From positions 1 through 58,419 of the forward strand of contig JAGTRL010000001.1 of NCBI GenBank assembly GCA_018261815.1: 58,419 nt of DNA, given 5' to 3'. Origin of the DNA: Pseudomonadota bacterium (GTDB lineage Bacteria > Pseudomonadota > Gammaproteobacteria > Burkholderiales > Burkholderiaceae_C). Below, piece by piece: positions 1 to 58,419 of this stretch (position 1 is the first letter of the stretch; the number at the start of each line of letters is the position of its first letter). Below the pieces are notes generated by a model. That model was not told the DNA's origin. It saw nothing but the letters and a program-made list of their open reading frames with translations, and did no database searches. The translations under genes were made by a program, and so were the position numbers.

Positions 1-816
1 GGCGCCGGCGACGTGGGCGCGGCGCTGCTCGCGCAGCGGCTGGACGGCGTGTTCTTCACCGGCAGCCATGCCACCGGCCTGCGCATCGCGCAGGCGGTGG
101 CGCCCAAACTGCTGAAGCTGCAGCTCGAGCTCGGCGGCAAGGACCCGACTTACGTGCGCGCCGATGCCGACCCGCTGGCCGCTGCCGAGAGCCTGGCCGA
201 TGGCGCCATGTACAACACCGGCCAGAGCTGCTGCTCGGTGGAGCGCATCTACGTGCACGAGAGCCTGCACGACGCCTTCGTCGAACACTTCGTTGCCACC
301 GTCAAGGCCATGCGCCAGGGCGACCCGCTGGACGAGGCCACCTACATCGGCGCCATCACCCGCGCGCCGCAGTTGGCGGTGTTGCAGGCCCAGGTCGAGG
401 ACGCGCTTTCAAAGGGCGCCACACTGCTCACCGGCGGCCATGTCCGGCCCGGCCCGGGCAACTGGTTCGAGCCCACCGTGTTCAGCGGTGTCGACCACAC
501 GATGGACCTGATGCGCGAAGAAAGCTTCGGTCCGATCATCGGCATCCAGAAAGTGGCCGGCGATGCCGAAGCCGTGGCGCTGATGAACGACACCCGCTAC
601 GGCCTGACGGCCGGCGTCTACACCCGCGACGAAGCCAGGGCACGCGAGTTGCTGGCCCAGGTCAATGCCGGCAGCGTCTACTGGAACTGCTGCGACCGCG
701 TCAGCCCGCGGCTGCCCTGGTCGGGCCATGGCGATTCGGGCGTGGGCCTGACGCTGTCGACCCACGGCATCCAGGCCTTCACGCGGCCCAAGGCCTGGCA
801 CCTCCGTCACCCTTGA
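1..816 (+). CDS. Aldehyde dehydrogenase family protein, 3' part (5' end outside window)
   Basis: C-terminal 271 residues of an NAD(P)-dependent aldehyde dehydrogenase, which oxidises an aldehyde to a carboxylate in the cytoplasm. The frame is open from base 1, so the N-terminal half of the nucleotide-binding domain lies off the window. Visible family signatures are the general-base glutamate in LELGGKD (visible residue 43), the nucleophilic cysteine in GQSCCS (residue 77) and the EESFGPI block. The substrate cannot be told from the sequence. The stop overlaps the next start as TGATG, so it is probably co-translated with the HAD hydrolase. Confidence 0.93.
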   Translation, partial: GAGDVGAALLAQRLDGVFFTGSHATGLRIAQAVAPKLLKLQLELGGKDPTYVRADADPLAAAESLADGAMYNTGQSCCSVERIYVHESLHDAFVEHFVATVKAMRQGDPLDEATYIGAITRAPQLAVLQAQVEDALSKGATLLTGGHVRPGPGNWFEPTVFSGVDHTMDLMREESFGPIIGIQKVAGDAEAVALMNDTRYGLTAGVYTRDEARARELLAQVNAGSVYWNCCDRVSPRLPWSGHGDSGVGLTLSTHGIQAFTRPKAWHLRHP

Positions 817-1478
817 TGCGGCTGACCCTCTTCGACCTGGACCACACGCTGCTCGACGGCGACAGCGACCAACTGTGGTGCGAGTTCCTGATCGACCGCG
901 GCGTGCTGCCGCGCGAGCCCTTCGAAACGCTCAACCGCGACATGGCACGCGACTATGCGGCGGGCCATGTCAGCGCACAGGCCTTCTGCGACTTCTACAT
1001 CAGCACGCTGGCCGGGCGCAGCGCGGATGAATGGCAAGCGCTGCGCCGCGGCTACATCGACGGCCGCGTCGTGCCGCGCATCACCGACGCGGCCATGGAG
1101 CTGGTGGCGCGGCACCGCGACGCCGGCGACCTGGTGCTGCTGACCACCGCCACCTGCCGTTTCCTGAGCGAGCTGACCGCCGTGCACCTGGGCATCGCGC
1201 AGCTCATCGCCACCGAATGCGAGACCGGACCCGACGGCCGCTTCACCGGCCGCAGCCTGGGCGTGCTCAACATGCGCGAAGGCAAGGTGCAGCGCCTGCA
1301 CGACTGGCTGTCGAGCCAGCAGCTGGAGCTGACGGAGGTCGAGAGCACGCTGTACAGCGATTCGATCAACGACCTGCCCCTGCTCGGCGCCGTGCGACAC
1401 GCGGTGGTGGTCGACCCGGACGTGCGCCTGGCCGCCGAGGCGGCCGCACGCGGCTGGCCGGTCGTCTCACTGCGTTGA
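816..1478 (+). CDS. HAD-IB family hydrolase (phosphoserine-phosphatase-like)
   Basis: 220-residue haloacid-dehalogenase-superfamily phosphatase. The N-terminal DxD signature FDLDHTLLDGDSD supplies the nucleophile D7 and the acid/base D9. A LLTTAT motif II and a C-terminal SDSINDLPLL motif IV for magnesium binding follow. Size and motif spacing fit the HAD-IB group (SerB-like), which acts on small phosphate esters; the substrate is unknown. The ATG at 816 is chosen because it overlaps the preceding stop (TGATG). CutA follows 10 nt after the stop. Confidence 0.9.
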   Translation: MRLTLFDLDHTLLDGDSDQLWCEFLIDRGVLPREPFETLNRDMARDYAAGHVSAQAFCDFYISTLAGRSADEWQALRRGYIDGRVVPRITDAAMELVARHRDAGDLVLLTTATCRFLSELTAVHLGIAQLIATECETGPDGRFTGRSLGVLNMREGKVQRLHDWLSSQQLELTEVESTLYSDSINDLPLLGAVRHAVVVDPDVRLAAEAAARGWPVVSLR

Positions 1479-1488
1479 GCGCTGTGCC

Positions 1489-1824
1489 ATGGGCCACCGC
1501 GACGACGACTCCCTGCCGCTGCTGGTGCTGACCACCGTGGCCACGCGCGAGCAGGCGCTGGCGCTGGGCCGCGAGATGGTCGAGCGCCGGCTGGCGGCCT
1601 GCGCGCAGATCAGCGCCATCGACAGCGTCTACCGCTGGAAGGGTGCGGTGGAGCAGGAGGCCGAGTTCCGTCTGCTGCTCAAGACGCGGGCGTGCATCTA
1701 CGCGCGGCTGGAGGCTGCACTGCGCGAACGCCACCCCTACGAGCTGCCGGCGATTCATGCCATCGCCACGGCACGGGCGGACGCGGCCTATGCCGAGTGG
1801 GTGCGCGACAGCTGCGACGGCTGA
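1489..1824 (+). CDS. cutA: Divalent cation tolerance protein CutA
   Basis: 111-residue CutA1 family protein, a small trimeric ferredoxin-like fold linked to copper and other divalent-metal tolerance. Family features are LVLTTVATREQA at the N-terminus, the central LAACAQISAIDSVYRWKG segment and the HPYELPAIHAI segment near the end. Length matches the family. It sits 10 nt after the HAD hydrolase and 73 nt before an exported amidohydrolase. In many bacteria cutA lies beside a thiol reductase gene; that partner is not seen here. Confidence 0.93.
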   Translation: MGHRDDDSLPLLVLTTVATREQALALGREMVERRLAACAQISAIDSVYRWKGAVEQEAEFRLLLKTRACIYARLEAALRERHPYELPAIHAIATARADAAYAEWVRDSCDG

Positions 1825-1897
1825 TTTGCGGCCCGCTGCAGGGGCCACCGATTCCGTGGCATCGTTGCGGCCTTGCCGACCCCACGGAGCCCTCGCG

Positions 1898-2728
1898 ATG
1901 CGCAACCCCCTGTTCGGTCTTGTCGCCTTTCTGGCCCTGCTGGCACCGCCGCTGCAGGCGGCCGAGCTGCCGATCTTCGACGCCCATGTGCACTACAGCC
2001 ACGATGCCTGGGACAACCTGCCACCGAAGGATGCGGTGGCTCTGCTGCGCAAGGCCGGGCTGAAGCGCGCGCTGGTGTCGAGCTCGGGTGACGGCGGTAC
2101 GCAGCGGCTGGTGGCCGAGGCGCCGGACCTGATCGTGCCGTCGCTGCGGCCCTACCGCTCGCGCGGCGAAATCGGCAGCTGGGTACGCGACGACAGCGTC
2201 GTCGCCTTCCTCGAGGAGCGGCTGCGCAACGCGCGTTATGCCGCGGTGGGCGAGTTCCATCTTTACGGCGCCGATGCCGAACTGCCGGTGCCGCGGGCCA
2301 TGGTGGCACTGGCCCGGCAGCACCAGCTGGTACTGCATGCGCATTCCGATGCCGACGCGATCGAGCGGCTGTTCCAGCAAGACCCGCAGGCGCGCGTGCT
2401 GTGGGCGCATTCCGGCTTCGACCGGCCGGAGAAGGTGGCCGAGCTGCTGCGCAAGCACAAGAACCTGTGGTGCGACCTGGCGTTCCGCAGCGAGCATGGC
2501 AGCGCCGGCAAGGTGTCGGCCGAATGGCGCGCGCTGTTCACCGAATTCCCCGATCGCTTCATGGTCGGCACTGACACCTTCACCCCGGAGCGCTGGCACT
2601 ACGTCATCGAGCACGCCAACTGGACGCGCGCCTGGCTGGCCGACCTGCCGCTGCCGCTGGCCGAACGCATTGCCTGGCGCAATGCGCAGGCGTTGTTCTC
2701 GTTCTGGAAGGCGGGCAGCTCGCAATGA
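1898..2728 (+). CDS. Exported amidohydrolase family protein (TIM-barrel metal hydrolase)
   Basis: 276-residue amidohydrolase-superfamily protein with an N-terminal signal peptide ending near PPLQAAE, so it probably acts in the periplasm. The metal-binding HxH pair is H30/H32 in FDAHVHYS. Later conserved-looking motifs are GEFHLYG, LHAHSD, WAHSGFD and VGTDTF, in the order expected for metal-dependent hydrolases. The ATG at 1898 is preferred over upstream in-frame starts because it gives the signal peptide. The stop overlaps the next start (ATGA) and the next two products also look exported, suggesting a three-gene periplasmic module. Substrate unknown. Confidence 0.88.
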   Translation: MRNPLFGLVAFLALLAPPLQAAELPIFDAHVHYSHDAWDNLPPKDAVALLRKAGLKRALVSSSGDGGTQRLVAEAPDLIVPSLRPYRSRGEIGSWVRDDSVVAFLEERLRNARYAAVGEFHLYGADAELPVPRAMVALARQHQLVLHAHSDADAIERLFQQDPQARVLWAHSGFDRPEKVAELLRKHKNLWCDLAFRSEHGSAGKVSAEWRALFTEFPDRFMVGTDTFTPERWHYVIEHANWTRAWLADLPLPLAERIAWRNAQALFSFWKAGSSQ

Positions 2729-3132
2729 CTGGGCAGGCGGCGCTCGCGCTGCTGGTGGCTTTGGCCGCCGGCCCGGCGCTGGCCTGCGGCGACAGCCTCG
2801 GCAGCGGCACGCGGCGCATTGAGGATGCGCAGTTCCTGCTGGTCTACAAGCTGATGCCCGAGCCGGTGCCGGTGGGCCGGCATTTCAGCATCGACTTTGC
2901 GCTGTGCCCGCGTGGCGCGGCGCCACTGCCCGGCGAAGTGCGCGTCGATGCGCAGATGCCCGAGCACAAGCACGGCATGAACTACCGGCCCAGCGTGGCG
3001 CCGCGTGGCCCGGGTCAGTACCGCGCCGAAGGCCTGATGTTCCACATGCCCGGGCGCTGGGAGCTGAGCTTCGAGCTGCGCAGCCCAGGCGCGGCGTCAA
3101 GGCGGCTGTCACAGTCGCTGCAGGTCGGGTGA
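2725..3132 (+). CDS. YtkA/FixH-like exported small protein
   Basis: 135-residue secreted protein with a signal peptide ending near GPALACG and one compact beta-sandwich-like domain. The segment EHKHGMNYRP followed by GLMFHMPGRWEL resembles the YtkA/FixH-like family. Its His- and Met-rich patch could bind a metal such as copper, which is inference. It overlaps the amidohydrolase stop by 4 nt (ATGA), and its own stop overlaps the GTG start of the di-haem protein, so all three are probably translationally coupled. Confidence 0.8.
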   Translation: MTGQAALALLVALAAGPALACGDSLGSGTRRIEDAQFLLVYKLMPEPVPVGRHFSIDFALCPRGAAPLPGEVRVDAQMPEHKHGMNYRPSVAPRGPGQYRAEGLMFHMPGRWELSFELRSPGAASRRLSQSLQVG

Positions 3133-4280
3133 CGCGGCGCCGTCGGCTCGGGGCTGCGCTGGTGGCGCTGCTGATGGGCGCCGCGCTGGCCCAGCCGCTG
3201 GTTTCGCCACTGAGCAACGAGGACCTGCCGCGCCTGCTGGCGCATGGCCCGTGGCCGCCGCCGCCGGTGCACGACCCGTCAAACCGAGCGTCGGCACGGC
3301 CGGCGGCCATCGGCTATGGCGCCGCGCTGTTCCACGACACGCGCCTGTCGCGCGACGGAAGCCTGGCCTGTGCCAGCTGCCACCAGCCGGCACGCGGTTT
3401 CAGCGACGGGCTGCCGCGGTCCGTCGGCCTGCAGCCCGGCACGCGCAACACGCTCGGACTGGACAACGTCGGCCAGCAGCGCTGGTTGAGCTGGGACGGC
3501 GCCAACGACAACCTGTGGGCGCAGAGCCTGCGTCCGCTGCTCGATGCCCGCGAGATGGGCAGCAGCCTGGCCCAGGTGGCGCGCACCGTGCGCGGCGACC
3601 CGGGGCTGCGCGACGGCTACCGCCGCGCCTTCGGACAGGACCCCGGCGCCGACGATGAAGCTGTCGCCGTCGACGTGGCCAAGGCCCTGGCCGCCTACCA
3701 AGAGACGCTGGTCTCGCCGCGCACGCCCTTCGATGAGTTCCGCGACGCGGTGGCGCGCGGCGATCGCCAGGCCGCAGCCGCCTACCCGGCCGCCGCGCAG
3801 CGCGGGCTGGCGCTGTTTCTCGGTCGCGGTCGCTGTTACGTCTGCCACAGCGGGCCCACCTTCAGCAACGGCGAGTTCAGCGATATCGGCGTGCCCTTCT
3901 TCATCGGCCGCGGCCAGGTGGACCCCGGTCGACACGGCGGCATCCAGGTGCTGCAGCGCAGCCGCTACAACCTGCTCGGTCCCTTCAACGACGATGCCTC
4001 GCGCAGCAGCGCCACCCCCACACGCCATGTCCTGCTGGAGCACCGCCATTTCGGCGAATTCAAGGTGCCCAGCCTGCGCAACCTGGCGCGTACCGCGCCG
4101 TACATGCACAACGGCAGCCTGAAGACGCTGCGCGAGGTGCTGCGCCACTACTCCGAGCTGGACGAGAACCGGCTGCATGCCGACGGTGAAGCCATCCTGG
4201 TGTCGCTGCGCCTGAGCGAGGCCGAGACCGAGGATCTGCTGGCCTTTCTGGACAGCCTGAACGCAGCGGCCACCCGCTAG
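3129..4280 (+). CDS. Di-haem cytochrome c peroxidase / MauG-like protein
   Basis: 383-residue exported di-haem c-type protein of the cytochrome c peroxidase/MauG superfamily. A short signal peptide (RRRRLGAALVALLMGAALAQ) is followed by two CXXCH haem sites, CASCH at residues 81-85 and CYVCH at 236-240. The C-terminal block PSLRNLARTAPYMHNGSL is the family's usual axial-ligand and calcium-site region. The GTG at 3129 is chosen because it overlaps the previous stop and gives the signal peptide. It may reduce peroxide or oxidise a partner protein; the neighbouring exported amidohydrolase and YtkA-like protein are candidate partners, by inference only. Confidence 0.92.
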   Translation: MTRRRRLGAALVALLMGAALAQPLVSPLSNEDLPRLLAHGPWPPPPVHDPSNRASARPAAIGYGAALFHDTRLSRDGSLACASCHQPARGFSDGLPRSVGLQPGTRNTLGLDNVGQQRWLSWDGANDNLWAQSLRPLLDAREMGSSLAQVARTVRGDPGLRDGYRRAFGQDPGADDEAVAVDVAKALAAYQETLVSPRTPFDEFRDAVARGDRQAAAAYPAAAQRGLALFLGRGRCYVCHSGPTFSNGEFSDIGVPFFIGRGQVDPGRHGGIQVLQRSRYNLLGPFNDDASRSSATPTRHVLLEHRHFGEFKVPSLRNLARTAPYMHNGSLKTLREVLRHYSELDENRLHADGEAILVSLRLSEAETEDLLAFLDSLNAAATR

Positions 4281-4307
4281 CATGCGCGCAGCGACCCGGG
4301 CACGACG

Positions 4308-4803
4308 ATGAATCCCATTGCCCAGACCTGCGGCATCCTGCTCGTCGACGGCGTCGAGGGGCTCGACCTCGTCGACCCCTGGGAAATGCCTCGCATCTGT
4401 AGCCTGTTTGCCGGCGGGCCCCCGCGAACAACCGGCTGGTCGCCCAGACGCGCGCGCCGGTGCAGTGCGCGATGCTGATGTTGGTGTGCAGCGGCGCCTT
4501 CGCGCTGCATGCAGCCGGGCTGCTGATGGTTGCCAGGCCACCACGCACTGGGCCTTGCTGCCGCAGCTGCGCGAGCTGGGCGACGGGCAGGTGCTGGAAC
4601 AGCGCCACGTTCGCGATGGCAAGTTCTGGACCTCGGCCGGCGCGTCGGCGGGCATCGACATGATGCTGGCCTGCGTCGCCGTGGTGGCCGGTGACGACAC
4701 GGCGCGCAAGGTGCAGCTCGCTGCCGGGTACTGCCCCAGCGGCATGCGCTACGGCCCGCAGGCCGGGGCTGCCGGCGCGCCTGCTTGTGTCTGCCATGCC
4801 TGA
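4308..4803 (+). pseudogene. DJ-1/PfpI family protein, degenerate
   Basis: Recognisable pieces of a DJ-1/PfpI-superfamily protein of the isonitrile-hydratase-like kind lie in three frames. The N-terminus GILLVDGVEGLDLVDPWE starts at 4308. The nucleophile elbow LVCSGAFALHAAGLL lies near 4485-4530 in a second frame. The C-terminal ATTHWALLPQLRELG and FWTSAGASAGIDMML segments lie in a third frame ending at 4803. Part of the region between the first and second pieces also appears missing. At least two frameshifts plus a deletion make it non-functional unless the assembly is wrong. Confidence 0.78.
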
Positions 4804-4868
4804 GGACGCGCGCTTCGGCACGCTGCACGCGAGCCAGGCGCTCGAGGTGACCGCACCCGACGGCGCGC

Positions 4869-5198
4869 GTGCACGTGCTGCTGGCGCTGCAGCGCGGCAG
4901 CATGGCGATATTCGAGCTCGCACCGGGCCAGGTGTCGACGCCGATGCGTCACCGCAGCGTCGAGGAGCTGTGGTACGTGCTGGCGGGTGAAGGCGAGATG
5001 TGGCGCCACGATGCCGTCGGCGAGGCGGTGGTCAGCCTGCAGCCGGGTCTGTGTCTGAGCCTCCCGCTGGGCACCGACTTCCAGTTCCGCTGCCTGGGTG
5101 GCGAGGCGCTGCGCGCCGTGGCGGTGACGCTGCCGCCGTGGCCCGGCGACGCGGAGGCGCTTCCGGTCACCGGCCGGTGGATGCCTACCGCGCCTTGA
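4869..5198 (+). CDS. Cupin domain protein, probably frameshifted at its N-terminus
   Basis: The open frame encodes a 109-residue single cupin barrel: HRSVEELWYVLAGEGEMW is cupin motif 1, and LPLGTDFQFRC with preceding LQPGLCLS covers motif 2. The metal set is incomplete in motif 1 (HRSVEE). A plausible N-terminus beginning with ATG at 4796 (MPEDARFGTLHASQALEV) is in another frame and joins this one near 4866, where an in-frame stop at 4848 blocks a longer start. It is either a shortened gene starting at GTG 4869 or a recent pseudogene, like the damaged gene just upstream. Confidence 0.65.
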   Translation: MHVLLALQRGSMAIFELAPGQVSTPMRHRSVEELWYVLAGEGEMWRHDAVGEAVVSLQPGLCLSLPLGTDFQFRCLGGEALRAVAVTLPPWPGDAEALPVTGRWMPTAP

Positions 5199-5210
5199 AC
5201 CGACTCTCCG

Positions 5211-5942
5211 CTACGGCCGGCACCACTGCCGTTCGCAGGGCACGCCGTCGTGGTTGCCGTCCATCTTGACACCGGGGCAGTGCTTCAGGAACCAGGTGGC
5301 TTCCGCGCACGAGTGCATTTGCGAGCAATGGGTGCGGCCGTCGCAGCGGTAAGCGGCGGTGGCGGCCGGTGAAGGCAGCGCCACGGGCTTCGGCGCGATG
5401 CTCGGTGCGGCAGGTGGGGTGGGAGACGCCGCCTTGGGCGCATCGCTGCCCTGGCAAGGGCCGTGGTCGCGGCGGAAGTCCCGGGGCATCACCGCGCCGG
5501 CGTCACCATTGAAGCCGCGCGACAGTGCCTTGGCCATGCGCTCCTCGGCCACGTAGGGGCCGCGGTCGTACTTGTAGCGGTTGCTCCAGGCATGGCCCTC
5601 CTGCACCAGCGTCTTGTTGACGTTGAGCGTGTCCAGGTACAGCGTGCCGAGGGTGCGGCCGTGCGTGTCGCGGCCGCTGACGCGCACGCTGACCGCCTTG
5701 TTGAGCACCAGGTCCTGCAAGGCGCGCTTGGCCTCGGGGCCCCAGGGCTGGCAGATCTCCGGTGCGTCGATGTCCTGCAGCCGCAATTCCACCGGCGCGC
5801 CCGGCGGCGAAGGCTCCAGCCACAGGCTGTCGCCGTCACTGACGCGCACGACCGTGCCTTGCAGCGCGTTCGTTGCCGGGCCGGCGGCCAGGCTCGGACC
5901 CAGTCCGCACAGGCACATCAATGCCATCCAAAGGAGCTTCAT
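5211..5942 (-). CDS. Exported thermonuclease (SNase) with C-terminal excalibur domain
   Basis: 243-residue secreted nuclease. A signal peptide (MKLLWMALMCLCGLGPSLAA) leads into a staphylococcal-nuclease domain with VVRVSDGDSL, RLQDIDAPEICQPWG and ALSRGFNGDAG. After a Pro/Ala-rich linker of about 30 residues comes a calcium-binding-type excalibur motif with conserved cysteines (CSQMHSC, LKHCPGV, DGNHDGVPCE). It would degrade nucleic acid outside the cytoplasm. The ATG at 5942 is chosen from the signal peptide; the much longer open frame upstream is antisense to the helicase and is not coding. It converges on the cupin gene with 12 nt between stops. Confidence 0.9.
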   Translation of the reverse strand: MKLLWMALMCLCGLGPSLAAGPATNALQGTVVRVSDGDSLWLEPSPPGAPVELRLQDIDAPEICQPWGPEAKRALQDLVLNKAVSVRVSGRDTHGRTLGTLYLDTLNVNKTLVQEGHAWSNRYKYDRGPYVAEERMAKALSRGFNGDAGAVMPRDFRRDHGPCQGSDAPKAASPTPPAAPSIAPKPVALPSPAATAAYRCDGRTHCSQMHSCAEATWFLKHCPGVKMDGNHDGVPCERQWCRP

Positions 5943-6118
5943 GCCGGCATTCTGCGACAGCAGATCCTTGCGCGGGCGTGACCTTTCCCTCGCCCGCACC
6001 GTGTTGAGCCACAAATGGTGAGTGCGTACCTCCCCATGGCGAGCCATGGATGGGTCAGGCGGCAGCGCGGATTCAGCGGAGCGGGTCCACGCTGGGAAGC
6101 TCTGGTCCGCCATCGCGA

Positions 6119-8608
6119 TCAGACCGCGGAGTTGCGCCGGCGCCTTGCCCGAGTCTGCGGCTCCTGCAGCGCCGCCTCGGCATCCTTCAGGATGCGAGCC
6201 AGCCTGTCGGCCAGCTTCTCGGTCGTCAGTTGCTCGCGGAAGCGCTCCACTATCAGCGGCAGGCTGAAGGGGCTGGGCGCGGCCAGCTCGACGAAGTCCA
6301 GGCGCAGCTTGCGCATGCGCTTGAGCGCCGCGCGCAGCCTGGAAATCTGCAGCTCCTGCGACAGCACCTCGGCCTCGGCCTGGCCGAGCAGGCGGTTGCC
6401 CGGGTCGTACTTGCGAAAGACCTCGAAGAACAGGCTCGACGAGGCCTGCAGCTGCCGCGTGCTCTTCGGCGCACCGGGGTAGCCGCTGAACACCAGCCCG
6501 GCCACGCGCGCGATCTCGCGAAAGCGCCGCTGCGCCAGCTCGCCGCTGTTCAGGCTGGCCAGTACGTCGGCCAGCAGTTGCGCGTCGTCGAACAGCGCAC
6601 GCGTGTGCAGCCGGTCCAGCGCCGGCTCGTCGGCGGCAAGCAGCTCGAAGCCGTAGTCGTTGACACTGAGGCTGAAGCTGTTGGGCGCGCCGCGGCTCAG
6701 CCGCCAGGCCAGCAGCGAGGCCAGCCCCAGGTGCACCAGCCGGCCGGCGAAGGGGTAGATGAACAAGTGATGCCCCTCGCGCGAACGGAAGCGCTCGACC
6801 AGCAGCGTCTTCGGCGTCGGCAGCTTCGACAGCCGCAACTGGGCCTGCAGCATCGGCTGCGCCGACTGCAGCTCGGGGTCGAGCCAGTCGCCCTGCGCGC
6901 AGCCGTCGAGCACGCGCAGCGTGGCATCGGCCAGCTCGCTGGACAGCGGCATGCGCCCGCCGCTCCAGGCCGGCACGATGCCGCGCTTGCCGGTGGCCTT
7001 GCGCACATAGGCCGCCATGTCCTGCGTGCGCACGTACTCGAGTACCCGGCCGCCGAAGACGAAGCAGTCGCCCTGCTTCAGCCGCGCGATGAAGGACTCC
7101 TCCACCGTGCCGAGGGTGCCGCCGCCAAGCCATTTCACCTGCATCGAGGCATCGGCGACGATGGTGCCCACCTGCAGCCGATGGCGCAGCGCGATGCCGC
7201 GGTTGACCACGCGGTAGCGGCCATCCTGCAGCACGACGCGCTGGTACTCGGGGTAGGCCTGCAGGCTGTCGCCGCCGCGCACCACGAAGTCCAGTGCCCA
7301 CTGGAAGGCGTCGCGCGTCAGCTTGCGGTAGCTCCAGGCGCCACGCAGTTCGCGGTACAGGGCCTCGGCTTCGAAGCCGCCGGCCAGAGCCATGCTCACC
7401 AGGTGCTGCACCAGCACGTCCAGCGGCGCGTCGGGGGCCTCGCGCGCTTCCACCCGTCCGGCCAGCGCGGCGCGGCGCGCGGCCACCGCTTCCACCAGCT
7501 CCAGCGTGTTCGTCGGCACCAGCGTGATGCGGCTGGCGCGGCCCGGCTGGTGGCCGCTGCGCCCGGCGCGCTGCAGCAGCCGCGCCACGCCCTTGGCGCT
7601 GCCGATCTGCAGCACACGCTCGACCGGCAGGAAGTCCACGCCCAGGTCCAGCGACGAGGTGGCCACCACCGCGCGCAAGGTGCCGGCCTTCAGGCCGGAC
7701 TCGACCCACTCGCGCACGCTCTTGTCCAGCGAGCCGTGGTGCAGCGCGATGCAACCGGCCCAGTCGGGCCGCGCGTTCAGCAGCAGCTGGTACCAGGTCT
7801 CGGCCTGCGAGCGCACGTTGGTGAAGATCAGTGTCGTCGACGAGCGCTCGATCTCGTCGACCACCGGCTGCAGCATCTGCGCACCCAGGTGCCCGCCCCA
7901 GGAAAAGCGCCCCGGCTCGCGCGGCAGCAGCGTGTCGACCTGCAGCGGCTTGTCCAGCCGGCCCTGCACCATCTGCGCGTCACCCGAGTGGCGCGGGCCG
8001 AGCAGCGCGCGCAGCGCCTCGTCCAGGTTGCCGAGCGTGGCCGACAGGCCCCACACCACGAGCTGCGGGTTCCACAGGCGCAGCCGCGCCAACGCCAGCT
8101 GTACCTGCACGCCGCGCTTGTTGCCGATGAGTTCGTGCCATTCGTCGACGATCACCACCTGCAGCGCGCCGAAATCCTCGCGGGCCCGTTCGCGTGTCAG
8201 CAGCAGCGTCAGCGATTCCGGCGTCGTCACCAGCGCGGTCGGAAGCCGCCGGTCCTGGCGCGTGCGTTCGCCCGCCGGCGTGTCGCCAGTGCGCAAGCCC
8301 ACCCGCCACTGCGGCGCCAACTCGGCCAGCGGTTGCTGCAACGCGCGCGCGGTGTCGGCGGCCAGCGCGCGCATGGGCGTCAGCCAGAGCACTTGCAGAG
8401 CGGTTCCCGCAGATTCGACGACCTGTGCGCGCTGCAGCGCCCCCAGCCACACCGCGTAGGTCTTGCCGCTGCCGGTGGTGGCGTGCAGCAGGCCGCTGCG
8501 GCCTTCGCGCATCGCCGCCCAGACCTGGCGCTGGAAGTCGAAGACGCTCCAGCCCCGCGCCTGGAACCAGGCATCGAAGGCGGTGTCGGGCGGGTGAGGA
8601 TTGTCCAT
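6119..8608 (-). CDS. Ligase-associated DEXH-box DNA helicase (Lhr-like)
   Basis: 829-residue superfamily 2 helicase of the ligase-associated DNA damage response group. Motifs are FDFQRQVW (Q-like), Walker A ATTGSGKT at 43-50, TPMRALAAD (Ia), TPESL, DEWHE (motif II), SATLGN (III), and [11 protein letters not shown] (VI), followed by the long Lhr C-terminal region. The family unwinds or anneals DNA with a dedicated ATP-dependent ligase and an MBL exonuclease. Those partners lie at 32.8 and 37.8 kb of this window rather than beside it. The ATG at 8608 (MDNPHPP) is the likely start; the longer frame upstream overlaps the divergent Bug gene's promoter. Confidence 0.93.
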
Positions 8609-8713
8609 CGTCAAGACCGGGGCGATTGTCGGCGGCCTCTCGGCACAAACACGCAGCCGCGGCCTTGGCGCCTTGATGAACAATGGCCGCCCCGAACCCG
8701 ATCTGGAGCCTAC

Positions 8714-9679
8714 ATGCGCACGACCGCCTTGTTGAACGCCCTGCTGCTGAGCCTGGCCACCCTGGCCGGCAGCGCGATGGCCCAGGTGGACAAACCGGTG
8801 CGGTTGCTCGTTGGCTTTGCGCCAGGCGGCTCGGCCGACATTGCCGGCCGCCTGCTGGCCGAACGCATGAAGGACGAACTGAAGCAGAACGTGGTGGTCG
8901 ACAACAAACCGGGTGCCGGCGGGCGCATTGCCGCCGAACTGCTAAAGAACGCGCCGGCCGACGGCAGCACGATCATGATCACGCCGATCGTCGTGCCGAT
9001 CCTGGCGCCGCTGGTGTTCTCGAAGCTGAACTACGACCCGCAGGCCGACTTCGCGCCGGTGGCTGCGGTGGCCAACTTCCAGTTCGGCCTGTCGGTGAAT
9101 GCGGCTCATCCGGCCAGGACCGTGGCCGAGCTGGTGACCTGGTGGAAGGCCAACCCGGCGCAAGCCAACTTCGGCACTCCGGGGCCGGGCAGCCTGCCGC
9201 ACTTCTTCGGCGTGATGATCGGGCGCGACGCGGGGCTGGACCTGATCCACGTGCCGTACAACGGCGGCGGCCCGCTGATGACGGCGCTGATGGGCAACCA
9301 GGTGAGTTCGGCCGTCGACACGCTGGTCGACCAGATCGAACTGCAGCGCGCCGGCAAGATCCGCATCCTGGCCAGCGCCGGCGCCCAACGCGCCGCGCTG
9401 CTGCCCGAGGTGCCGACCTTCGCCGAGTCGGGCCTGAAGGGGGTGGAAGGCAGCAGCTGGTTTGCGATTTATGCGCCGGCGCGCACCCCCGAGGTCACGC
9501 TGCGTCAGCTGAACGCGGCCATCAACCGTGCCTTGGCCGCGCCCGAGTTGCGCGAGCGCTTTGCCAAGCTGGGGCTGGAGCCGACCGGTGGCACGCAGGC
9601 CGACCTCGTCGCGCTGATGAAGCGCGACAGCGAGCGCTGGGCGCCGGTGGTCAAGGCCTCCGGCTTCAAAGCCGACTGA
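8714..9679 (+). CDS. Bug family tripartite tricarboxylate transporter substrate-binding protein
   Basis: 321-residue periplasmic receptor of the Bug (TctC) family. A signal peptide ends near AGSAMAQ, followed by the family blocks [29 protein letters not shown] and [19 protein letters not shown], which line the carboxylate pocket. Such receptors are abundant in Burkholderiales and often stand alone without TctAB membrane genes, as here. Ligand unknown. It is divergent from the helicase (105 nt between starts) and its stop lies 6 nt from the convergent DUF429 gene. Confidence 0.93.
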
Positions 9680-9685
9680 AGACTT

Positions 9686-10513
9686 TCAGGCACTGACGAT
9701 CCAGCCCTCCAGCGGGTCGATGTCGGGCGGCAGGCCGTAGCCCGAACGCTCGCTGGCCCAGGCGGCCTGCATCAGGCACAGCACCGCGTCCAGGCTGTCG
9801 CCGCTGGCATCCTCGACCAGGCGCTCGTGCTGGGCCGGCGACACCTTCAGCCGCAGCCCCAGCCGCGTGCGCCCCTGCTCCAGCGCAGCGACCATGTCCT
9901 TGCGCGCGATGAGCCGCGTCGCGGTCTGCCGCGCCGCATCGTCGGCCTTGTAGGAACGCGCGCCGATCAGCTCGCGCGCCAGCAGCCCAGGATAAGCCTC
10001 CAGCGCCACGCGGCTCCTGTCGCCATCGTGCAGTCCCGGCAGGTGCAGCCCGGCATCGATGAGCAGCGGCACGCCGGCGTGCAGCATGTACGCCACGGGC
10101 GGGTTGACCCACTTCATCGACGGGCTCGATCCGGCCGGGCGGTCGCAGGCGCGGTGCGCGAACTTGGCGCCGGCCGGCCGCGCATCGCAGAAGGCCTTGA
10201 ACTGCAGGCGGATCTCGGCCCGGCCCAGCGCCTGGTAGTGGCGTATCAGCGCCAGCCACTGCCGCGGCCAGTGCAGCGCCTCGACCAACTCGCGTGGCAG
10301 GCCGAAGGGGAAGTCGAAAGCGCCGACCCAGGGCCCCGGCTCGCGCAGCGCCTGGGCCAGACTGTCGAAGTCGCTGTGCTCGACCACGCGGCCCAGCCGC
10401 AGCACCGCGCCGTGGCGTTGGCCTTCGGCCCACAGCACTGGCTTGCGCCGGCTGGGGCGGCTGCTGAAATCGACGCCGATGCAGCGCACGACAGCCTGGG
10501 GGGTTGGATTCAT
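9686..10513 (-). CDS. DUF429 domain protein (predicted RNase H-like fold)
   Basis: 275-residue protein starting with the DUF429 signature IGVDFSSRPSRRKP, with AFDFPFGLP and ALEAYPGLLAREL further in. DUF429 proteins are predicted to have a RNase H-like nuclease or ATPase fold, with acidic residues such as the D in GVDFSS and D in GAFDFPFG; the biochemical role is not known. The C-terminal block GDSLDAVLCLMQAAWA is also family-typical. The ATG at 10513 (MNPTPQ) is divergent from asparaginase, with 62 nt between starts. Confidence 0.85.
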   Translation of the reverse strand: MNPTPQAVVRCIGVDFSSRPSRRKPVLWAEGQRHGAVLRLGRVVEHSDFDSLAQALREPGPWVGAFDFPFGLPRELVEALHWPRQWLALIRHYQALGRAEIRLQFKAFCDARPAGAKFAHRACDRPAGSSPSMKWVNPPVAYMLHAGVPLLIDAGLHLPGLHDGDRSRVALEAYPGLLARELIGARSYKADDAARQTATRLIARKDMVAALEQGRTRLGLRLKVSPAQHERLVEDASGDSLDAVLCLMQAAWASERSGYGLPPDIDPLEGWIVSA

Positions 10514-10575
10514 CGCGGCGATTGTCGGTGCGCGCCGATTACAGTCGGCGCTGGCCAATGGCAGGAGCACGCGCG

Positions 10576-11694
10576 ATGAATCCGGTACTGGTAGAAGCCT
10601 GGCGCGGCAATGCCGTCGAGTCCGCGCACCGCGGCGCGCTGGCGGTGGTCGATGCCGACGGCGGCGTCGTGTTGGCGTTGGGCGACACGCAGCGGCCGAT
10701 CTTTCCGCGCTCGGCCGTCAAGGTGCTGCAGGCGCTGCCGCTGGTGGCCAGCGGCGCAGCCGAAACCCTGCAACTGAGCGACGAGGAGCTGGCGCTGGCC
10801 TGCGCCTCGCACAACGGCGAGCCGGCACACGTGGCCACCGCGGCCGGCATGCTGGCCAAGGCGGGGGTGGATCTGCAGGCGCTGGAATGCGGCACGCACT
10901 GGCCTTACCGCGAGGCCTTCCAGCGCGAGATGGCCGCGCGCGGCGAGACCCCCACCGCCCTGCACAACAACTGCTCGGGCAAACACTCCGGCTTCATCTG
11001 CCTGGCCTGTCGCATGGCCGGCGAACGACCGCTGTTCGACTATGCCAAGGGCTATGTGCGCGCGGACCATCCGGTGATGCGCGAGGTGACGCATGCGCTG
11101 CAAGCAGCCACCGGCTGGGACTTGTCGACCGCGCCGCAGGGCATCGACGGCTGCTCGATCCCGACCTTCGGCATTCCGCTGCAGCACTTGGCGCGGGCCT
11201 TCGCGCGGCTGGGCACCGGCATCGGCCTGAGCGAAGACCATGCGCGGGCCGCGCAGCGGCTGCGCCAGGCGGTGGCGAAGGCCCCGTTCATGGTCGGCGG
11301 CACCGACCGCTTCGACACGCGGGTGATGCAGCGGCTGGGCGAGCGCGTATTCTGCAAGGTCGGCGCCGAAGGCGTGTACTGCGCCGCCCTGCCCGGCCGC
11401 GGTCTGGGCGTGGCGTTGAAGATCGACGACGGCAACAACGCGCGCGCGGCGGAGGTGGTGATGGCAGCGGTGATCGAGGCTTTCGTGTCACTGGACGACG
11501 GCGAGGCTCAACTGATGCGATCCCTCGGCGAGGTCTGCCTGAGAAATTGGAACGGAATCGAAGTCGGCAGCCTCCGTGCCAGCCAACTGCTGCGCACCGA
11601 GGCACCTGTGCTGAGCTCTTCGCCGGTCGGCGGTTCACGCGGGCTGCATGCAGGCCCGCCGGTAGCCGGAAGAGCGAGACACTCTGGGCCATGA
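10576..11694 (+). CDS. Asparaginase (AnsA/PF06089 type) with extended C-terminus
   Basis: 372-residue cytoplasmic asparaginase of the Rhizobium-type family, hydrolysing asparagine to aspartate and ammonia. Family blocks are FPRSAVKVLQALPLV, CASHNGEPAHV, HNNCSGKHSGF, GIDGCSIPTFG and KVGAEGVYCAALPGRGLG. Family members are usually near 330-340 residues and end soon after LRNWNGIEVG. Here about 40 extra residues of low-complexity Ser/Gly-rich sequence follow, which looks like read-through after loss of the normal stop. Catalytic regions appear intact. Confidence 0.9.
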   Translation: MNPVLVEAWRGNAVESAHRGALAVVDADGGVVLALGDTQRPIFPRSAVKVLQALPLVASGAAETLQLSDEELALACASHNGEPAHVATAAGMLAKAGVDLQALECGTHWPYREAFQREMAARGETPTALHNNCSGKHSGFICLACRMAGERPLFDYAKGYVRADHPVMREVTHALQAATGWDLSTAPQGIDGCSIPTFGIPLQHLARAFARLGTGIGLSEDHARAAQRLRQAVAKAPFMVGGTDRFDTRVMQRLGERVFCKVGAEGVYCAALPGRGLGVALKIDDGNNARAAEVVMAAVIEAFVSLDDGEAQLMRSLGEVCLRNWNGIEVGSLRASQLLRTEAPVLSSSPVGGSRGLHAGPPVAGRARHSGP

Positions 11695-12043
11695 CACATG
11701 TCAGCGCAGAAGTCTAGATTTGTCGGCAAGCTGTCCGTAACCGCATCATGCGGCCTCAGGGTCTCACCCCTCAATCGGGGGATCGGCCGCACCGATTTCG
11801 GCAGCAATCAGAATGACCCATGAAAGCTACAATGTCGGCCTCCGTAGAGCAAAACTTCTGTCTCGTGGACTGGTCGAGCACATAGCGATCGAGCTTGCGT
11901 GGGCTTAGGCCTGGTGGCAATTTCGGACAACGTGGAAAGGACGTCGACAGTGTTAGACCCACTTTGTCAGCCAGCTTGTGTTTGCAGGCTGCTTGGGACG
12001 CCCGTCGATAGAGTTATGTTCCTCAAATAGGGATGCAAGCAAA
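11695..12043 (+). other. Gene-free stretch upstream of the lipoprotein gene
   Basis: No convincing gene is seen in about 350 nt, which are visibly less GC-rich than the flanks. It holds a CCCC-N6-GGGG palindrome at 11767-11780 and a TACAAT hexamer at 11828-11833 that could be a -10 element, though no good -35 is visible. A second small palindrome (CCGCAT-C-ATGCGG) lies near 11742-11754. Short open frames here are not recognisable. Confidence 0.5.
11767..11780. promoter_or_regulatory. Possible operator: CCCC-N6-GGGG palindrome
   Basis: Perfect inverted repeat CCCC-TCAATC-GGGG in a gene-free stretch, about 48 nt upstream of a TACAAT -10-like hexamer. The geometry fits a dimeric regulator site, but no cognate regulator gene is adjacent, so function is speculative. 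Confidence 0.25.
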
Positions 12044-12886
12044 ATGTCAACTCGACCGGGCCTTTTCTCGCGAGCAATGGGTATTGCCGTGATTTCCGTG
12101 TTTCTCGCTGCTTGTGGCGGCGGTGGCGATGACGATGGCAATGGTTCCCAATCGGGAACTGCTCCACTGGATACGGCGCGCATCGACTGTTTGGTTCTCG
12201 ATGACTTGACCGGCAAGACCGTCGCCGAGGCTGCCGTGGTCTACCAGGCAGGAGAGAAGACCTATACGACGCAGACGAATGCCAATGGCCAATGCAGCCT
12301 CGACATGCCAGCCTCCGAAGTGGTCGGCATCAAGTATCCAGCGGCGACGGTCACAAAGACCGGCTACGAACCGCAGACCATGCTCATGTATGCGCTCCAG
12401 GCGGGCCGTGCATCTTTTTATGAGGTCCGCCTGATCCCGTTGGCGGCAAATATGAGCATTCCCGTCGGCGGCGACACGGTGATGCACCTCGGTGATGAGG
12501 TGTTCGAAGGCTCCGTCAACTCACAGTTCCAGAAAGCGACTGACGGTAGTGAGTTGGTCTTTCAGATCCCCGACTGGGCCGAACAATTGAAGAAGCCGGG
12601 CGTCACGAAGGCTACGGTCTATCTGGACGCCAAAGGGTGGCAAAGCGACATCTGCGACAACCGGATTGCGCTGTCCGGGGAGATCGGCACGGTGAGCTTG
12701 CCCGGCGGCGTTTCGCCGGCCGACGGCTTGTGGGGTGGAGGCCGGCAGGTGCCCTTCGTGTTCGATGTGGCCAAGGTGGGAACACTCAAAGGCGAGTTGC
12801 GAATCACGTCAGGCACGTGCAGCAATGACGCGATCGACGACTTGGACGATTTCGAGATCAATCGGATTCGAGTCGAGTTCAACTAA
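12044..12886 (+). CDS. Hypothetical lipoprotein with carboxypeptidase-regulatory-like N-domain
   Basis: 280-residue predicted lipoprotein. The signal peptide ends in a lipobox FLAAC (lipidated C24) followed by a Gly/Asp-rich linker (GGGGDDDGNG). Residues about 45-120 (LDDLTGKTVAEAAVVYQ, TNANGQCSLDMP, TKTGYEPQ) look like a carboxypeptidase-regulatory or transthyretin-like beta-sandwich. The C-terminal half is not recognised. Base composition is visibly lower in GC than the neighbours, suggesting acquisition from elsewhere. The ATG at 12044 is chosen because it places the hydrophobic core and lipobox correctly. No operon partner. Confidence 0.75.
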   Translation: MSTRPGLFSRAMGIAVISVFLAACGGGGDDDGNGSQSGTAPLDTARIDCLVLDDLTGKTVAEAAVVYQAGEKTYTTQTNANGQCSLDMPASEVVGIKYPAATVTKTGYEPQTMLMYALQAGRASFYEVRLIPLAANMSIPVGGDTVMHLGDEVFEGSVNSQFQKATDGSELVFQIPDWAEQLKKPGVTKATVYLDAKGWQSDICDNRIALSGEIGTVSLPGGVSPADGLWGGGRQVPFVFDVAKVGTLKGELRITSGTCSNDAIDDLDDFEINRIRVEFN

Positions 12887-12896
12887 GCCGGTTAAC

Positions 12897-13258
12897 CTAG
12901 GGCTGCTTCCGCCATGACAGCAGCGCACCCAGTGCGTCCTTCGGCGGGTCCGGCCGCGCGCCCGCTCGTCGGGCGCGGCCATGTGGGCCGTAGTGAGCCC
13001 GAAGGGCATCGCCGGCATAGCTCGGCAGGGTGAGGTTCAAGCGCCGGACGTAGGCGATAACCGACCTGGCACGCTGGAGTTGGCCACGGTGGGCAGCGGC
13101 AGCAACGTCCGTCTCGGACCCATACCGGCGAAAAGCGTTGTCAGGCCGTGGATCAACCACGACACCCCGATGGAGAGAATGTCTCTGGGTGCCAATCCCT
13201 CGGCGCCCTTCGCTGCGGCAGCCGCGTCGCGGATGGCATGCAGCCTCATCGTCGAGCC
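12897..13258 (-). pseudogene. Decayed 3' remnant of a wax-ester synthase/DGAT gene
   Basis: The minus strand encodes AIRDAAAAAKGAEGLAP and VSWLIHGLTTLFAG, matching AIRDAAGAVKAVARRAKGLVP and VPWVMHGLATLYG of the intact wax-ester synthase 1.1 kb away. After a frameshift near 13050, LNLTLPSYAGDALRAHYG matches its LNITVLSYAGAMHFGF. About 15 residues between these pieces are missing. Only the C-terminal quarter of the gene is represented. It is therefore a non-functional duplicate or the stump of a lost paralogue, separated from the intact copy by a Bug receptor gene. Confidence 0.8.
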
Positions 13259-13288
13259 GCCAATGTGCGCGAGGCCAGGCCGGTCCGA

Positions 13289-14251
13289 TCAGTCCAGCCC
13301 GAGCTTGATGCGCCGCGCCACCTCGCCCCACTTCTTCGATTCGGCCGCCAGCTGGGCCGCGGCCTGTGCCGAGCCGCTGCCGACCACCACCTGGTCGCTG
13401 GCACGCAGCTTCTCGGTCACTTCGGGTGCCTTCAGCGCATCGACGAAAGCCTGACGGAACTGCTCGACGATGGGCTGCGGCGTACCGCGGGGCGCATACA
13501 TCACCAGCGAGAAATCGGCCGCGTAGCCCGGCACGCCGGCCTCGGCGATGGTGGGCACGTCGGGCAGCGTCGGCGAACGCGCATTGCCCGACACCGCCAG
13601 CGCCACCAGCTTGCCGCTGCGCACATGCGGCAGCACCGTCGGCCCGGCCAGCAGACCGCAGGGCACCTGGTTGCCCACCACGTCCAGCGTGGCCGGCGCC
13701 GGGCCCTTGTAGGGTACGTGCACCATCTCGAAGCCGGCCATCGATTGCAGCAGTTCCATCGACAGGTGCCCGGGTACGCCGGCACCGCCGGATGCATAGC
13801 TCAGCTTCTCGGCCTTGGCCTTGGCGATCAGTTCCTTCAGCGTCTTCACGCCCAGCGCCGGGTTGCACACCAGCGTCTGGCTGAAGGTGGTGCCGATGGT
13901 CACCGGCTGCAGGTCCTCGACCTTGAAGCCCAGTTGCTTGTAGACATGCGGGTTGACGGTGAGCAGCGTGTCGGTGCCCCACAGCCAGGTGTAGCCATCG
14001 GGTGCGGCGCGGGCCACTTCGGCGCTGCCCAGGTTGCCGCCGGCGCCAGGCTTGTTGTCGATGACGATCGGCTGCTTCAGCACGATCTGCATCTTCTCGG
14101 CCGCCAGGCGCATGACGATGTCGCTGGGCCCGCCGGGCGGAAACGGCAGCAGCACGCGTACCGGCTTGGTCGGCCAAGCGGTCTGCGCCTGGGCCAGGGT
14201 CAGCGTGCCCAGCACGGTGATGGCAACAAGTAGCTGGCGGCGGCGTTGCAT
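13289..14251 (-). CDS. Bug family tripartite tricarboxylate transporter substrate-binding protein
   Basis: 320-residue periplasmic Bug/TctC receptor. The signal peptide ends near LTLAQAQ; family blocks are [48 protein letters not shown] and HVPYKGPAPATLDVVGNQV. The ligand, probably a carboxylate, is unknown, and no TctAB genes are nearby. The ATG at 14251 is the only start that gives a proper signal peptide. It sits between an intact wax-ester synthase gene and the decayed remnant of a second one, all on the same strand. Confidence 0.93.
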   Translation of the reverse strand: MQRRRQLLVAITVLGTLTLAQAQTAWPTKPVRVLLPFPPGGPSDIVMRLAAEKMQIVLKQPIVIDNKPGAGGNLGSAEVARAAPDGYTWLWGTDTLLTVNPHVYKQLGFKVEDLQPVTIGTTFSQTLVCNPALGVKTLKELIAKAKAEKLSYASGGAGVPGHLSMELLQSMAGFEMVHVPYKGPAPATLDVVGNQVPCGLLAGPTVLPHVRSGKLVALAVSGNARSPTLPDVPTIAEAGVPGYAADFSLVMYAPRGTPQPIVEQFRQAFVDALKAPEVTEKLRASDQVVVGSGSAQAAAQLAAESKKWGEVARRIKLGLD

Positions 14252-14330
14252 GGCGGGTGTCTCCTTCGGGCACTTGGACGGCACGGTCCGGAGACACCAA
14301 TGTAGCCGGCCTGCGGCCGGAGCCGGACGG

Positions 14331-15758
14331 TCAGCCCGCGCTGCGGGCGATGCGGGCCTTGCGGACCGGCGCGCTGCGAGTCTGCAGCTCGCCCAGCGCG
14401 TCCCCCAACGCAGCCGACAACTCGCGCGCATCACCCACCACGTTCAGCGCCGTGGTGAAGCCGAAGTGCATCGCGCCGGCGTAGCTGAGTACCGTGATGT
14501 TCAACCCCAGTCCGTGCTCGACGATGGACATCGGCCAGTAGCTGGCCATGCGCGCACCCGCGGCATACAGCGGCACTTGTGGACCGGGCACGTTGGAGAT
14601 CACCAGGTTGGCCAGCGGTGGCAGTGCCTGGCTCAGGCCGGAGCGGCCGTACAGCGTGGCCAGGCCGTGCATCACCCAGGGCACGCCGAGGGTCGGAAAG
14701 TCGGTCGGCACCAGCCCCTTGGCCCGCCGCGCCACGGCCTTCACCGCGCCGGCCGCGTCACGGATGGCGCGCAGCCGCTTCACGGGGTCGGCGATCTGCG
14801 TGTTCAGGTTGACCAGCGCCATCGTCGCCTGCGTCGTGTATTCGGTGTTGCCAGGCTCGCGCACCGAGATCGGCATGGCCGCGAGCAGCGGCTTTCTCGG
14901 CACACCGCCGTGCCGTGCCAGGTAGCGTCGCAGCAGGCCGCTGCACAGCGCCAGCACGATGTCGTTGAGCGTGGCCTCGTGCGCCTTGGCCAGTGCCTTC
15001 AGCGTGTCCAGCGCAATGGTCGCGCCGGCAAAGCCGCGCTCGCCGCGAATCGGCCGATTGAGTTCGGTCTTCGGGCCGAAGGCCGCGTTCTGCATCAATC
15101 CGCCGCCGCGGCGCGGTGGCGCAGCGCCGAAAAGCCCGGTCAGCGTCTTCAGCAACTCGGGCAGCTGGCGCACCAGCTTGATGTACTGGCCCAGGTCGTG
15201 CTTCAGCGCCGCGGCGGCCAGCTCGGCGCGGCCCGGGTGCTCGGCCGGTGCGGCTTGGCTCGGCGCGATGCGCCGCGGCTTGGGCGTCAGGTCGAACAGC
15301 GTCTGCGCCAGCATCACGCCCGACTGCCCGTCCACCACCGCATGGTGCACCTTGAAGTAGTAGGCCGCCTGGCCGCTCTGCAGGCCGTCGATCACCACCA
15401 ACTGCCACAGCGGGCGACTGCGGTCCAGCAGCTCGGCATGCAGTCGGCCCGCGCAATCTTCGAACTGCGCACGGGTGCCGGGCTTTGGCAGCGTGACGCG
15501 GCGCACGTGGTAGTCCAGGTCGACCTGGCCGTCCTCGACCCACACCGGGTTGGCCAGTTGCAATGGCATCGGTGCCAGCTTGCGCGTGAAGACCGGCGCC
15601 AGGTGCAGCCGCTTGCGCATCAGGCGCTTGATGTTGGCGTGGAAGTCGCCCTTGTAGCCTGGCGGCAGATCGAAAACGTGCAGGGACGCCACGTGCATCG
15701 GCGTCTCGGGCGTCTCCAGGTGCAGGAAGGCGCCGTCCAGCCCGCTGAGGGCCTTCAC
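14331..15758 (-). CDS. Wax ester synthase / acyl-CoA:diacylglycerol acyltransferase (WS/DGAT)
   Basis: 475-residue WS/DGAT family acyltransferase, which makes wax esters or triacylglycerol storage lipid from acyl-CoA at the inner membrane. The catalytic HHxxxDG motif is HHAVVDG at 138-144. N-terminal LSGLDGAFLHLETPETPMHV and C-terminal NLVISNVPGPQ with GLGLNITVLSYAG are family signatures. The start is probably GTG at 15758, one base after the hemerythrin stop (TGA AG-region), because the upstream frame overlaps the hemerythrin gene. The tight junction suggests co-expression with the hemerythrin. Confidence 0.92.
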   Translation of the reverse strand: MKALSGLDGAFLHLETPETPMHVASLHVFDLPPGYKGDFHANIKRLMRKRLHLAPVFTRKLAPMPLQLANPVWVEDGQVDLDYHVRRVTLPKPGTRAQFEDCAGRLHAELLDRSRPLWQLVVIDGLQSGQAAYYFKVHHAVVDGQSGVMLAQTLFDLTPKPRRIAPSQAAPAEHPGRAELAAAALKHDLGQYIKLVRQLPELLKTLTGLFGAAPPRRGGGLMQNAAFGPKTELNRPIRGERGFAGATIALDTLKALAKAHEATLNDIVLALCSGLLRRYLARHGGVPRKPLLAAMPISVREPGNTEYTTQATMALVNLNTQIADPVKRLRAIRDAAGAVKAVARRAKGLVPTDFPTLGVPWVMHGLATLYGRSGLSQALPPLANLVISNVPGPQVPLYAAGARMASYWPMSIVEHGLGLNITVLSYAGAMHFGFTTALNVVGDARELSAALGDALGELQTRSAPVRKARIARSAG

Positions 15759-15759
15759 T

Positions 15760-16314
15760 TCAAATGCGGCCGGAGAAACGCAGCAGCACCTGCGGCATGG
15801 CATGGCGCATGTGCATCGACACGCCGAGCGCCGCCATGTGGTTGCTGTTGCGCCCCAGGATGGTCTGCGACAGCGGCAGGAAGACCTCTTCCTCGAAACG
15901 CGCATGGGCCTGGTAGCTGTCGACCAGCGCCTGGATGTCGGCTCCGTCGACATCGCTGTCGTGGCCCTTGGCCACGGCCTTGAGCTTGGGCTCGAGCTTC
16001 GACCACGCGGCCTCGACCTTGCGGTGCTCGGCCGTCAGCGTGTTGACCAGGGCCTGCACCCGGTCGCGCTCCTCGCCCTTGGTGGCACTGGCCAGTACCG
16101 CAGGGAACAACTCCTTCTCCTCTTCGGCATGGTGCTTGAACACCGCGTCGCGGAAAAAACTCAACGTGTCCGTGGCGATCTGCCGCGCCCGGGCCGCCGG
16201 CTCCAGCAGCTCAGGCAGCATGCCCAGCTCCTTCAGGTGCCCGAGGATGCCGGCGTGGCATTGCGAAAAATCTTCGATCGGCGATTGGCTGGCTTCGGTG
16301 GAACTGATGCTCAT
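15760..16314 (-). CDS. Hemerythrin HHE domain protein
   Basis: 184-residue cytoplasmic hemerythrin-like protein predicted to bind a di-iron site. Candidate ligands appear in order as FSQCHAGILGHL, FKHHAEEEKELFP, LTAEHRKVEAAW and FEEEVFLP, the expected four-helix arrangement. Such proteins sense or carry oxygen or protect against nitric oxide and peroxide. The ATG at 16314 (MSISSTEAS) is the likely start. The gene ends immediately before the wax-ester synthase start, so a role tied to lipid storage under oxygen or redox stress is possible but inferred. Confidence 0.88.
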   Translation of the reverse strand: MSISSTEASQSPIEDFSQCHAGILGHLKELGMLPELLEPAARARQIATDTLSFFRDAVFKHHAEEEKELFPAVLASATKGEERDRVQALVNTLTAEHRKVEAAWSKLEPKLKAVAKGHDSDVDGADIQALVDSYQAHARFEEEVFLPLSQTILGRNSNHMAALGVSMHMRHAMPQVLLRFSGRI

Positions 16315-16435
16315 GGCGGACCCTGGATGGCCCGCGGTCCAACGCCGCGGGATGCACTTGCGGAGCATCGTAGGGCCGCGCATGCCGCGCAGTCTTGCGC
16401 GAGGTCAAGTGCGCGCCGCGTCGTGGCGCGCGCTG

Positions 16436-16853
16436 TCAGGCCATCGCCGCCTGCGCCGCCCTCACCTCGACGCGCACCTGCTCGGTCGGCTCGGCCTTCA
16501 GCTCGCTGAACAGCGTTGTGGTCTTGATCGAATCGAGGCGCGGGTGCGGAATCGACACCTCGCGGTCGAGCTTGATGCGCACGGGCCGCGCGCTCATCAC
16601 CAGCACGCGGCTGCCCATGAATGCCGCCTTGATGATGTCGTGGGTGACGAAGATCACCGTCTTGCGCTGCTCTTCCCCGATGCCGAGCAGCAGCTCCTGC
16701 ATCAGCTCGCGCGTCTGGTGGTCCAGCGCGCCGAAGGGCTCGTCCATCGCAGCATGCGCGGCTCGTTGGCCAGCGCGCGCTCGATCGCGGTGCGCTGCTG
16801 CATGCCGCCAGACAGCTGCTTCGGGCAATGCTTTTGGAAGCCCTTCGGCAAAA
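16436..16853 (-). pseudogene. Decayed 3' copy of the NitT/TauT ABC ATPase gene
   Basis: About 418 nt closely match the 3' part of the intact ABC ATPase gene at 18390-18807, starting exactly at the stop codon. The ABC signature region QLSGGMQQRTAIERALANEP is in one frame. A one-base deletion near 16749 throws off Walker B, and MDEPFGALDHQTRELMQELL continues in another frame. Everything upstream, including Walker A, is absent. The H-loop remains (FVTHDI) but key acidic loop residues have changed. It cannot encode a working ATPase. A methyltransferase gene lies between the two copies. Confidence 0.9.
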
Positions 16854-16859
16854 CCCCGG

Positions 16860-17206
16860 CGTATCGACACCCGTGGTGCAGGACGCCTGGCGCGGATGCG
16901 GCGGCTCCCGCCTGAAGGTGTGGAACACGAACCAGGGCGAGCAGCCGCTGCCGGCGCGCAGCGCCGCCGCGCTGCGCCTGATGCACCGCAATGGCAGCAC
17001 CGCGACGTCGATCGACAGCCGGCAGTTGTTCGAGCCGCTGCAGCCCGGCGAGCCGGCGGCGTTCGAGCTGTCCTTCGCTGGTGGCGATGGCGCCGCAGTG
17101 CGCCTCGCCCTTCCCGATTCGACGCCGCGGCCGGTGTCCGTGGCGGCGCTGCGCCGGGCCGGCCACTGCGATTGCCCGGTTCGCGCACGCCGCTCACAAT
17201 CACCCG
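16860..17206 (+). other. Stretch without a called gene; possible orphan coding fragment
   Basis: No complete gene is seen. On the plus strand a frame that is open through this stretch reads LKVWNTNQGEQPLPARSAA and FEPLQPGEPAAFELSFAG, with alternating hydrophobic residues typical of beta-sandwich domains. It has no clear start and runs on out of phase into the methyltransferase gene. It may be the stump of a gene removed when the adjacent ABC remnant formed, or chance coding potential in GC-rich DNA. Confidence 0.3.
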
Positions 17207-18256
17207 ATGGACAAGCAACGTGCGAATGCCTTCATGCTCAGGCTGGTCGGCGACGTGGCCACCACGCTGGCGGCGACGCTGCTGCTGGTCGGCGACAGGC
17301 TCGGCCTGTTCAAGGCGATGGCAGGCGCCGGGCCGCTGAGCGCGGCCGATCTGGCTGCCCGCACCGGCATCGCCGAACGTTATGCCGAGGAGTGGCTGGC
17401 GGTGATGGCCGGCGCCGGTTATGTCGATGCAGCGGCCGACGACCTGCGCTTCACGCTGCCCGACGAACATGCGCAGTTCCTGGCCAATCCGGCGTCGGAG
17501 TACTACCTGGGTGGCCTGTTCAGCGGCCTGCCGTCGATGGCGGCAATGGTGCCGAAGCTCGAGGCCGTGTTCCGCAGCGGCGGCGGCATCGCCTTTGCCG
17601 ACTTCGGCACCGAGCTGCCCGCGGCACTGGCGGCGATGAACCGCTCGGTCTACGACAACCGGCTCGCCAGTCATTGGCTGCCTGCGCTGCCGGGGGTCAT
17701 CGACAAGCTGCGTGCCGGCGGTCGCGTCGTCGATGTCGGCTGTGGTGCCGGTGTCGTGCCGGTGGCGATCGCACGGGCCTTCCCCGCGGCCACCGTCGCC
17801 GGCATCGACCTCGACAGCCACTCGATCGATCTGGCGCGCGCTGCGGCCCGCGCCGCCGGCGTCGATGTGCAGCTCGAGGCGCTGGGGGTCGAGGCGCTGC
17901 CGACCGAGCCCGGCTGGGACCTGGTGACCACCTTCGATGTCGTTCACGACCTGCCCGACCCGCTGGCGGCGCTGCAGCACATCCGCCGCGCGCTGGCGCC
18001 GGGCGGCACCTACCTGATGGTCGAGCCGAAGGTCGCCGACCGCTTGCAGGACAACCTGGGCAGTCCCTTCGCGCGCATGCTCTACGGCATCAGTTGCCTG
18101 CACTGCGTGCCGCAGTCGCTGGCGCTCGGCGGCCCCGGTCTCGGCGCCTGCTGGGGCGAATCGCGGGCCCGTGCGCTGGCTGTGCAGGCCGGTTTCGGCC
18201 GCTTCGAGCGGCTGGAGATCCGCAGCCCGGCGATGTCGTTCTACGCGCTGGGCTGA
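17207..18256 (+). CDS. SAM-dependent methyltransferase with N-terminal winged-helix domain
   Basis: 349-residue class I methyltransferase. The first 100 residues (LLLVGDRLGLFKAMAGAGPLSAADLAART) form a winged-helix-like dimerisation region as in Rv2258c-type or O-methyltransferase-like enzymes. SAM-binding motif I is VVDVGCGAGVVPVA, then GIDLDSHSI (motif II) and FDVVHDLPDP (motif IV). The substrate is unknown. The ATG at 17207 gives the family-typical N-terminus. It stands alone, opposite in strand to the intact and remnant ABC ATPase genes on either side. Confidence 0.9.
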   Translation: MDKQRANAFMLRLVGDVATTLAATLLLVGDRLGLFKAMAGAGPLSAADLAARTGIAERYAEEWLAVMAGAGYVDAAADDLRFTLPDEHAQFLANPASEYYLGGLFSGLPSMAAMVPKLEAVFRSGGGIAFADFGTELPAALAAMNRSVYDNRLASHWLPALPGVIDKLRAGGRVVDVGCGAGVVPVAIARAFPAATVAGIDLDSHSIDLARAAARAAGVDVQLEALGVEALPTEPGWDLVTTFDVVHDLPDPLAALQHIRRALAPGGTYLMVEPKVADRLQDNLGSPFARMLYGISCLHCVPQSLALGGPGLGACWGESRARALAVQAGFGRFERLEIRSPAMSFYALG

Positions 18257-18389
18257 GCCGCGTTGGCGGCAGCAGCTTTGCGGTCGGCGGAACGCGTGAT
18301 ACGTGTCTCGCGTTCGATTTCTACCGACGCGGGGAGCGTCGCGTTTCCAGGCGCATCGATGTCGTTCGAAGCTAGTTCGCGACCCGGAC

Positions 18390-19163
18390 TCAGGCCATCG
18401 CCGCCTGTGCGGCGCGCACCTCGACCCGCACCTGCTCGGTCAGCTCGGCCTTCAGCTCGCTGAACAGCGGCGTGGTCTTGATCGAGTAGTGCCGCGGGTG
18501 AGCGATCGGCACCTCGCGGTCGAGCTTGATGCGCCCGGGGCGCGCGCTCATCACGACCACGCGGCTGGCCATGAAGATGGCCTCGTCGATGTCATGGGTG
18601 ACGAACAGCACCGTCTTGCGCTGCTCCTCCCAGATGCCGAGCAGCAGCTCTTGCATCAGCTCGCGCGTCTGGTGGTCCAGCGCGCCGAAGGGCTCGTCCA
18701 TCAGCAGCATGCGCGGGTCGTTGGCCAGCGCGCGCGCGATCGCGGTGCGCTGCTGCATGCCGCCGGACAGCTGCTTCGGGTAGTGCTTGTCGAAGCCCTT
18801 CAAGCCCACCTTGGCCAGGAAGCCATGGGCGATGTCCAGCTGCTGCGCGCGCGGCAGGCCGCGCTCGGCCAGGCCGAAACAGACGTTGTCCAGTACCGTC
18901 AGCCAGGGGAACAGCGTATAGCTCTGGAACACCATGCCGCGGTCGGCGCCGGGGCCGTCGATGCGCTGGCCATCGAGCAGCACCTCGCCGGCGGTCTGCC
19001 GGTCCAGCCCGGCGACGATGCGCAGCAGCGTGCTCTTGCCGCAGCCGCTGGGGCCAAGAATGGTGACGAAGTCGTTCTCCGCCACCTCCAGATGGGTCGC
19101 CTGCAGCGCCAGCGTAGTGTCGAAGCGGCGCTCGACGCCGCGAACCGAGAGGATGTTGGCCAT
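18390..19163 (-). CDS. ABC transporter ATP-binding protein, NitT/TauT (SsuB/TauB) type
   Basis: 257-residue ABC ATPase that powers the adjacent permease. Motifs: Walker A GPSGCGKST at 37-45, Q-loop MVFQSYTLFPWLTV, signature LSGGMQQR at 132-139, Walker B MLLMDEP at 152-158 and H-loop FVTHD at 187-191. It follows the permease by 5 nt and is the last gene of hutU-hutH-SBP-permease-ATPase. A decayed copy of its 3' third lies 1.5 kb downstream beyond the methyltransferase gene. Confidence 0.94.
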   Translation of the reverse strand: MANILSVRGVERRFDTTLALQATHLEVAENDFVTILGPSGCGKSTLLRIVAGLDRQTAGEVLLDGQRIDGPGADRGMVFQSYTLFPWLTVLDNVCFGLAERGLPRAQQLDIAHGFLAKVGLKGFDKHYPKQLSGGMQQRTAIARALANDPRMLLMDEPFGALDHQTRELMQELLLGIWEEQRKTVLFVTHDIDEAIFMASRVVVMSARPGRIKLDREVPIAHPRHYSIKTTPLFSELKAELTEQVRVEVRAAQAAMA

Positions 19164-19168
19164 GTTGC

Positions 19169-19948
19169 TCAGCGCCCGAGTTGGGCCCACGGGAACATGT
19201 GGCGGTTGACCCACTTGAAGAACAGGTCGCTGGCCAGCCCGATCAGGCCGATGACGATGATGCCGAAGATGATCTGGTCGGTGGCCAGCAGCGCCTGGCT
19301 GTCGGTGATCATGTGGCCGATGCCGCTGGACGCACCGATCAGCTCGGCGACGATCACGTAGGTCCAGGCCCAGCCCAGCACCATGCGCAGGTGCTCGGCA
19401 ATCTCCGGCGCGGCGCCGGGGATCAGCACGCGGCGGATCAGCGAGGCATCGCCCACGCCCAGCGTGTAGGCCGCCTCGACCAGGTCGCGCCGGGTGTTGC
19501 CCACCGTCACGCTGATCATCAGCACCAGGCTGAAGAAGCTGCCGATGAAGATCACCGACAGCTTCTGCGCCTCGCCGATGCCGGCCCACAGGATCAGCAG
19601 CGGGATGAAGGCCGATGCCGGCAGGTAGCGCGCGAAACTGACGAAGGGCTCGAAGAAGGCCTCGATCGGCTTGTAGGCACCCATCGCCACGCCCAGCGGC
19701 ACGGCGATGACGGCGGCGATGAGGAAGCCGCCGAGCACGCGGAACACCGTCATGCCGATGTCGTAGGCAAAGCCCATCTCGGTGAGCAGCACCCAGCCGC
19801 TGCGCAGCATCTTCAGCGGGTCGGCCAGGAAGATCGGGTTGACCCAACCGCTGAAGGTGGCCGCCGACCACACGGCCACGAACAGCACGAAGAAGCCCAC
19901 GCCGAGCGCAACGCGCGCGCCCGGCGCCACCGGAGTCAGCGGACGCAT
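19169..19948 (-). CDS. ABC transporter permease, NitT/TauT (SsuC/TauC) type
   Basis: 259-residue inner-membrane permease with about six transmembrane helices, the first being LGVGFFVLFVAVWSAATF. The cytoplasmic EAA loop that contacts the ATPase is EAAYTLGVGDASLIRRVLIPG. It works as a homodimer in the BPD_transp_1 fold. It lies 6 nt after the substrate-binding gene and 5 nt before the ATPase, so the three are one transcription unit downstream of hutH. Confidence 0.93.
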   Translation of the reverse strand: MRPLTPVAPGARVALGVGFFVLFVAVWSAATFSGWVNPIFLADPLKMLRSGWVLLTEMGFAYDIGMTVFRVLGGFLIAAVIAVPLGVAMGAYKPIEAFFEPFVSFARYLPASAFIPLLILWAGIGEAQKLSVIFIGSFFSLVLMISVTVGNTRRDLVEAAYTLGVGDASLIRRVLIPGAAPEIAEHLRMVLGWAWTYVIVAELIGASSGIGHMITDSQALLATDQIIFGIIVIGLIGLASDLFFKWVNRHMFPWAQLGR

Positions 19949-19954
19949 GCGGGC

Positions 19955-20914
19955 CTACTGGATGAACTGGGTGGTCGCCAGCTTCGACATGTCGGGCAGC
20001 TGCTTGATGATGCCCGCCTCGAGCAGCAGTTCGGCCGCTTCCTTGCTGAACGCCGCATGCTCACCGGCGAAGAACTTCTGGTTGGCTGCCTTGTCCTGCC
20101 AGCGCAGGTACTTCTGGCTGGCCTCGAACTTGTCGGCCGTCTGCTTGACCGCGGCGCCCATGATCTCGAAGCTCCTGGCGGGTTCGGCCTTGATCATCGC
20201 CACGGCGTCGAAGTAGGCGTTGGCCAGCGCCTGCGCCGCCTTCGGGTTCTCGGCCAGGAACTTCGGCGTGCAGCCGAAGGTGTCCATGATCATCGGGTAG
20301 TCCAGCGTGGTGGCGATGATCTTGCCGGCCTCGGGCTTCTCGCGCACCGCCGACAGGTAGGGCTCGTAGGTCATCGCCGCATCCAGGTTGGCCGTGCCGG
20401 CGATGATCGCGTTGGCGGCGGCCTGCGGCTCGAGGTTGACGATGCTCACGTCCTTGGTCGACAGGCCGTTCTTCTTCAGCATCCAGGCCAGCGTGAAGTA
20501 CGGCGCCGTGCCGGGCGCGCTGGCGGCCACGGTCTTGCCCTTCAGGTCGGCGATCTTGGCGATGCCGGGCTTGACCACCATGCCGTCGGCCCCGTAGCTC
20601 TTGTCGAGCTGGAAGATCTGCGTGGTCGGGATGCCGTTGGCCGTCCAGACGATCCAGGTCTCGACCGTCGTCGCCGCGCACTGGATATCGCCGCTGGCCA
20701 GCGCCAGGTGGCGGTCCTTCTGCGGGATCATCTTGATGCTGACGTCCAGCCCATGCTTCTTGAACAGGCCGGCCTCCTTGGCCAGCGTCAGCGGCGCGAA
20801 GCCGGTCCAGCCGGACATGCCGATGACGACCTTGGTGTCCTGCGCCAGCGCGCTGCCGCCCGTCAGGGCCACGATCGCGGCCAGAGCCAGGGAGGTGAAT
20901 GCGGTCTTCTTCAT
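19955..20914 (-). CDS. ABC transporter substrate-binding protein, NitT/TauT family
   Basis: 319-residue periplasmic receptor (NMT1/SsuA-like fold). The signal peptide ends near GGSALAQD; the N-lobe starts VVIGMSGWTGFAPLTLAKEAGLFKKHG, followed by DLKGKTVAASAPGTAPYF, typical of this family. The ATG at 20914 lies 23 nt after the hutH stop, so it is probably co-transcribed with hutU-hutH. By context it may import histidine, urocanate or a related imidazole compound. The family normally binds sulfonates, nitrate or pyrimidine precursors, so the ligand is an inference. Confidence 0.92.
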   Translation of the reverse strand: MKKTAFTSLALAAIVALTGGSALAQDTKVVIGMSGWTGFAPLTLAKEAGLFKKHGLDVSIKMIPQKDRHLALASGDIQCAATTVETWIVWTANGIPTTQIFQLDKSYGADGMVVKPGIAKIADLKGKTVAASAPGTAPYFTLAWMLKKNGLSTKDVSIVNLEPQAAANAIIAGTANLDAAMTYEPYLSAVREKPEAGKIIATTLDYPMIMDTFGCTPKFLAENPKAAQALANAYFDAVAMIKAEPARSFEIMGAAVKQTADKFEASQKYLRWQDKAANQKFFAGEHAAFSKEAAELLLEAGIIKQLPDMSKLATTQFIQ

Positions 20915-20937
20915 GGGGTCTTCCTTGGTTGCGGGTT

Positions 20938-22494
20938 TCAGAGGGTGTCGAGCCATGCCGGCAGTAGCGGCAGGGTTTGCAAGATGCGCGCCAACGAGCC
21001 GTCGCCGACCATGGTCGTGGCGGTGTCGATGTCCGGTGCCAGGTAGCGGTCCTGCGCCATCGCCGGCACGGCACTGCGCAGCAGCGCATGCGCGCGCTCC
21101 AGCGGCTCGGAACTGCGCAGCGGGCGCAGAAACTCGATGCCCTGGGCCGCGGCCAGCCATTCGATGCCGAGGATGTGCGCGGTGTTGCGGATCATCGGCT
21201 GCAGCCGGCGCGCGGCAAAGGTGGCCATGCTGACATGGTCCTCCTGGTTGGCGCTGGTGGGCAGGCTGTCGACGCTGGCCGGGTGGGCCATCGACTTGTT
21301 CTCGCTGGCCAGCGCCGCGGCGGTGACGTGGGCAATCATGAAGCCGCTGTTCAGCCCGGCATCGGCCGTCAGGAAGGGCGGCAGCCGCGACACGCCCGTG
21401 TCGATGAGCATGGCGATGCGCCGTTCGGCGATCGCGCCGACTTCGGCGATGGCCAGCGCCATGCCGTCGGCGGCCAGCGCCACCGGCTCGGCGTGAAAGT
21501 TGCCGCCGGAGATCATCATCGCCGGCAGCTCGCCTTCGGCCGCAAAGACCAGCGGGTTGTCGGTCACGGCATTGGCTTCGCGCAGCAGCACGCCGGCCGC
21601 GTGGCGCAGTTGGTCGACGCAGGCGCCCACCACCTGCGGCTGGCAGCGCAGCGAATACGGGTCCTGCACACGGTCGTCGCCGCTGGCGTGGGATTGCCGG
21701 ATCTGGCTGCCGGCCAGCAGCGCGCGGTAGGCGATGGCCACGTCGATCTGCCCGGGCTGGCCACGCAGCGCGTGGATGCGCGGGTCGAAGGGGCCGTCGC
21801 TGCCGCGCGCCGCATCCACCGTCAGCGCGCCCACCACCAGCGCCGACTGCAGCACCGGCTCGAAGGCGAACAGCGCATGCAGCGCCAGCGCGGTGGAGGT
21901 CTGCGTGCCGTTGATCAGCGCCAGCCCTTCCTTGGCCTGCAGCTTCAGCGGCTGGATGCCGGCCGACTCCAGCGCCGCCAGCGCCGGGCGGCGCCGGCCG
22001 ACCACCAGCATCTCGCCTTCGCCCAGCAGCGCCAGCGTCATGTGGGCCAGCGGCGCCAGGTCGCCCGACGCACCCACCGAACCCTGCGCCGGCACATAGG
22101 GCACCAGGCCGGCGTTGTGCACGGCGATCAGCGTGTCGACCACCTCTTCGCGCACGCCGGAGTGGCCGCGCGCCAGGCTGGCGGCCTTCAGCGCCAGCAT
22201 CAGCCGCACCACTTCCGGCGTCAGCGGCTCGCCGACACCGACGCTGTGCGAGCGGATCAGGTTGAGCTGCAGCATGTCGAGCTGCTCGGCGCTGATGCGC
22301 TGGTTGGCGAGCTTGCCGAAGCCGGTGTTGACGCCGTAGACAGGCGCCTCGCCGGCGGCCGCGGCCTGCACCACCGCCGCGCTGGCGCGGATGCGCTCGC
22401 GCGCGGCGGCCTGCAGGCTGAGTTTCTGCGGCCCCGCGTGGATGCTGCGCAGCTGGGCCAGGGACAGCTGACCCGGAATCATCTCCACGCTCAA
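20938..22494 (-). CDS. hutH: Histidine ammonia-lyase
   Basis: 518-residue cytoplasmic enzyme that removes ammonia from L-histidine to give trans-urocanate, the first step of histidine use. The Ala-Ser-Gly triad that forms the MIO cofactor is A142-S143-G144 in [14 protein letters not shown]. Other signatures are [23 protein letters not shown] and [10 protein letters not shown]. The start overlaps the hutU stop by 4 nt, so hutU and hutH are translationally coupled. The NitT/TauT ABC transporter genes follow 23 nt downstream. Probably repressed by HutC through the hutU promoter. Confidence 0.97.
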
Positions 22495-24182
22495 CCTCCG
22501 ATCATGGGCAGGTTCAGGCCCTGCTTCTTGGCGCAGGCGATGGCCACGTCGTAGCCGGCATCGGCATGGCGCATCACGCCCGTGCCGGGGTCGTTCCAGA
22601 GCACGCGCTCGATGCGCTTGGCTGCGGCATCGGTGCCGTCGCAGACGATGACCACGCCGCTGTGCTGGCTGTAGCCCATGCCGACGCCGCCGCCGTGATG
22701 CAGGCTGACCCAGGTGGCGCCGCCAGCGGTGTTGAGCAGCGCGTTCAGCAGGGGCCAGTCGGACACAGCATCGCTGCCGTCCTTCATCGATTCCGTCTCG
22801 CGGTTCGGGCTGGCGACCGAACCCGAATCCAGGTGGTCGCGGCCGATGACGATCGGCGCCTTCAGTTCACCCGACTTGACCATCTCATTGAAGGCCAGGC
22901 CGGCGCGGTGGCGCTCACCGAGACCAATCCAGCAGATGCGCGCCGGCAGGCCCTGGAAGGCAATGCGCTCGCCCGCCATGTCCAGCCAGCGATGCAGGTG
23001 CGCGTCCTCGGGGAACAGCTCTTTCATCTTGGCGTCGGTCTTGCGGATGTCCTCCGGGTCGCCGGACAGCGCCACCCAGCGGAACGGTCCCTTGCCTTGG
23101 CAGAACAACGGTCGCACGTAGGCCGGCACGAAGCCGGGGAAGTCGAAGGAGTTCTTGACGCCCGCGTCGAAAGCCACCTGGCGAATGTTGTTGCCGTAGT
23201 CCACGGTCGGGATGCCCATGGCCTGGAAGTCGAGCATCGCCTGCACGTGCACCGCGCAGCTCTTCGCCGCCGCATCGCGCAGCGCGGCATGCTGGCCGGC
23301 GTCGGCCTGCGCGGCCTTCCAGCTGTCCACGCTCCAGCCGGCGGGCAGGTAGCCGTTGACCAGGTCGTGCGCGCTGGTCTGGTCGGTCACCAGGTCGGGC
23401 TTGACGCCGCGCTTCACCAACTCGGGCAGCACCTGGGCGGCATTGCCGAGCAGGCCGATCGACACCGCTTTGCCTTCGGCCGTGTACTTGCGGATGCGCG
23501 CCAGCGCGTCGTCCAGATCGGAGGCCTGCTCGTCCAGGTACTTCGAACGCAGGCGGAAGTCGATGCGCGACTGCTGGCACTCGATGTTCAAGCTGCAGGC
23601 GCCGGCGAACGTGGCGGCCAGCGGTTGCGCCCCGCCCATGCCACCCAGGCCGGCGGTCAGGATCCACTTGCCCTTCAGGCTGCCGCCATAGTGCTGGCGG
23701 CCGGCCTCGACGAAGGTCTCGTAGGTGCCCTGCACGATGCCCTGGCTGCCAATGTAGATCCAGCTGCCGGCCGTCATCTGCCCGTACATCATCAGGCCCT
23801 TGCGGTCGAGTTCGTGGAAATGCTCCCAGGTGGCCCACTTGGGCACGAGATTGGAGTTGGCGATCAACACTCGCGGCGCGTCGACATGGGTGCGGAACAC
23901 ACCCACCGGCTTGCCGCTCTGCACCAGCAGCGTCTCGTCCTCGTTCAAGCCGCGCAGAGCCTTGAGCATCGCTTCGTAGCAGTCCCAGTTGCGCGCGGCC
24001 TTGCCGATGCCGCCGTACACCACCAGCGCGTCGGGGTTCTCGGCCACCTCGGGATCGAGGTTGTTCTGCAGCATGCGGTAGGCCGCTTCGATCAGCCAGT
24101 TCTTGCAGCTGAGGGCGGTGCCGCGCGGCGCGCGTACCGGATGGGGCTGGGCGAGCTGATGGACGCTGGACAGGTCGGACAT
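22491..24182 (-). CDS. hutU: Urocanate hydratase
   Basis: 563-residue urocanase converting urocanate to 4-imidazolone-5-propionate with tightly bound NAD+ as electrophile. Characteristic segments are [41 protein letters not shown]-like NAD-binding sequence (about 170-185) and the catalytic-cysteine region [18 protein letters not shown]. The ATG at 24182 (MSDLSSV) is chosen over a start 6 codons upstream for spacing to a GAGG ribosome site. First gene of the minus-strand hut operon, read from a promoter that overlaps the HutC operator. Confidence 0.97.
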
Positions 24183-24215
24183 GAAGGCCTCGCAGAACAC
24201 TGAATCGATGGGCCC

Positions 24216-24244
24216 ACTTTACTTGACTAGACAAGTCTATGCAA
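24216..24244 (-). promoter_or_regulatory. Predicted sigma70 promoter of hutU
   Basis: On the minus strand a -35-like TTGCAT (24244-24239) and a -10-like TAAAGT (24221-24216) are separated by exactly 17 nt, placing transcription start about 25 nt upstream of the hutU ATG. The elements are embedded in the hut operator palindromes, so repressor binding would block it. Confidence 0.5.
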
Positions 24245-24252
24245 GTAGACTT
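24221..24252. promoter_or_regulatory. HutC operator: overlapping palindromes between hutU and hutC
   Basis: Two overlapping inverted repeats lie in the 77-nt divergent gap: ACTTG-N6-CAAGT (24221-24236) and the perfect AAGTCTA-N6-TAGACTT (24233-24252). CAAGT half-sites at 24232 and 24242 are one helical turn apart. CTTG...CAAG arms are typical of HutC/GntR-family sites. The operator covers -35 and -10 elements of both promoters, so one repressor could shut off both hut arms. Confidence 0.65.
24223..24251 (+). promoter_or_regulatory. Predicted sigma70 promoter of hutC operon
   Basis: A TTGACT -35 (24223-24228) and TAGACT -10 (24246-24251) with a 17-nt spacer fit a sigma70 promoter. Start of transcription would fall near 24258, only about 2 nt before the preferred hutC ATG at 24260, so the mRNA may be leaderless. 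Both elements lie inside the operator palindromes, implying autorepression by HutC. Confidence 0.5.
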
Positions 24253-24259
24253 TTCTGCC

Positions 24260-24994
24260 ATGAGCCCCCTCGTTTACCCTAGGTCGACCGCGGCAGCGGT
24301 GGCGCCCTACGCGCGCATCAAGCAGCACCTGAAGGACGAGCTGTCGCGCGGGCGCTGGCCGCCCGGCGCGCCGATGCCGTCTGACGCGGAGCTGGTGGCG
24401 CAATTCGGCGTCAGCCGCATGACGGTGACACGCGCGCTGAACGAACTCCGCGCCGAAGGGCTGATCGAGCGCGTGCAGGGCGTGGGCACCTTCGCCGCGC
24501 ACCTGGTGCGCGTGGCCAGCACCTTGCGCATCCGCGATCTGCACGAAGAGATCACGGCACGCGGCCACCGCCACCATGCCGAGGTGCATGTGGCGCGCCA
24601 GGAAGCTGCCGGCGAGGCGGTGGCGCAGCGCCTGGGCCTGGTCGCCGGCGCGCCGGTATTCCACACGCTGATCGTGCACTTCGAGGACGGCATGGCGCTG
24701 CAGTGCGAGGACCGCCACGTCAACCCGGGCAGCGCGCCCGACTACCTGCACAACGACTTCACGCAGGTCACGCCGACGCAGTACCTGCTGCAGGTGGCGC
24801 CGTTCTGGCAGGCGCAGTATTCGATCGAGGCGGCGCTGCCCACTGCACGCGAAGCGAAGTTGCTGGGCATCGGCCGCGACGAGCCCTGCCTGGTGGTGCA
24901 ACGCCGCACCGTCGGCAAGGAGGTGCCGATCACCACCGCACGGCTGGTGCACCCGGGCACGCGCTACCTGTTGCAGGGAGAATTCAAGCCATGA
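24260..24994 (+). CDS. hutC: Histidine utilisation repressor HutC (GntR family)
   Basis: Transcription repressor of the GntR/HutC subfamily. The N-terminal winged helix includes RIKQHLKDELSRGRWPPG and the recognition helix FGVSRMTVTRALNELRAEGLI; the C-terminal UTRA domain (about residues 90-235) should bind urocanate as inducer. An in-frame ATG at 24239 exists, but it lies inside the operator and -10 region, so 24260 is preferred (244 residues). It is the first gene of the plus-strand hut operon and overlaps the dioxygenase start by 4 nt. Confidence 0.94.
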   Translation: MSPLVYPRSTAAAVAPYARIKQHLKDELSRGRWPPGAPMPSDAELVAQFGVSRMTVTRALNELRAEGLIERVQGVGTFAAHLVRVASTLRIRDLHEEITARGHRHHAEVHVARQEAAGEAVAQRLGLVAGAPVFHTLIVHFEDGMALQCEDRHVNPGSAPDYLHNDFTQVTPTQYLLQVAPFWQAQYSIEAALPTAREAKLLGIGRDEPCLVVQRRTVGKEVPITTARLVHPGTRYLLQGEFKP

Positions 24995-25821
24995 ACATCG
25001 ACGCGCGTGTGCGCGAGCGCATCACGCCCGAGCTGGTGGAGGCCTTCCGCCGCGACGGCGCCGTGTGTGTGCGCCAATTGCTGGCGCCCGACGAGGTGGT
25101 GCTGCTGCGCGAAGGCATCGACGCCAACCTGGCCGCGCCCAGCCCGCGCGCCAAGGTGGCCAGCCGCAGCGGTGACCCGGGCTTCTTCATCGAGGACTTC
25201 TGCAACTGGCGGGACAACGAGTCCTACCGCCGCGTGATCTTCGACTCAGCCTTGCCGGCGGCCGCCGGGCTGCTGACCGGCAGCCGGCAGATCCGCCTTT
25301 ATCACGACCACATGCTGACCAAGGAGCCGGGCACGCGCGCGCCCACGCCCTGGCACCAGGACCAGCCCTACTACAACGTCGAAGGTGACATGAACTGCAG
25401 CATGTGGATCCCGGTGGACCCGGTGCGCCGGCATTCGACGCTGGAGTTCGTGGCCGGCTCGCACCGCGGGCCGTGGCTGATGCCGCGCAGTTTCATGGAC
25501 AGCCAAGCGAAGTGGTTCCCCGAAGGCAGTCTGGCCGAGCTGCCCGACATCGAGGGTACGCGTGCGCGGCAGCCGATCCTGGGTTGGGAGCTGGAGCCCG
25601 GCGACGTGGTGTGCTTCCACATGCTGGCGCTGCATGCCTCGGCCGGCGTCGACGGCGACCGGCGGCGGCGTGTGTTCTCGGTGCGCTTTCTCGGCGAGGA
25701 CATGCGCCACGCACCACGCGCCTGGGTCACCTCGCCCGAGTTCCCGGGCCTGGCCGAGCGGTTGCCGGCCGGCGCACCCATGGACGACCCGTTGTTCCCG
25801 GTCTTGTGGACGGCTGCATGA
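24991..25821 (+). CDS. Phytanoyl-CoA dioxygenase (PhyH) family protein within hut operon
   Basis: 276-residue Fe(II)/2-oxoglutarate-dependent oxygenase of the PhyH family. Iron ligands are the HxD pair H122/D124 in [10 protein letters not shown] and the distal H215 in MLALHASAG, with basic residues about 224-227 placed to bind 2-oxoglutarate. It would hydroxylate a small substrate using oxygen. Overlaps with hutC (ATGA at 24991) and hutD (ATGA at 25818) lock it into the histidine operon, yet no known step of the pathway needs an oxygenase. A histidine-related or imidazole substrate is inferred. Confidence 0.9.
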
Positions 25822-26387
25822 ACCTGGTGCGCTGCGATGCCGTGGAGCCGCAACCCTGGCGCAATGGCGGCGGGCTGACGCGCGAGCTGCTGGCCTGGCC
25901 GGCTCGCGACGATTGGGCGCTGCGTCTGAGCGTGGCCGACATCCGCGCCGATGGGCCGTTCTCGGCCTTCCCTGGCGTGGACCGCTGGTTCGCGGTGATC
26001 GAAGGCCACGGCGTGCTGCTCGGCCTGCCCGAGGGCCGGCGCAGCGTGGAGATCGAGGATGCACCGCTGCCCTTCCGCGGCGAGGCCGCGCCGCAATGCG
26101 AGCTGCTGGACGGCCCGACCCGCGACCTGAACCTGATGATCCGGCGCGATGCCGGCCGCGCTGCGATGCAGCGTGCGCAAGCCGGCGAGGACTTCACGAC
26201 GCGCGCGCGCTTTCGCGCGCTGTTCACCGCCGACGCGCTGATGCTGCAGATCGATGGCAGCGATGCATTGCGCCTACCCGCCTTCGCGCTGGCCTGGGAC
26301 GCGAGCACGGCCCACGGCCGCTGGCGCGTTGCGGCCGAAACGCCGGTGCGCGCCTTGTGGATCCACTTCGAGCCGAGGCCCGCATGA
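25818..26387 (+). CDS. hutD: HutD family protein
   Basis: 189-residue cupin-like HutD/Ves protein. N-terminal [45 protein letters not shown] and [10 protein letters not shown] are family signatures. In Pseudomonas HutD acts as a regulator-like governor that limits hut expression, possibly by binding a pathway intermediate such as formylglutamate; that role is assumed here. It overlaps the dioxygenase and hutI by 4 nt on each side. Confidence 0.92.
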
Positions 26388-27589
26388 CGGCAACGCTGTG
26401 GCGCAACGCCCGCCTGGCCACGCTGGCCGGCCCCGAGCCCTGGGGCTGGGTCGAACGTGGCGCCTTGCTGGCGGACGGCCGGCAGCTGCAATGGGTCGGC
26501 GACGATGCCGCCCTGCCGGCAGGCCTGCAGGCCGATGAAGAGATCGACCTGGGTGGCGCGCTGGTGACGCCGGGCCTGGTCGATTGCCACACCCACCTGG
26601 TCTACGGTGGCCAGCGCGCGCGCGAATTCGAGCTGCGGCTGCAAGGCGCCAGCTACGAGCAGATTGCGCGCGCCGGAGGCGGCATCCGCTCCACCGTGGC
26701 GGCCACGCGCGCCGCCAGCGACGCACAGCTCTTCGCCTCGGCCCGCGAGCGTGCGCTGGCGCTGATGCGCGAGGGCGTGACCACGCTCGAGATCAAGTCC
26801 GGCTACGGCCTCAGCGCCGAGCACGAGGCGCGCTGCCTGCGCATCGCGCGCCGGCTGGGCCGCGAACTGCCGCTGACCGTGCGCACCACCTGCCTGTCGG
26901 CGCATGCGCTGCCGCCGGAGTTCGAGGGCCGTGCCGACGACTACATCTCCGCGGTGTGCACCTGGCTGCCGCAGCTGCACGCCGAAGGCCTGATCGATGC
27001 GGTCGATGCCTTCTGCGAGAGCATCGCCTTCAGCCCGGCGCAGACGCGGCGCGTGTTCGACGCCGCCAGGCATCTCGGCTTGCCGGTCAAGCTGCATGCC
27101 GAGCAGTTGAGCGACTGCGGCGGCGCAGCGCTGGCCGCGTCCTACGGCGCGCTGTCCTGCGACCATCTGGAATGGTTGTCGGCCAAGGGCGTGGGTGCCA
27201 TGGCGGCCTCCGGCAGCGTGGCCGTGCTGTTGCCCGGCGCCTTCTATTTCCTGCGCGAAACCAAGCTGCCGCCGCTGCAGGCGCTGCGCGACGCCGACGT
27301 GCCCATCGCGCTGGCCAGCGACCACAACCCGGGTTCGTCGCCGGGGCTGTCGCTGCTGCTGATGCTGAACATGGCCTGCACCTTCTTCCGCATGACGCCC
27401 GAAGAAGCGCTGCGCGGCGTCACGGCGCATGGCGCGCGTGCGCTGGGCCTGCACGACCGCGGCACGCTGGCCGCCGGCCAGCGCGCCGACTTCGTCGCGT
27501 GGGACCTGGACCACCCGAACGAGCTGGCCTACTGGTTCGGCCGCAACCCTTGCCGGCGCGTCGTCGCCGGCGGCGAGGAGCGCCACTGA
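26384..27589 (+). CDS. hutI: Imidazolonepropionase
   Basis: 401-residue amidohydrolase-superfamily enzyme that opens imidazolonepropionate to N-formimino-L-glutamate. Metal-binding HxH is H69/H71 in [11 protein letters not shown]. Further ligands are expected in [12 protein letters not shown] and [19 protein letters not shown] and [20 protein letters not shown] are substrate-binding blocks of HutI. Length fits the family. Starts inside the hutD stop (ATGA) and its stop overlaps hutG (TGATG). Confidence 0.97.
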
Positions 27590-28386
27590 TGAACGACACC
27601 CTCTACAGCCTGCAGCGCGGCACGACGCCGCTGCTAGTGAGCCTGCCGCATGCCGGCAGGCATATCCCGCCCACCATCGCCGAGCGCTTGATGCCGCGCG
27701 CGCTGCAGGTGGAAGACACCGACTGGTACCTCGACCGGCTCTATGCCTTCGTCACCGACCTGGGCGCGAGCCTGATCGTGCCGCGCCACAGCCGCTACGT
27801 GGTGGACCTGAACCGCCCCAGCGACAACCGGCCGATGTATGCCGGCGCCAACAACACCGAGCTGTGCCCGACACGTTTCTTCACCGGCGAAGCGCTCTAT
27901 CGCGACGGCCAGGCGCCGTCACCGGCCCAGGTGCAGCAGCGCGTAGCCACCTACTGGCAGCCCTACCACGACGCGCTGCGCGACGAGTTGGCAAGGCTGA
28001 AGAACGAGCATGGCCACGCCATCCTCTTCGACGGCCACAGCATCAAGTCCGAGCTGCCCTGGCTGTTCGACGGCAAGCTGCCCGACCTGAACCTGGGCAC
28101 GGCCAGCGGCGCGGCCTGCGCGCAGTCGTTGCGCGAGGCGCTGGCCACGCTGCTGCAGTCGCAAACGCAGTTCACGGTCGCCGTGGACGGACGTTTCAAG
28201 GGTGGCCACATCACTCGCCACTACGGCCAGCCCGCGATGGGCGTGCACGCGGTGCAGCTGGAAAAGTGCTGGAGCACCTACATGCACGAAACTTCGCCCT
28301 TCGAGTGGGACGCCACCCACGCGGCGCGCGTGCAGCCGCTGCTGCAGCAGATGGTGCGCACGATGCTCGACTGGACGCCACGATGA
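27589..28386 (+). CDS. hutG: N-formylglutamate deformylase
   Basis: 265-residue N-formylglutamate amidohydrolase, releasing formate and L-glutamate in the last step. Family signatures are LLVSLPHAGRHIPP, PRHSRYVVDLNRPSDN, CPTRFFTG, FDGHSIKSELPWLF and DGRFKGGHITRHYG, which supply zinc ligands. This is the FGase type of HutG, not the formiminoglutamase type, and so it matches the presence of HutF. Overlaps hutI by one base and hutF by 4 nt. Confidence 0.96.
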   Translation: MNDTLYSLQRGTTPLLVSLPHAGRHIPPTIAERLMPRALQVEDTDWYLDRLYAFVTDLGASLIVPRHSRYVVDLNRPSDNRPMYAGANNTELCPTRFFTGEALYRDGQAPSPAQVQQRVATYWQPYHDALRDELARLKNEHGHAILFDGHSIKSELPWLFDGKLPDLNLGTASGAACAQSLREALATLLQSQTQFTVAVDGRFKGGHITRHYGQPAMGVHAVQLEKCWSTYMHETSPFEWDATHAARVQPLLQQMVRTMLDWTPR

Positions 28387-29759
28387 TCGGCAGCCTGTAC
28401 TGGGCGCCACGCGCGTGGATCGACGGGCGCTGGGCGGAATCCGTGCTGCTGCGTGCCGGCAACGACGGCCACTGGGCCGAACTTCGCGCCGGCATGGCCG
28501 CGCCGCCGCAGGCCGACGTGCTGGCCGGCCCGGTGCTGCCGGGGCTGGTGGACGCGCACAGCCATGCCTTCCAGCGTGCCTTTGCCGGGCTGTCGGAGCG
28601 GCGCGAGTCCGACGCCGATGACTTCTGGTCCTGGCGTGACCGCATGTACCGCGTGGCGCTGCGCATCACGCCCGAGCAGTTGCGCGCGGTGGCGGCAATG
28701 CTCTATGCCGAACTGCTGCAAGGCGGCTACACGCAGGTCTGCGAGTTCCACTACCTGCAGCACGATCCGGCCGGACGGCCCTATGCCGATCCGCTGTGCC
28801 TGAGCTGGGCGTTGGCCGATGCCGCGGCCGACGTCGGCATCGGCCTGACGATGCTGCCGGTGCTGTACCAGCGCGCTGGCTTCGCGGCGCCGAAGCTGCG
28901 CGAGGACCAGCGCCGCTTTGCCACCGACGCCGAGACGGTGCTGGCGCTGCATCGCGGCCTGCAGCGCAGCGGCCGGCCGCTGCTGAACGCCGGCGTAGCG
29001 ATCCACTCGTTGCGCGCCGCGGCGCCGGCGTCGATCCGGCCACTGGTGGACGGCCTGGGCGATGTGCCGATCCACATCCACGTGGCCGAGCAGACGGCGG
29101 AGGTCGACGACTGCCTGCAGGCCACCGGCCAGCGGCCCATCGAATGGCTGACGCGCCATGCGGGTCTGGACGCGCGCTGGCAACTGGTGCATGCCACCCA
29201 CAGCACGCCGGCGGAGATCGACGCGGTGGCGCAAAGCGGGGCCGGTGTCGTCATCTGCCCGTCCACCGAAGGCAACCTCGGCGACGGGTTTGCCGACCTG
29301 CCGGGTTGGCTGCAAGCGGGCGTGCCGATGTCCCTGGGCTCGGACAGCCATGTCACGCGCGCCTGGCCGGAAGAGCTGCGCTGGCTGGAATATGGCCAGC
29401 GGCTGCTGCACCGCCAGCGCAACGTCGGTGCGGGGCCGGCCGAGGGCGAACCGGCCACCGCGGCGCGGCTGTTCGGCCGCGCCCTACGCGCCGGCGGCAC
29501 GGCCGCGGGCTTCGGATCCTGGGGGCTGCGCGTGGGTGCGCGTGCCGACCTGCTGGTGCTGGACACGCGCGACACCAGCCTGCTGGGCATCCCGGCCGAG
29601 CGGCTGCTGGACGCGCTGGTCTTCACCAGCCCAGGCCGGCCCTTTCGCGACGTGCTGGTGGCCGGCCGCTGGGCGCTGCGCGATCACCGGCCCACCGGTG
29701 GCACCGACACCACCGAGCGCTTCGCCAGCGCAATGCATGCGCTGTGGGACGCGGCATGA
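28383..29759 (+). CDS. hutF: Formimidoylglutamate deiminase
   Basis: 458-residue amidohydrolase-superfamily deiminase turning N-formimino-L-glutamate into N-formyl-L-glutamate plus ammonia. Metal ligands H59/H61 lie in GLVDAHSHAFQRA, with GVAIHSLRAA, HIHVAEQTAEVDDC and GSDSHVTRAW further along. Its presence with HutG defines the two-step formylglutamate branch seen in Pseudomonas and many betaproteobacteria. Overlaps hutG and the following membrane-protein gene by 4 nt each. Confidence 0.96.
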   Translation: MIGSLYWAPRAWIDGRWAESVLLRAGNDGHWAELRAGMAAPPQADVLAGPVLPGLVDAHSHAFQRAFAGLSERRESDADDFWSWRDRMYRVALRITPEQLRAVAAMLYAELLQGGYTQVCEFHYLQHDPAGRPYADPLCLSWALADAAADVGIGLTMLPVLYQRAGFAAPKLREDQRRFATDAETVLALHRGLQRSGRPLLNAGVAIHSLRAAAPASIRPLVDGLGDVPIHIHVAEQTAEVDDCLQATGQRPIEWLTRHAGLDARWQLVHATHSTPAEIDAVAQSGAGVVICPSTEGNLGDGFADLPGWLQAGVPMSLGSDSHVTRAWPEELRWLEYGQRLLHRQRNVGAGPAEGEPATAARLFGRALRAGGTAAGFGSWGLRVGARADLLVLDTRDTSLLGIPAERLLDALVFTSPGRPFRDVLVAGRWALRDHRPTGGTDTTERFASAMHALWDAA

Positions 29760-30244
29760 ACCGCCTGCCCTTCATCGACCGCTACTTCGGCGCGGAGAAG
29801 CTGGAGGCGTTGCTGTTCATCGTCGTCGGCGCGCTGGCGATCGCGCTGGCGCTGGTGCTGCTGCGCCGGCGCAGCCGGCTGCGCGGCATGGCCATTCCAT
29901 TGGTCGCCGTGGCGCTGATCCAGGGGGTGGTGGGCGCAACGGTCTACCTGCGCAGCGACGCGCAGATCGCGCGGCTGCAGCGGCAGGCACAGGAAGCGCC
30001 GGCGCAGTTCAAGAACGAAGAGGCCGCGCGCATGCGCAGCGTCATCGCCAACTTCGATCTCTACCGGCGCATCGAGATCGGCCTGCTCGCGCTCGGCATG
30101 GCCATCGTCGTGCTGCTGCGCAACCGCGAATTCGGGTTCGCCTTCGGCCTGGGGCTGGTGCTGCAGTCGGGCTTCATGCTCGCACTGGACCACTTTGCGC
30201 AAGCCCGCGCACACGAGTACTTCAAGGCGGTCCTGGGCAGCTGA
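29756..30244 (+). CDS. Small membrane protein coupled to the hut operon, function unknown
   Basis: 162-residue protein with about four predicted transmembrane segments (around 18-36, 46-62, 108-122 and 126-145) and a hydrophilic central stretch rich in Gln, Glu and Arg (about 68-100). No known domain is recognised. It starts inside the hutF stop (ATGA), so it is translated with the histidine pathway, although it might simply use the operon's transcription. Its stop lies 2 nt from the convergent spermidine-synthase-like gene. A transport or stress role is possible but unsupported. Confidence 0.8.
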   Translation: MNRLPFIDRYFGAEKLEALLFIVVGALAIALALVLLRRRSRLRGMAIPLVAVALIQGVVGATVYLRSDAQIARLQRQAQEAPAQFKNEEAARMRSVIANFDLYRRIEIGLLALGMAIVVLLRNREFGFAFGLGLVLQSGFMLALDHFAQARAHEYFKAVLGS

Positions 30245-30246
30245 AG

Positions 30247-32265
30247 TCAGCCGCCGCGGCTGAAGGACAGCACCTGCAGGATGTTGCTGTAGTCGTCGGT
30301 CCAGGTGCGCGTGCCCTCGCCCTGCGGCAATGGCGTCGTCGCCTCGCGGATCAGCGGCAGGTCCAGCACGCTGCGCTCGTCGGCCAGCAGCACCCAGTCG
30401 GACACCGAGGTGCTGGGGTCGCCTTCGACACCGGGATCGGCAATGAAGGCCGCCTGCAGGCCCAGCTCGGCAGCGATGCGCCCGACCACCGGCGCCAGCG
30501 CCAGGTGGGTGTTGCTGACATGCAGCGCGATCACGCCGCCGGGCTTCAGGCGCTGGCGGTACAGCTCCACCGCCTCGCGCGTGAGCAGGTGCACCGGGAT
30601 CGAATCGCCCGAGAAGGCATCGACCACCAGCACGTCGAAGCGGCGCTGGCCTTCCGCCTGCAGCAGCAGGCGGCCGTCGCCCACGGCCACATCCACCGTG
30701 GCGGGGGAATCGGCGATGAAGCTGAAATGCTGGTGCGCCGCGCTGACGATGGCCTCGTCGATTTCGTAGAAGCGGTAGTGGTCGCCCTGCTTGCCGTAGG
30801 CCACGATGGTGCCGGCGCCCAGACCCACGGCACCGACCTCGAGCGGCCGGTCGGCCAGTGCACGGAACAGGCGGCCGACGCCGGAGTTGGGGCTGTAGTA
30901 GCTGGTCGGCCGCTTCCTGAAATGGGGCGCCAGGAACTGCTGACCATGCATGATGCTGCCGTGGATGAGCACGCGCTCGTGCGCCTCGGGGTTGTCGCGG
31001 CCGTATTCGCGCACCCGCACCACGCCGTAGAAGTTGCGGCTGATGAAGCTGACTTCGTTCAACGCCTCCTTTACGCGCAGCGTGGCCGTGCCCAGGCTGC
31101 CGAGCAGCACCAGGCCCGCGGCGGCGGCCCACCACCGGCCCTGACCCCACGAGCGCCACAGCACGGCCGCCGCCATCAGCACCAAGCCCAACTCCACCTC
31201 GAAGTAGCCCTTGAGCAGCGCCGGCGCGCCCAGCGCCACGACCGCACCGCCGACCACCCCGCCCGCCGACACCGCCAGGTAGAAGTGCGTCAGCCGCGTC
31301 GGCGCCGGGCGGATGCGCGCCAGCTCGCCGTGGCAGAACATGCAGACGATGAACAGCCCCAGCAGGAAGGTCAGGATGTGCCAACCAATGCCGTCCAGTT
31401 GCCGTTCCTGCAGCAGCACGCCGCACATCACGGCCAGCGCCAGCAGCGTAGCCCCGCGGAAGGCGCGCGGCGGGTACCAGCGCTCGGCGTCGAAGCACAG
31501 CGTGAAGCTGAGCAGGTAGATCACCAGCGGCAGCACCCACATCATCGGGAACGACGGGATGTTCTGCGTCAGGTGGTTGGTCAGCGCGACCAGCGCATAG
31601 CTGCCCAGCGCCGCCAGCGCGAACCAGCTCAGCGTGCGTGGCCAGCCCGGCACGGGCGCGTCGTCGGCCACGGCCGATGCCGCCAGGGGGCTGCGTCGGC
31701 GCAGGCTGATGGCACACAGCGCCAGCACATAGGCCGCATAGGCCGCCGACCAGACCCCGCCCTGCGTAGCCGTGGGCAGCCACGGCTCGATCAGCCACGG
31801 GTAGGCCAGCAGCGCTGCCAGCGAGGCGGCGTTGGACACCGCGAACAGCCGGTACGGGTTACCCTGGCTGCTGGCACCGGCGCGCCAGGCCTGCAGCAGC
31901 GGGCTGGTCATGGCCAGCAGCGTGAAGGGCATGCCGATGGTCAGCAGCAGCAGCCCCAGGATCTGCAGGCCGGGACCGGTCGACTCCAGGCCCGGCCAGG
32001 CGGTCACCGGCACGATCGGCAGCAGCGCCAGGCTGCCCAGCAGCAGTGCGACATGCGTGTACTTCAGTGCGCGGCTGCGGTCATGGCGCACCAGGTGGTG
32101 CGCGAAGGCATAACCCAGCAGCAGCGCGGCCTGAAAGAAGACCAGGCAGGTGGCCCACACCGCCACGCTGCCGCCAAAGCGCGGCAGGATCAGTTTGGCG
32201 ATGATCGGCTGCACCAGGAACAGCAGGAAGGCGCTGAGGAAGACGGTGACGGCCGTCAATGCCAT
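30247..32265 (-). CDS. Membrane-fused spermidine synthase-like protein
   Basis: 672-residue fusion. Roughly the first 400 residues form about ten or more transmembrane helices (starting AVTVFLSAFLLFLVQPIIAKLILP). The C-terminal 270 residues are a spermidine-synthase-like Rossmann domain with GAVGLGAGTIVAYGK, YEIDEAIV and VDAFSGDSIPVHLLT. The family is widespread but mostly uncharacterised, and the soluble domain may transfer aminopropyl groups or bind a SAM-like ligand. The start at 32265 is preceded by a gene-free stretch containing a large inverted repeat. Confidence 0.88.
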   Translation of the reverse strand: MALTAVTVFLSAFLLFLVQPIIAKLILPRFGGSVAVWATCLVFFQAALLLGYAFAHHLVRHDRSRALKYTHVALLLGSLALLPIVPVTAWPGLESTGPGLQILGLLLLTIGMPFTLLAMTSPLLQAWRAGASSQGNPYRLFAVSNAASLAALLAYPWLIEPWLPTATQGGVWSAAYAAYVLALCAISLRRRSPLAASAVADDAPVPGWPRTLSWFALAALGSYALVALTNHLTQNIPSFPMMWVLPLVIYLLSFTLCFDAERWYPPRAFRGATLLALAVMCGVLLQERQLDGIGWHILTFLLGLFIVCMFCHGELARIRPAPTRLTHFYLAVSAGGVVGGAVVALGAPALLKGYFEVELGLVLMAAAVLWRSWGQGRWWAAAAGLVLLGSLGTATLRVKEALNEVSFISRNFYGVVRVREYGRDNPEAHERVLIHGSIMHGQQFLAPHFRKRPTSYYSPNSGVGRLFRALADRPLEVGAVGLGAGTIVAYGKQGDHYRFYEIDEAIVSAAHQHFSFIADSPATVDVAVGDGRLLLQAEGQRRFDVLVVDAFSGDSIPVHLLTREAVELYRQRLKPGGVIALHVSNTHLALAPVVGRIAAELGLQAAFIADPGVEGDPSTSVSDWVLLADERSVLDLPLIREATTPLPQGEGTRTWTDDYSNILQVLSFSRGG

Positions 32266-32795
32266 GCTGGGCCTGCCGCAGTGGCGTGGGCTGGACGACG
32301 GTGGACTGGCATCGGCGAGATGCTACGCGAGCGGTGCGCGTGGCAGCCCCCTGCGGTTGCCGATACCGACTCGAATTCGAGCATGGGGCGTCGGTGGCAG
32401 TTCGCGGCGCTTTGCTGCGGTTCGCGCGAGGCTGTTTTCCTTCTGCGTTCGGTGCGTCGCGTCGGGGCTGTTTGGGACCGAACACCACGAGCGCTGCCGC
32501 GAAGACGGTGCGGGGCAGGACGCGATGCGCCTGTGGGGCGCCGAGAAGCACAGCGACCCTGGCCGCGCGCGCAGCGCGCTTCAACATCAAACTTGGCGCG
32601 TCTGTCCGAGCGAAGCGCGCAGCGCGTAGCGAGTTATGCGCCAGGCCAGGGTCGCGAGCATCGCAGGGCAGTCGGCGCTGCCGACCGCTCCACCGAAGCG
32701 TCGCGGCCTGCCCCGCACCGGCTTCGCCACCACGAAAGTCACGCACGTACAGCGGACAACGAACTTCAGCAAAGCGCCGGCAGCAGCCGCGGCTC
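32266..32795 (+). other. Gene-free stretch carrying a large inverted repeat
   Basis: No gene is supported in these 530 nt between the spermidine-synthase-like gene and DNA ligase, both on the minus strand. Long open frames exist on both strands but have Arg/Ala-rich shadow composition and no recognisable domain. The main content is the nested inverted repeat at 32499-32727. The sequence between 32330 and 32500 is not obviously structured. The minus-strand promoter for the spermidine-synthase-like gene should be near 32270-32330. Confidence 0.6.
32499..32727. repeat. 229-bp nested inverted repeat (long hairpin)
   Basis: Three pairs of complementary arms nest around a 30-nt loop. Outer arms 32499-32528 and 32698-32727 match at 27 of 30 positions. 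Middle arms GCGACCCTGGCC (32553-32564) and GGCCAGGGTCGC (32644-32655) are perfect. Inner arms 32567-32581 and 32612-32626 match at 14 of 15. The three mismatches of the outer arm are substitutions, so the element looks like an evolving intergenic repeat rather than chance. It could be a non-autonomous mobile repeat, a transcription terminator or an RNA structure. Confidence 0.75.
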
Positions 32796-34514
32796 CTATG
32801 CGGTTGATCGATTGCCCGCAACGGGCACCTGCGTCGGACCATCCAGCATGGCCTGCAGTTGCGCCAGGGTATCGGCCTCGTGCAGCGGCTTGTCGTGGCG
32901 GATGCGCAGCATGCGCGGGAAACGCACCGCGATGCCGCTCTTGTGGCGCGGGCTGCGATTGACGCCTTCGAAGCCCAGCTCGAAGACCAGCGTCGGCCGC
33001 ACGCTGCGCACCGGGCCGAACTTTTCCAGCGTGTGCGCGCGGATCACCCGGTCGACCTGGGCGAACTCGGCATCGCTCAGGCCCGTGTAGGCCTTGGCAA
33101 AGGGCACCAGCTGCAGCGCCCCGGGCCGGGCCGGCTCGCGCCGGGCAATGGCCTCGGCCACGGCGGCGGCCTCGGCAGCGTCGGCTGGCGGCCGGTTCCA
33201 CACCGCGAAGGTGTAGTCGGTGTAGAGGCTGGCGCGGCGGCCGTGGCCGGCCTGCGCGTAGATGAGCACGCAGTCCAGGCTGAACGGGTCGACCTTCCAC
33301 TTCCACCAGGTGCCATCTGCCTTGGTTCGGCCGCTGCCGTAGGCCGAGCCCAGCGCCTTGAGCATGAAGCCTTCAACACCGCGCTCGCGCGATTGCTCGC
33401 GCAAGGTGGCCAATGCCGCCCAGTTCCCGGCCTGCACGCGCGGCGACAGCGGCAGGCCGGTGTCGGCACACAGCGCCTGCAGCAGCGCGCGCCGCGAGCG
33501 CAGCGGCTGCGTGCGCTGGTCTGCACCCTGCCACTCCAGCAGGTCGTAGGCGATGAAGCCGACCGGCGCCTCGGCCAGCAGCTTCTTCGTCAGGTTCTTG
33601 CGGCCGATGCGCTGCTGCAACTTCTGGAACGGCGCCGGCGCGCTGCCCTGCCAGACGAGGATCTCGCCGTCGAGCACCGTGCCTTCGGGCAGGCGCTCGG
33701 CCAGCCCCACCACTTCCGGAAAGCGGTCGGTCATCAGTTCCTCGCCGCGCGACCAGATCCAGCAGCGGCCCTCGCGCCGCAACACCTGGGCACGGATGCC
33801 GTCGTACTTCCATTCGACCAGCCAGCCGCACAGATCGCCCAGCCGCTGCGCCAGCGCCGCGGCATCCTCGGTCCAGGCGTGCGCCAGGAAGAAGGGGTAC
33901 GGCTGACCCGCGTCGGCCTCGGCCTGCGCCGCATGCAGCGCGTTGAAGCGTGCGGCCGTGGGCAGCGCCTTGGCGTCGGTGTAGCCCATCAGCCGCTGCG
34001 CCACCACCTTGGCATCGATATCGAAGGCCTCGGCCAGTGCGCGCTGCACCAGCAGCTTGCTGACGCCGACACGAAAGCCACCGCCGATCAACTTGGTCAG
34101 CAGGAAGCGGCCCGCTGTGTCGAGCTCGCGCCACCATGCGGCCAGCGCGTTGGCCTGCGCGTCGCTCGGCTGGCCGCGCAGCGGCAGCAGCCGCTGCTCG
34201 AGCCACTGCGCCAGGCCCAGGTCGCGCGGGTTGTCGGCCGCGGGCAGCACATGGGCGATGGTTTCGGCCAGGTCGCCCACGGCCTGGTAGCTCTCCTCGA
34301 ACAGCCAGTCGGGCAGGCCGGCCTCGCGGCAGGCGGTGGCGCGAAGCAGCGCCGTCGGCACCGTCTGGCGCGGCTTGCCGCCGGCCAGGAAGTACACCGC
34401 CCAGGCGGCATCGGCGGGGTCGGCAGCCTGGAAGTACTGGCGCAGCGCCGCCACCTTGTCGAGCGTGGCGGCGCTGGCGTCGAGTGCGGCGTACAACGCC
34501 GCGAAACGCTTCAT
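32796..34514 (-). CDS. ATP-dependent DNA ligase (ligase-associated repair system)
   Basis: 572-residue ATP-dependent DNA ligase of the bacterial type found with an MBL exonuclease and Lhr-like helicase. An N-terminal DNA-binding domain precedes the adenylation domain, where the nucleotidyl lysine is K236 in EWKYDGIR. Later motifs are DGEILVW, GVEGFMLKAL and TWWKWKVD, with an OB-fold domain at the C-terminus. It seals nicks in DNA repair. The exonuclease partner lies two genes upstream at 37.8 kb and the helicase 24 kb away. The universal stress protein gene ends 20 nt upstream. Confidence 0.95.
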   Translation of the reverse strand: MKRFAALYAALDASAATLDKVAALRQYFQAADPADAAWAVYFLAGGKPRQTVPTALLRATACREAGLPDWLFEESYQAVGDLAETIAHVLPAADNPRDLGLAQWLEQRLLPLRGQPSDAQANALAAWWRELDTAGRFLLTKLIGGGFRVGVSKLLVQRALAEAFDIDAKVVAQRLMGYTDAKALPTAARFNALHAAQAEADAGQPYPFFLAHAWTEDAAALAQRLGDLCGWLVEWKYDGIRAQVLRREGRCWIWSRGEELMTDRFPEVVGLAERLPEGTVLDGEILVWQGSAPAPFQKLQQRIGRKNLTKKLLAEAPVGFIAYDLLEWQGADQRTQPLRSRRALLQALCADTGLPLSPRVQAGNWAALATLREQSRERGVEGFMLKALGSAYGSGRTKADGTWWKWKVDPFSLDCVLIYAQAGHGRRASLYTDYTFAVWNRPPADAAEAAAVAEAIARREPARPGALQLVPFAKAYTGLSDAEFAQVDRVIRAHTLEKFGPVRSVRPTLVFELGFEGVNRSPRHKSGIAVRFPRMLRIRHDKPLHEADTLAQLQAMLDGPTQVPVAGNRSTA

Positions 34515-34534
34515 CTCACCCGGTCGGGCGCGCG

Positions 34535-35014
34535 CTACTCGGTCGAGTCGACGGCGGTGTCAGCCTCGCTATCCACGTCGGGCACTGGCGTCTGCTTGAC
34601 GATCAGCACCGGCACCTGGGCGGCATGCAACACCTCGTGCGACACCGAGCCGAGCATCGCGCTGCGCAGCATGCCCATGCCGCGCGCGCCCATCACCACC
34701 ATGTCGCAGCCGAAGTTCTCGAGGATGTCGATCAGCGTGTGCGCCGGGTCGCCCGAGGCGACCTCGATCTCGTGCTCGACCCCGGCCGCGCGCACCAACG
34801 CCTGGGCCGGCTCCAGCAGGTGCAACCCGGCCTTGGCGCTGACCTGGTCGATCACCTCGGGGTCATGCGCCAGCAGCATCTCGTACAAGGTGGCCGGCTC
34901 CTGCACATTGGCCAGCACCAGACTGGCGCGAAGGCCGCCCTGAATCAGGTGCAGCGCCTGGCGCACGGCCTGCAGCGAGGCGGCGGACCCGTCGACGGGC
35001 AGAAGGATCTTCAT
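34535..35014 (-). CDS. Universal stress protein UspA family
   Basis: 159-residue single-domain universal stress protein. It opens with MKILLPVDGSAASLQAV and carries the ATP-binding signature GARG-x9-GS in VVMGARGMGMLRSAMLGSVS, so it should bind ATP. The ATG at 35014 is preferred over one three codons upstream because a GGAG lies 9 nt before it and abuts the other. It lies 20 nt upstream of DNA ligase and is probably co-transcribed with it. An acidic 15-residue tail (DVDSEADTAVD) is unusual. Confidence 0.92.
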   Translation of the reverse strand: MKILLPVDGSAASLQAVRQALHLIQGGLRASLVLANVQEPATLYEMLLAHDPEVIDQVSAKAGLHLLEPAQALVRAAGVEHEIEVASGDPAHTLIDILENFGCDMVVMGARGMGMLRSAMLGSVSHEVLHAAQVPVLIVKQTPVPDVDSEADTAVDSTE

Positions 35015-35201
35015 CGTGGTCATCTCCGGTTGCGCTCGGCCCGAGTGTGACAGTTCGCGCGCCAGCCCGCGAAGGTCTTAGCATCGACCGTCACGCGCGC
35101 CGCGCGTTGCCAACCCCCATCAGGCCCGTCAACTTGCCACACACACGACCCGCCGACGCGCCCGATGCCCGGCATGATGCCGGCCCTCGACGGAGCCGCG
35201 C

Positions 35202-37820
35202 TTGAGCACGCGCAACCTGGACGCGCTGCTAAACCCGGGCTCGGTGGTGGTCGTGGGTGCCTCGGCGCGGCCGGACAGCGTGGGCGCCACGGCCTGGCGC
35301 AACCTGCGCGCCGGCCCGTTCAAGGGGCCGGTGTATGCAGTCAACCCCAAGTACCGGCGGCTGGATGGGCAAAGTGTGTACGTGCGCCTCGACGAGCTGC
35401 CCGCGCCGGCCGATTTGGCAGTGGTGTGCACGCCCGCGGCCACCGTGCCGGGCATCGTGGCCGAACTCGGCCGCTGCGGCACGCGCGCGGCCATCGTGCT
35501 CAGCGCCGGGCTGGACGCGGCCCAGCGCCAGGCCATGCTCGACGCGGCGAGGCCGCACCTGCTGCGCGTGCTGGGCCCTGCCTGCGTCGGCATGCTGTCG
35601 CCACACATCGGGCTGAATGCCAGCATCGCCCACAGCGACGCGACCGCCGGCGAACTGGCCTTCGTGTCGCAGTCGGGTTCGCTGGTCAGTGCGATGCTCG
35701 ACTGGGCGCGGGCCCGCGGCATCGGCTTCTCGCAGGTGGTGTCGTTGGGCCAGCATGCCGACATCGATGTCGGCGACCTGCTCGACCAACTGGCCAGCGA
35801 TTCGCGCACGCGCTCCATCCTGCTGTACATGGAGGCGGTGGAGTCGCCGCGCAAGTTCATGTCGGCAGCGCGGGCCGCCGCGCGCAACAAGCCGGTGATC
35901 GTGGTGCGCTCCGGCCGCGCCGCGCCGGGTCGGCCGGCCGATGCCGACCGTGTGTACGACGCGGCCTTCGCCCGTGCCGGCATGCTGCGCGTGGGCACGC
36001 TGCAGCAGATGTTCCTGGCGGCGGAGACGCTGACGCGCTTTCGTACCAACCGCAGCGAGCAGCTGGCGATCCTGAGCAACGGCGGCGGCGCCGGCGCGTT
36101 GGCCGCCGACGCCGCCGCGCAGGCCGAGGTGCGGCTGTGCACGCTGCAGCCCGAGACTCTGCAGCGCCTGCTGCCGCTGCTGCCGGATGAGCCCTTGCCG
36201 GCGTCTCCGCTGCGCGTACCCGGCGATGCCGCGCCCGAGGCCTATGCACAGGCGCTGCAGGCGCTGGCCGAGGATGCGGCCGCGCCGGCGCTGCTGCTGA
36301 TCCAGGCGCCCAGCGCCGTGGTGTCCAGTGCGCAGGTGGCGCGAGCGCTGCTGCCGCTGGCGCAGCTGACGCCGCCGCGGCTGATGGGCTGCTGGCTCGG
36401 GCATTCGGCGGTGGCCGAGGCGCGCCGTGTGTTCCAGCAGGCCGGCGTGGCCACCTATGCCACGCCGGAGGAGGCGGTGAGCGCGTTCTCGATGCTGGTC
36501 GCCTACCGCCGCAACCAGGCGCAGCTGATCGAGGCGCCCCCCAGCAGCAGCGGTGACATCCAGGTCGACCCGGCGGCCGCCCGCGCCACGGTGCAGCGTG
36601 CGCTGGGTGGCGGCCGCACGCTGCTGGAAGGCGAGGAAGCCCGCGCGCTGCTGGCGGCGTATGGCGTCGAGGTGATGGCGGCACGGCAGGTGGAGCCCGA
36701 GCCCTATGCCGCGGCCAGCGCCGCAGAGAAGATGGGCTACCCGGTGGCGCTGAAGATCGTCTCGCCCGACATCGTGCAGGGCGTCGATGTCGGCGGTGTG
36801 CGCCTGGACCTGCGCAGCGCCGTGCAGGTGCGCGATGCGGCCCGGCGCATGCTTTCGGGCCTGCAGCGCGCGCTGCCCGAGGCCCGCATCGAAGGCTTGC
36901 GTGTCGAGGCGATGGCCCGCCCGGCGCATGCCCGCGCCCTGAGCGCCGGGGCACGCATCGACGCCTTGTTCGGCCCGGTGATCTGTCTGTCCACGGACAG
37001 TGCCGCGAACGCGCCGACGCTGGCCCTGCCGCCGCTGAATTTGCCACTGGCGCGCGCGCTGGTGCAGCGCAGTGGCGTCGCGGCGGCGCTGCGCGCGCAG
37101 GGCGACATGCCCGCGGCCGATGACGCCGCGCTGCACCGGGTGCTGGTCGGTCTGTCGCAGTTGTTGATCGACGTGTCGCAGATCGCCGAGGTCGAGCTGA
37201 GCCCGCTGCTGGTGGGCAGCGACCGGGTGGTGGCCCTGCATACTCGCGTGCGCCTGAGCCTGGCCGCGCCGGCCGGCGCACTGAACTTCGCGATACGGCC
37301 CTATCCGTCCAATCTGGTCGAAACGCTGGACTGGCAGGGCCGGGCCCTCACGCTGCGACCGATCCGTCCCGAGGACGAGGCGCAGCACCTGGCCTTCTTG
37401 GGTCAGCTGGAGCCGGCCGACATCCGCATGCGCGTGTTCTACAGCCGGCGCAGCATCGATCGCAGCCAGCTGGCTCGGCTGACGCAGATCGACTACGCGC
37501 GCGAGATGGCCTTCGTGGCGGTGGAGCGCGATGCCGCGGGCCAGGAGCGCACGCTGGGCGTGGTGCGTGCCATTGCCGATCCGGACAACGTCAGCGCCGA
37601 ATTCGGCATCGTCATCCGCTCCGACATGAAGGGGCTGCGCCTGGGCCAGCTGCTGATGCAGCGCATCATCGACTACCAGCGCGGCCACGGCACGAAGAAG
37701 CTGATGGCCACGGTGCTGGCCGAGAACACGCGCATGCTGGAGCTGGCGCGGCGCTTGGGCTTCGTCGACGCGGCCAGTGACCAGGGCGAGGGCATCCGCT
37801 ACATCGAGCTGCTGCTCTGA
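35202..37820 (+). CDS. Pat-like protein: NDP-forming acyl-CoA synthetase domains fused to GNAT acetyltransferase
   Basis: 872-residue fusion of CoA-binding (VVVVGASARPDSVG, about 14-30), CoA-ligase-like and ATP-grasp domains (about 480-690) with a C-terminal GNAT acetyltransferase (about 700-872, LTLRPIRPEDEAQH and GLRLGQLLMQRII). This is the layout of Pat/YfiQ lysine acetyltransferases that silence acetyl-CoA synthetase. In the ATP-grasp segment the usual HKSDVGG reads QGVDVGGV, so the synthetase half may be inactive and regulatory. The start is TTG at 35202 behind GGAG with 6-nt spacing. The last 22 nt overlap the convergent exonuclease gene. Confidence 0.92.
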   Translation: MSTRNLDALLNPGSVVVVGASARPDSVGATAWRNLRAGPFKGPVYAVNPKYRRLDGQSVYVRLDELPAPADLAVVCTPAATVPGIVAELGRCGTRAAIVLSAGLDAAQRQAMLDAARPHLLRVLGPACVGMLSPHIGLNASIAHSDATAGELAFVSQSGSLVSAMLDWARARGIGFSQVVSLGQHADIDVGDLLDQLASDSRTRSILLYMEAVESPRKFMSAARAAARNKPVIVVRSGRAAPGRPADADRVYDAAFARAGMLRVGTLQQMFLAAETLTRFRTNRSEQLAILSNGGGAGALAADAAAQAEVRLCTLQPETLQRLLPLLPDEPLPASPLRVPGDAAPEAYAQALQALAEDAAAPALLLIQAPSAVVSSAQVARALLPLAQLTPPRLMGCWLGHSAVAEARRVFQQAGVATYATPEEAVSAFSMLVAYRRNQAQLIEAPPSSSGDIQVDPAAARATVQRALGGGRTLLEGEEARALLAAYGVEVMAARQVEPEPYAAASAAEKMGYPVALKIVSPDIVQGVDVGGVRLDLRSAVQVRDAARRMLSGLQRALPEARIEGLRVEAMARPAHARALSAGARIDALFGPVICLSTDSAANAPTLALPPLNLPLARALVQRSGVAAALRAQGDMPAADDAALHRVLVGLSQLLIDVSQIAEVELSPLLVGSDRVVALHTRVRLSLAAPAGALNFAIRPYPSNLVETLDWQGRALTLRPIRPEDEAQHLAFLGQLEPADIRMRVFYSRRSIDRSQLARLTQIDYAREMAFVAVERDAAGQERTLGVVRAIADPDNVSAEFGIVIRSDMKGLRLGQLLMQRIIDYQRGHGTKKLMATVLAENTRMLELARRLGFVDAASDQGEGIRYIELLL

Positions 37821-38875
37821 ACCGCGGCGTCGCCATCGTCGTCGCCAAACTCGGTGCGAAAGGAGCCGGCCTGCAGGCCCTGCTCGCGCAGCCAGCGCAC
37901 CAGCACCGCTTCGTAGCCATGCGTGACGATGATGCGCTCGGCGCCGGTGGCACGGATGGCGGCCTGCAGCCCCGGCCAATCGGCATGGTCGCTGAGCACG
38001 AAGCCGCGGTCCACACCCTGGCGGCGGCGCGCACCGCGCAGTTGCATCCAGCCGCTGGCGAAGGCATCGCTGAAGTCGCCGAAGCGCCGCGCCCAGGCGC
38101 TGCCATGCACCGCCGGCGGAGCGATGACCAGCGCGCGTGACATCATGTCGCGCGAAGTGGCCTGGGCCGCGTGCAGGCAAGGCGCCAGCGCCACGCCGGC
38201 GGCTCGATAGACCTCGTTCAGTGGCTCGACGGCGCCATGCACCAGCACCTGGCCGATCGACGCATCGACACCCGCCAGCAGGCGTTGTGCCTTGCCCAGG
38301 CTGTAGGCCATCAGCAGGCTGGTGCGGCCGGCCGTGGCGTTGCGCTGCCACCAGTCGTTGATGTCGGCCAGCACCTCGGCCTGCGGCCGCCAGCGGTAGA
38401 CGGGCAAGCCGAAGGTGGATTCGGTGATGAAACAGTGGCAACGCAGCGGCTCGAAGGCGCTGCAGGTGGGGTTGCGCTCGCCGCTGCCGGTGCTGAAGTA
38501 GTCGCCCGAGGCCACCCAGACCTGGCCGCGATCTTCGACGCGCACCTGCGCCGAGCCCAGCACGTGGCCGGCCGGGTGCAGGCTGAGGCGCACACCCTGC
38601 CAGTGCAGCGGCTCGCCCCAGGACAGGGTCTGCAGGCTGACCTCGCCGAGCCGCGCGCGCAGCAGTCCGGCGCCTTCGGCGCTGCACAGGTAGTGCCCAT
38701 GCCCGGGCCGCGCATGGTCGGCATGGGCATGGGTGATGACGGCGCGGTCGACCGGCCGCCACGGGTCGATGTAGAAATCGCCCGCCGGGCAGTACAGGCC
38801 TTGCGGGCGCAGCACGATCAGATCGGCGTGCGCGCCGTCGGCGACGGGCTCGTCTCGGGCATCGACGGGCGGCAT
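37799..38875 (-). CDS. Ligase-associated DNA damage response exonuclease (MBL fold)
   Basis: 358-residue metallo-beta-lactamase and beta-CASP-like nuclease that partners the ATP-dependent ligase and Lhr-like helicase. The metal site HxHxDH is H49-A-H-A-D-H54 in ITHAHADHARPGH. Later metal ligands are in LHPAGHVLGSAQV, ASGDYF and VLSDHADW, ending with VTHGYE. It would trim DNA ends for repair. Its stop codon lies inside the last codons of the convergent Pat-like gene, giving a 22-nt overlap. Confidence 0.93.
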   Translation of the reverse strand: MPPVDARDEPVADGAHADLIVLRPQGLYCPAGDFYIDPWRPVDRAVITHAHADHARPGHGHYLCSAEGAGLLRARLGEVSLQTLSWGEPLHWQGVRLSLHPAGHVLGSAQVRVEDRGQVWVASGDYFSTGSGERNPTCSAFEPLRCHCFITESTFGLPVYRWRPQAEVLADINDWWQRNATAGRTSLLMAYSLGKAQRLLAGVDASIGQVLVHGAVEPLNEVYRAAGVALAPCLHAAQATSRDMMSRALVIAPPAVHGSAWARRFGDFSDAFASGWMQLRGARRRQGVDRGFVLSDHADWPGLQAAIRATGAERIIVTHGYEAVLVRWLREQGLQAGSFRTEFGDDDGDAAVQSSSSM

Positions 38876-38926
38876 CGGCCGATTGTGCCGCCGGGCCGTG
38901 GAATACTGGCTTCAGGAGCCCCTGCC

Positions 38927-39316
38927 ATGACCCTGCCCCAGCACGCGACCGACCCCTATGCCGAGGCGATGCCGCCGCTGCGCATGTTCTTCAGCCTGCG
39001 CGGGCGCGTGTCGCGCCGGCAGTACTGGCTGTTCGGTGTGCTGGCGCTGATCGGCCTGGCGTTCCTGGGCCATGCGCTGCTGGACATCGCCCGGGTGCGG
39101 GCGCAGACGGCGGACCTGCTCGTCAACCTGCTGCTGGTGTGGCCGGCGCTGGCCGTGTCGGTGAAACGCTGGCACGACCGCGACAAGTCGGGCTGGTGGG
39201 TGCTGCTGAACCTGCTGCCGGTGATCGGCTGGCTGTGGGCGCTGGTCGACAACGGCTTCCTGCGCGGCACGCCGGGGCCGAACCGCTTCGGCGCGGACCC
39301 GCTGGCGCAGCAGTAG
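38927..39316 (+). CDS. DUF805 family inner-membrane protein
   Basis: 129-residue protein with three or four transmembrane segments. The family signatures are FFSLRGRVSRRQYW near residue 22, KRWHDRDKSGWW near 80 and NRFGADP at the end. The function of DUF805 proteins is unknown. It is divergent from the exonuclease (51 nt between starts), and its stop is one base from the stop of the convergent cardiolipin-synthase gene. Confidence 0.93.
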   Translation: MTLPQHATDPYAEAMPPLRMFFSLRGRVSRRQYWLFGVLALIGLAFLGHALLDIARVRAQTADLLVNLLLVWPALAVSVKRWHDRDKSGWWVLLNLLPVIGWLWALVDNGFLRGTPGPNRFGADPLAQQ

Positions 39317-39317
39317 A

Positions 39318-40649
39318 TCAATACCTGCCGGTGATGCCCGCCACGCGCAGGTAGAGGGTGGCGCACCAGGCGACGAAGCCACGCGACAGCCAGCGCCGCC
39401 AGCCCTCGCGCATCGGTGGGGCCTTGATTTCCTGGGACACGGCCATCGCCTCGTCAATGCGCTGCCGCAGCAGTCGTGCGAAGTCTTCGTCCTGCACCAG
39501 GGCATTGGCTTCCAGGTTGAGCAACAGCGACAGCGGGTCGATGTTGGAGCTGCCGACCGTGGCCCAACGCTCGTCCACCACCGCCACCTTGGCATGCAGG
39601 AACGCGGGCGTGTATTCGAAGATGCGCACGCCCCGGGCCAACAGTTCGTCATACAGCGCGCGGGCCGCCAGCGCCGCCAGAAGGTAATCGGCCTTGCCCT
39701 GCATCAACAGCCGCACCTGCACGCCGCGCTCGGCCGCTGCCAGCAGGCTGCGCCTGAAGGCGCGGCGCGGATAGAAGTAGGCGCAGGCGATGTCCACGCT
39801 GTGCCGAGCGCCGCGCACGGCTTCGATGTAGCTGCGCTCGATGGCGCGCCGCCGGCCCAGGTTGTCGCGCACCACGAAGGCCGCGCGCACCGGCTGCAGC
39901 GCGGCCGACGCGTCCGGTTGTTCCGCCTGGGGAACCGTGCCGCGCAGTTCGCGCAGCAATTGCAGCGTATCCGCCACCGGCCGCTGGCTGCGCGCCAGCG
40001 CGCCCACCTCGGCGCGCCACTCCTGTCCGAGCCGGGCACGCGTGTCGAGGGATTGCACGAGCCGCAGCACCTGCTGCACCACCGGCCCGTGCAGTTCGAC
40101 GGCGAAGTCCAGCCGCGGCCGCTGGCTGCGCCCGTGGCTCAGGTCGTTGCGGTCGTCGAGGATGTTGATGCCGCCGACAAAGGCCAGGTCCTCGTCCACC
40201 ACACACACCTTGTGATGCAGCCGCCGCAGTTGCACCGGCTGCAGCCAGGCCGACCAGCGATCGAGCGGGCGAAACACTTCCAGCGTCAGCCCCTCCACCG
40301 CCAGCCAGGCCTTCAACCGAGGCAGCGTGGCCATCGAGCCGAAGCCATCCACCAGCACATGCACCGCCACGCCGCGCCGCGCCGCGGCGCAAAGCGCGTC
40401 GGTCATCGCGCGGCCGGCCTCGTCGTCATGGAAGATGTAGGTGGCCAGCCATACCTGCGAACGGGCTGCGGCCATGGCGGCGTGCATGGCGGGAAAGAGT
40501 TCATCGCCGCCTTGCAGAAGCCTCACCCGGTTGCTGCCGACGAAAGCACCAGGCGGCGATACCACCGGATCTTCGGTGCCCTCAGGCAATGCGGCCAGCA
40601 TGGGGGGGCTCGATGCGGATGCGGTGGGCAGCGCAAGCCGGCTGCGCAC
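39318..40649 (-). CDS. clsB: Cardiolipin synthase B / phospholipase D family protein
   Basis: 443-residue phospholipase D superfamily enzyme with two HKD motifs: H145-x-K147-x4-D152 in LRRLHHKVCVVD and a second in FLHAKVAVVDERWATVGSSN. ClsB-type enzymes make cardiolipin from phosphatidylglycerol at the inner membrane. The GTG at 40649 is used; an in-frame ATG at 40601 would give a shorter protein with both HKD motifs intact. It starts 5 nt after the EEP-family gene, completing a nudB-EEP-clsB unit common in Burkholderiales. Confidence 0.93.
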   Translation of the reverse strand: MRSRLALPTASASSPPMLAALPEGTEDPVVSPPGAFVGSNRVRLLQGGDELFPAMHAAMAAARSQVWLATYIFHDDEAGRAMTDALCAAARRGVAVHVLVDGFGSMATLPRLKAWLAVEGLTLEVFRPLDRWSAWLQPVQLRRLHHKVCVVDEDLAFVGGINILDDRNDLSHGRSQRPRLDFAVELHGPVVQQVLRLVQSLDTRARLGQEWRAEVGALARSQRPVADTLQLLRELRGTVPQAEQPDASAALQPVRAAFVVRDNLGRRRAIERSYIEAVRGARHSVDIACAYFYPRRAFRRSLLAAAERGVQVRLLMQGKADYLLAALAARALYDELLARGVRIFEYTPAFLHAKVAVVDERWATVGSSNIDPLSLLLNLEANALVQDEDFARLLRQRIDEAMAVSQEIKAPPMREGWRRWLSRGFVAWCATLYLRVAGITGRY

Positions 40650-40654
40650 CGGAT

Positions 40655-41461
40655 TCAGGGCAGTTCAAGATCGGCCAGCAGCGGCAGGTGGTCGGACATG
40701 CGGGCCCAGGCCGTGCCGCGCGGCACGGCCGTGGAACGGCAGGCCATGCCCCGCGTGTAGATGCGGTCCATCGCGAACACCGGCACCCGCGACGGAAATG
40801 TCAAGCGCTGCGCCGCGCGGTCGGTGGCCGAGCGGGCACGCTGCAGGCCGAGTTCACGCATCGGGGCGTCGAGTTTCTCGCCCCAGTCGTTGAAGTCGCC
40901 GGCGACCACCAGCATCTCGCCGCGCGGCACCTGCGCGGCCAGGAAGTCGGCCAGGCGCTGCACCTGGCGCACGCGGCTGCGATGGACCAGCCCGAAATGC
41001 ACCACCACCGCATGCAGCGGCCGTCCGTTCCAGCGCACCGGCACGTGCAGCAGGCCGCGCTGCTCGAAGCGGTGGTCGCTGACGTCGTGGTGCCCGACCT
41101 CGCCCAGCGGCCAGCGCGACAGCAGCGCGTTGCCGTGCTCGCCATGGCGGGTGACGGCATTGGTGCGGTAGGCCACCTCGTAGCCTTCGGGTGCCAGGAA
41201 GTGCGCCTGCCCGCCATCGGGCCAGCCGAACCAAGTGCGCTCGAACTGGCGTGCATCGCGGGAGTGGAACAGCCGTACCTCCTGCAGGAACACCAGGTCG
41301 GCATCCAGCGCCTCGATGCCCAGGCCCAGGTTGTGGATCTCCAGCCGCTTGCGCGGCCCGACGCCGCGCACGCCCTTGTGGATGTTGTAGGTGGCCACGC
41401 GCAGCGTGGCCAGGTCCATCTGCGTGGACGCGGCAAAGCCGGGCGAGGAGTACGGGTTCAT
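40655..41461 (-). CDS. Endonuclease/exonuclease/phosphatase (EEP) family protein
   Basis: 268-residue EEP-fold hydrolase. Motifs are RVATYNIHKGVRG (N-terminal Asn), DLVFLQEVRLF (metal-binding Glu), VVVHFGLVHRSRVRQ, VVAGDFNDWGEKLD and the catalytic SDHLPLLADLEL at the C-terminus. It may hydrolyse phosphodiesters of nucleic acid or phospholipid. It starts within the nudB stop (ATGA) and ends 5 nt before clsB; the company of a cardiolipin synthase hints at a phospholipid substrate, by inference. Confidence 0.92.
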   Translation of the reverse strand: MNPYSSPGFAASTQMDLATLRVATYNIHKGVRGVGPRKRLEIHNLGLGIEALDADLVFLQEVRLFHSRDARQFERTWFGWPDGGQAHFLAPEGYEVAYRTNAVTRHGEHGNALLSRWPLGEVGHHDVSDHRFEQRGLLHVPVRWNGRPLHAVVVHFGLVHRSRVRQVQRLADFLAAQVPRGEMLVVAGDFNDWGEKLDAPMRELGLQRARSATDRAAQRLTFPSRVPVFAMDRIYTRGMACRSTAVPRGTAWARMSDHLPLLADLELP

Positions 41462-41949
41462 GACGCCTCGTCGGCCACGAAACGCGGCAGTTGCAGGATG
41501 GCTTCGGCATTGCTGGGCGAGAAGCAGCGGTCGGCCGCCTCACGCCAGGGCCACCATGCAAAGCGCAGGTGCTCTCGCGGATTCAGCCGTACCGGCGTGC
41601 CCGCCGGCACCGTCAGCCCGAAGACATGTTCGGTGTTGTGCGTCACGCCCGGCGCATAACGGTGGCGCCACACCGGGTAGATTTCGTAGACATTGCGCAG
41701 GGCCCAGTCGCGCAGCGCCGAGCGCGGAACCGCGGCACTGCCGATGACGATGCCGGTTTCTTCCTCGACCTCGCGCACGCAGGTCTGCTCGAAGGGCTCG
41801 TCAAGCGCATCCTTCGATCCGGTGACGCTCTGCCAGAAGCCCGGCTTGTCGGCGCGTTCGATCAGCAGCACCCGACGGTCCGGGGTGTGGATGACCACCA
41901 GCACCGACTGGGGGATCTTGGGCGGGCGTGGGTCGGGGCCTGGGCTCAT
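41458..41949 (-). CDS. nudB: Dihydroneopterin triphosphate diphosphatase (Nudix)
   Basis: 163-residue Nudix hydrolase of the NudB type, which removes pyrophosphate from dihydroneopterin triphosphate in folate synthesis. Fold start is PQSVLVVIHTPDRRVLLIERAD; the Nudix box runs from GSKDALDEPFEQ into CVREVEEETGI, with one residue more than the canonical G-x5-E spacing. The ATG at 41949 is chosen to fit the family N-terminus. It follows ugd by 19 nt and overlaps the EEP gene. It usually sits just downstream of aspS, which here is 9 kb away on the other strand. Confidence 0.93.
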   Translation of the reverse strand: MSPGPDPRPPKIPQSVLVVIHTPDRRVLLIERADKPGFWQSVTGSKDALDEPFEQTCVREVEEETGIVIGSAAVPRSALRDWALRNVYEIYPVWRHRYAPGVTHNTEHVFGLTVPAGTPVRLNPREHLRFAWWPWREAADRCFSPSNAEAILQLPRFVADEAS

Positions 41950-41968
41950 GCCACCCAGCATAGCGTGG

Positions 41969-43303
41969 CTAGGATCGGGAACCGAGCCGGCCGATCGCGT
42001 GGTATTCGATGCCTGCCGCCTCGACCGTGGCCGGCGAGAACATGTTGCGACCGTCGAAGATCACCGGCTGCAACAGCGTGGACCTGATGCGTTCGAAGTC
42101 CGGGCTGCGGAATTCCTTCCACTCGGTGACGATGACCAACGCATCGGCCCCCTGCAACGCGCCCATGGCGCTGTCCGCGTAGGCCAGTGCCGGCGACTCG
42201 CCCAGCACGCGCCGTGCCTCGGGCATGGCAATCGGGTCGTAGGCCTGCACGCTGGCCCCGCGGGCCAGCAGTTCACCGATGATCACGCGGCTCGGCGCCT
42301 CGCGCATGTCGTCGGTGTTGGGCTTGAAGGCCAGGCCCCACAGAGCGAGGCGCCGGCCTGCGAGATCGTTGCCGAAGCGGCGCACGATCTTCTCGATCAG
42401 CACGCGCTTCTGCGCTTCATTGGCGCTTTCCACCGCACGCAGCACCTGCAGGCCGCGGCCGGCTTCCTCGGCGGTGTGGATCAGCGCCTTGACGTCCTTG
42501 GGGAAGCACGATCCGCCGTAGCCACATCCGGAATACAGGAAACCGAATCCGATGCGCGGGTCGCTGCCGATGCCCAGGCGCACCTGCTCGATGTCAGCGC
42601 CGACGCGCTCGGCCAGCAAGGCCAGTTCGTTCATGAACGAGATGCGCGTCGCCAGCATGGCGTTGGCCGCGTACTTCGTCAGCTCGGCGGAGCGCAGGTC
42701 CATCAACACCAGCTTGTCATGGTTGCGCTGGAAGGGCGCATACAGGTCGCGCATCACGCGCACAGCGCGCTCGTCCTCGGCCCCGACGATGATGCGATCC
42801 GGCCGCATGAAGTCGTCGACGGCGTCGCCTTCCTTCAGGAACTCGGGGTTCGAGACCACAGAGAACTCGATCGCCGCACCGCGCTCCGTCAGCGCCTCGG
42901 CGATGGCAGCGCGCACCTTGTCGGCCGTGCCGACCGGCACCGTGCTCTTGTCGACCACCACCTTGTACTCGGTCATGTGGCGGCCGATGTTGCGCGCCGC
43001 CGCGAGCACGTACTTCAGGTCGGCGGAGCCGTCTTCGTCCGGCGGCGTGCCGACGGCGATGAACTGCAGCACACCATGGGCCACCGCGCGCTCGACGTCG
43101 GTGGTGAAGTGCAGCCGGCCGGCCGCCACGTTGCGGGCCACTATCTGGTCCAGCCCCGGTTCATGGATGGGAATGCCACCGCCTTCCAGGATGGCGATCT
43201 TGGCAGCATCGACGTCGAGGCAAAGCACGTCGTTGCCCATTTCGGCCAGACAGGCGCCGGATACCAGCCCCACATACCCCGTTCCGACAACCGTCAGCTT
43301 CAT
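41969..43303 (-). CDS. ugd: UDP-glucose 6-dehydrogenase
   Basis: 444-residue NAD-dependent dehydrogenase oxidising UDP-glucose to UDP-glucuronate for polysaccharide or envelope sugars. The Rossmann motif is [19 protein letters not shown], and the catalytic cysteine lies in [30 protein letters not shown] begins the C-terminal UDP-binding domain. It follows rfbB by 142 nt on the same strand and precedes nudB by 19 nt. The product could feed the UDP-glucuronate 4-epimerase encoded at 54.3 kb. Confidence 0.96.
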
Positions 43304-43445
43304 CGATCAACCCTCTGTGTACCTGAACTCCGCACAGGCGGATTGTGGCGTCCCCGACTGCAGCGAGCGGCATCAAGCTGCGGGCTCGCAGTCCGCACGC
43401 AGTGCGGACCCGGACGACTGCCCTGCCCTGTGCCGCGTCGCCCTT

Positions 43446-44507
43446 TCATGCGGCGGCCCCGTAGTGCTGAGCCAGCCAGTCGCGGTAAGCGCCGCTTTGG
43501 ACCCGCTCGACCCAGCCCTGGTGGTCCAGATACCACTGCACCGTCTTGCGAATACCGGTCTCGAAGCTCTCTGCCGGGCGCCAGCCGAGTTCACGCTCGA
43601 TCTTGCGTGCGTCGATGGCATAGCGCCGGTCATGGCCGGGGCGATCGGTGACGAACTTGATCAGCCGACGGTGCGCTCCAGCCGGGTCGGGACGCAGTTC
43701 GTCAAGCAGCGCGCAGATGGCGTCGACGATCTGCCGGTTGGTGCGCTCGTTCCAGCCGCCGATGTTGTAGACCTCGCCGGGCCGGCCGCCGGCGAGTACC
43801 GCGCGAATGGCACTGCAATGGTCCTTGACGTACAGCCAGTCGCGCACGTTCAGCCCGTCGCCATAAATCGGCAGCGGCTTGCCCGCCAGTGCGCTGACGA
43901 TCATCAGCGGGATCAGCTTCTCGGGGAAGTGAAAGGGGCCGTAGTTGTTGGAGCAGTTGGTGGTCAGCACCGGCAGCCCGTAGGTATGGAACCAGGCGCG
44001 CACCAGATGGTCACTGGCTGCCTTGCTGGCCGAGTAGGGGCTGTTCGGCTGGTACAGGTGCGTCTCGGTGAAAGCCGGCTCGCCCGGCTCCAGGCTGCCA
44101 TAGACCTCGTCGGTGGACACGTGGTGGAAGCGGAAGGCAGCGCGCTCGGCATCCGACAAGCGGCTCCAGTGCGCGCGGGCCGCCTCGAGCAGCGTGAAGG
44201 TGCCTTCGACATTGGTGCGCACGAAGGCCGCGGGGCCATGGATGCTGCGGTCGACATGGCTCTCGGCCGCAAAGTGCAGCACCGCACGCGGCCGGTGTTC
44301 TGCCAGCAAGCGGTCGAGCAGCGCACGGTCGCAGATGTCGCCGTGCACGAACACATGCCGCGGATCGCCGTCCAGCGCGGCGAAGTTCTCCATGTTGCCG
44401 GCGTAGGTCAGCGCGTCGAGGTTGAGCACCGGTTCGTCGCTCTGCGCAAGCCAGTCCAGCACGAAGTTGCTGCCGATGAAGCCGGCACCGCCAGTGACAA
44501 GGATCAT
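43446..44507 (-). CDS. rfbB: dTDP-glucose 4,6-dehydratase
   Basis: 353-residue extended short-chain dehydratase making dTDP-4-keto-6-deoxyglucose, the branch point to dTDP-rhamnose. Motifs: [11 protein letters not shown] for [27 protein letters not shown] with the catalytic Asp-Glu pair, and [11 protein letters not shown] with the YxxxK pair. [20 protein letters not shown] is typical of RfbB. rfbA, rfbC and rfbD are not in the window. The ATG at 44507 gives the standard N-terminus. manC ends 46 nt upstream. Confidence 0.96.
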
Positions 44508-44553
44508 GAGAAGGCTCTGGGGTTCGGTGGATGGTTGGAATGCCGGCCGGGCG

Positions 44554-45999
44554 TCAGCCACGGCCGTAGTGGTCTTCGAAGCGGACGATGTCGTCTTCGC
44601 CCAGGTAGCTGCCGGACTGCACTTCGATGATTTCCAGCGGCACCTTGCCCGGGTTGGCCAGGCGGTGCACTTGCCCGAGCGGAATGTAGGTGCTCTGGTT
44701 CTCGCCGAGCAGGATCACATGGTCGCCGTTGGTCACCTCGGCGGTGCCGGACACGACGATCCAGTGCTCGGCGCGATGGTGGTGCTTCTGCAAGCTCAAG
44801 GACGCGCCGGGCTTGACCATGATGCGTTTGACCTGGAAACGCGGGCCGGAATCGATGCTGTCGTACCAGCCCCAAGGCCGATGCACCTGCCGATGCAAGC
44901 TCGGCTCGCTGCGCCCGGCCTGCTGGAGCTGGCTGACGATGTTCTTGACCTCCTGGCTGCGCGAGCGATCGGCCACCAGCACCGCATCCGGCGTCTCGAC
45001 GACGACGACGTCGTGAAGGCCGATCACGCCCACCAGCCGACTGGTGGCATGCACCAGCGTGTCGCGGGTGTCGCTGAGCAGCGCATCACCCGTCGTGGCG
45101 TTGCCAGCCGCATCCTTGGCGCTGACCTGCCAGACAGCGTCCCAGGCGCCCAGGTCGGACCAGGCCGCGGCCAGCGGCACCATGCGGATGTCGAACTCGC
45201 CCACGTCGGGGCACTTCTCCAGCACCGCGTAGTCAACCGACTCGCTGGGAATGGCCTCGAACAAGGCCTTGTCGGGCCGCACGAAGCTGGCGTCCACGTT
45301 GCGGCCGTCCCAAGCCAGGCGGGTGGCGTCCAGGATGTCGGCCCGGAACCGGCCCAGCGCCTTCAACCACACCGAGGCGCGCACCACGAACATGCCGCTG
45401 TTCCAGTAGTAGCCGGCGTCGTCCAGGTAGCGTTGCGCAGTCGCCGCGTCGGGCTTTTCGGCGAACTTCGCAACCTTCATCTCGCCCTGACCCGTACGTT
45501 CGCAGCGGATGTAGCCGTAGCCGGTTTCCGGCCGATCGGGGGCCACGCCGAGGATCACGAAGGCGCCGGCCGAGGCCGCGCGCACCGCACGCTGCAGCGC
45601 CGCGGTGAAGGCGGCCTCATCGCCGATGCTCTGGTCGGCCGGCGTCACCACCAGCACGGGGTCACGCCCTTGTTGTGTGCTGTCCAACGCCGCCAGCGTC
45701 ATCGCCGGCGCGGTGTTGCGGCCGGTCGGCTCCAGCAGCAGCGTGGCCGGCGGCAGCTTCATCCCCGCCAACTGGTCCAGCACCAGGAAGCGATGATCCT
45801 CGTTGCACACCACGCACAGCCCGCCGATGGCAATGTCCGCCGCAGCCAGCGAATGCAGACGCAGAGCGGCCTGCTGGAACAGGCTGTGCCGACCATGCAG
45901 CGCCAGGAACTGCTTCGGGTAGGTGGAGCGCGAGAGCGGCCACAGCCGCGTGCCGCTGCCGCCGGCGATGATGACGGGCTGAAGATCGATCGAACTCAT
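44554..45999 (-). CDS. manC: Mannose-1-phosphate guanylyltransferase / mannose-6-phosphate isomerase
   Basis: 481-residue bifunctional ManC/AlgA-type enzyme. The N-terminal nucleotidyltransferase (about 1-345) has [26 protein letters not shown] and FAEKPD. The C-terminal cupin isomerase (about 370-481) has [23 protein letters not shown] with metal-binding histidines, and [14 protein letters not shown]. It makes GDP-mannose from fructose-6-phosphate-derived mannose phosphates for exopolysaccharide. The ATG at 45999 gives the family N-terminus. It lies between galE (66 nt) and rfbB (46 nt). Confidence 0.96.
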
Positions 46000-46065
46000 A
46001 AGGGCAATCTTGAGATAGGCATCTTGTGGATCCAGCGCACGCGGCCGATGCATGCCGATGGAAGC

Positions 46066-47100
46066 TCACGCATCAGAAGCGTCGCCGAAGCCGTTTGGGT
46101 TCATGCGTTGCCAGCGCCAGCTGTCGGCGCACATCCGGTCCAGCCCCAGCGAAGCGCGCCAACCCAGCAGTTGCGCGGCGCGCCTGGGATCCGCATAGCA
46201 GGCGGCCACGTCACCGGGCCGGCGCGGACCGACGACATAGGGAATCTCTTTGCCACAGGCCTGCGAATAGGCTCGTACGACATCCAGCACGCTATACCCC
46301 TGCCCGGTGCCCAGATTGACCGTCAGCGATTGGCTCGAGTCGAAGAGGTAGCGAAGCGCCGCCACATGACCCTCTGCCAGGTCGCTGACATGAATGTAGT
46401 CACGCACACCGGTGCCATCGGCGGTGTCGTAGTCGTCGCCGAAGACCTGCAGGCTCGAGCGGCGACCCGCCGCGACTTGGGCCACATAGGGCATCAGGTT
46501 GTTTGGCGTACCACGCGGGTCTTCGCCGATCAGACCGCTTTCGTGGGCACCCACGGGATTGAAGTAGCGCAGCGTTGCGACCTTCCATCGCGGGTCGCTG
46601 CTCACCAGGTCGCGCAGCACGGTCTCGCCCATCAGCTTGGTCTGACCATAGGGGTTGACTGCAAACAGGACAGCGTCCTCCGCGATGGGCAGCCGCTCGG
46701 GCACGCCGTAGACCGTGGCGCTGGAACTGAAGACGATGCGTCGGCATTCGGCGGCCTGCATCGCTTCGCAAACGCTCAACAGTCCACCCAGGTTGTTGCT
46801 GTAGTAGTCGAGCGGCTTGATCACCGATTCACCGACAGCCTTGCGAGCAGCGAAATGCACCACGGCGTCAGGCGAGTACACGGCAAACAACCTGCTGAGC
46901 GCCGCCTTGTCGCAGACGTCGGCGCGCTCGAACACCGGTCTGGTTCCAGCCAGGCGTTCGATGCGCTCCAGTACTTCGGGCAAGCTGTTCGAAAAATCAT
47001 CGATACCCACGACGCCATAGCCAGCCTCGAGAAGGGCCAACCAGGTATGCGACGCAATGTAGCCAGTGGCGCCAGTGAGCAGGACGGTGCGGCGCTTCAT
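46066..47100 (-). CDS. galE: UDP-glucose 4-epimerase
   Basis: 344-residue extended short-chain reductase interconverting UDP-glucose and UDP-galactose. The NAD motif reads TGATGYIASHT, with alanine where the third glycine of GxxGxxG is usual. Catalytic blocks are FSSSATVYG and YGQTKLMGE (YxxxK). Substrate-binding LRYFNPVGAHESGLIGEDP and NNLMPYVAQVA follow. First gene of the galE-manC-rfbB-ugd-nudB-EEP-clsB series; the ATG at 47100 faces a 736-nt gene-free region that must hold its promoter. Confidence 0.95.
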   Translation of the reverse strand: MKRRTVLLTGATGYIASHTWLALLEAGYGVVGIDDFSNSLPEVLERIERLAGTRPVFERADVCDKAALSRLFAVYSPDAVVHFAARKAVGESVIKPLDYYSNNLGGLLSVCEAMQAAECRRIVFSSSATVYGVPERLPIAEDAVLFAVNPYGQTKLMGETVLRDLVSSDPRWKVATLRYFNPVGAHESGLIGEDPRGTPNNLMPYVAQVAAGRRSSLQVFGDDYDTADGTGVRDYIHVSDLAEGHVAALRYLFDSSQSLTVNLGTGQGYSVLDVVRAYSQACGKEIPYVVGPRRPGDVAACYADPRRAAQLLGWRASLGLDRMCADSWRWQRMNPNGFGDASDA

Positions 47101-47836
47101 GGCTGCACCAAACACGCCGCATGGCTGGCGCCCCAGGAACGTCTTGTCTTGACACTCGCTCCACGGCAGCGAGACGGGAATCCTGGCTGACGAACGTCCA
47201 GGCGATCCTTCTCGGGCAAGAGCCTGTCGCCTGGATCGCCAAGTTTCGCCTCGGGGCCGACCACGACGCCGAACCCGGCCTGCACGGACGCGGTGTCCCA
47301 GCGCAGGGCTCGCGGCCGAGCCGTTCTGTCCTTCGCGCGCACAGTCAACCAATCGGAGCGGCCGCGGCGCAACCCTCCGCCAGCCACGTCGAATGCCAGG
47401 CGGGGCCCGCGCACATTTGTACCGCTGTGCTCCACGAAGGCGGCTGATGACCAGCCCAAGCTGCATGCGTCGGCGCAAGCCATGCCAGTGACGAGTTCAA
47501 GCTTCGTTGCCTCGAGCACAAGCCTCCGAATCGGCCGCTGCTTTCTCAAGTCAGAACGACACCGGCAGCGCATTGGTACGGGCATCAAGATTCATAGGAT
47601 TGCAGTTCGTTTGGCAGTTCCGCCTGGTCGCCGGGAGCGGCTCACGTCCAGACAGGCGAGACCATACGATTGAGGGCTGCGCCGACGAGGCAGCAGCTTT
47701 CCCTCTCCGACGACAAAGCTCCCGATGCCGCGTTGGGGCCAGACCTTTCGACACCCCGAGATTCTCCCTCAGTTGTCTGCGCCCGCCGACTGCAAGCGCC
47801 AAAGGAGGACCGGAACACCATCCCTACAATCAGGAA
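47101..47836 (+). other. Gene-free stretch between divergent galE and ubiJ
   Basis: No gene is supported in these 736 nt. Several open frames of 80-160 codons occur on both strands but lack recognisable domains and compete with each other. The stretch is visibly less GC-rich than flanking genes. It should contain the galE promoter (minus) and the ubiJ promoter (plus); a TACAAT hexamer at 47825-47830 lies just before ubiJ and an unused AGGAGG sits at 47802-47807. It coincides with one joint of the inferred inversion. Confidence 0.55.
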
Positions 47837-48370
47837 ATGCTGCACAGTTTGAACGCCATGCTCGCTCCCGCGTTGATGGAGCGCCTCGTCCTCGTCGTGA
47901 ACCATGTGCTGAATGCCGAGCCTGCAGCCACCCAGCGCCTTCAGGCCCACGACCAGCGTGTCATCGAGCTGCAGATGCAGGGCTGGCCGTCGCTGCTGCC
48001 AGCACCGCCGACGCTGGCCTTCAAGGTCACGCCTGCAGGCATGCTCGAATGGTGGGGCGGCACAGGCACTGCCGTTCAAGCCGACTTGATCGTCCGTGTC
48101 GATGCCGCGAACCCGCTGCTGCTGATGGCCAGAGCCATGGCGGGCGACAAGCCGTCGGTGGCGATCGACGGCAATGCCCAACTGGCCGGCGACGTGAACT
48201 GGCTGCTGCAGAACCTGCGCTGGGATGTGGCAGCCGACATGGATCGGCTGTTCGGCCCGACGGTGGCCTACCCGATGCACCGGTTGGGCTCGGCACTGGC
48301 ACGCGGCCTGCGCACGGCGCTACAGGGGGCGTCCGGGTTCACGCAGCGCACGGGGCCGCCACCGACATGA
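47837..48370 (+). CDS. ubiJ: Ubiquinone biosynthesis accessory factor UbiJ (SCP2 domain)
   Basis: 177-residue protein with an SCP2 sterol-carrier-like lipid-binding domain (about 45-125; [53 protein letters not shown]). UbiJ organises the ubiquinone-making enzymes around lipid intermediates. The ATG at 47837 is used; another ATG seven codons later is possible. The stop overlaps ubiB as ATGA, the standard ubiJ-ubiB pair. In related genomes ubiE usually lies just upstream; here ubiE is 9 kb away on the other strand. Confidence 0.9.
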
Positions 48371-49926
48371 GGCGCTTCCTGCGGCTGGTGTTCATCGTGT
48401 TCACCGTGCTGCGATTCGGACTGGACGAGCTGGCGATGTCGGGCTTCCGGCAGCGCTGGGTGCGCGCACTGTCGTGGACGGTCACGCTGGGCCGGCGCTT
48501 CGATCAACCCCGCGGCGTAAGGCTGCGGCTGGCGCTGGAGCGGCTGGGCCCGATCTTCGTCAAGTTCGGCCAGGTGCTGTCGACGCGCCGCGATTTGCTG
48601 CCGCTGGACGTGGCCGACGAACTGGCCAAACTGCAGGACCGCGTGCCGCCGATTTCCGCCGCGCAGGCCGCGGCGCTGGTGGAGAAGGCCTTCGGCCGGC
48701 GCATCGACGAGCTGTTCGCCAGCTTCGATGCTGAGGCGGTGGCCAGCGCGTCGATCGCGCAGGTGCATTTCGCGACAATGCAGGACGGCCGCGAGGTCGC
48801 GGTCAAGGTGCTGCGTCCGGGCATGCTGGCAGTCATCGACGACGACCTGACGCTGTTGCATACGCTGGCCCGCTGGGTCGAGCGGCTCAGCGCCGACGGC
48901 AAGCGGCTGCGGCCGCGCGAGGTGGTGGCCGAGTTCGACGTCTACCTGCACGACGAACTGGACCTGGTACGCGAAGCCGCCAATGCCGCGCAACTGCGCC
49001 GCAACATGCAGGGCTTGAACCTTGTGATGGTGCCGGAGATGCTGTGGGACTACTGCACCTCGACGGTCATCGTCATGGAGCGCATGTACGGCATCCCGAT
49101 CAGCCAGACCCAGCGCCTGCGCGAGGCCGGCGTGGACCTGCAGAAGCTGGCCCGCGATGGCGTGACGATCTTCTTCACGCAAGTGTTCCGCGACGGCTAC
49201 TTTCATGCCGACATGCACCCCGGCAACATCCAGGTAAGCACCGAGCCGGCCACCTTCGGCCGCTACATCGCGCTGGACTTCGGCATCATCGGCACGCTCA
49301 CCGAATGGGACAAGGAATACCTCGCTCAGAATTTCATCGCCTTCTTCCGCCGCGACTACAAACGCGTGGCGGAGTTGCACGTCGAGTCGGGCTGGGTCCC
49401 GCCGGCGACCCGGGTCGATGCGCTGGAAAATGCCATTCGCGCGGTGTGCGAACCCCACTTCGACCGGCCGCTGAAGGACATTTCGCTCGGCCAGGTGCTG
49501 ATGCGCCTGTTCCAGACCTCGCGGCGCTTCAATGTCGAGATACAGCCGCAGCTGGTGCTGTTGCAGAAGACGCTGCTCAACATCGAGGGGCTGGGCCGGC
49601 AGCTCGACCCGGAACTCGACTTGTGGAGCACGGCCAAACCCTTCCTCGAACGCTGGATGAACCAGCAGGTCGGATGGCAAGGGCTGGTCGATCGCCTGAA
49701 GAACGAGGCGCCGCGCTATGCCCAGTTGCTGCCGGAGCTGCCGCGCCTGCTGCACCAGGCGCTGCAGGCGCCAGGGCAATCGGCCGCTGAATCGGCCGCG
49801 TTGATCGCCTTGCTGGGTGAACAGCGGCGCACCAATCGCCTGCTGCAGTCGCTGCTGTTCGGCGCGCTGGGCTTCCTGGCCGGCGTGCTGTTGGTGCGCG
49901 CTTGGTTGCATTGGTGGCCAGCCTGA
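48367..49926 (+). CDS. ubiB: Ubiquinone biosynthesis kinase-like protein UbiB
   Basis: 519-residue atypical protein-kinase-like ATPase needed for coenzyme Q synthesis. The UbiB-specific KxGQ motif is [19 protein letters not shown]-binding and catalytic blocks are [29 protein letters not shown] and ALDFGIIG. Two transmembrane helices at the C-terminus ([19 protein letters not shown]) anchor it in the inner membrane. It starts inside the ubiJ stop codon. fmdB follows 120 nt downstream. Confidence 0.96.
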
Positions 49927-50046
49927 GCTGGACGGCATACCATACGAATCTGGCCTGCTTGTCACGGCAGCTCGACAACGGCGCCGGCGTAGATCGCAGA
50001 TCGCTGCGGAACCTATAATTCTGGGTTTTGCGTCATCGATCCCACC

Positions 50047-50376
50047 ATGCCGATCTACGCCTACAAGTGCGAGTCCTGCGGACACCGGCAGGACGTACTG
50101 CAGAAAGTTTCCGACCCCGTGCTGAGCACCTGCCCGGAGTGCGGAGCCTCGAGCTTCGCCAAGCAGGTCACCGCCGCGGGCTTCCAGCTGAAGGGGTCCG
50201 GTTGGTATGCCACCGACTTCCGAGGCGGTAGCACGCCCGCCACCGTCGAGGCCGAAAAGTCGGAGTCCAAATCGGCTGACCCGGCGGCGCCGGTAGCAGC
50301 CCCAGCGGCGGCGTCGCCAGCGGCATCGACATCCGCACCTGAAAAGCCACGCCCGCCTAAATCGGAAGCGGCGTGA
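50047..50376 (+). CDS. FmdB family zinc-ribbon protein
   Basis: 109-residue small protein. The N-terminal zinc ribbon has two CxxC knuckles, C8/C11 in YKCESCGHRQ and C29/C32 in TCPECGA, then SFAKQVTAAGFQLKGSGWYATDF typical of FmdB regulators. The C-terminal 45 residues are an Ala/Pro/Ser-rich tail. Its molecular role is unknown. The stop overlaps the GTG start of the DUF502 gene, and aspS follows; this trio is common in betaproteobacteria. Confidence 0.94.
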   Translation: MPIYAYKCESCGHRQDVLQKVSDPVLSTCPECGASSFAKQVTAAGFQLKGSGWYATDFRGGSTPATVEAEKSESKSADPAAPVAAPAAASPAASTSAPEKPRPPKSEAA

Positions 50377-51026
50377 AGAAGTATCTCCTTGCGGGGCTGC
50401 TGGTATGGACGCCGCTGGCCATCACCGTGTGGGTGCTGTCATGGCTGCTCGGCGCCATGGACGGTCTCTTCGCCTGGTTGCTTACAGCACCGCAGGCGCT
50501 GCTGCCGGCTTCGGCCCATGCCAGCATCGAGCGGCTTCGGCATGTACCCGGGCTCGGCGTGCTGGTCATGGGCCTGGGGTTGCTGCTGACTGGCGTGTTT
50601 GCGACCAACATCTTCGGCCAGTGGTGGCTACGCCAGTGGAATCGCCTTCTGCACAAGATCCCGATCGTCCGGTCGGTCTACAGCTCGGTCAAGCAGGTCT
50701 CGGACACGCTGTTCTCGAGCAGCGGCAATGCCTTTCGTGAGGCGGTGCTGGTGCAGTATCCGCGCCAGGGCTCCTGGACCATCGCTTTCGTGACCGGAAA
50801 GCCGGGCGGCGAGGTGGCCCAGCATCTGTCGGGCGCCTTTGTCAGCGTCTACGTGCCGACCACGCCCAATCCGACCTCGGGCTTTTTCCTGATGATGCCG
50901 CGTGCCGACGTGGTGGCGCTGGACATGAGCGTTGATGAGGCCTTGAAGTACATCATCTCGATGGGTGTGGTCGCCCCGTCTAACAGGGCGCCCGCAGTGC
51001 AGCCGGCGCGAAACCCGGGCAGCTGA
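50373..51026 (+). CDS. DUF502 family inner-membrane protein
   Basis: 217-residue protein with two N-terminal transmembrane helices ([20 protein letters not shown] and [20 protein letters not shown]) and a cytoplasmic C-terminal domain with [19 protein letters not shown] and [15 protein letters not shown]. The DUF502 family has no agreed function. It begins with GTG overlapping the fmdB stop (GTGA) and ends 110 nt before aspS. Confidence 0.93.
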
Positions 51027-51136
51027 ACGGGCGGCAATCACCTGGGGCAGCCGGCCCAGCCACGACGGCAGACGCCTGGCGAGTGGCACCGTCGCCCCAC
51101 AGGCAGCCGACACACCAGACTAGCGGAGCAACATGC

Positions 51137-52933
51137 ATGAGAACCATCTATTGCGGCCTTGTCAGCGAAGCGCTGATGGGCCAGACAGTCACCCTGATGG
51201 GCTGGGCCCATCGCCGGCGCGACCATGGCGGCGTGATCTTCATCGACCTGCGTGACCGCGAGGGCCTGGTTCAGGTGGTTTGCGACCCGGACCGCGCCGC
51301 GATGTTCGCTACGGCAGAAGGTGTGCGCAACGAGTTCTGCCTGAAGGTGGTGGGCCTGGTGCGGGCCCGACCGGCCGGCACCGAGAACGTCAATCTGACA
51401 AGCGGCAGGATCGAGGTGTTGTGCCGTGAGCTCGAGGTCTTGAACCCGAGCATTTCGCCGCCATTCCAGATCGACGACGAGAATCTGTCGGAGACAACGC
51501 GGCTGACGCATCGCGTGCTGGACTTGCGCAGGCCCTACATGCAGCGCAACCTGATGCTTCGCTACCGCGTGGCGATGGAAGTGCGCAAGTTCCTCGATGC
51601 CAACGGCTTCATCGACATCGAGACGCCGATGCTCACCCGCAGTACACCGGAAGGAGCGCGCGATTATCTGGTGCCCAGCCGCGTGCACGACGGGCAGTTC
51701 TTTGCGCTGCCACAGAGCCCGCAGCTGTTCAAGCAGTTGCTGATGGTGGCCGGCTTCGACCGCTACTACCAGATCACCAAGTGTTTCCGCGACGAAGACC
51801 TGCGGGCCGATCGCCAGCCCGAATTCACGCAGATCGACATCGAGACCTCCTTCCTCACCGAGGAAGAGATCCGCACGATGTTCGAGGGCATGATCCGCAG
51901 CACCTTCCAGCATGCGATCGGCGTGGAGCTGCCTGCCTTTCCGGTGATGAAGTACGCCGACGCGATGCGGCTGTACGGGTCGGACAAGCCCGACCTGCGC
52001 GTCAAGCTGGAACTGACCGAGCTGACCGACGTGATGCGCGAAGTGGAGTTCAAGGTCTTTGCTGGTCCTGCCGCCCAGCCCGATGGGCGCGTGGTGGCGC
52101 TTCGCATTCCGGGGGGTGCCGGGATCAGCCGCAGCGAGATCGACGCCTACACCGAGTTCGTCAAGATCTATGGCGCCAAGGGACTGGCCTGGATCAAGGT
52201 AAACGACGTCGACAAGGGTCGCGAGGGCCTGCAATCCCCGGTGGTGAAGAACCTGCACGACCAAGCCCTTGCGGAGGTTCTGCGGCGCACGGGCGCCACC
52301 AACGGTGACCTGCTGTTCTTTGGGGCCGACAAGGCGAAGATCGTCAACGATGCGATAGGTGCCTTGCGCGTGAAGGTCGGCCACAGCGACTTTGGCAAGG
52401 CCAACGGTCTGGTCCAGGGCGACTGGGAGCCGCTGTGGGTGGTCGACTTCCCCATGTTCGAGCACGACGACGCGGCCGGGCGCTGGAACGCCGTACATCA
52501 CCCCTTCACCGCGCCGAAGGACGGGCATGAGGACTGGCTGCAGACCGACCCCGGCCGCTGCATTGCGAAGGCCTACGACGTCGTCTTGAACGGTATCGAA
52601 TTGGGTGGCGGATCGGTGCGTATCCACCGCGAGGAAGTGCAGAGCAAGGTGTTCCGGGCGCTGAACATCAGCGCCGAGGAGGCGCGGGCGAAGTTCGGCT
52701 TCCTGCTGGACGCGTTGCAATACGGCGCTCCTCCGCATGGTGGCATTGCCATTGGTCTGGACCGTTTCGTGATGCTGATGACCGGCGCCGAATCCCTCAG
52801 AGACGTCATCGCGTTCCCGAAGACGCAGAGGGCCCAGTGCCTGCTGACCGGAGCGCCGAGCGCGGTGGATGAGGGGCAGTTGCGCGAGCTGCACATTCGC
52901 CTGAGGAACGCGCAGACGCGGACCGACAGCTGA
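51137..52933 (+). CDS. aspS: Aspartyl-tRNA synthetase
   Basis: 598-residue class IIb synthetase of the bacterial type, charging tRNA-Asp. An N-terminal OB-fold anticodon-binding domain has [24 protein letters not shown]. Class II motif 2 is [18 protein letters not shown], the GAD insertion lies about residues 300-430, and motif 3 is [13 protein letters not shown] near the end. The ATG at 51137 is chosen to match the family N-terminus. nudB, normally next, is not here; the next gene, a nucleotide-sugar dehydrogenase, converges from the minus strand. Confidence 0.97.
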
Positions 52934-53009
52934 CAGGCGATGGATTGCCGGCCGCACGCGGCGTCAGCACGCCAAGGGCTCGGCCTTCACGATCCCGCTA
53001 TCGAAGGGT

Positions 53010-54290
53010 TCACAGTCGCCAGGGTGTGACTCCAGCAGCCTGCAGTGCCGCCAGGTCATAGGCGCTCTTCACGTCGGCGAAGACACCGCCAGGCGCCAAT
53101 TTGCGCAGCAGCCCTGCGACCCCCATGCCCGCGTACTCGTGGTGCGACACGGCCGCGACCATGGCCGAAGCCTGCGGAAGTGCATCCCAATCGGTGAGCG
53201 CGATTCCGTACTCGTGCTCGCATTCGGCCGAGTTGGCAATCGGGTCATGTACCCGCACATCGGCGCCGAAGCTCTGCAGTTCGCGCACCACGTCGATCAC
53301 CTTGCTGTTGCGGATATCGGGGCAGTTCTCCTTGAAGGTCATTCCAAGCACGATGACAGGGGCGCCCTTGACAGGCAGGTCATTGGCGATCATCTGCTTC
53401 ACCGTCTGCTCTGCCACGTACTTGCCCATGCCGTCGTTGATGCGGCGTCCGGCCAGGATGACCTGCGGCGTGTAGCCCAGCATCTCGGCCTTGTGGGTCA
53501 GGTAGTACGGGTCCACGCCGATGCAATGCCCGCCCACCAAGCCGGGCCTGAAGGGCAGGAAGTTCCACTTCGTCCCTGCGGCCTTCAGGACCTCGAGCGT
53601 GTCGATCCCGATGCGGTGGAAGATGACCGACAACTCGTTCATCAGCGCGATGTTCAGGTCGCGTTGAGTGTTCTCGATCACCTTGGCGGCCTCTGCCACC
53701 TTGATGCTGCTGGCAGGGTACACCCCTGCAGTGATGATCGAGCCGTACACCGAAGCCACACGCTCCAGCGTCTCGGGCGTATCGCCGGACACCACCTTGA
53801 CAATCTTCGTGACCGTGCGCTCCTTGTCACCCGGGTTGATGCGTTCAGGGCTGTAGCCGACGAAAAAGTCACGCTTCCACTTCAGGCCTGAATGTTTCTC
53901 GATGATGGGGATGCAGACTTCCTCGGTTGCGCCAGGATAGACCGTCGATTCGAACACCACGGTGGCACCGCGCTTCAGGTGCCTGCCCACACTCTCCGAT
54001 GACTTCACGAGCGGGGTGAAATCCGGTTGATGGGCGTCGTCCACGGGCGTGGGCACGGCAACGACGATGAAATCCGCCCTGCCAATGACGGTGGGGTCCG
54101 TGCTGCAAGTCAGACGAGCGGCCGCGCGCAGATCCTCGGTGCTGACCTCCCCTGTGGGGTCCACGTGTCGCGCATAAGCGGCCACTTTGTCCGCCGCGAG
54201 GTCGAAGCCCAGGGTCTCATACTTCTTGCCGAACTCTACGGCGAGCGGCAGGCCGACGTAGCCCAGTCCAATTACAGCGACGATGGTCAT
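53010..54290 (-). CDS. Nucleotide-sugar dehydrogenase, TviB/WbpO type (UDP-HexNAc 6-dehydrogenase)
   Basis: 426-residue UDP-sugar dehydrogenase of the Vi polysaccharide TviB/WbpO group, which oxidises UDP-GlcNAc or UDP-GalNAc to the uronic acid. The NAD motif is VIGLGYVGLPLAVEFG; the catalytic-cysteine segment is RPGLVGGHCIGVDPYY. YSPERINPGDKERTV and GMTFKENCPDIRNSKV are group signatures that separate it from the Ugd at 42 kb. It lies 48 nt after the epimerase gene on the same strand. The exact sugar is inferred. Confidence 0.93.
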   Translation of the reverse strand: MTIVAVIGLGYVGLPLAVEFGKKYETLGFDLAADKVAAYARHVDPTGEVSTEDLRAAARLTCSTDPTVIGRADFIVVAVPTPVDDAHQPDFTPLVKSSESVGRHLKRGATVVFESTVYPGATEEVCIPIIEKHSGLKWKRDFFVGYSPERINPGDKERTVTKIVKVVSGDTPETLERVASVYGSIITAGVYPASSIKVAEAAKVIENTQRDLNIALMNELSVIFHRIGIDTLEVLKAAGTKWNFLPFRPGLVGGHCIGVDPYYLTHKAEMLGYTPQVILAGRRINDGMGKYVAEQTVKQMIANDLPVKGAPVIVLGMTFKENCPDIRNSKVIDVVRELQSFGADVRVHDPIANSAECEHEYGIALTDWDALPQASAMVAAVSHHEYAGMGVAGLLRKLAPGGVFADVKSAYDLAALQAAGVTPWRL

Positions 54291-54338
54291 GGATTTTCGA
54301 TTTCAGAATGTGTGCTTCTCGCGTCAATGCGACGCCGC

Positions 54339-55346
54339 TCAAATCCCATAGTAACTGCGATACCAGTCCACGAACCGTCCTACGCCTTCGCGCACCGGGG
54401 TGCCCGGCTTGAACCCGGTCCAGCCGGCCAATTCCGTGACGTCGGCAAAGGTCGTCGGTACGTCGCCGTCCTGCAGCGGCATGAAGTTCTTCAACGCCGG
54501 CTTGTCCAGCGCCTGTTCGATCGACTCGATGAAGTCCATCAGCCTGACGGGATCGCTGTTGCCGATGTTGAACACGCGGTACGGCGAGTTGCTTCGCGCG
54601 GGGTCCGGCAGGGCCGGATCGAACGCAGGATCGGCCGCCGCAGGGCGGTCGAGAACGCGCACGACGCCTTCGGCAATGTCGTCGATGTACGTGAAATCGC
54701 GCACCATCTGGCCGTGATTGAACACGTCGATCGGGCGATCCTCGAGGATGGCCTTGGCAAACAGGAAGAGTGCCATGTCCGGCCGGCCCCACGGACCGTA
54801 CACGGTAAAGAACCGCAGGCCGGTCGTGGCCGTCCCGAACAGATGGCTGTAGGTGTGCGCCATCAACTCGTTGGCCTTCTTCGTGGCCGCGTACATGCTC
54901 ACCGGATGGTCGATGTTGTCGTGCTCCGAGAAGGGCATCTTGGTGTTGCCCCCATAGACGCTCGAACTTGATGCATACACAAGGTGTTCCACGCCGCTGT
55001 GTCGGCAGCCTTCGAGAACGTTCATGAAGCCCACGACGTTGCTGTCGATGTAGGCGTGGGGATTCAGCAGGGAGTAGCGCACGCCGGCCTGGGCGGCAAG
55101 ATGCACCACGCGATCGAAATTCTCCTCGGCGAACAGCGACGCCATGCCGGCGCGATCTGCCACGTCCATCTTGACGAAGCTGAAGTTTTCCGCAGGCAAC
55201 AGCCTGGACAGACGATCGCGCTTGAGTTCCGGGCTGTAGTAGTCGTTGAGGTTGTCCAAGCCGACCACTCGATCGCCTCGCGCCAGCAGCAGCTGCGAAA
55301 CATGCATGCCTATGAAGCCAGCCGCGCCCGTGACCAGGATTTTCAT
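54339..55346 (-). CDS. UDP-glucuronate 4-epimerase-like NAD-dependent epimerase
   Basis: 335-residue extended short-chain reductase resembling CapI/GAE enzymes that convert UDP-glucuronate to UDP-galacturonate. NAD motif is [29 protein letters not shown] and [12 protein letters not shown] are typical of this group; the active site is SSSSVYG and [11 protein letters not shown] (YxxxK). It precedes the TviB-type dehydrogenase by 48 nt, so it could instead epimerise a UDP-N-acetylhexosaminuronate as TviC does. Both readings give an acidic sugar for exopolysaccharide. Confidence 0.92.
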
Positions 55347-55827
55347 TTGTTGCAGGCAAGGAGCGCCTGTGAGTCGAAACGTCGAGGATTATCCGCGAGC
55401 CCGACAAACAGCATCCGCGTCAAACACCACATTGCTGCACACTGCGCATTGCGCATTGCGGAGCTGACTCGGGCGTGAACGGGCCGTTGCGCTATGGCGC
55501 TGAACGGGATGCCACTCCCCGTTCCGAGTGAAACGGAAAAGAGGCCTTGTTCGTTTCGCGCCGCCTGCGGCGGGACGGCCGCTGCATAAGCCGGGTTCAA
55601 TCGACGCCGAAAAGTCGCAGGGTAAGCATGCACTCCCGACCCAGAAACCTGCTTGCCGCCGACCGCGTGGATATGGCGCCGATTGAACGGCAACCAACGC
55701 CCCCCTTCCTCATCCACAGGCCAGGGCTCGGTCTCATCGCAAGACGCCCGCCACAACAGGACCGGCATCGTTCGCCGCCATGGATCACGAAGAAACAAAG
55801 GTCAACGCTTGCGAGCAGGCACCCTCA
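55347..55827 (+). other. Gene-free stretch between epsD-like gene and epimerase
   Basis: No recognisable gene in 481 nt. A hairpin with arms GAACGGG (55502-55508) and CCCGTTC (55518-55524) and a 6-bp stem CGCCGC-CT-GCGGCG (55559-55572) are present; neither has a T-run on either side to mark an intrinsic terminator. The promoter of the minus-strand epimerase/dehydrogenase pair should lie near 55350-55420. Confidence 0.5.
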
Positions 55828-56817
55828 TCATTTCGGCGCCGCGCCTTTGATGGGATTCGACGATTCGCCCAACCCGTCCGAAGCGGCTGCCTCGGGCGAG
55901 GGGAGCGACAGAGTTGCCGATGCACCGACCGCAGATGCAGATGCGTTGCCTGACCCAACGTACTTGCCGACGTATTCAATGATCGCTGCGTCACGCAGCG
56001 CCTTGATGTCCTTCGCAAGGATGTCGCGCTTGCGCTCATTGAGCAAGAACTGCTCTATAGCCGGCGTGGCCTGTTGCAACGTCACCGGTTGCAAACGGGA
56101 ACCTGCCAGAACTACAACTTGGGCTCCACTCGGCGTTGCGTTCAGTATTGACTGGCCGTCCTTCATCGCTGCAAAGGTTGCCAGACTGGGAAGTGGCAAT
56201 TGCTCTGCCGCACGGACCGCCCGGTTTCCACTGAACCGAATATCGTTGATCTTCAAATACTCGACAAACTCGGCAACATTCTTCGCCTGTCCCAGCTGCG
56301 TCCTGAGTTGGGCAACTTGCTCGGGTTTGGCCTCGATGGCCAATTCCTGCAGGCTGTAGATACGGCGATCTTTGAAAAGCGCCGGATTCGCTTCGTAGTA
56401 CTTGGCAACCTCTTCAGTCGTTGGCCTACTGGCGGCCTCACCCGCCTTCTCGAGGTAGGCACGAGACAGTACGTCGCGCCTGGCCGCTTCCAACTGCAGC
56501 ATCACCCGGGGCTCGCGGTCCAGTTTCAACTCGGTGGCTTTCTGCAGCGCCAACTCCTGATCAATCAGCCGCTCCAGGATCTGCCTGGACGCGGCTTCGG
56601 CCTGCTCCGGTTTCAGGCCTCGCTGCTGCTGAAGTACATGGTTAAGCTGCTGAACGGTGATCTCTTCCTTGTTGACCTTCGCCGCGGCCAGTGCAACCCC
56701 GTTGTCCTTCTTCTTTTCTTCGCAGCCCGTCACCAGGATCGCGGCACTGGTAGTCGCCAGCACCGCCGCGATTCTCCAGGTCGTTATGGTTCGAAATCGG
56801 GCAACCGCGGTTTGCAT
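55828..56817 (-). CDS. epsD: EpsD-like peptidyl-prolyl cis-trans isomerase lipoprotein
   Basis: 329-residue lipoprotein of the EpsD family associated with exopolysaccharide export. The signal peptide ends in a lipobox ILVTGC (lipidated C32), followed by EEKKKDNG. A SurA-like N-domain (VNKEEITVQQLNHVLQQQ, LERLIDQELALQKA) leads into a parvulin-like domain (RRIYSLQELAIEA to VVVLAGSRLQPV). The rotamase core looks divergent. The ATG at 56817 gives the correct lipoprotein signal. Other eps genes such as Wza-, Wzc- or glycosyltransferase-like ones are not in the window. Confidence 0.88.
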   Translation of the reverse strand: MQTAVARFRTITTWRIAAVLATTSAAILVTGCEEKKKDNGVALAAAKVNKEEITVQQLNHVLQQQRGLKPEQAEAASRQILERLIDQELALQKATELKLDREPRVMLQLEAARRDVLSRAYLEKAGEAASRPTTEEVAKYYEANPALFKDRRIYSLQELAIEAKPEQVAQLRTQLGQAKNVAEFVEYLKINDIRFSGNRAVRAAEQLPLPSLATFAAMKDGQSILNATPSGAQVVVLAGSRLQPVTLQQATPAIEQFLLNERKRDILAKDIKALRDAAIIEYVGKYVGSGNASASAVGASATLSLPSPEAAASDGLGESSNPIKGAAPK

Positions 56818-57101
56818 CGTTGTTTGTCTCCAGCATGCGGGGCCAAGGAAACGAACGCTCCCGACGGTTCGATCGGTACCTGCCCAAAGCAAAGTTACGA
56901 GAGTGTAAGCGTCGACGCTGACTGGATCGACAGGTGATAGTGGGCAGGCACAGCCAACCTCACTGACCAAGGGCGCGGGGCAGCGGCGCCGCTCGACTTG
57001 CTCCTCGACTGTAATTTGCCGGCGACTCACCGATTTGCGGTTTCGCTCGCGCTGGCTACACCTGGGTACATCGTCCCAGCTCGACTACCGCAACAGGAAC
57101 C

Positions 57102-57833
57102 TCAGCACTTCACCCCCACGTGCAGGGCGACCACCCCGGCAGTCAGGTTGTGCACGTCCACGTGGCCGAAACCGGCCGCCTGCATCATCACCTTTAATTC
57201 CTGTTGCGACGGGTGCATGCGGATGGACTCGGCCAGGTAACGGTAGCTTTCGGCATCGCCGGCCACCCATTTGCCCAGGCGTGGCAGGACATTGAACGAG
57301 TACCATTCGTAGGGTTTGCGCAGCGGTTCCGCCACCCGCGAGAACTCCAGCACCAGCAGCCGGCCGCCCGGCCGCAGCACCCGGCACATCTCGGCCAGTG
57401 CCCGGTCCTTGTGGGTCATGTTGCGCAGGCCGAAGGCCACACTGGCCAGGTCGAAGCTGCCGGATCGAAACGGCAGCTGCTCGGCGTCGCACATGCTGCT
57501 GGGCAGGACCAGCCCCTCATCCAGCAGCCGGTCGCGCCCGGTGCGCAGCATCGCTTCGTTGATGTCGGTGTGCACCACGGTGCCACCGGCCCCGGCCTGG
57601 CGAGCAAACGCACGGGCCAGGTCACCCGTTCCGGCGGCGATGTCCAGCACCTTGTCCCCTGGCCTGACGTTGGCCACCGCCACCGCATAGGCCTTCCAGA
57701 CCCGGTGCGCGCCCAGCGACATCAGGTCGTTCATCAGGTCGTACCTGGAGGCCACCGAGTCGAAGACGCCACGCACCTTCTGCGCCTTCTGCGCTGCGTC
57801 GACCGTCTTGAAACCGAAGTGCGTCTGGGTCAA
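57102..57833 (-). CDS. ubiE: Demethylmenaquinone/ubiquinone methyltransferase UbiE
   Basis: 243-residue C-methyltransferase of ubiquinone (and menaquinone) synthesis. It opens with [36 protein letters not shown], spread over residues 4-39 and diagnostic for UbiE. SAM motif I is [16 protein letters not shown], and [17 protein letters not shown] plus LEFSR follow. The start is probably TTG at 57833, 15 nt after the DUF971 gene. An EpsD-like gene lies downstream, where ubiJ-ubiB would be expected. Confidence 0.96.
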
Positions 57834-57848
57834 GGCCTGGATCCTGAT

Positions 57849-58265
57849 TCAATGCGAATGACCGCAGGACGACCCTGTCGGAACGGCCATCGGCGCGTCG
57901 CGCTCGACTCCGGCTGCGGCCAGACGTTCCTCGTACTGCCGCCACAATTCGTCCTGCTGGCTACCCAGAAAATAAAGGTAGTCCCAGGAAAAGATGCCGG
58001 TATCGTGGCCATCCGAAAAGCGCGGCTGCACGCCATAGTGGCCGACGGCGTCGAGCTCGTCGATACCGACCTCGCGTTTGCCGGTCTGCAGCACTTCCTG
58101 CCCCGGACCGTGCCCTTGCACTTCGGCCGAAGGTGAATACACCCGCATCAGCTCAAAGGGCAGGCGGAACACACTGCCGTCGGCAAAGCCGACCTCAAGC
58201 ACCCGCGACGCCTGGTGCAGCGTCAGCGCTGTCGCTGCGGGAGTGTCGTGTTCGAGACCTGCCAT
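57849..58265 (-). CDS. DUF971 family protein (gamma-butyrobetaine hydroxylase-like N-domain)
   Basis: 138-residue cytoplasmic protein with the DUF971 domain: LTLHQASRVLEVGFADGSVFRLPFELMRVYSPSAEV, over residues 15-50, and GIFSWDYLYFLG near 90. The domain is the N-terminal module of gamma-butyrobetaine hydroxylases, standing alone here. The C-terminus ends SSCGHSH, a possible metal-binding tail. The ATG at 58265 is used rather than a TTG two codons upstream. It precedes ubiE by 15 nt, an arrangement common in betaproteobacteria. Confidence 0.92.
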   Translation of the reverse strand: MAGLEHDTPAATALTLHQASRVLEVGFADGSVFRLPFELMRVYSPSAEVQGHGPGQEVLQTGKREVGIDELDAVGHYGVQPRFSDGHDTGIFSWDYLYFLGSQQDELWRQYEERLAAAGVERDAPMAVPTGSSCGHSH

Positions 58266-58317
58266 GTACAAGCTGCATTCGGGTGTGAGCAGCCTTAAGT
58301 TTAGCGCCTGGCGTGCT

Positions 58318-58419
58318 TAGGGCAACGCTGAACAAGTAGTCGCCGCACGCCATCCAGTAGCCACCTCGCGCGGGACGCTGGATTTCATGGCATTTCGGGT
58401 GCTGCGGTGCTGTTTCGGC
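58318..58419. mobile_element. Possible insertion-sequence end at window edge
   Basis: After the DUF971 promoter region the sequence changes to GGGCAACGCTGAACAAGT (from 58320), preceded by CTTA, resembling ends of IS elements seen in proteobacteria. No transposase can be seen before the window stops at 58419, and no second end is available, so the call rests on resemblance only. Confidence 0.25.

Follow-up and report, generated by a model that had tools for sequence, protein, structure and literature searches.

To our knowledge, no oxygenase is part of the described hut pathway. The regulon of its repressor, HutC, includes the hut genes and transporters and, in two species, also the histidine biosynthesis operon; neither "phytanoyl" nor "dioxygenase" occurs in the main text of the paper describing this regulon (PMC5343134). 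Among the papers listed by searches of the openly licensed literature, none was found to describe a PhyH or 2-oxoglutarate (2OG) oxygenase in hut operons. The best-matching solved relative of the oxygenase considered here is MysH, whose gene belongs to cyanobacterial sunscreen (mycosporine-like amino acid) biosynthesis (PMC10510106, PMC11378024). The prediction for MysH is that it hydroxylates the mycosporine at its glycyl group and thereby destabilizes this group (PMC10510106).

The window, the whole stretch of DNA analyzed here (58,419 nucleotides from a Burkholderiales genome), contains HutH, HutU, HutI, HutF, HutG, HutC and HutD, all above the curated cut-offs of their models (Table 1). 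In contrast to the described core pathway, its hut string also has a PhyH oxygenase. The gene order of the string is hutC-PhyH-hutD-hutI-hutG-hutF, with hutU-hutH divergent from it. The PhyH gene overlaps hutC (which extends to 24994) and hutD (at 25818-25821) by 4 nt each, with a shared ATGA in both cases. The overlap is 4 nt between hutD and hutI, and 1 nt between hutI and hutG. A scan of positions 24150-30300 gave a single promoter-like match, at 24223-24251, overlapping a HutC-like palindrome in the hutU/hutC gap, and no match directly before PhyH. The 4-nt overlaps on both sides of PhyH, together with the lack of promoter-like matches inside the string, point to one transcription unit. 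A first-pass annotation of this DNA had assigned the oxygenase gene to the hut string and had named expression from a promoter of its own as one possible objection; the assignment is borne out, and the only promoter-like match in the scanned positions coincides with the HutC-like operator.

Table 1. Features of the hut region in the window, with the basis of each assignment
Feature	Coordinates	Strand	Basis
ATPase, permease and NMT1-type binding protein genes, downstream of hutH	18390..20914	-	family profiles
hutH, histidine ammonia-lyase	20938..22494	-	685.1 bits (cut-off 539)
hutU, urocanate hydratase	22491..24200	-	975.7 bits (cut-off 375)
HutC-like operator TTGACTAGACAA, divergent hutU/hutC gap	24223..24234	+	motif only
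hutC, GntR/UTRA repressor	24239..24994	+	curated model, 273.5 bits (cut-off 220)
PhyH-family Fe(II)/2OG oxygenase, 276 aa	24991..25821	+	Pfam profile, alignments, fold model; residue roles by homology
hutD	25818..26387	+	PF05962, E 4e-38
hutI, imidazolonepropionase	26384..27589	+	467.7 bits (cut-off 298)
hutG, N-formylglutamate deformylase	27589..28386	+	346.4 bits (cut-off 279)
hutF, formimidoylglutamate deiminase	28383..29759	+	491.5 bits (cut-off 413)

The listed start of hutC overlaps the promoter-like site, and translation may in fact begin at an ATG further on. The hutF product was scored from 28398, with its ATG read at 28383. The transporter genes downstream of hutH likely correspond to the HisXYZ-type histidine transporter predicted for Comamonadaceae (PMC5343134). 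The ABC ATPase gene has its 3′ part duplicated (16436-16846 and 18390-18801), with matches of 89% over 300 nt and 93% over 98 nt. The two parts are spaced by about 1955 nt, and a methyltransferase-type ORF (16991-18256) separates the partial copy from the complete gene.

The ORF of the oxygenase begins with ATGAAC and ends with a TGA stop codon. Residues 19-228 match the Pfam PhyH profile (PF05721) with an E value of 6e-23 and 82.6 bits, compared to a gathering cut-off of 22. His122, Asp124, His215 and Arg226 are invariant in all 71 aligned sequences, and likewise in a 64-row subset. By homology, His122, Asp124 and His215 would form the metal triad and Arg226 would be the 2OG-binding arginine. 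A fold model from a 64-row alignment has a mean pLDDT of 93.8, and its best fold match is MysH, followed by SnoK and SnoN; EctD and human PhyH are also among the matches. On the profile, the residues and the predicted fold, which agree, the ORF is assigned to the PhyH Fe(II)/2OG oxygenases, and its product is predicted to have 2OG- and iron-dependent catalytic activity.

The match to MysH (PDB 9c9n and 9ci4) has E values of 6e-30 with phmmer and 4e-51 with the profile. The model aligns to MysH over 238 residues, with a Z score of 31.4, an rmsd of 2.0 and about 27% identity over the fold, suggesting the same PhyH-type catalytic core. The gene settings are different, however, as the window gene sits among genes of histidine catabolism in Proteobacteria. 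Its neighbors are hut genes rather than the mycosporine genes expected for the MysH subfamily, and MysH is taken as the nearest solved relative only. An identity as 1-deoxypentalenic acid 11-beta-hydroxylase (NF045813) is not supported, at 23.3 bits against a curated cut-off of 550.

Relatives of the protein were collected by a scan of genomes, which gave at least 592 pattern matches, with a relative encoded at no fewer than 582. The analysis was restricted to the best 80, a set biased to close relatives of the window protein. A locus was counted as hut-linked if hutH, hutU, hutI or hutD is present within 8 kb, and as not linked if none is found although at least 4 kb is present on both sides. 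Among these best 80 of at least 582 relatives, 41 are near hut genes (one of them, L018, near a hutI-like gene only), 32 are not, and 7 are on contigs too short to tell. By tblastn (same strand, within about 300 nt), hutD directly follows PhyH in 31 of the 41 hut-linked loci, and the gene directly upstream is hutC, hutU or an ABC ATPase gene in 10 loci each. The window gene shows a dN of 0.133 and a dS of 0.47 relative to its orthologue in L001, indicating purifying selection, and its base composition (GC3 0.90) resembles that of the adjoining genes. The hut linkage is more than chance, given the 41 linked loci in this set of 80, the purifying selection and the neighbor-like base composition.

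At least six gene orders show the linkage, which extends to relatives with about 41% identity. In Variovorax, hutU-PhyH is followed by IclR-type and SBP genes and then by hutD, while the Acidovorax order is hutU-IclR-SBP-permease-ATPase-PhyH-hutD; no title dealing with this Acidovorax transporter was listed in the openly licensed literature. PhyH comes first in L026, followed by hutD-hutI-hutG-hutF, with hutH divergent. L070 has PhyH between genes for a branched-chain-type SBP and a permease, with hutU and hutI downstream, and the order in L025 is formimidoylglutamase-hutU-hutH-permease-PhyH. At about 43% identity, L141 and L144 have IclR-arginase family-PhyH-hutU-hutH. In L169 (about 41% identity, absent from the tree), no more than 2 kb separates PhyH from hutU-hutI-hutH; PhyH points away from these genes, with a binding-protein ORF between. 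Branched-chain-type SBPs that are 51-74% alike accompany PhyH in L026, L070, L141, L143 and L144. On a protein tree built by a quick method from 130 rows, 39 of which fall in no group, the hut label needs 10 changes, at least 3 of them forced by well-supported branches, compared to a mean of 30 under label shuffles. The hut association thus recurs on separate branches, in differently built operons. This rules out a lone insertion in this genome, and the concern in the first-pass annotation that the gene might be found only here, at this place, does not hold.

Of the 41 hut-linked loci, 36 have a HutC-like operator (at most one mismatch), compared to 1 of the 39 others among the best 80 of at least 582 relatives; these counts are partly circular because the same loci had served to refine the pattern. 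The five hut-linked loci that lack it are L018, L025, L031, L036 and L065, with the upstream sequence truncated in L031 and L036. When 40 loci were each shuffled once by mononucleotide, no sites were obtained, compared to 28 in the real sequence. Given the circularity, the informative sites are those in L026, located about 36 bp before the PhyH start taken, and in L070, located between hutC and SBP-PhyH. PhyH is predicted to be co-transcribed with the hut genes and controlled by HutC. HutC-family regulators also adjoin PhyH at places away from hut. Two members of one clade of the tree, L075 (Burkholderia paludis) and L130, have a full-length regulator (299 bits, cut-off 220) convergent to PhyH and a polar amino-acid-type SBP, and no hut enzyme genes are present there. 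In L093, a HutC-like fragment, short in that assembly, adjoins PhyH.

The distribution of PhyH and hutU was surveyed in 399 genomes of the order (PhyH threshold E 1e-60) and 370 genomes of the class (E 1e-55), with the genome of the window counted in both. In the order survey, 19 genomes have PhyH and 76 have hutU, which is present in 15/19 PhyH genomes and 61/380 others. The corresponding numbers for the class are 11 and 51, with hutU in 8/11 PhyH genomes and 43/359 others. Fisher tests, which ignore kinship and genome size, give p values of 1e-8 (order) and 9e-6 (class), or 4e-4 and 1e-4, respectively, when counted by genus. The two genes are within 10 kb of each other in 4 of the 15 order genomes (G000, G226, G046 and G233) and 2 of the 8 class genomes (G000 and G746), and in some of the others they are on different contigs. 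PhyH and hutU therefore co-occur above background, though mostly apart on the chromosome. No hutU was detected in 4/19 PhyH genomes of the order and 3/11 of the class.

Within the genus of the window, 14 of 37 genomes have a PhyH orthologue, 10 of these in the hut operon. hutU is present in 31 of the 37, 13 of them with the orthologue and 18 without it. Among the 21 same-genus hutU genomes that do not have PhyH at hut, 17 hutU regions were examined (G011, G025, G026 and G034 were left out). In 15 of them hutC adjoins hutD, with match gaps of at most 153 nt and no room for PhyH; of the other two, the L191 sequence stops short of this place and L194 has a different gene arrangement. PhyH and hutU are on separate contigs in G004 and G006. 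The orthologue can therefore be present, absent or on another contig within one genus, and the module comes, goes and moves. The same-genus hutU genomes without PhyH exclude a core hut enzyme, present wherever hut is. They also confirm an earlier statement, that the core pathway needs no oxygenase. On the other hand, the description of the gene as locked inside the operon is not supported, as hutC and hutD are too close together in the operons just mentioned to accommodate it, 32 of the best 80 (of at least 582) relatives have no hut gene within 8 kb, and seven PhyH genomes of the surveys lack hutU. PhyH is dispensable for hut in the genus and is therefore an accessory module, neither core nor locked in.

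Overall, PhyH is probably a hut-linked accessory oxygenase with a functional link to histidine-type catabolism. The fuller statement, that it is an accessory catabolic Fe(II)/2OG oxygenase of the hut unit acting on a histidine-related molecule, with the exact reaction left aside, has an even chance of being correct in our judgment. As a candidate role, PhyH could plausibly open an entry branch for modified histidine. Placed in the hut unit of some bacteria, probably under HutC, it would oxidize a histidine-related small molecule with O2 and 2OG, and the product would enter the ordinary HutH-HutU-HutI-HutF-HutG route. The most likely reaction would be hydroxylation of the carbon of the N-methyl (or similar) group on an N-alkylated histidine, after which the hydroxylated compound would fall apart to histidine and an aldehyde. 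We infer the imidazole substrate and the N-dealkylation, and as the specific reaction N-dealkylation is put forward tentatively, with a probability well below one half. Still more tentative is the complete proposal that a HutC-controlled PhyH strips N-alkyl groups (from N-methylhistidine, or hercynine and its demethylation products) as a widespread entry branch of hut. The hut pathway is a textbook route, and its extension to modified histidines by the PhyH module would explain how methylated histidines are used by some bacteria; HutH is not known to handle these compounds. Soil, fungi and animals would then be sources of betaine-type or methylated histidine to be burnt through hut, and a large clade of PhyH proteins would have an easily tested function.

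N-dealkylation is favored because MysH is predicted to strip a glycyl group by hydroxylation and because MTTB or Rieske genes are near PhyH in some lineages. In L169 the next gene on the PhyH strand is an MTTB family member (677 bits). As listed, the two ORFs share 59 nt, but the family match starts only at residue 56 of the MTTB ORF, whose actual start may therefore lie further downstream. In L032, PhyH and MTTB are convergent neighbors, and MTTB is within about 4 kb of PhyH, with other genes between, in L039, L040 and L069 (one clade). A VanA_C-type Rieske oxygenase, matching an O-demethylase-type family, is about 1-4 kb from PhyH in L010, L011, L016, L149 and L157 (by tblastn likeness only in L011 and L016). 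The MTTB superfamily and VanA_C-type Rieske proteins are other enzyme families than PhyH, and in a few lineages they might be its partners in demethylation. A search of 41 PhyH genomes detected MTTB in 8, with 3-11 matches each, so that its closeness to PhyH could partly be chance. It was found neither in the 31 same-order genomes among the 41 nor in the genome of the window, which weakens a general partnership of MTTB with PhyH. N-dealkylation is kept at its low grade because MTTB is not general and the contexts away from hut are varied. Title and term searches of the openly licensed literature found no paper on a methylhistidine demethylase and, among the titles listed, none on hercynine breakdown by demethylation.

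These contexts bear on the alternative that the substrate is unrelated to histidine, and that PhyH repeatedly lands in hut because hut is induced under amino-acid-rich conditions. Many close orthologues are alone, beside LysR, or in other operons, and most PhyH genes in the surveys are not near hutU. The neighbors outside hut include allantoin-type genes, an MFS carrier with a nucleoside hydrolase, a dihydroorotate dehydrogenase, SDR/AKR genes and single genes beside LysR, and this variety fits other substrates equally well. Of 23 matching plasmid records, 9 were inspected, one of them without annotation at that place; no hut gene is seen in the 8 annotated stretches, and all 8 records name the protein only as a phytanoyl-CoA dioxygenase family protein. 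However, the recurrent, separate joins to differently built hut operons, the HutC-like operators and the genome co-occurrence with hutU argue against an unrelated substrate, and we consider it unlikely, with perhaps one chance in four.

Two further alternatives keep an imidazole or amino acid substrate and are both rather improbable. PhyH could C-hydroxylate or desaturate imidazole propionate or lactate to give urocanate for HutU, directly or after loss of water, as would suit its position directly beside hutU in the Variovorax-type and L141/L144 operons. The arrangement AKR-PhyH-SDR in L176 and its relative L178, and an SDR beside PhyH in L091 and L007, suggest an alcohol product in some relatives. 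These dehydrogenase neighbors are not conserved, however, and 7 of the 30 PhyH genomes of the surveys (19 plus 11, the genome of the window being in both) lack hutU, without which urocanate would not serve them in this way. Alternatively, PhyH could hydroxylate histidine itself or amino acids generally, in a side branch or in osmolyte or secondary metabolism. Amino-acid-type transporters are near PhyH in several loci, and the structural matches include GriE, proline hydroxylase H11 and EctD, PhyH enzymes whose substrates are free amino acids or ectoine. MysH matches better than these three, however, and a histidine-consuming side branch would make little metabolic sense within a catabolic operon.

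Oxidation of a thiol- or S-methyl-modified imidazole of the ergothioneine type is the least probable alternative, as the protein that speaks for it (863 bits to S-methyl thiourocanate hydratase, cut-off 880; L148:11447-13045 (-), the divergent arm of PhyH-hutU-hutH) was found in G233 only, with the L144 contig ending before that position, and the HutU of the window is far below the cut-offs of thiourocanate-type models and above that of HutU. Ergothionase gives a thiourocanate-type acid and trimethylamine (PMC7653990), and thiourocanate terms matched no paper in the openly licensed literature. The G233 cluster also encodes an ABC transporter of the branched-chain type and another amidohydrolase of the HutI type (332.6 bits, cut-off 298).

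Some further neighbors of PhyH are shared by several loci. A dihydroorotate-dehydrogenase-family gene is located just before PhyH in L030, L037, L043, L045 and L064 (by Pfam in L030, by likeness in the others), and it overlaps PhyH by 4 nt in L030, L037 and L043. PhyH follows genes for OHCU decarboxylase and an M20 peptidase, of the allantoin type, in L072 (Limnohabitans) and L079 (families checked in L079, by cluster in L072). In two gammaproteobacterial MAGs (L040:7268-7981 and L069:7298-7966), a TIR-domain protein is encoded directly upstream of PhyH.
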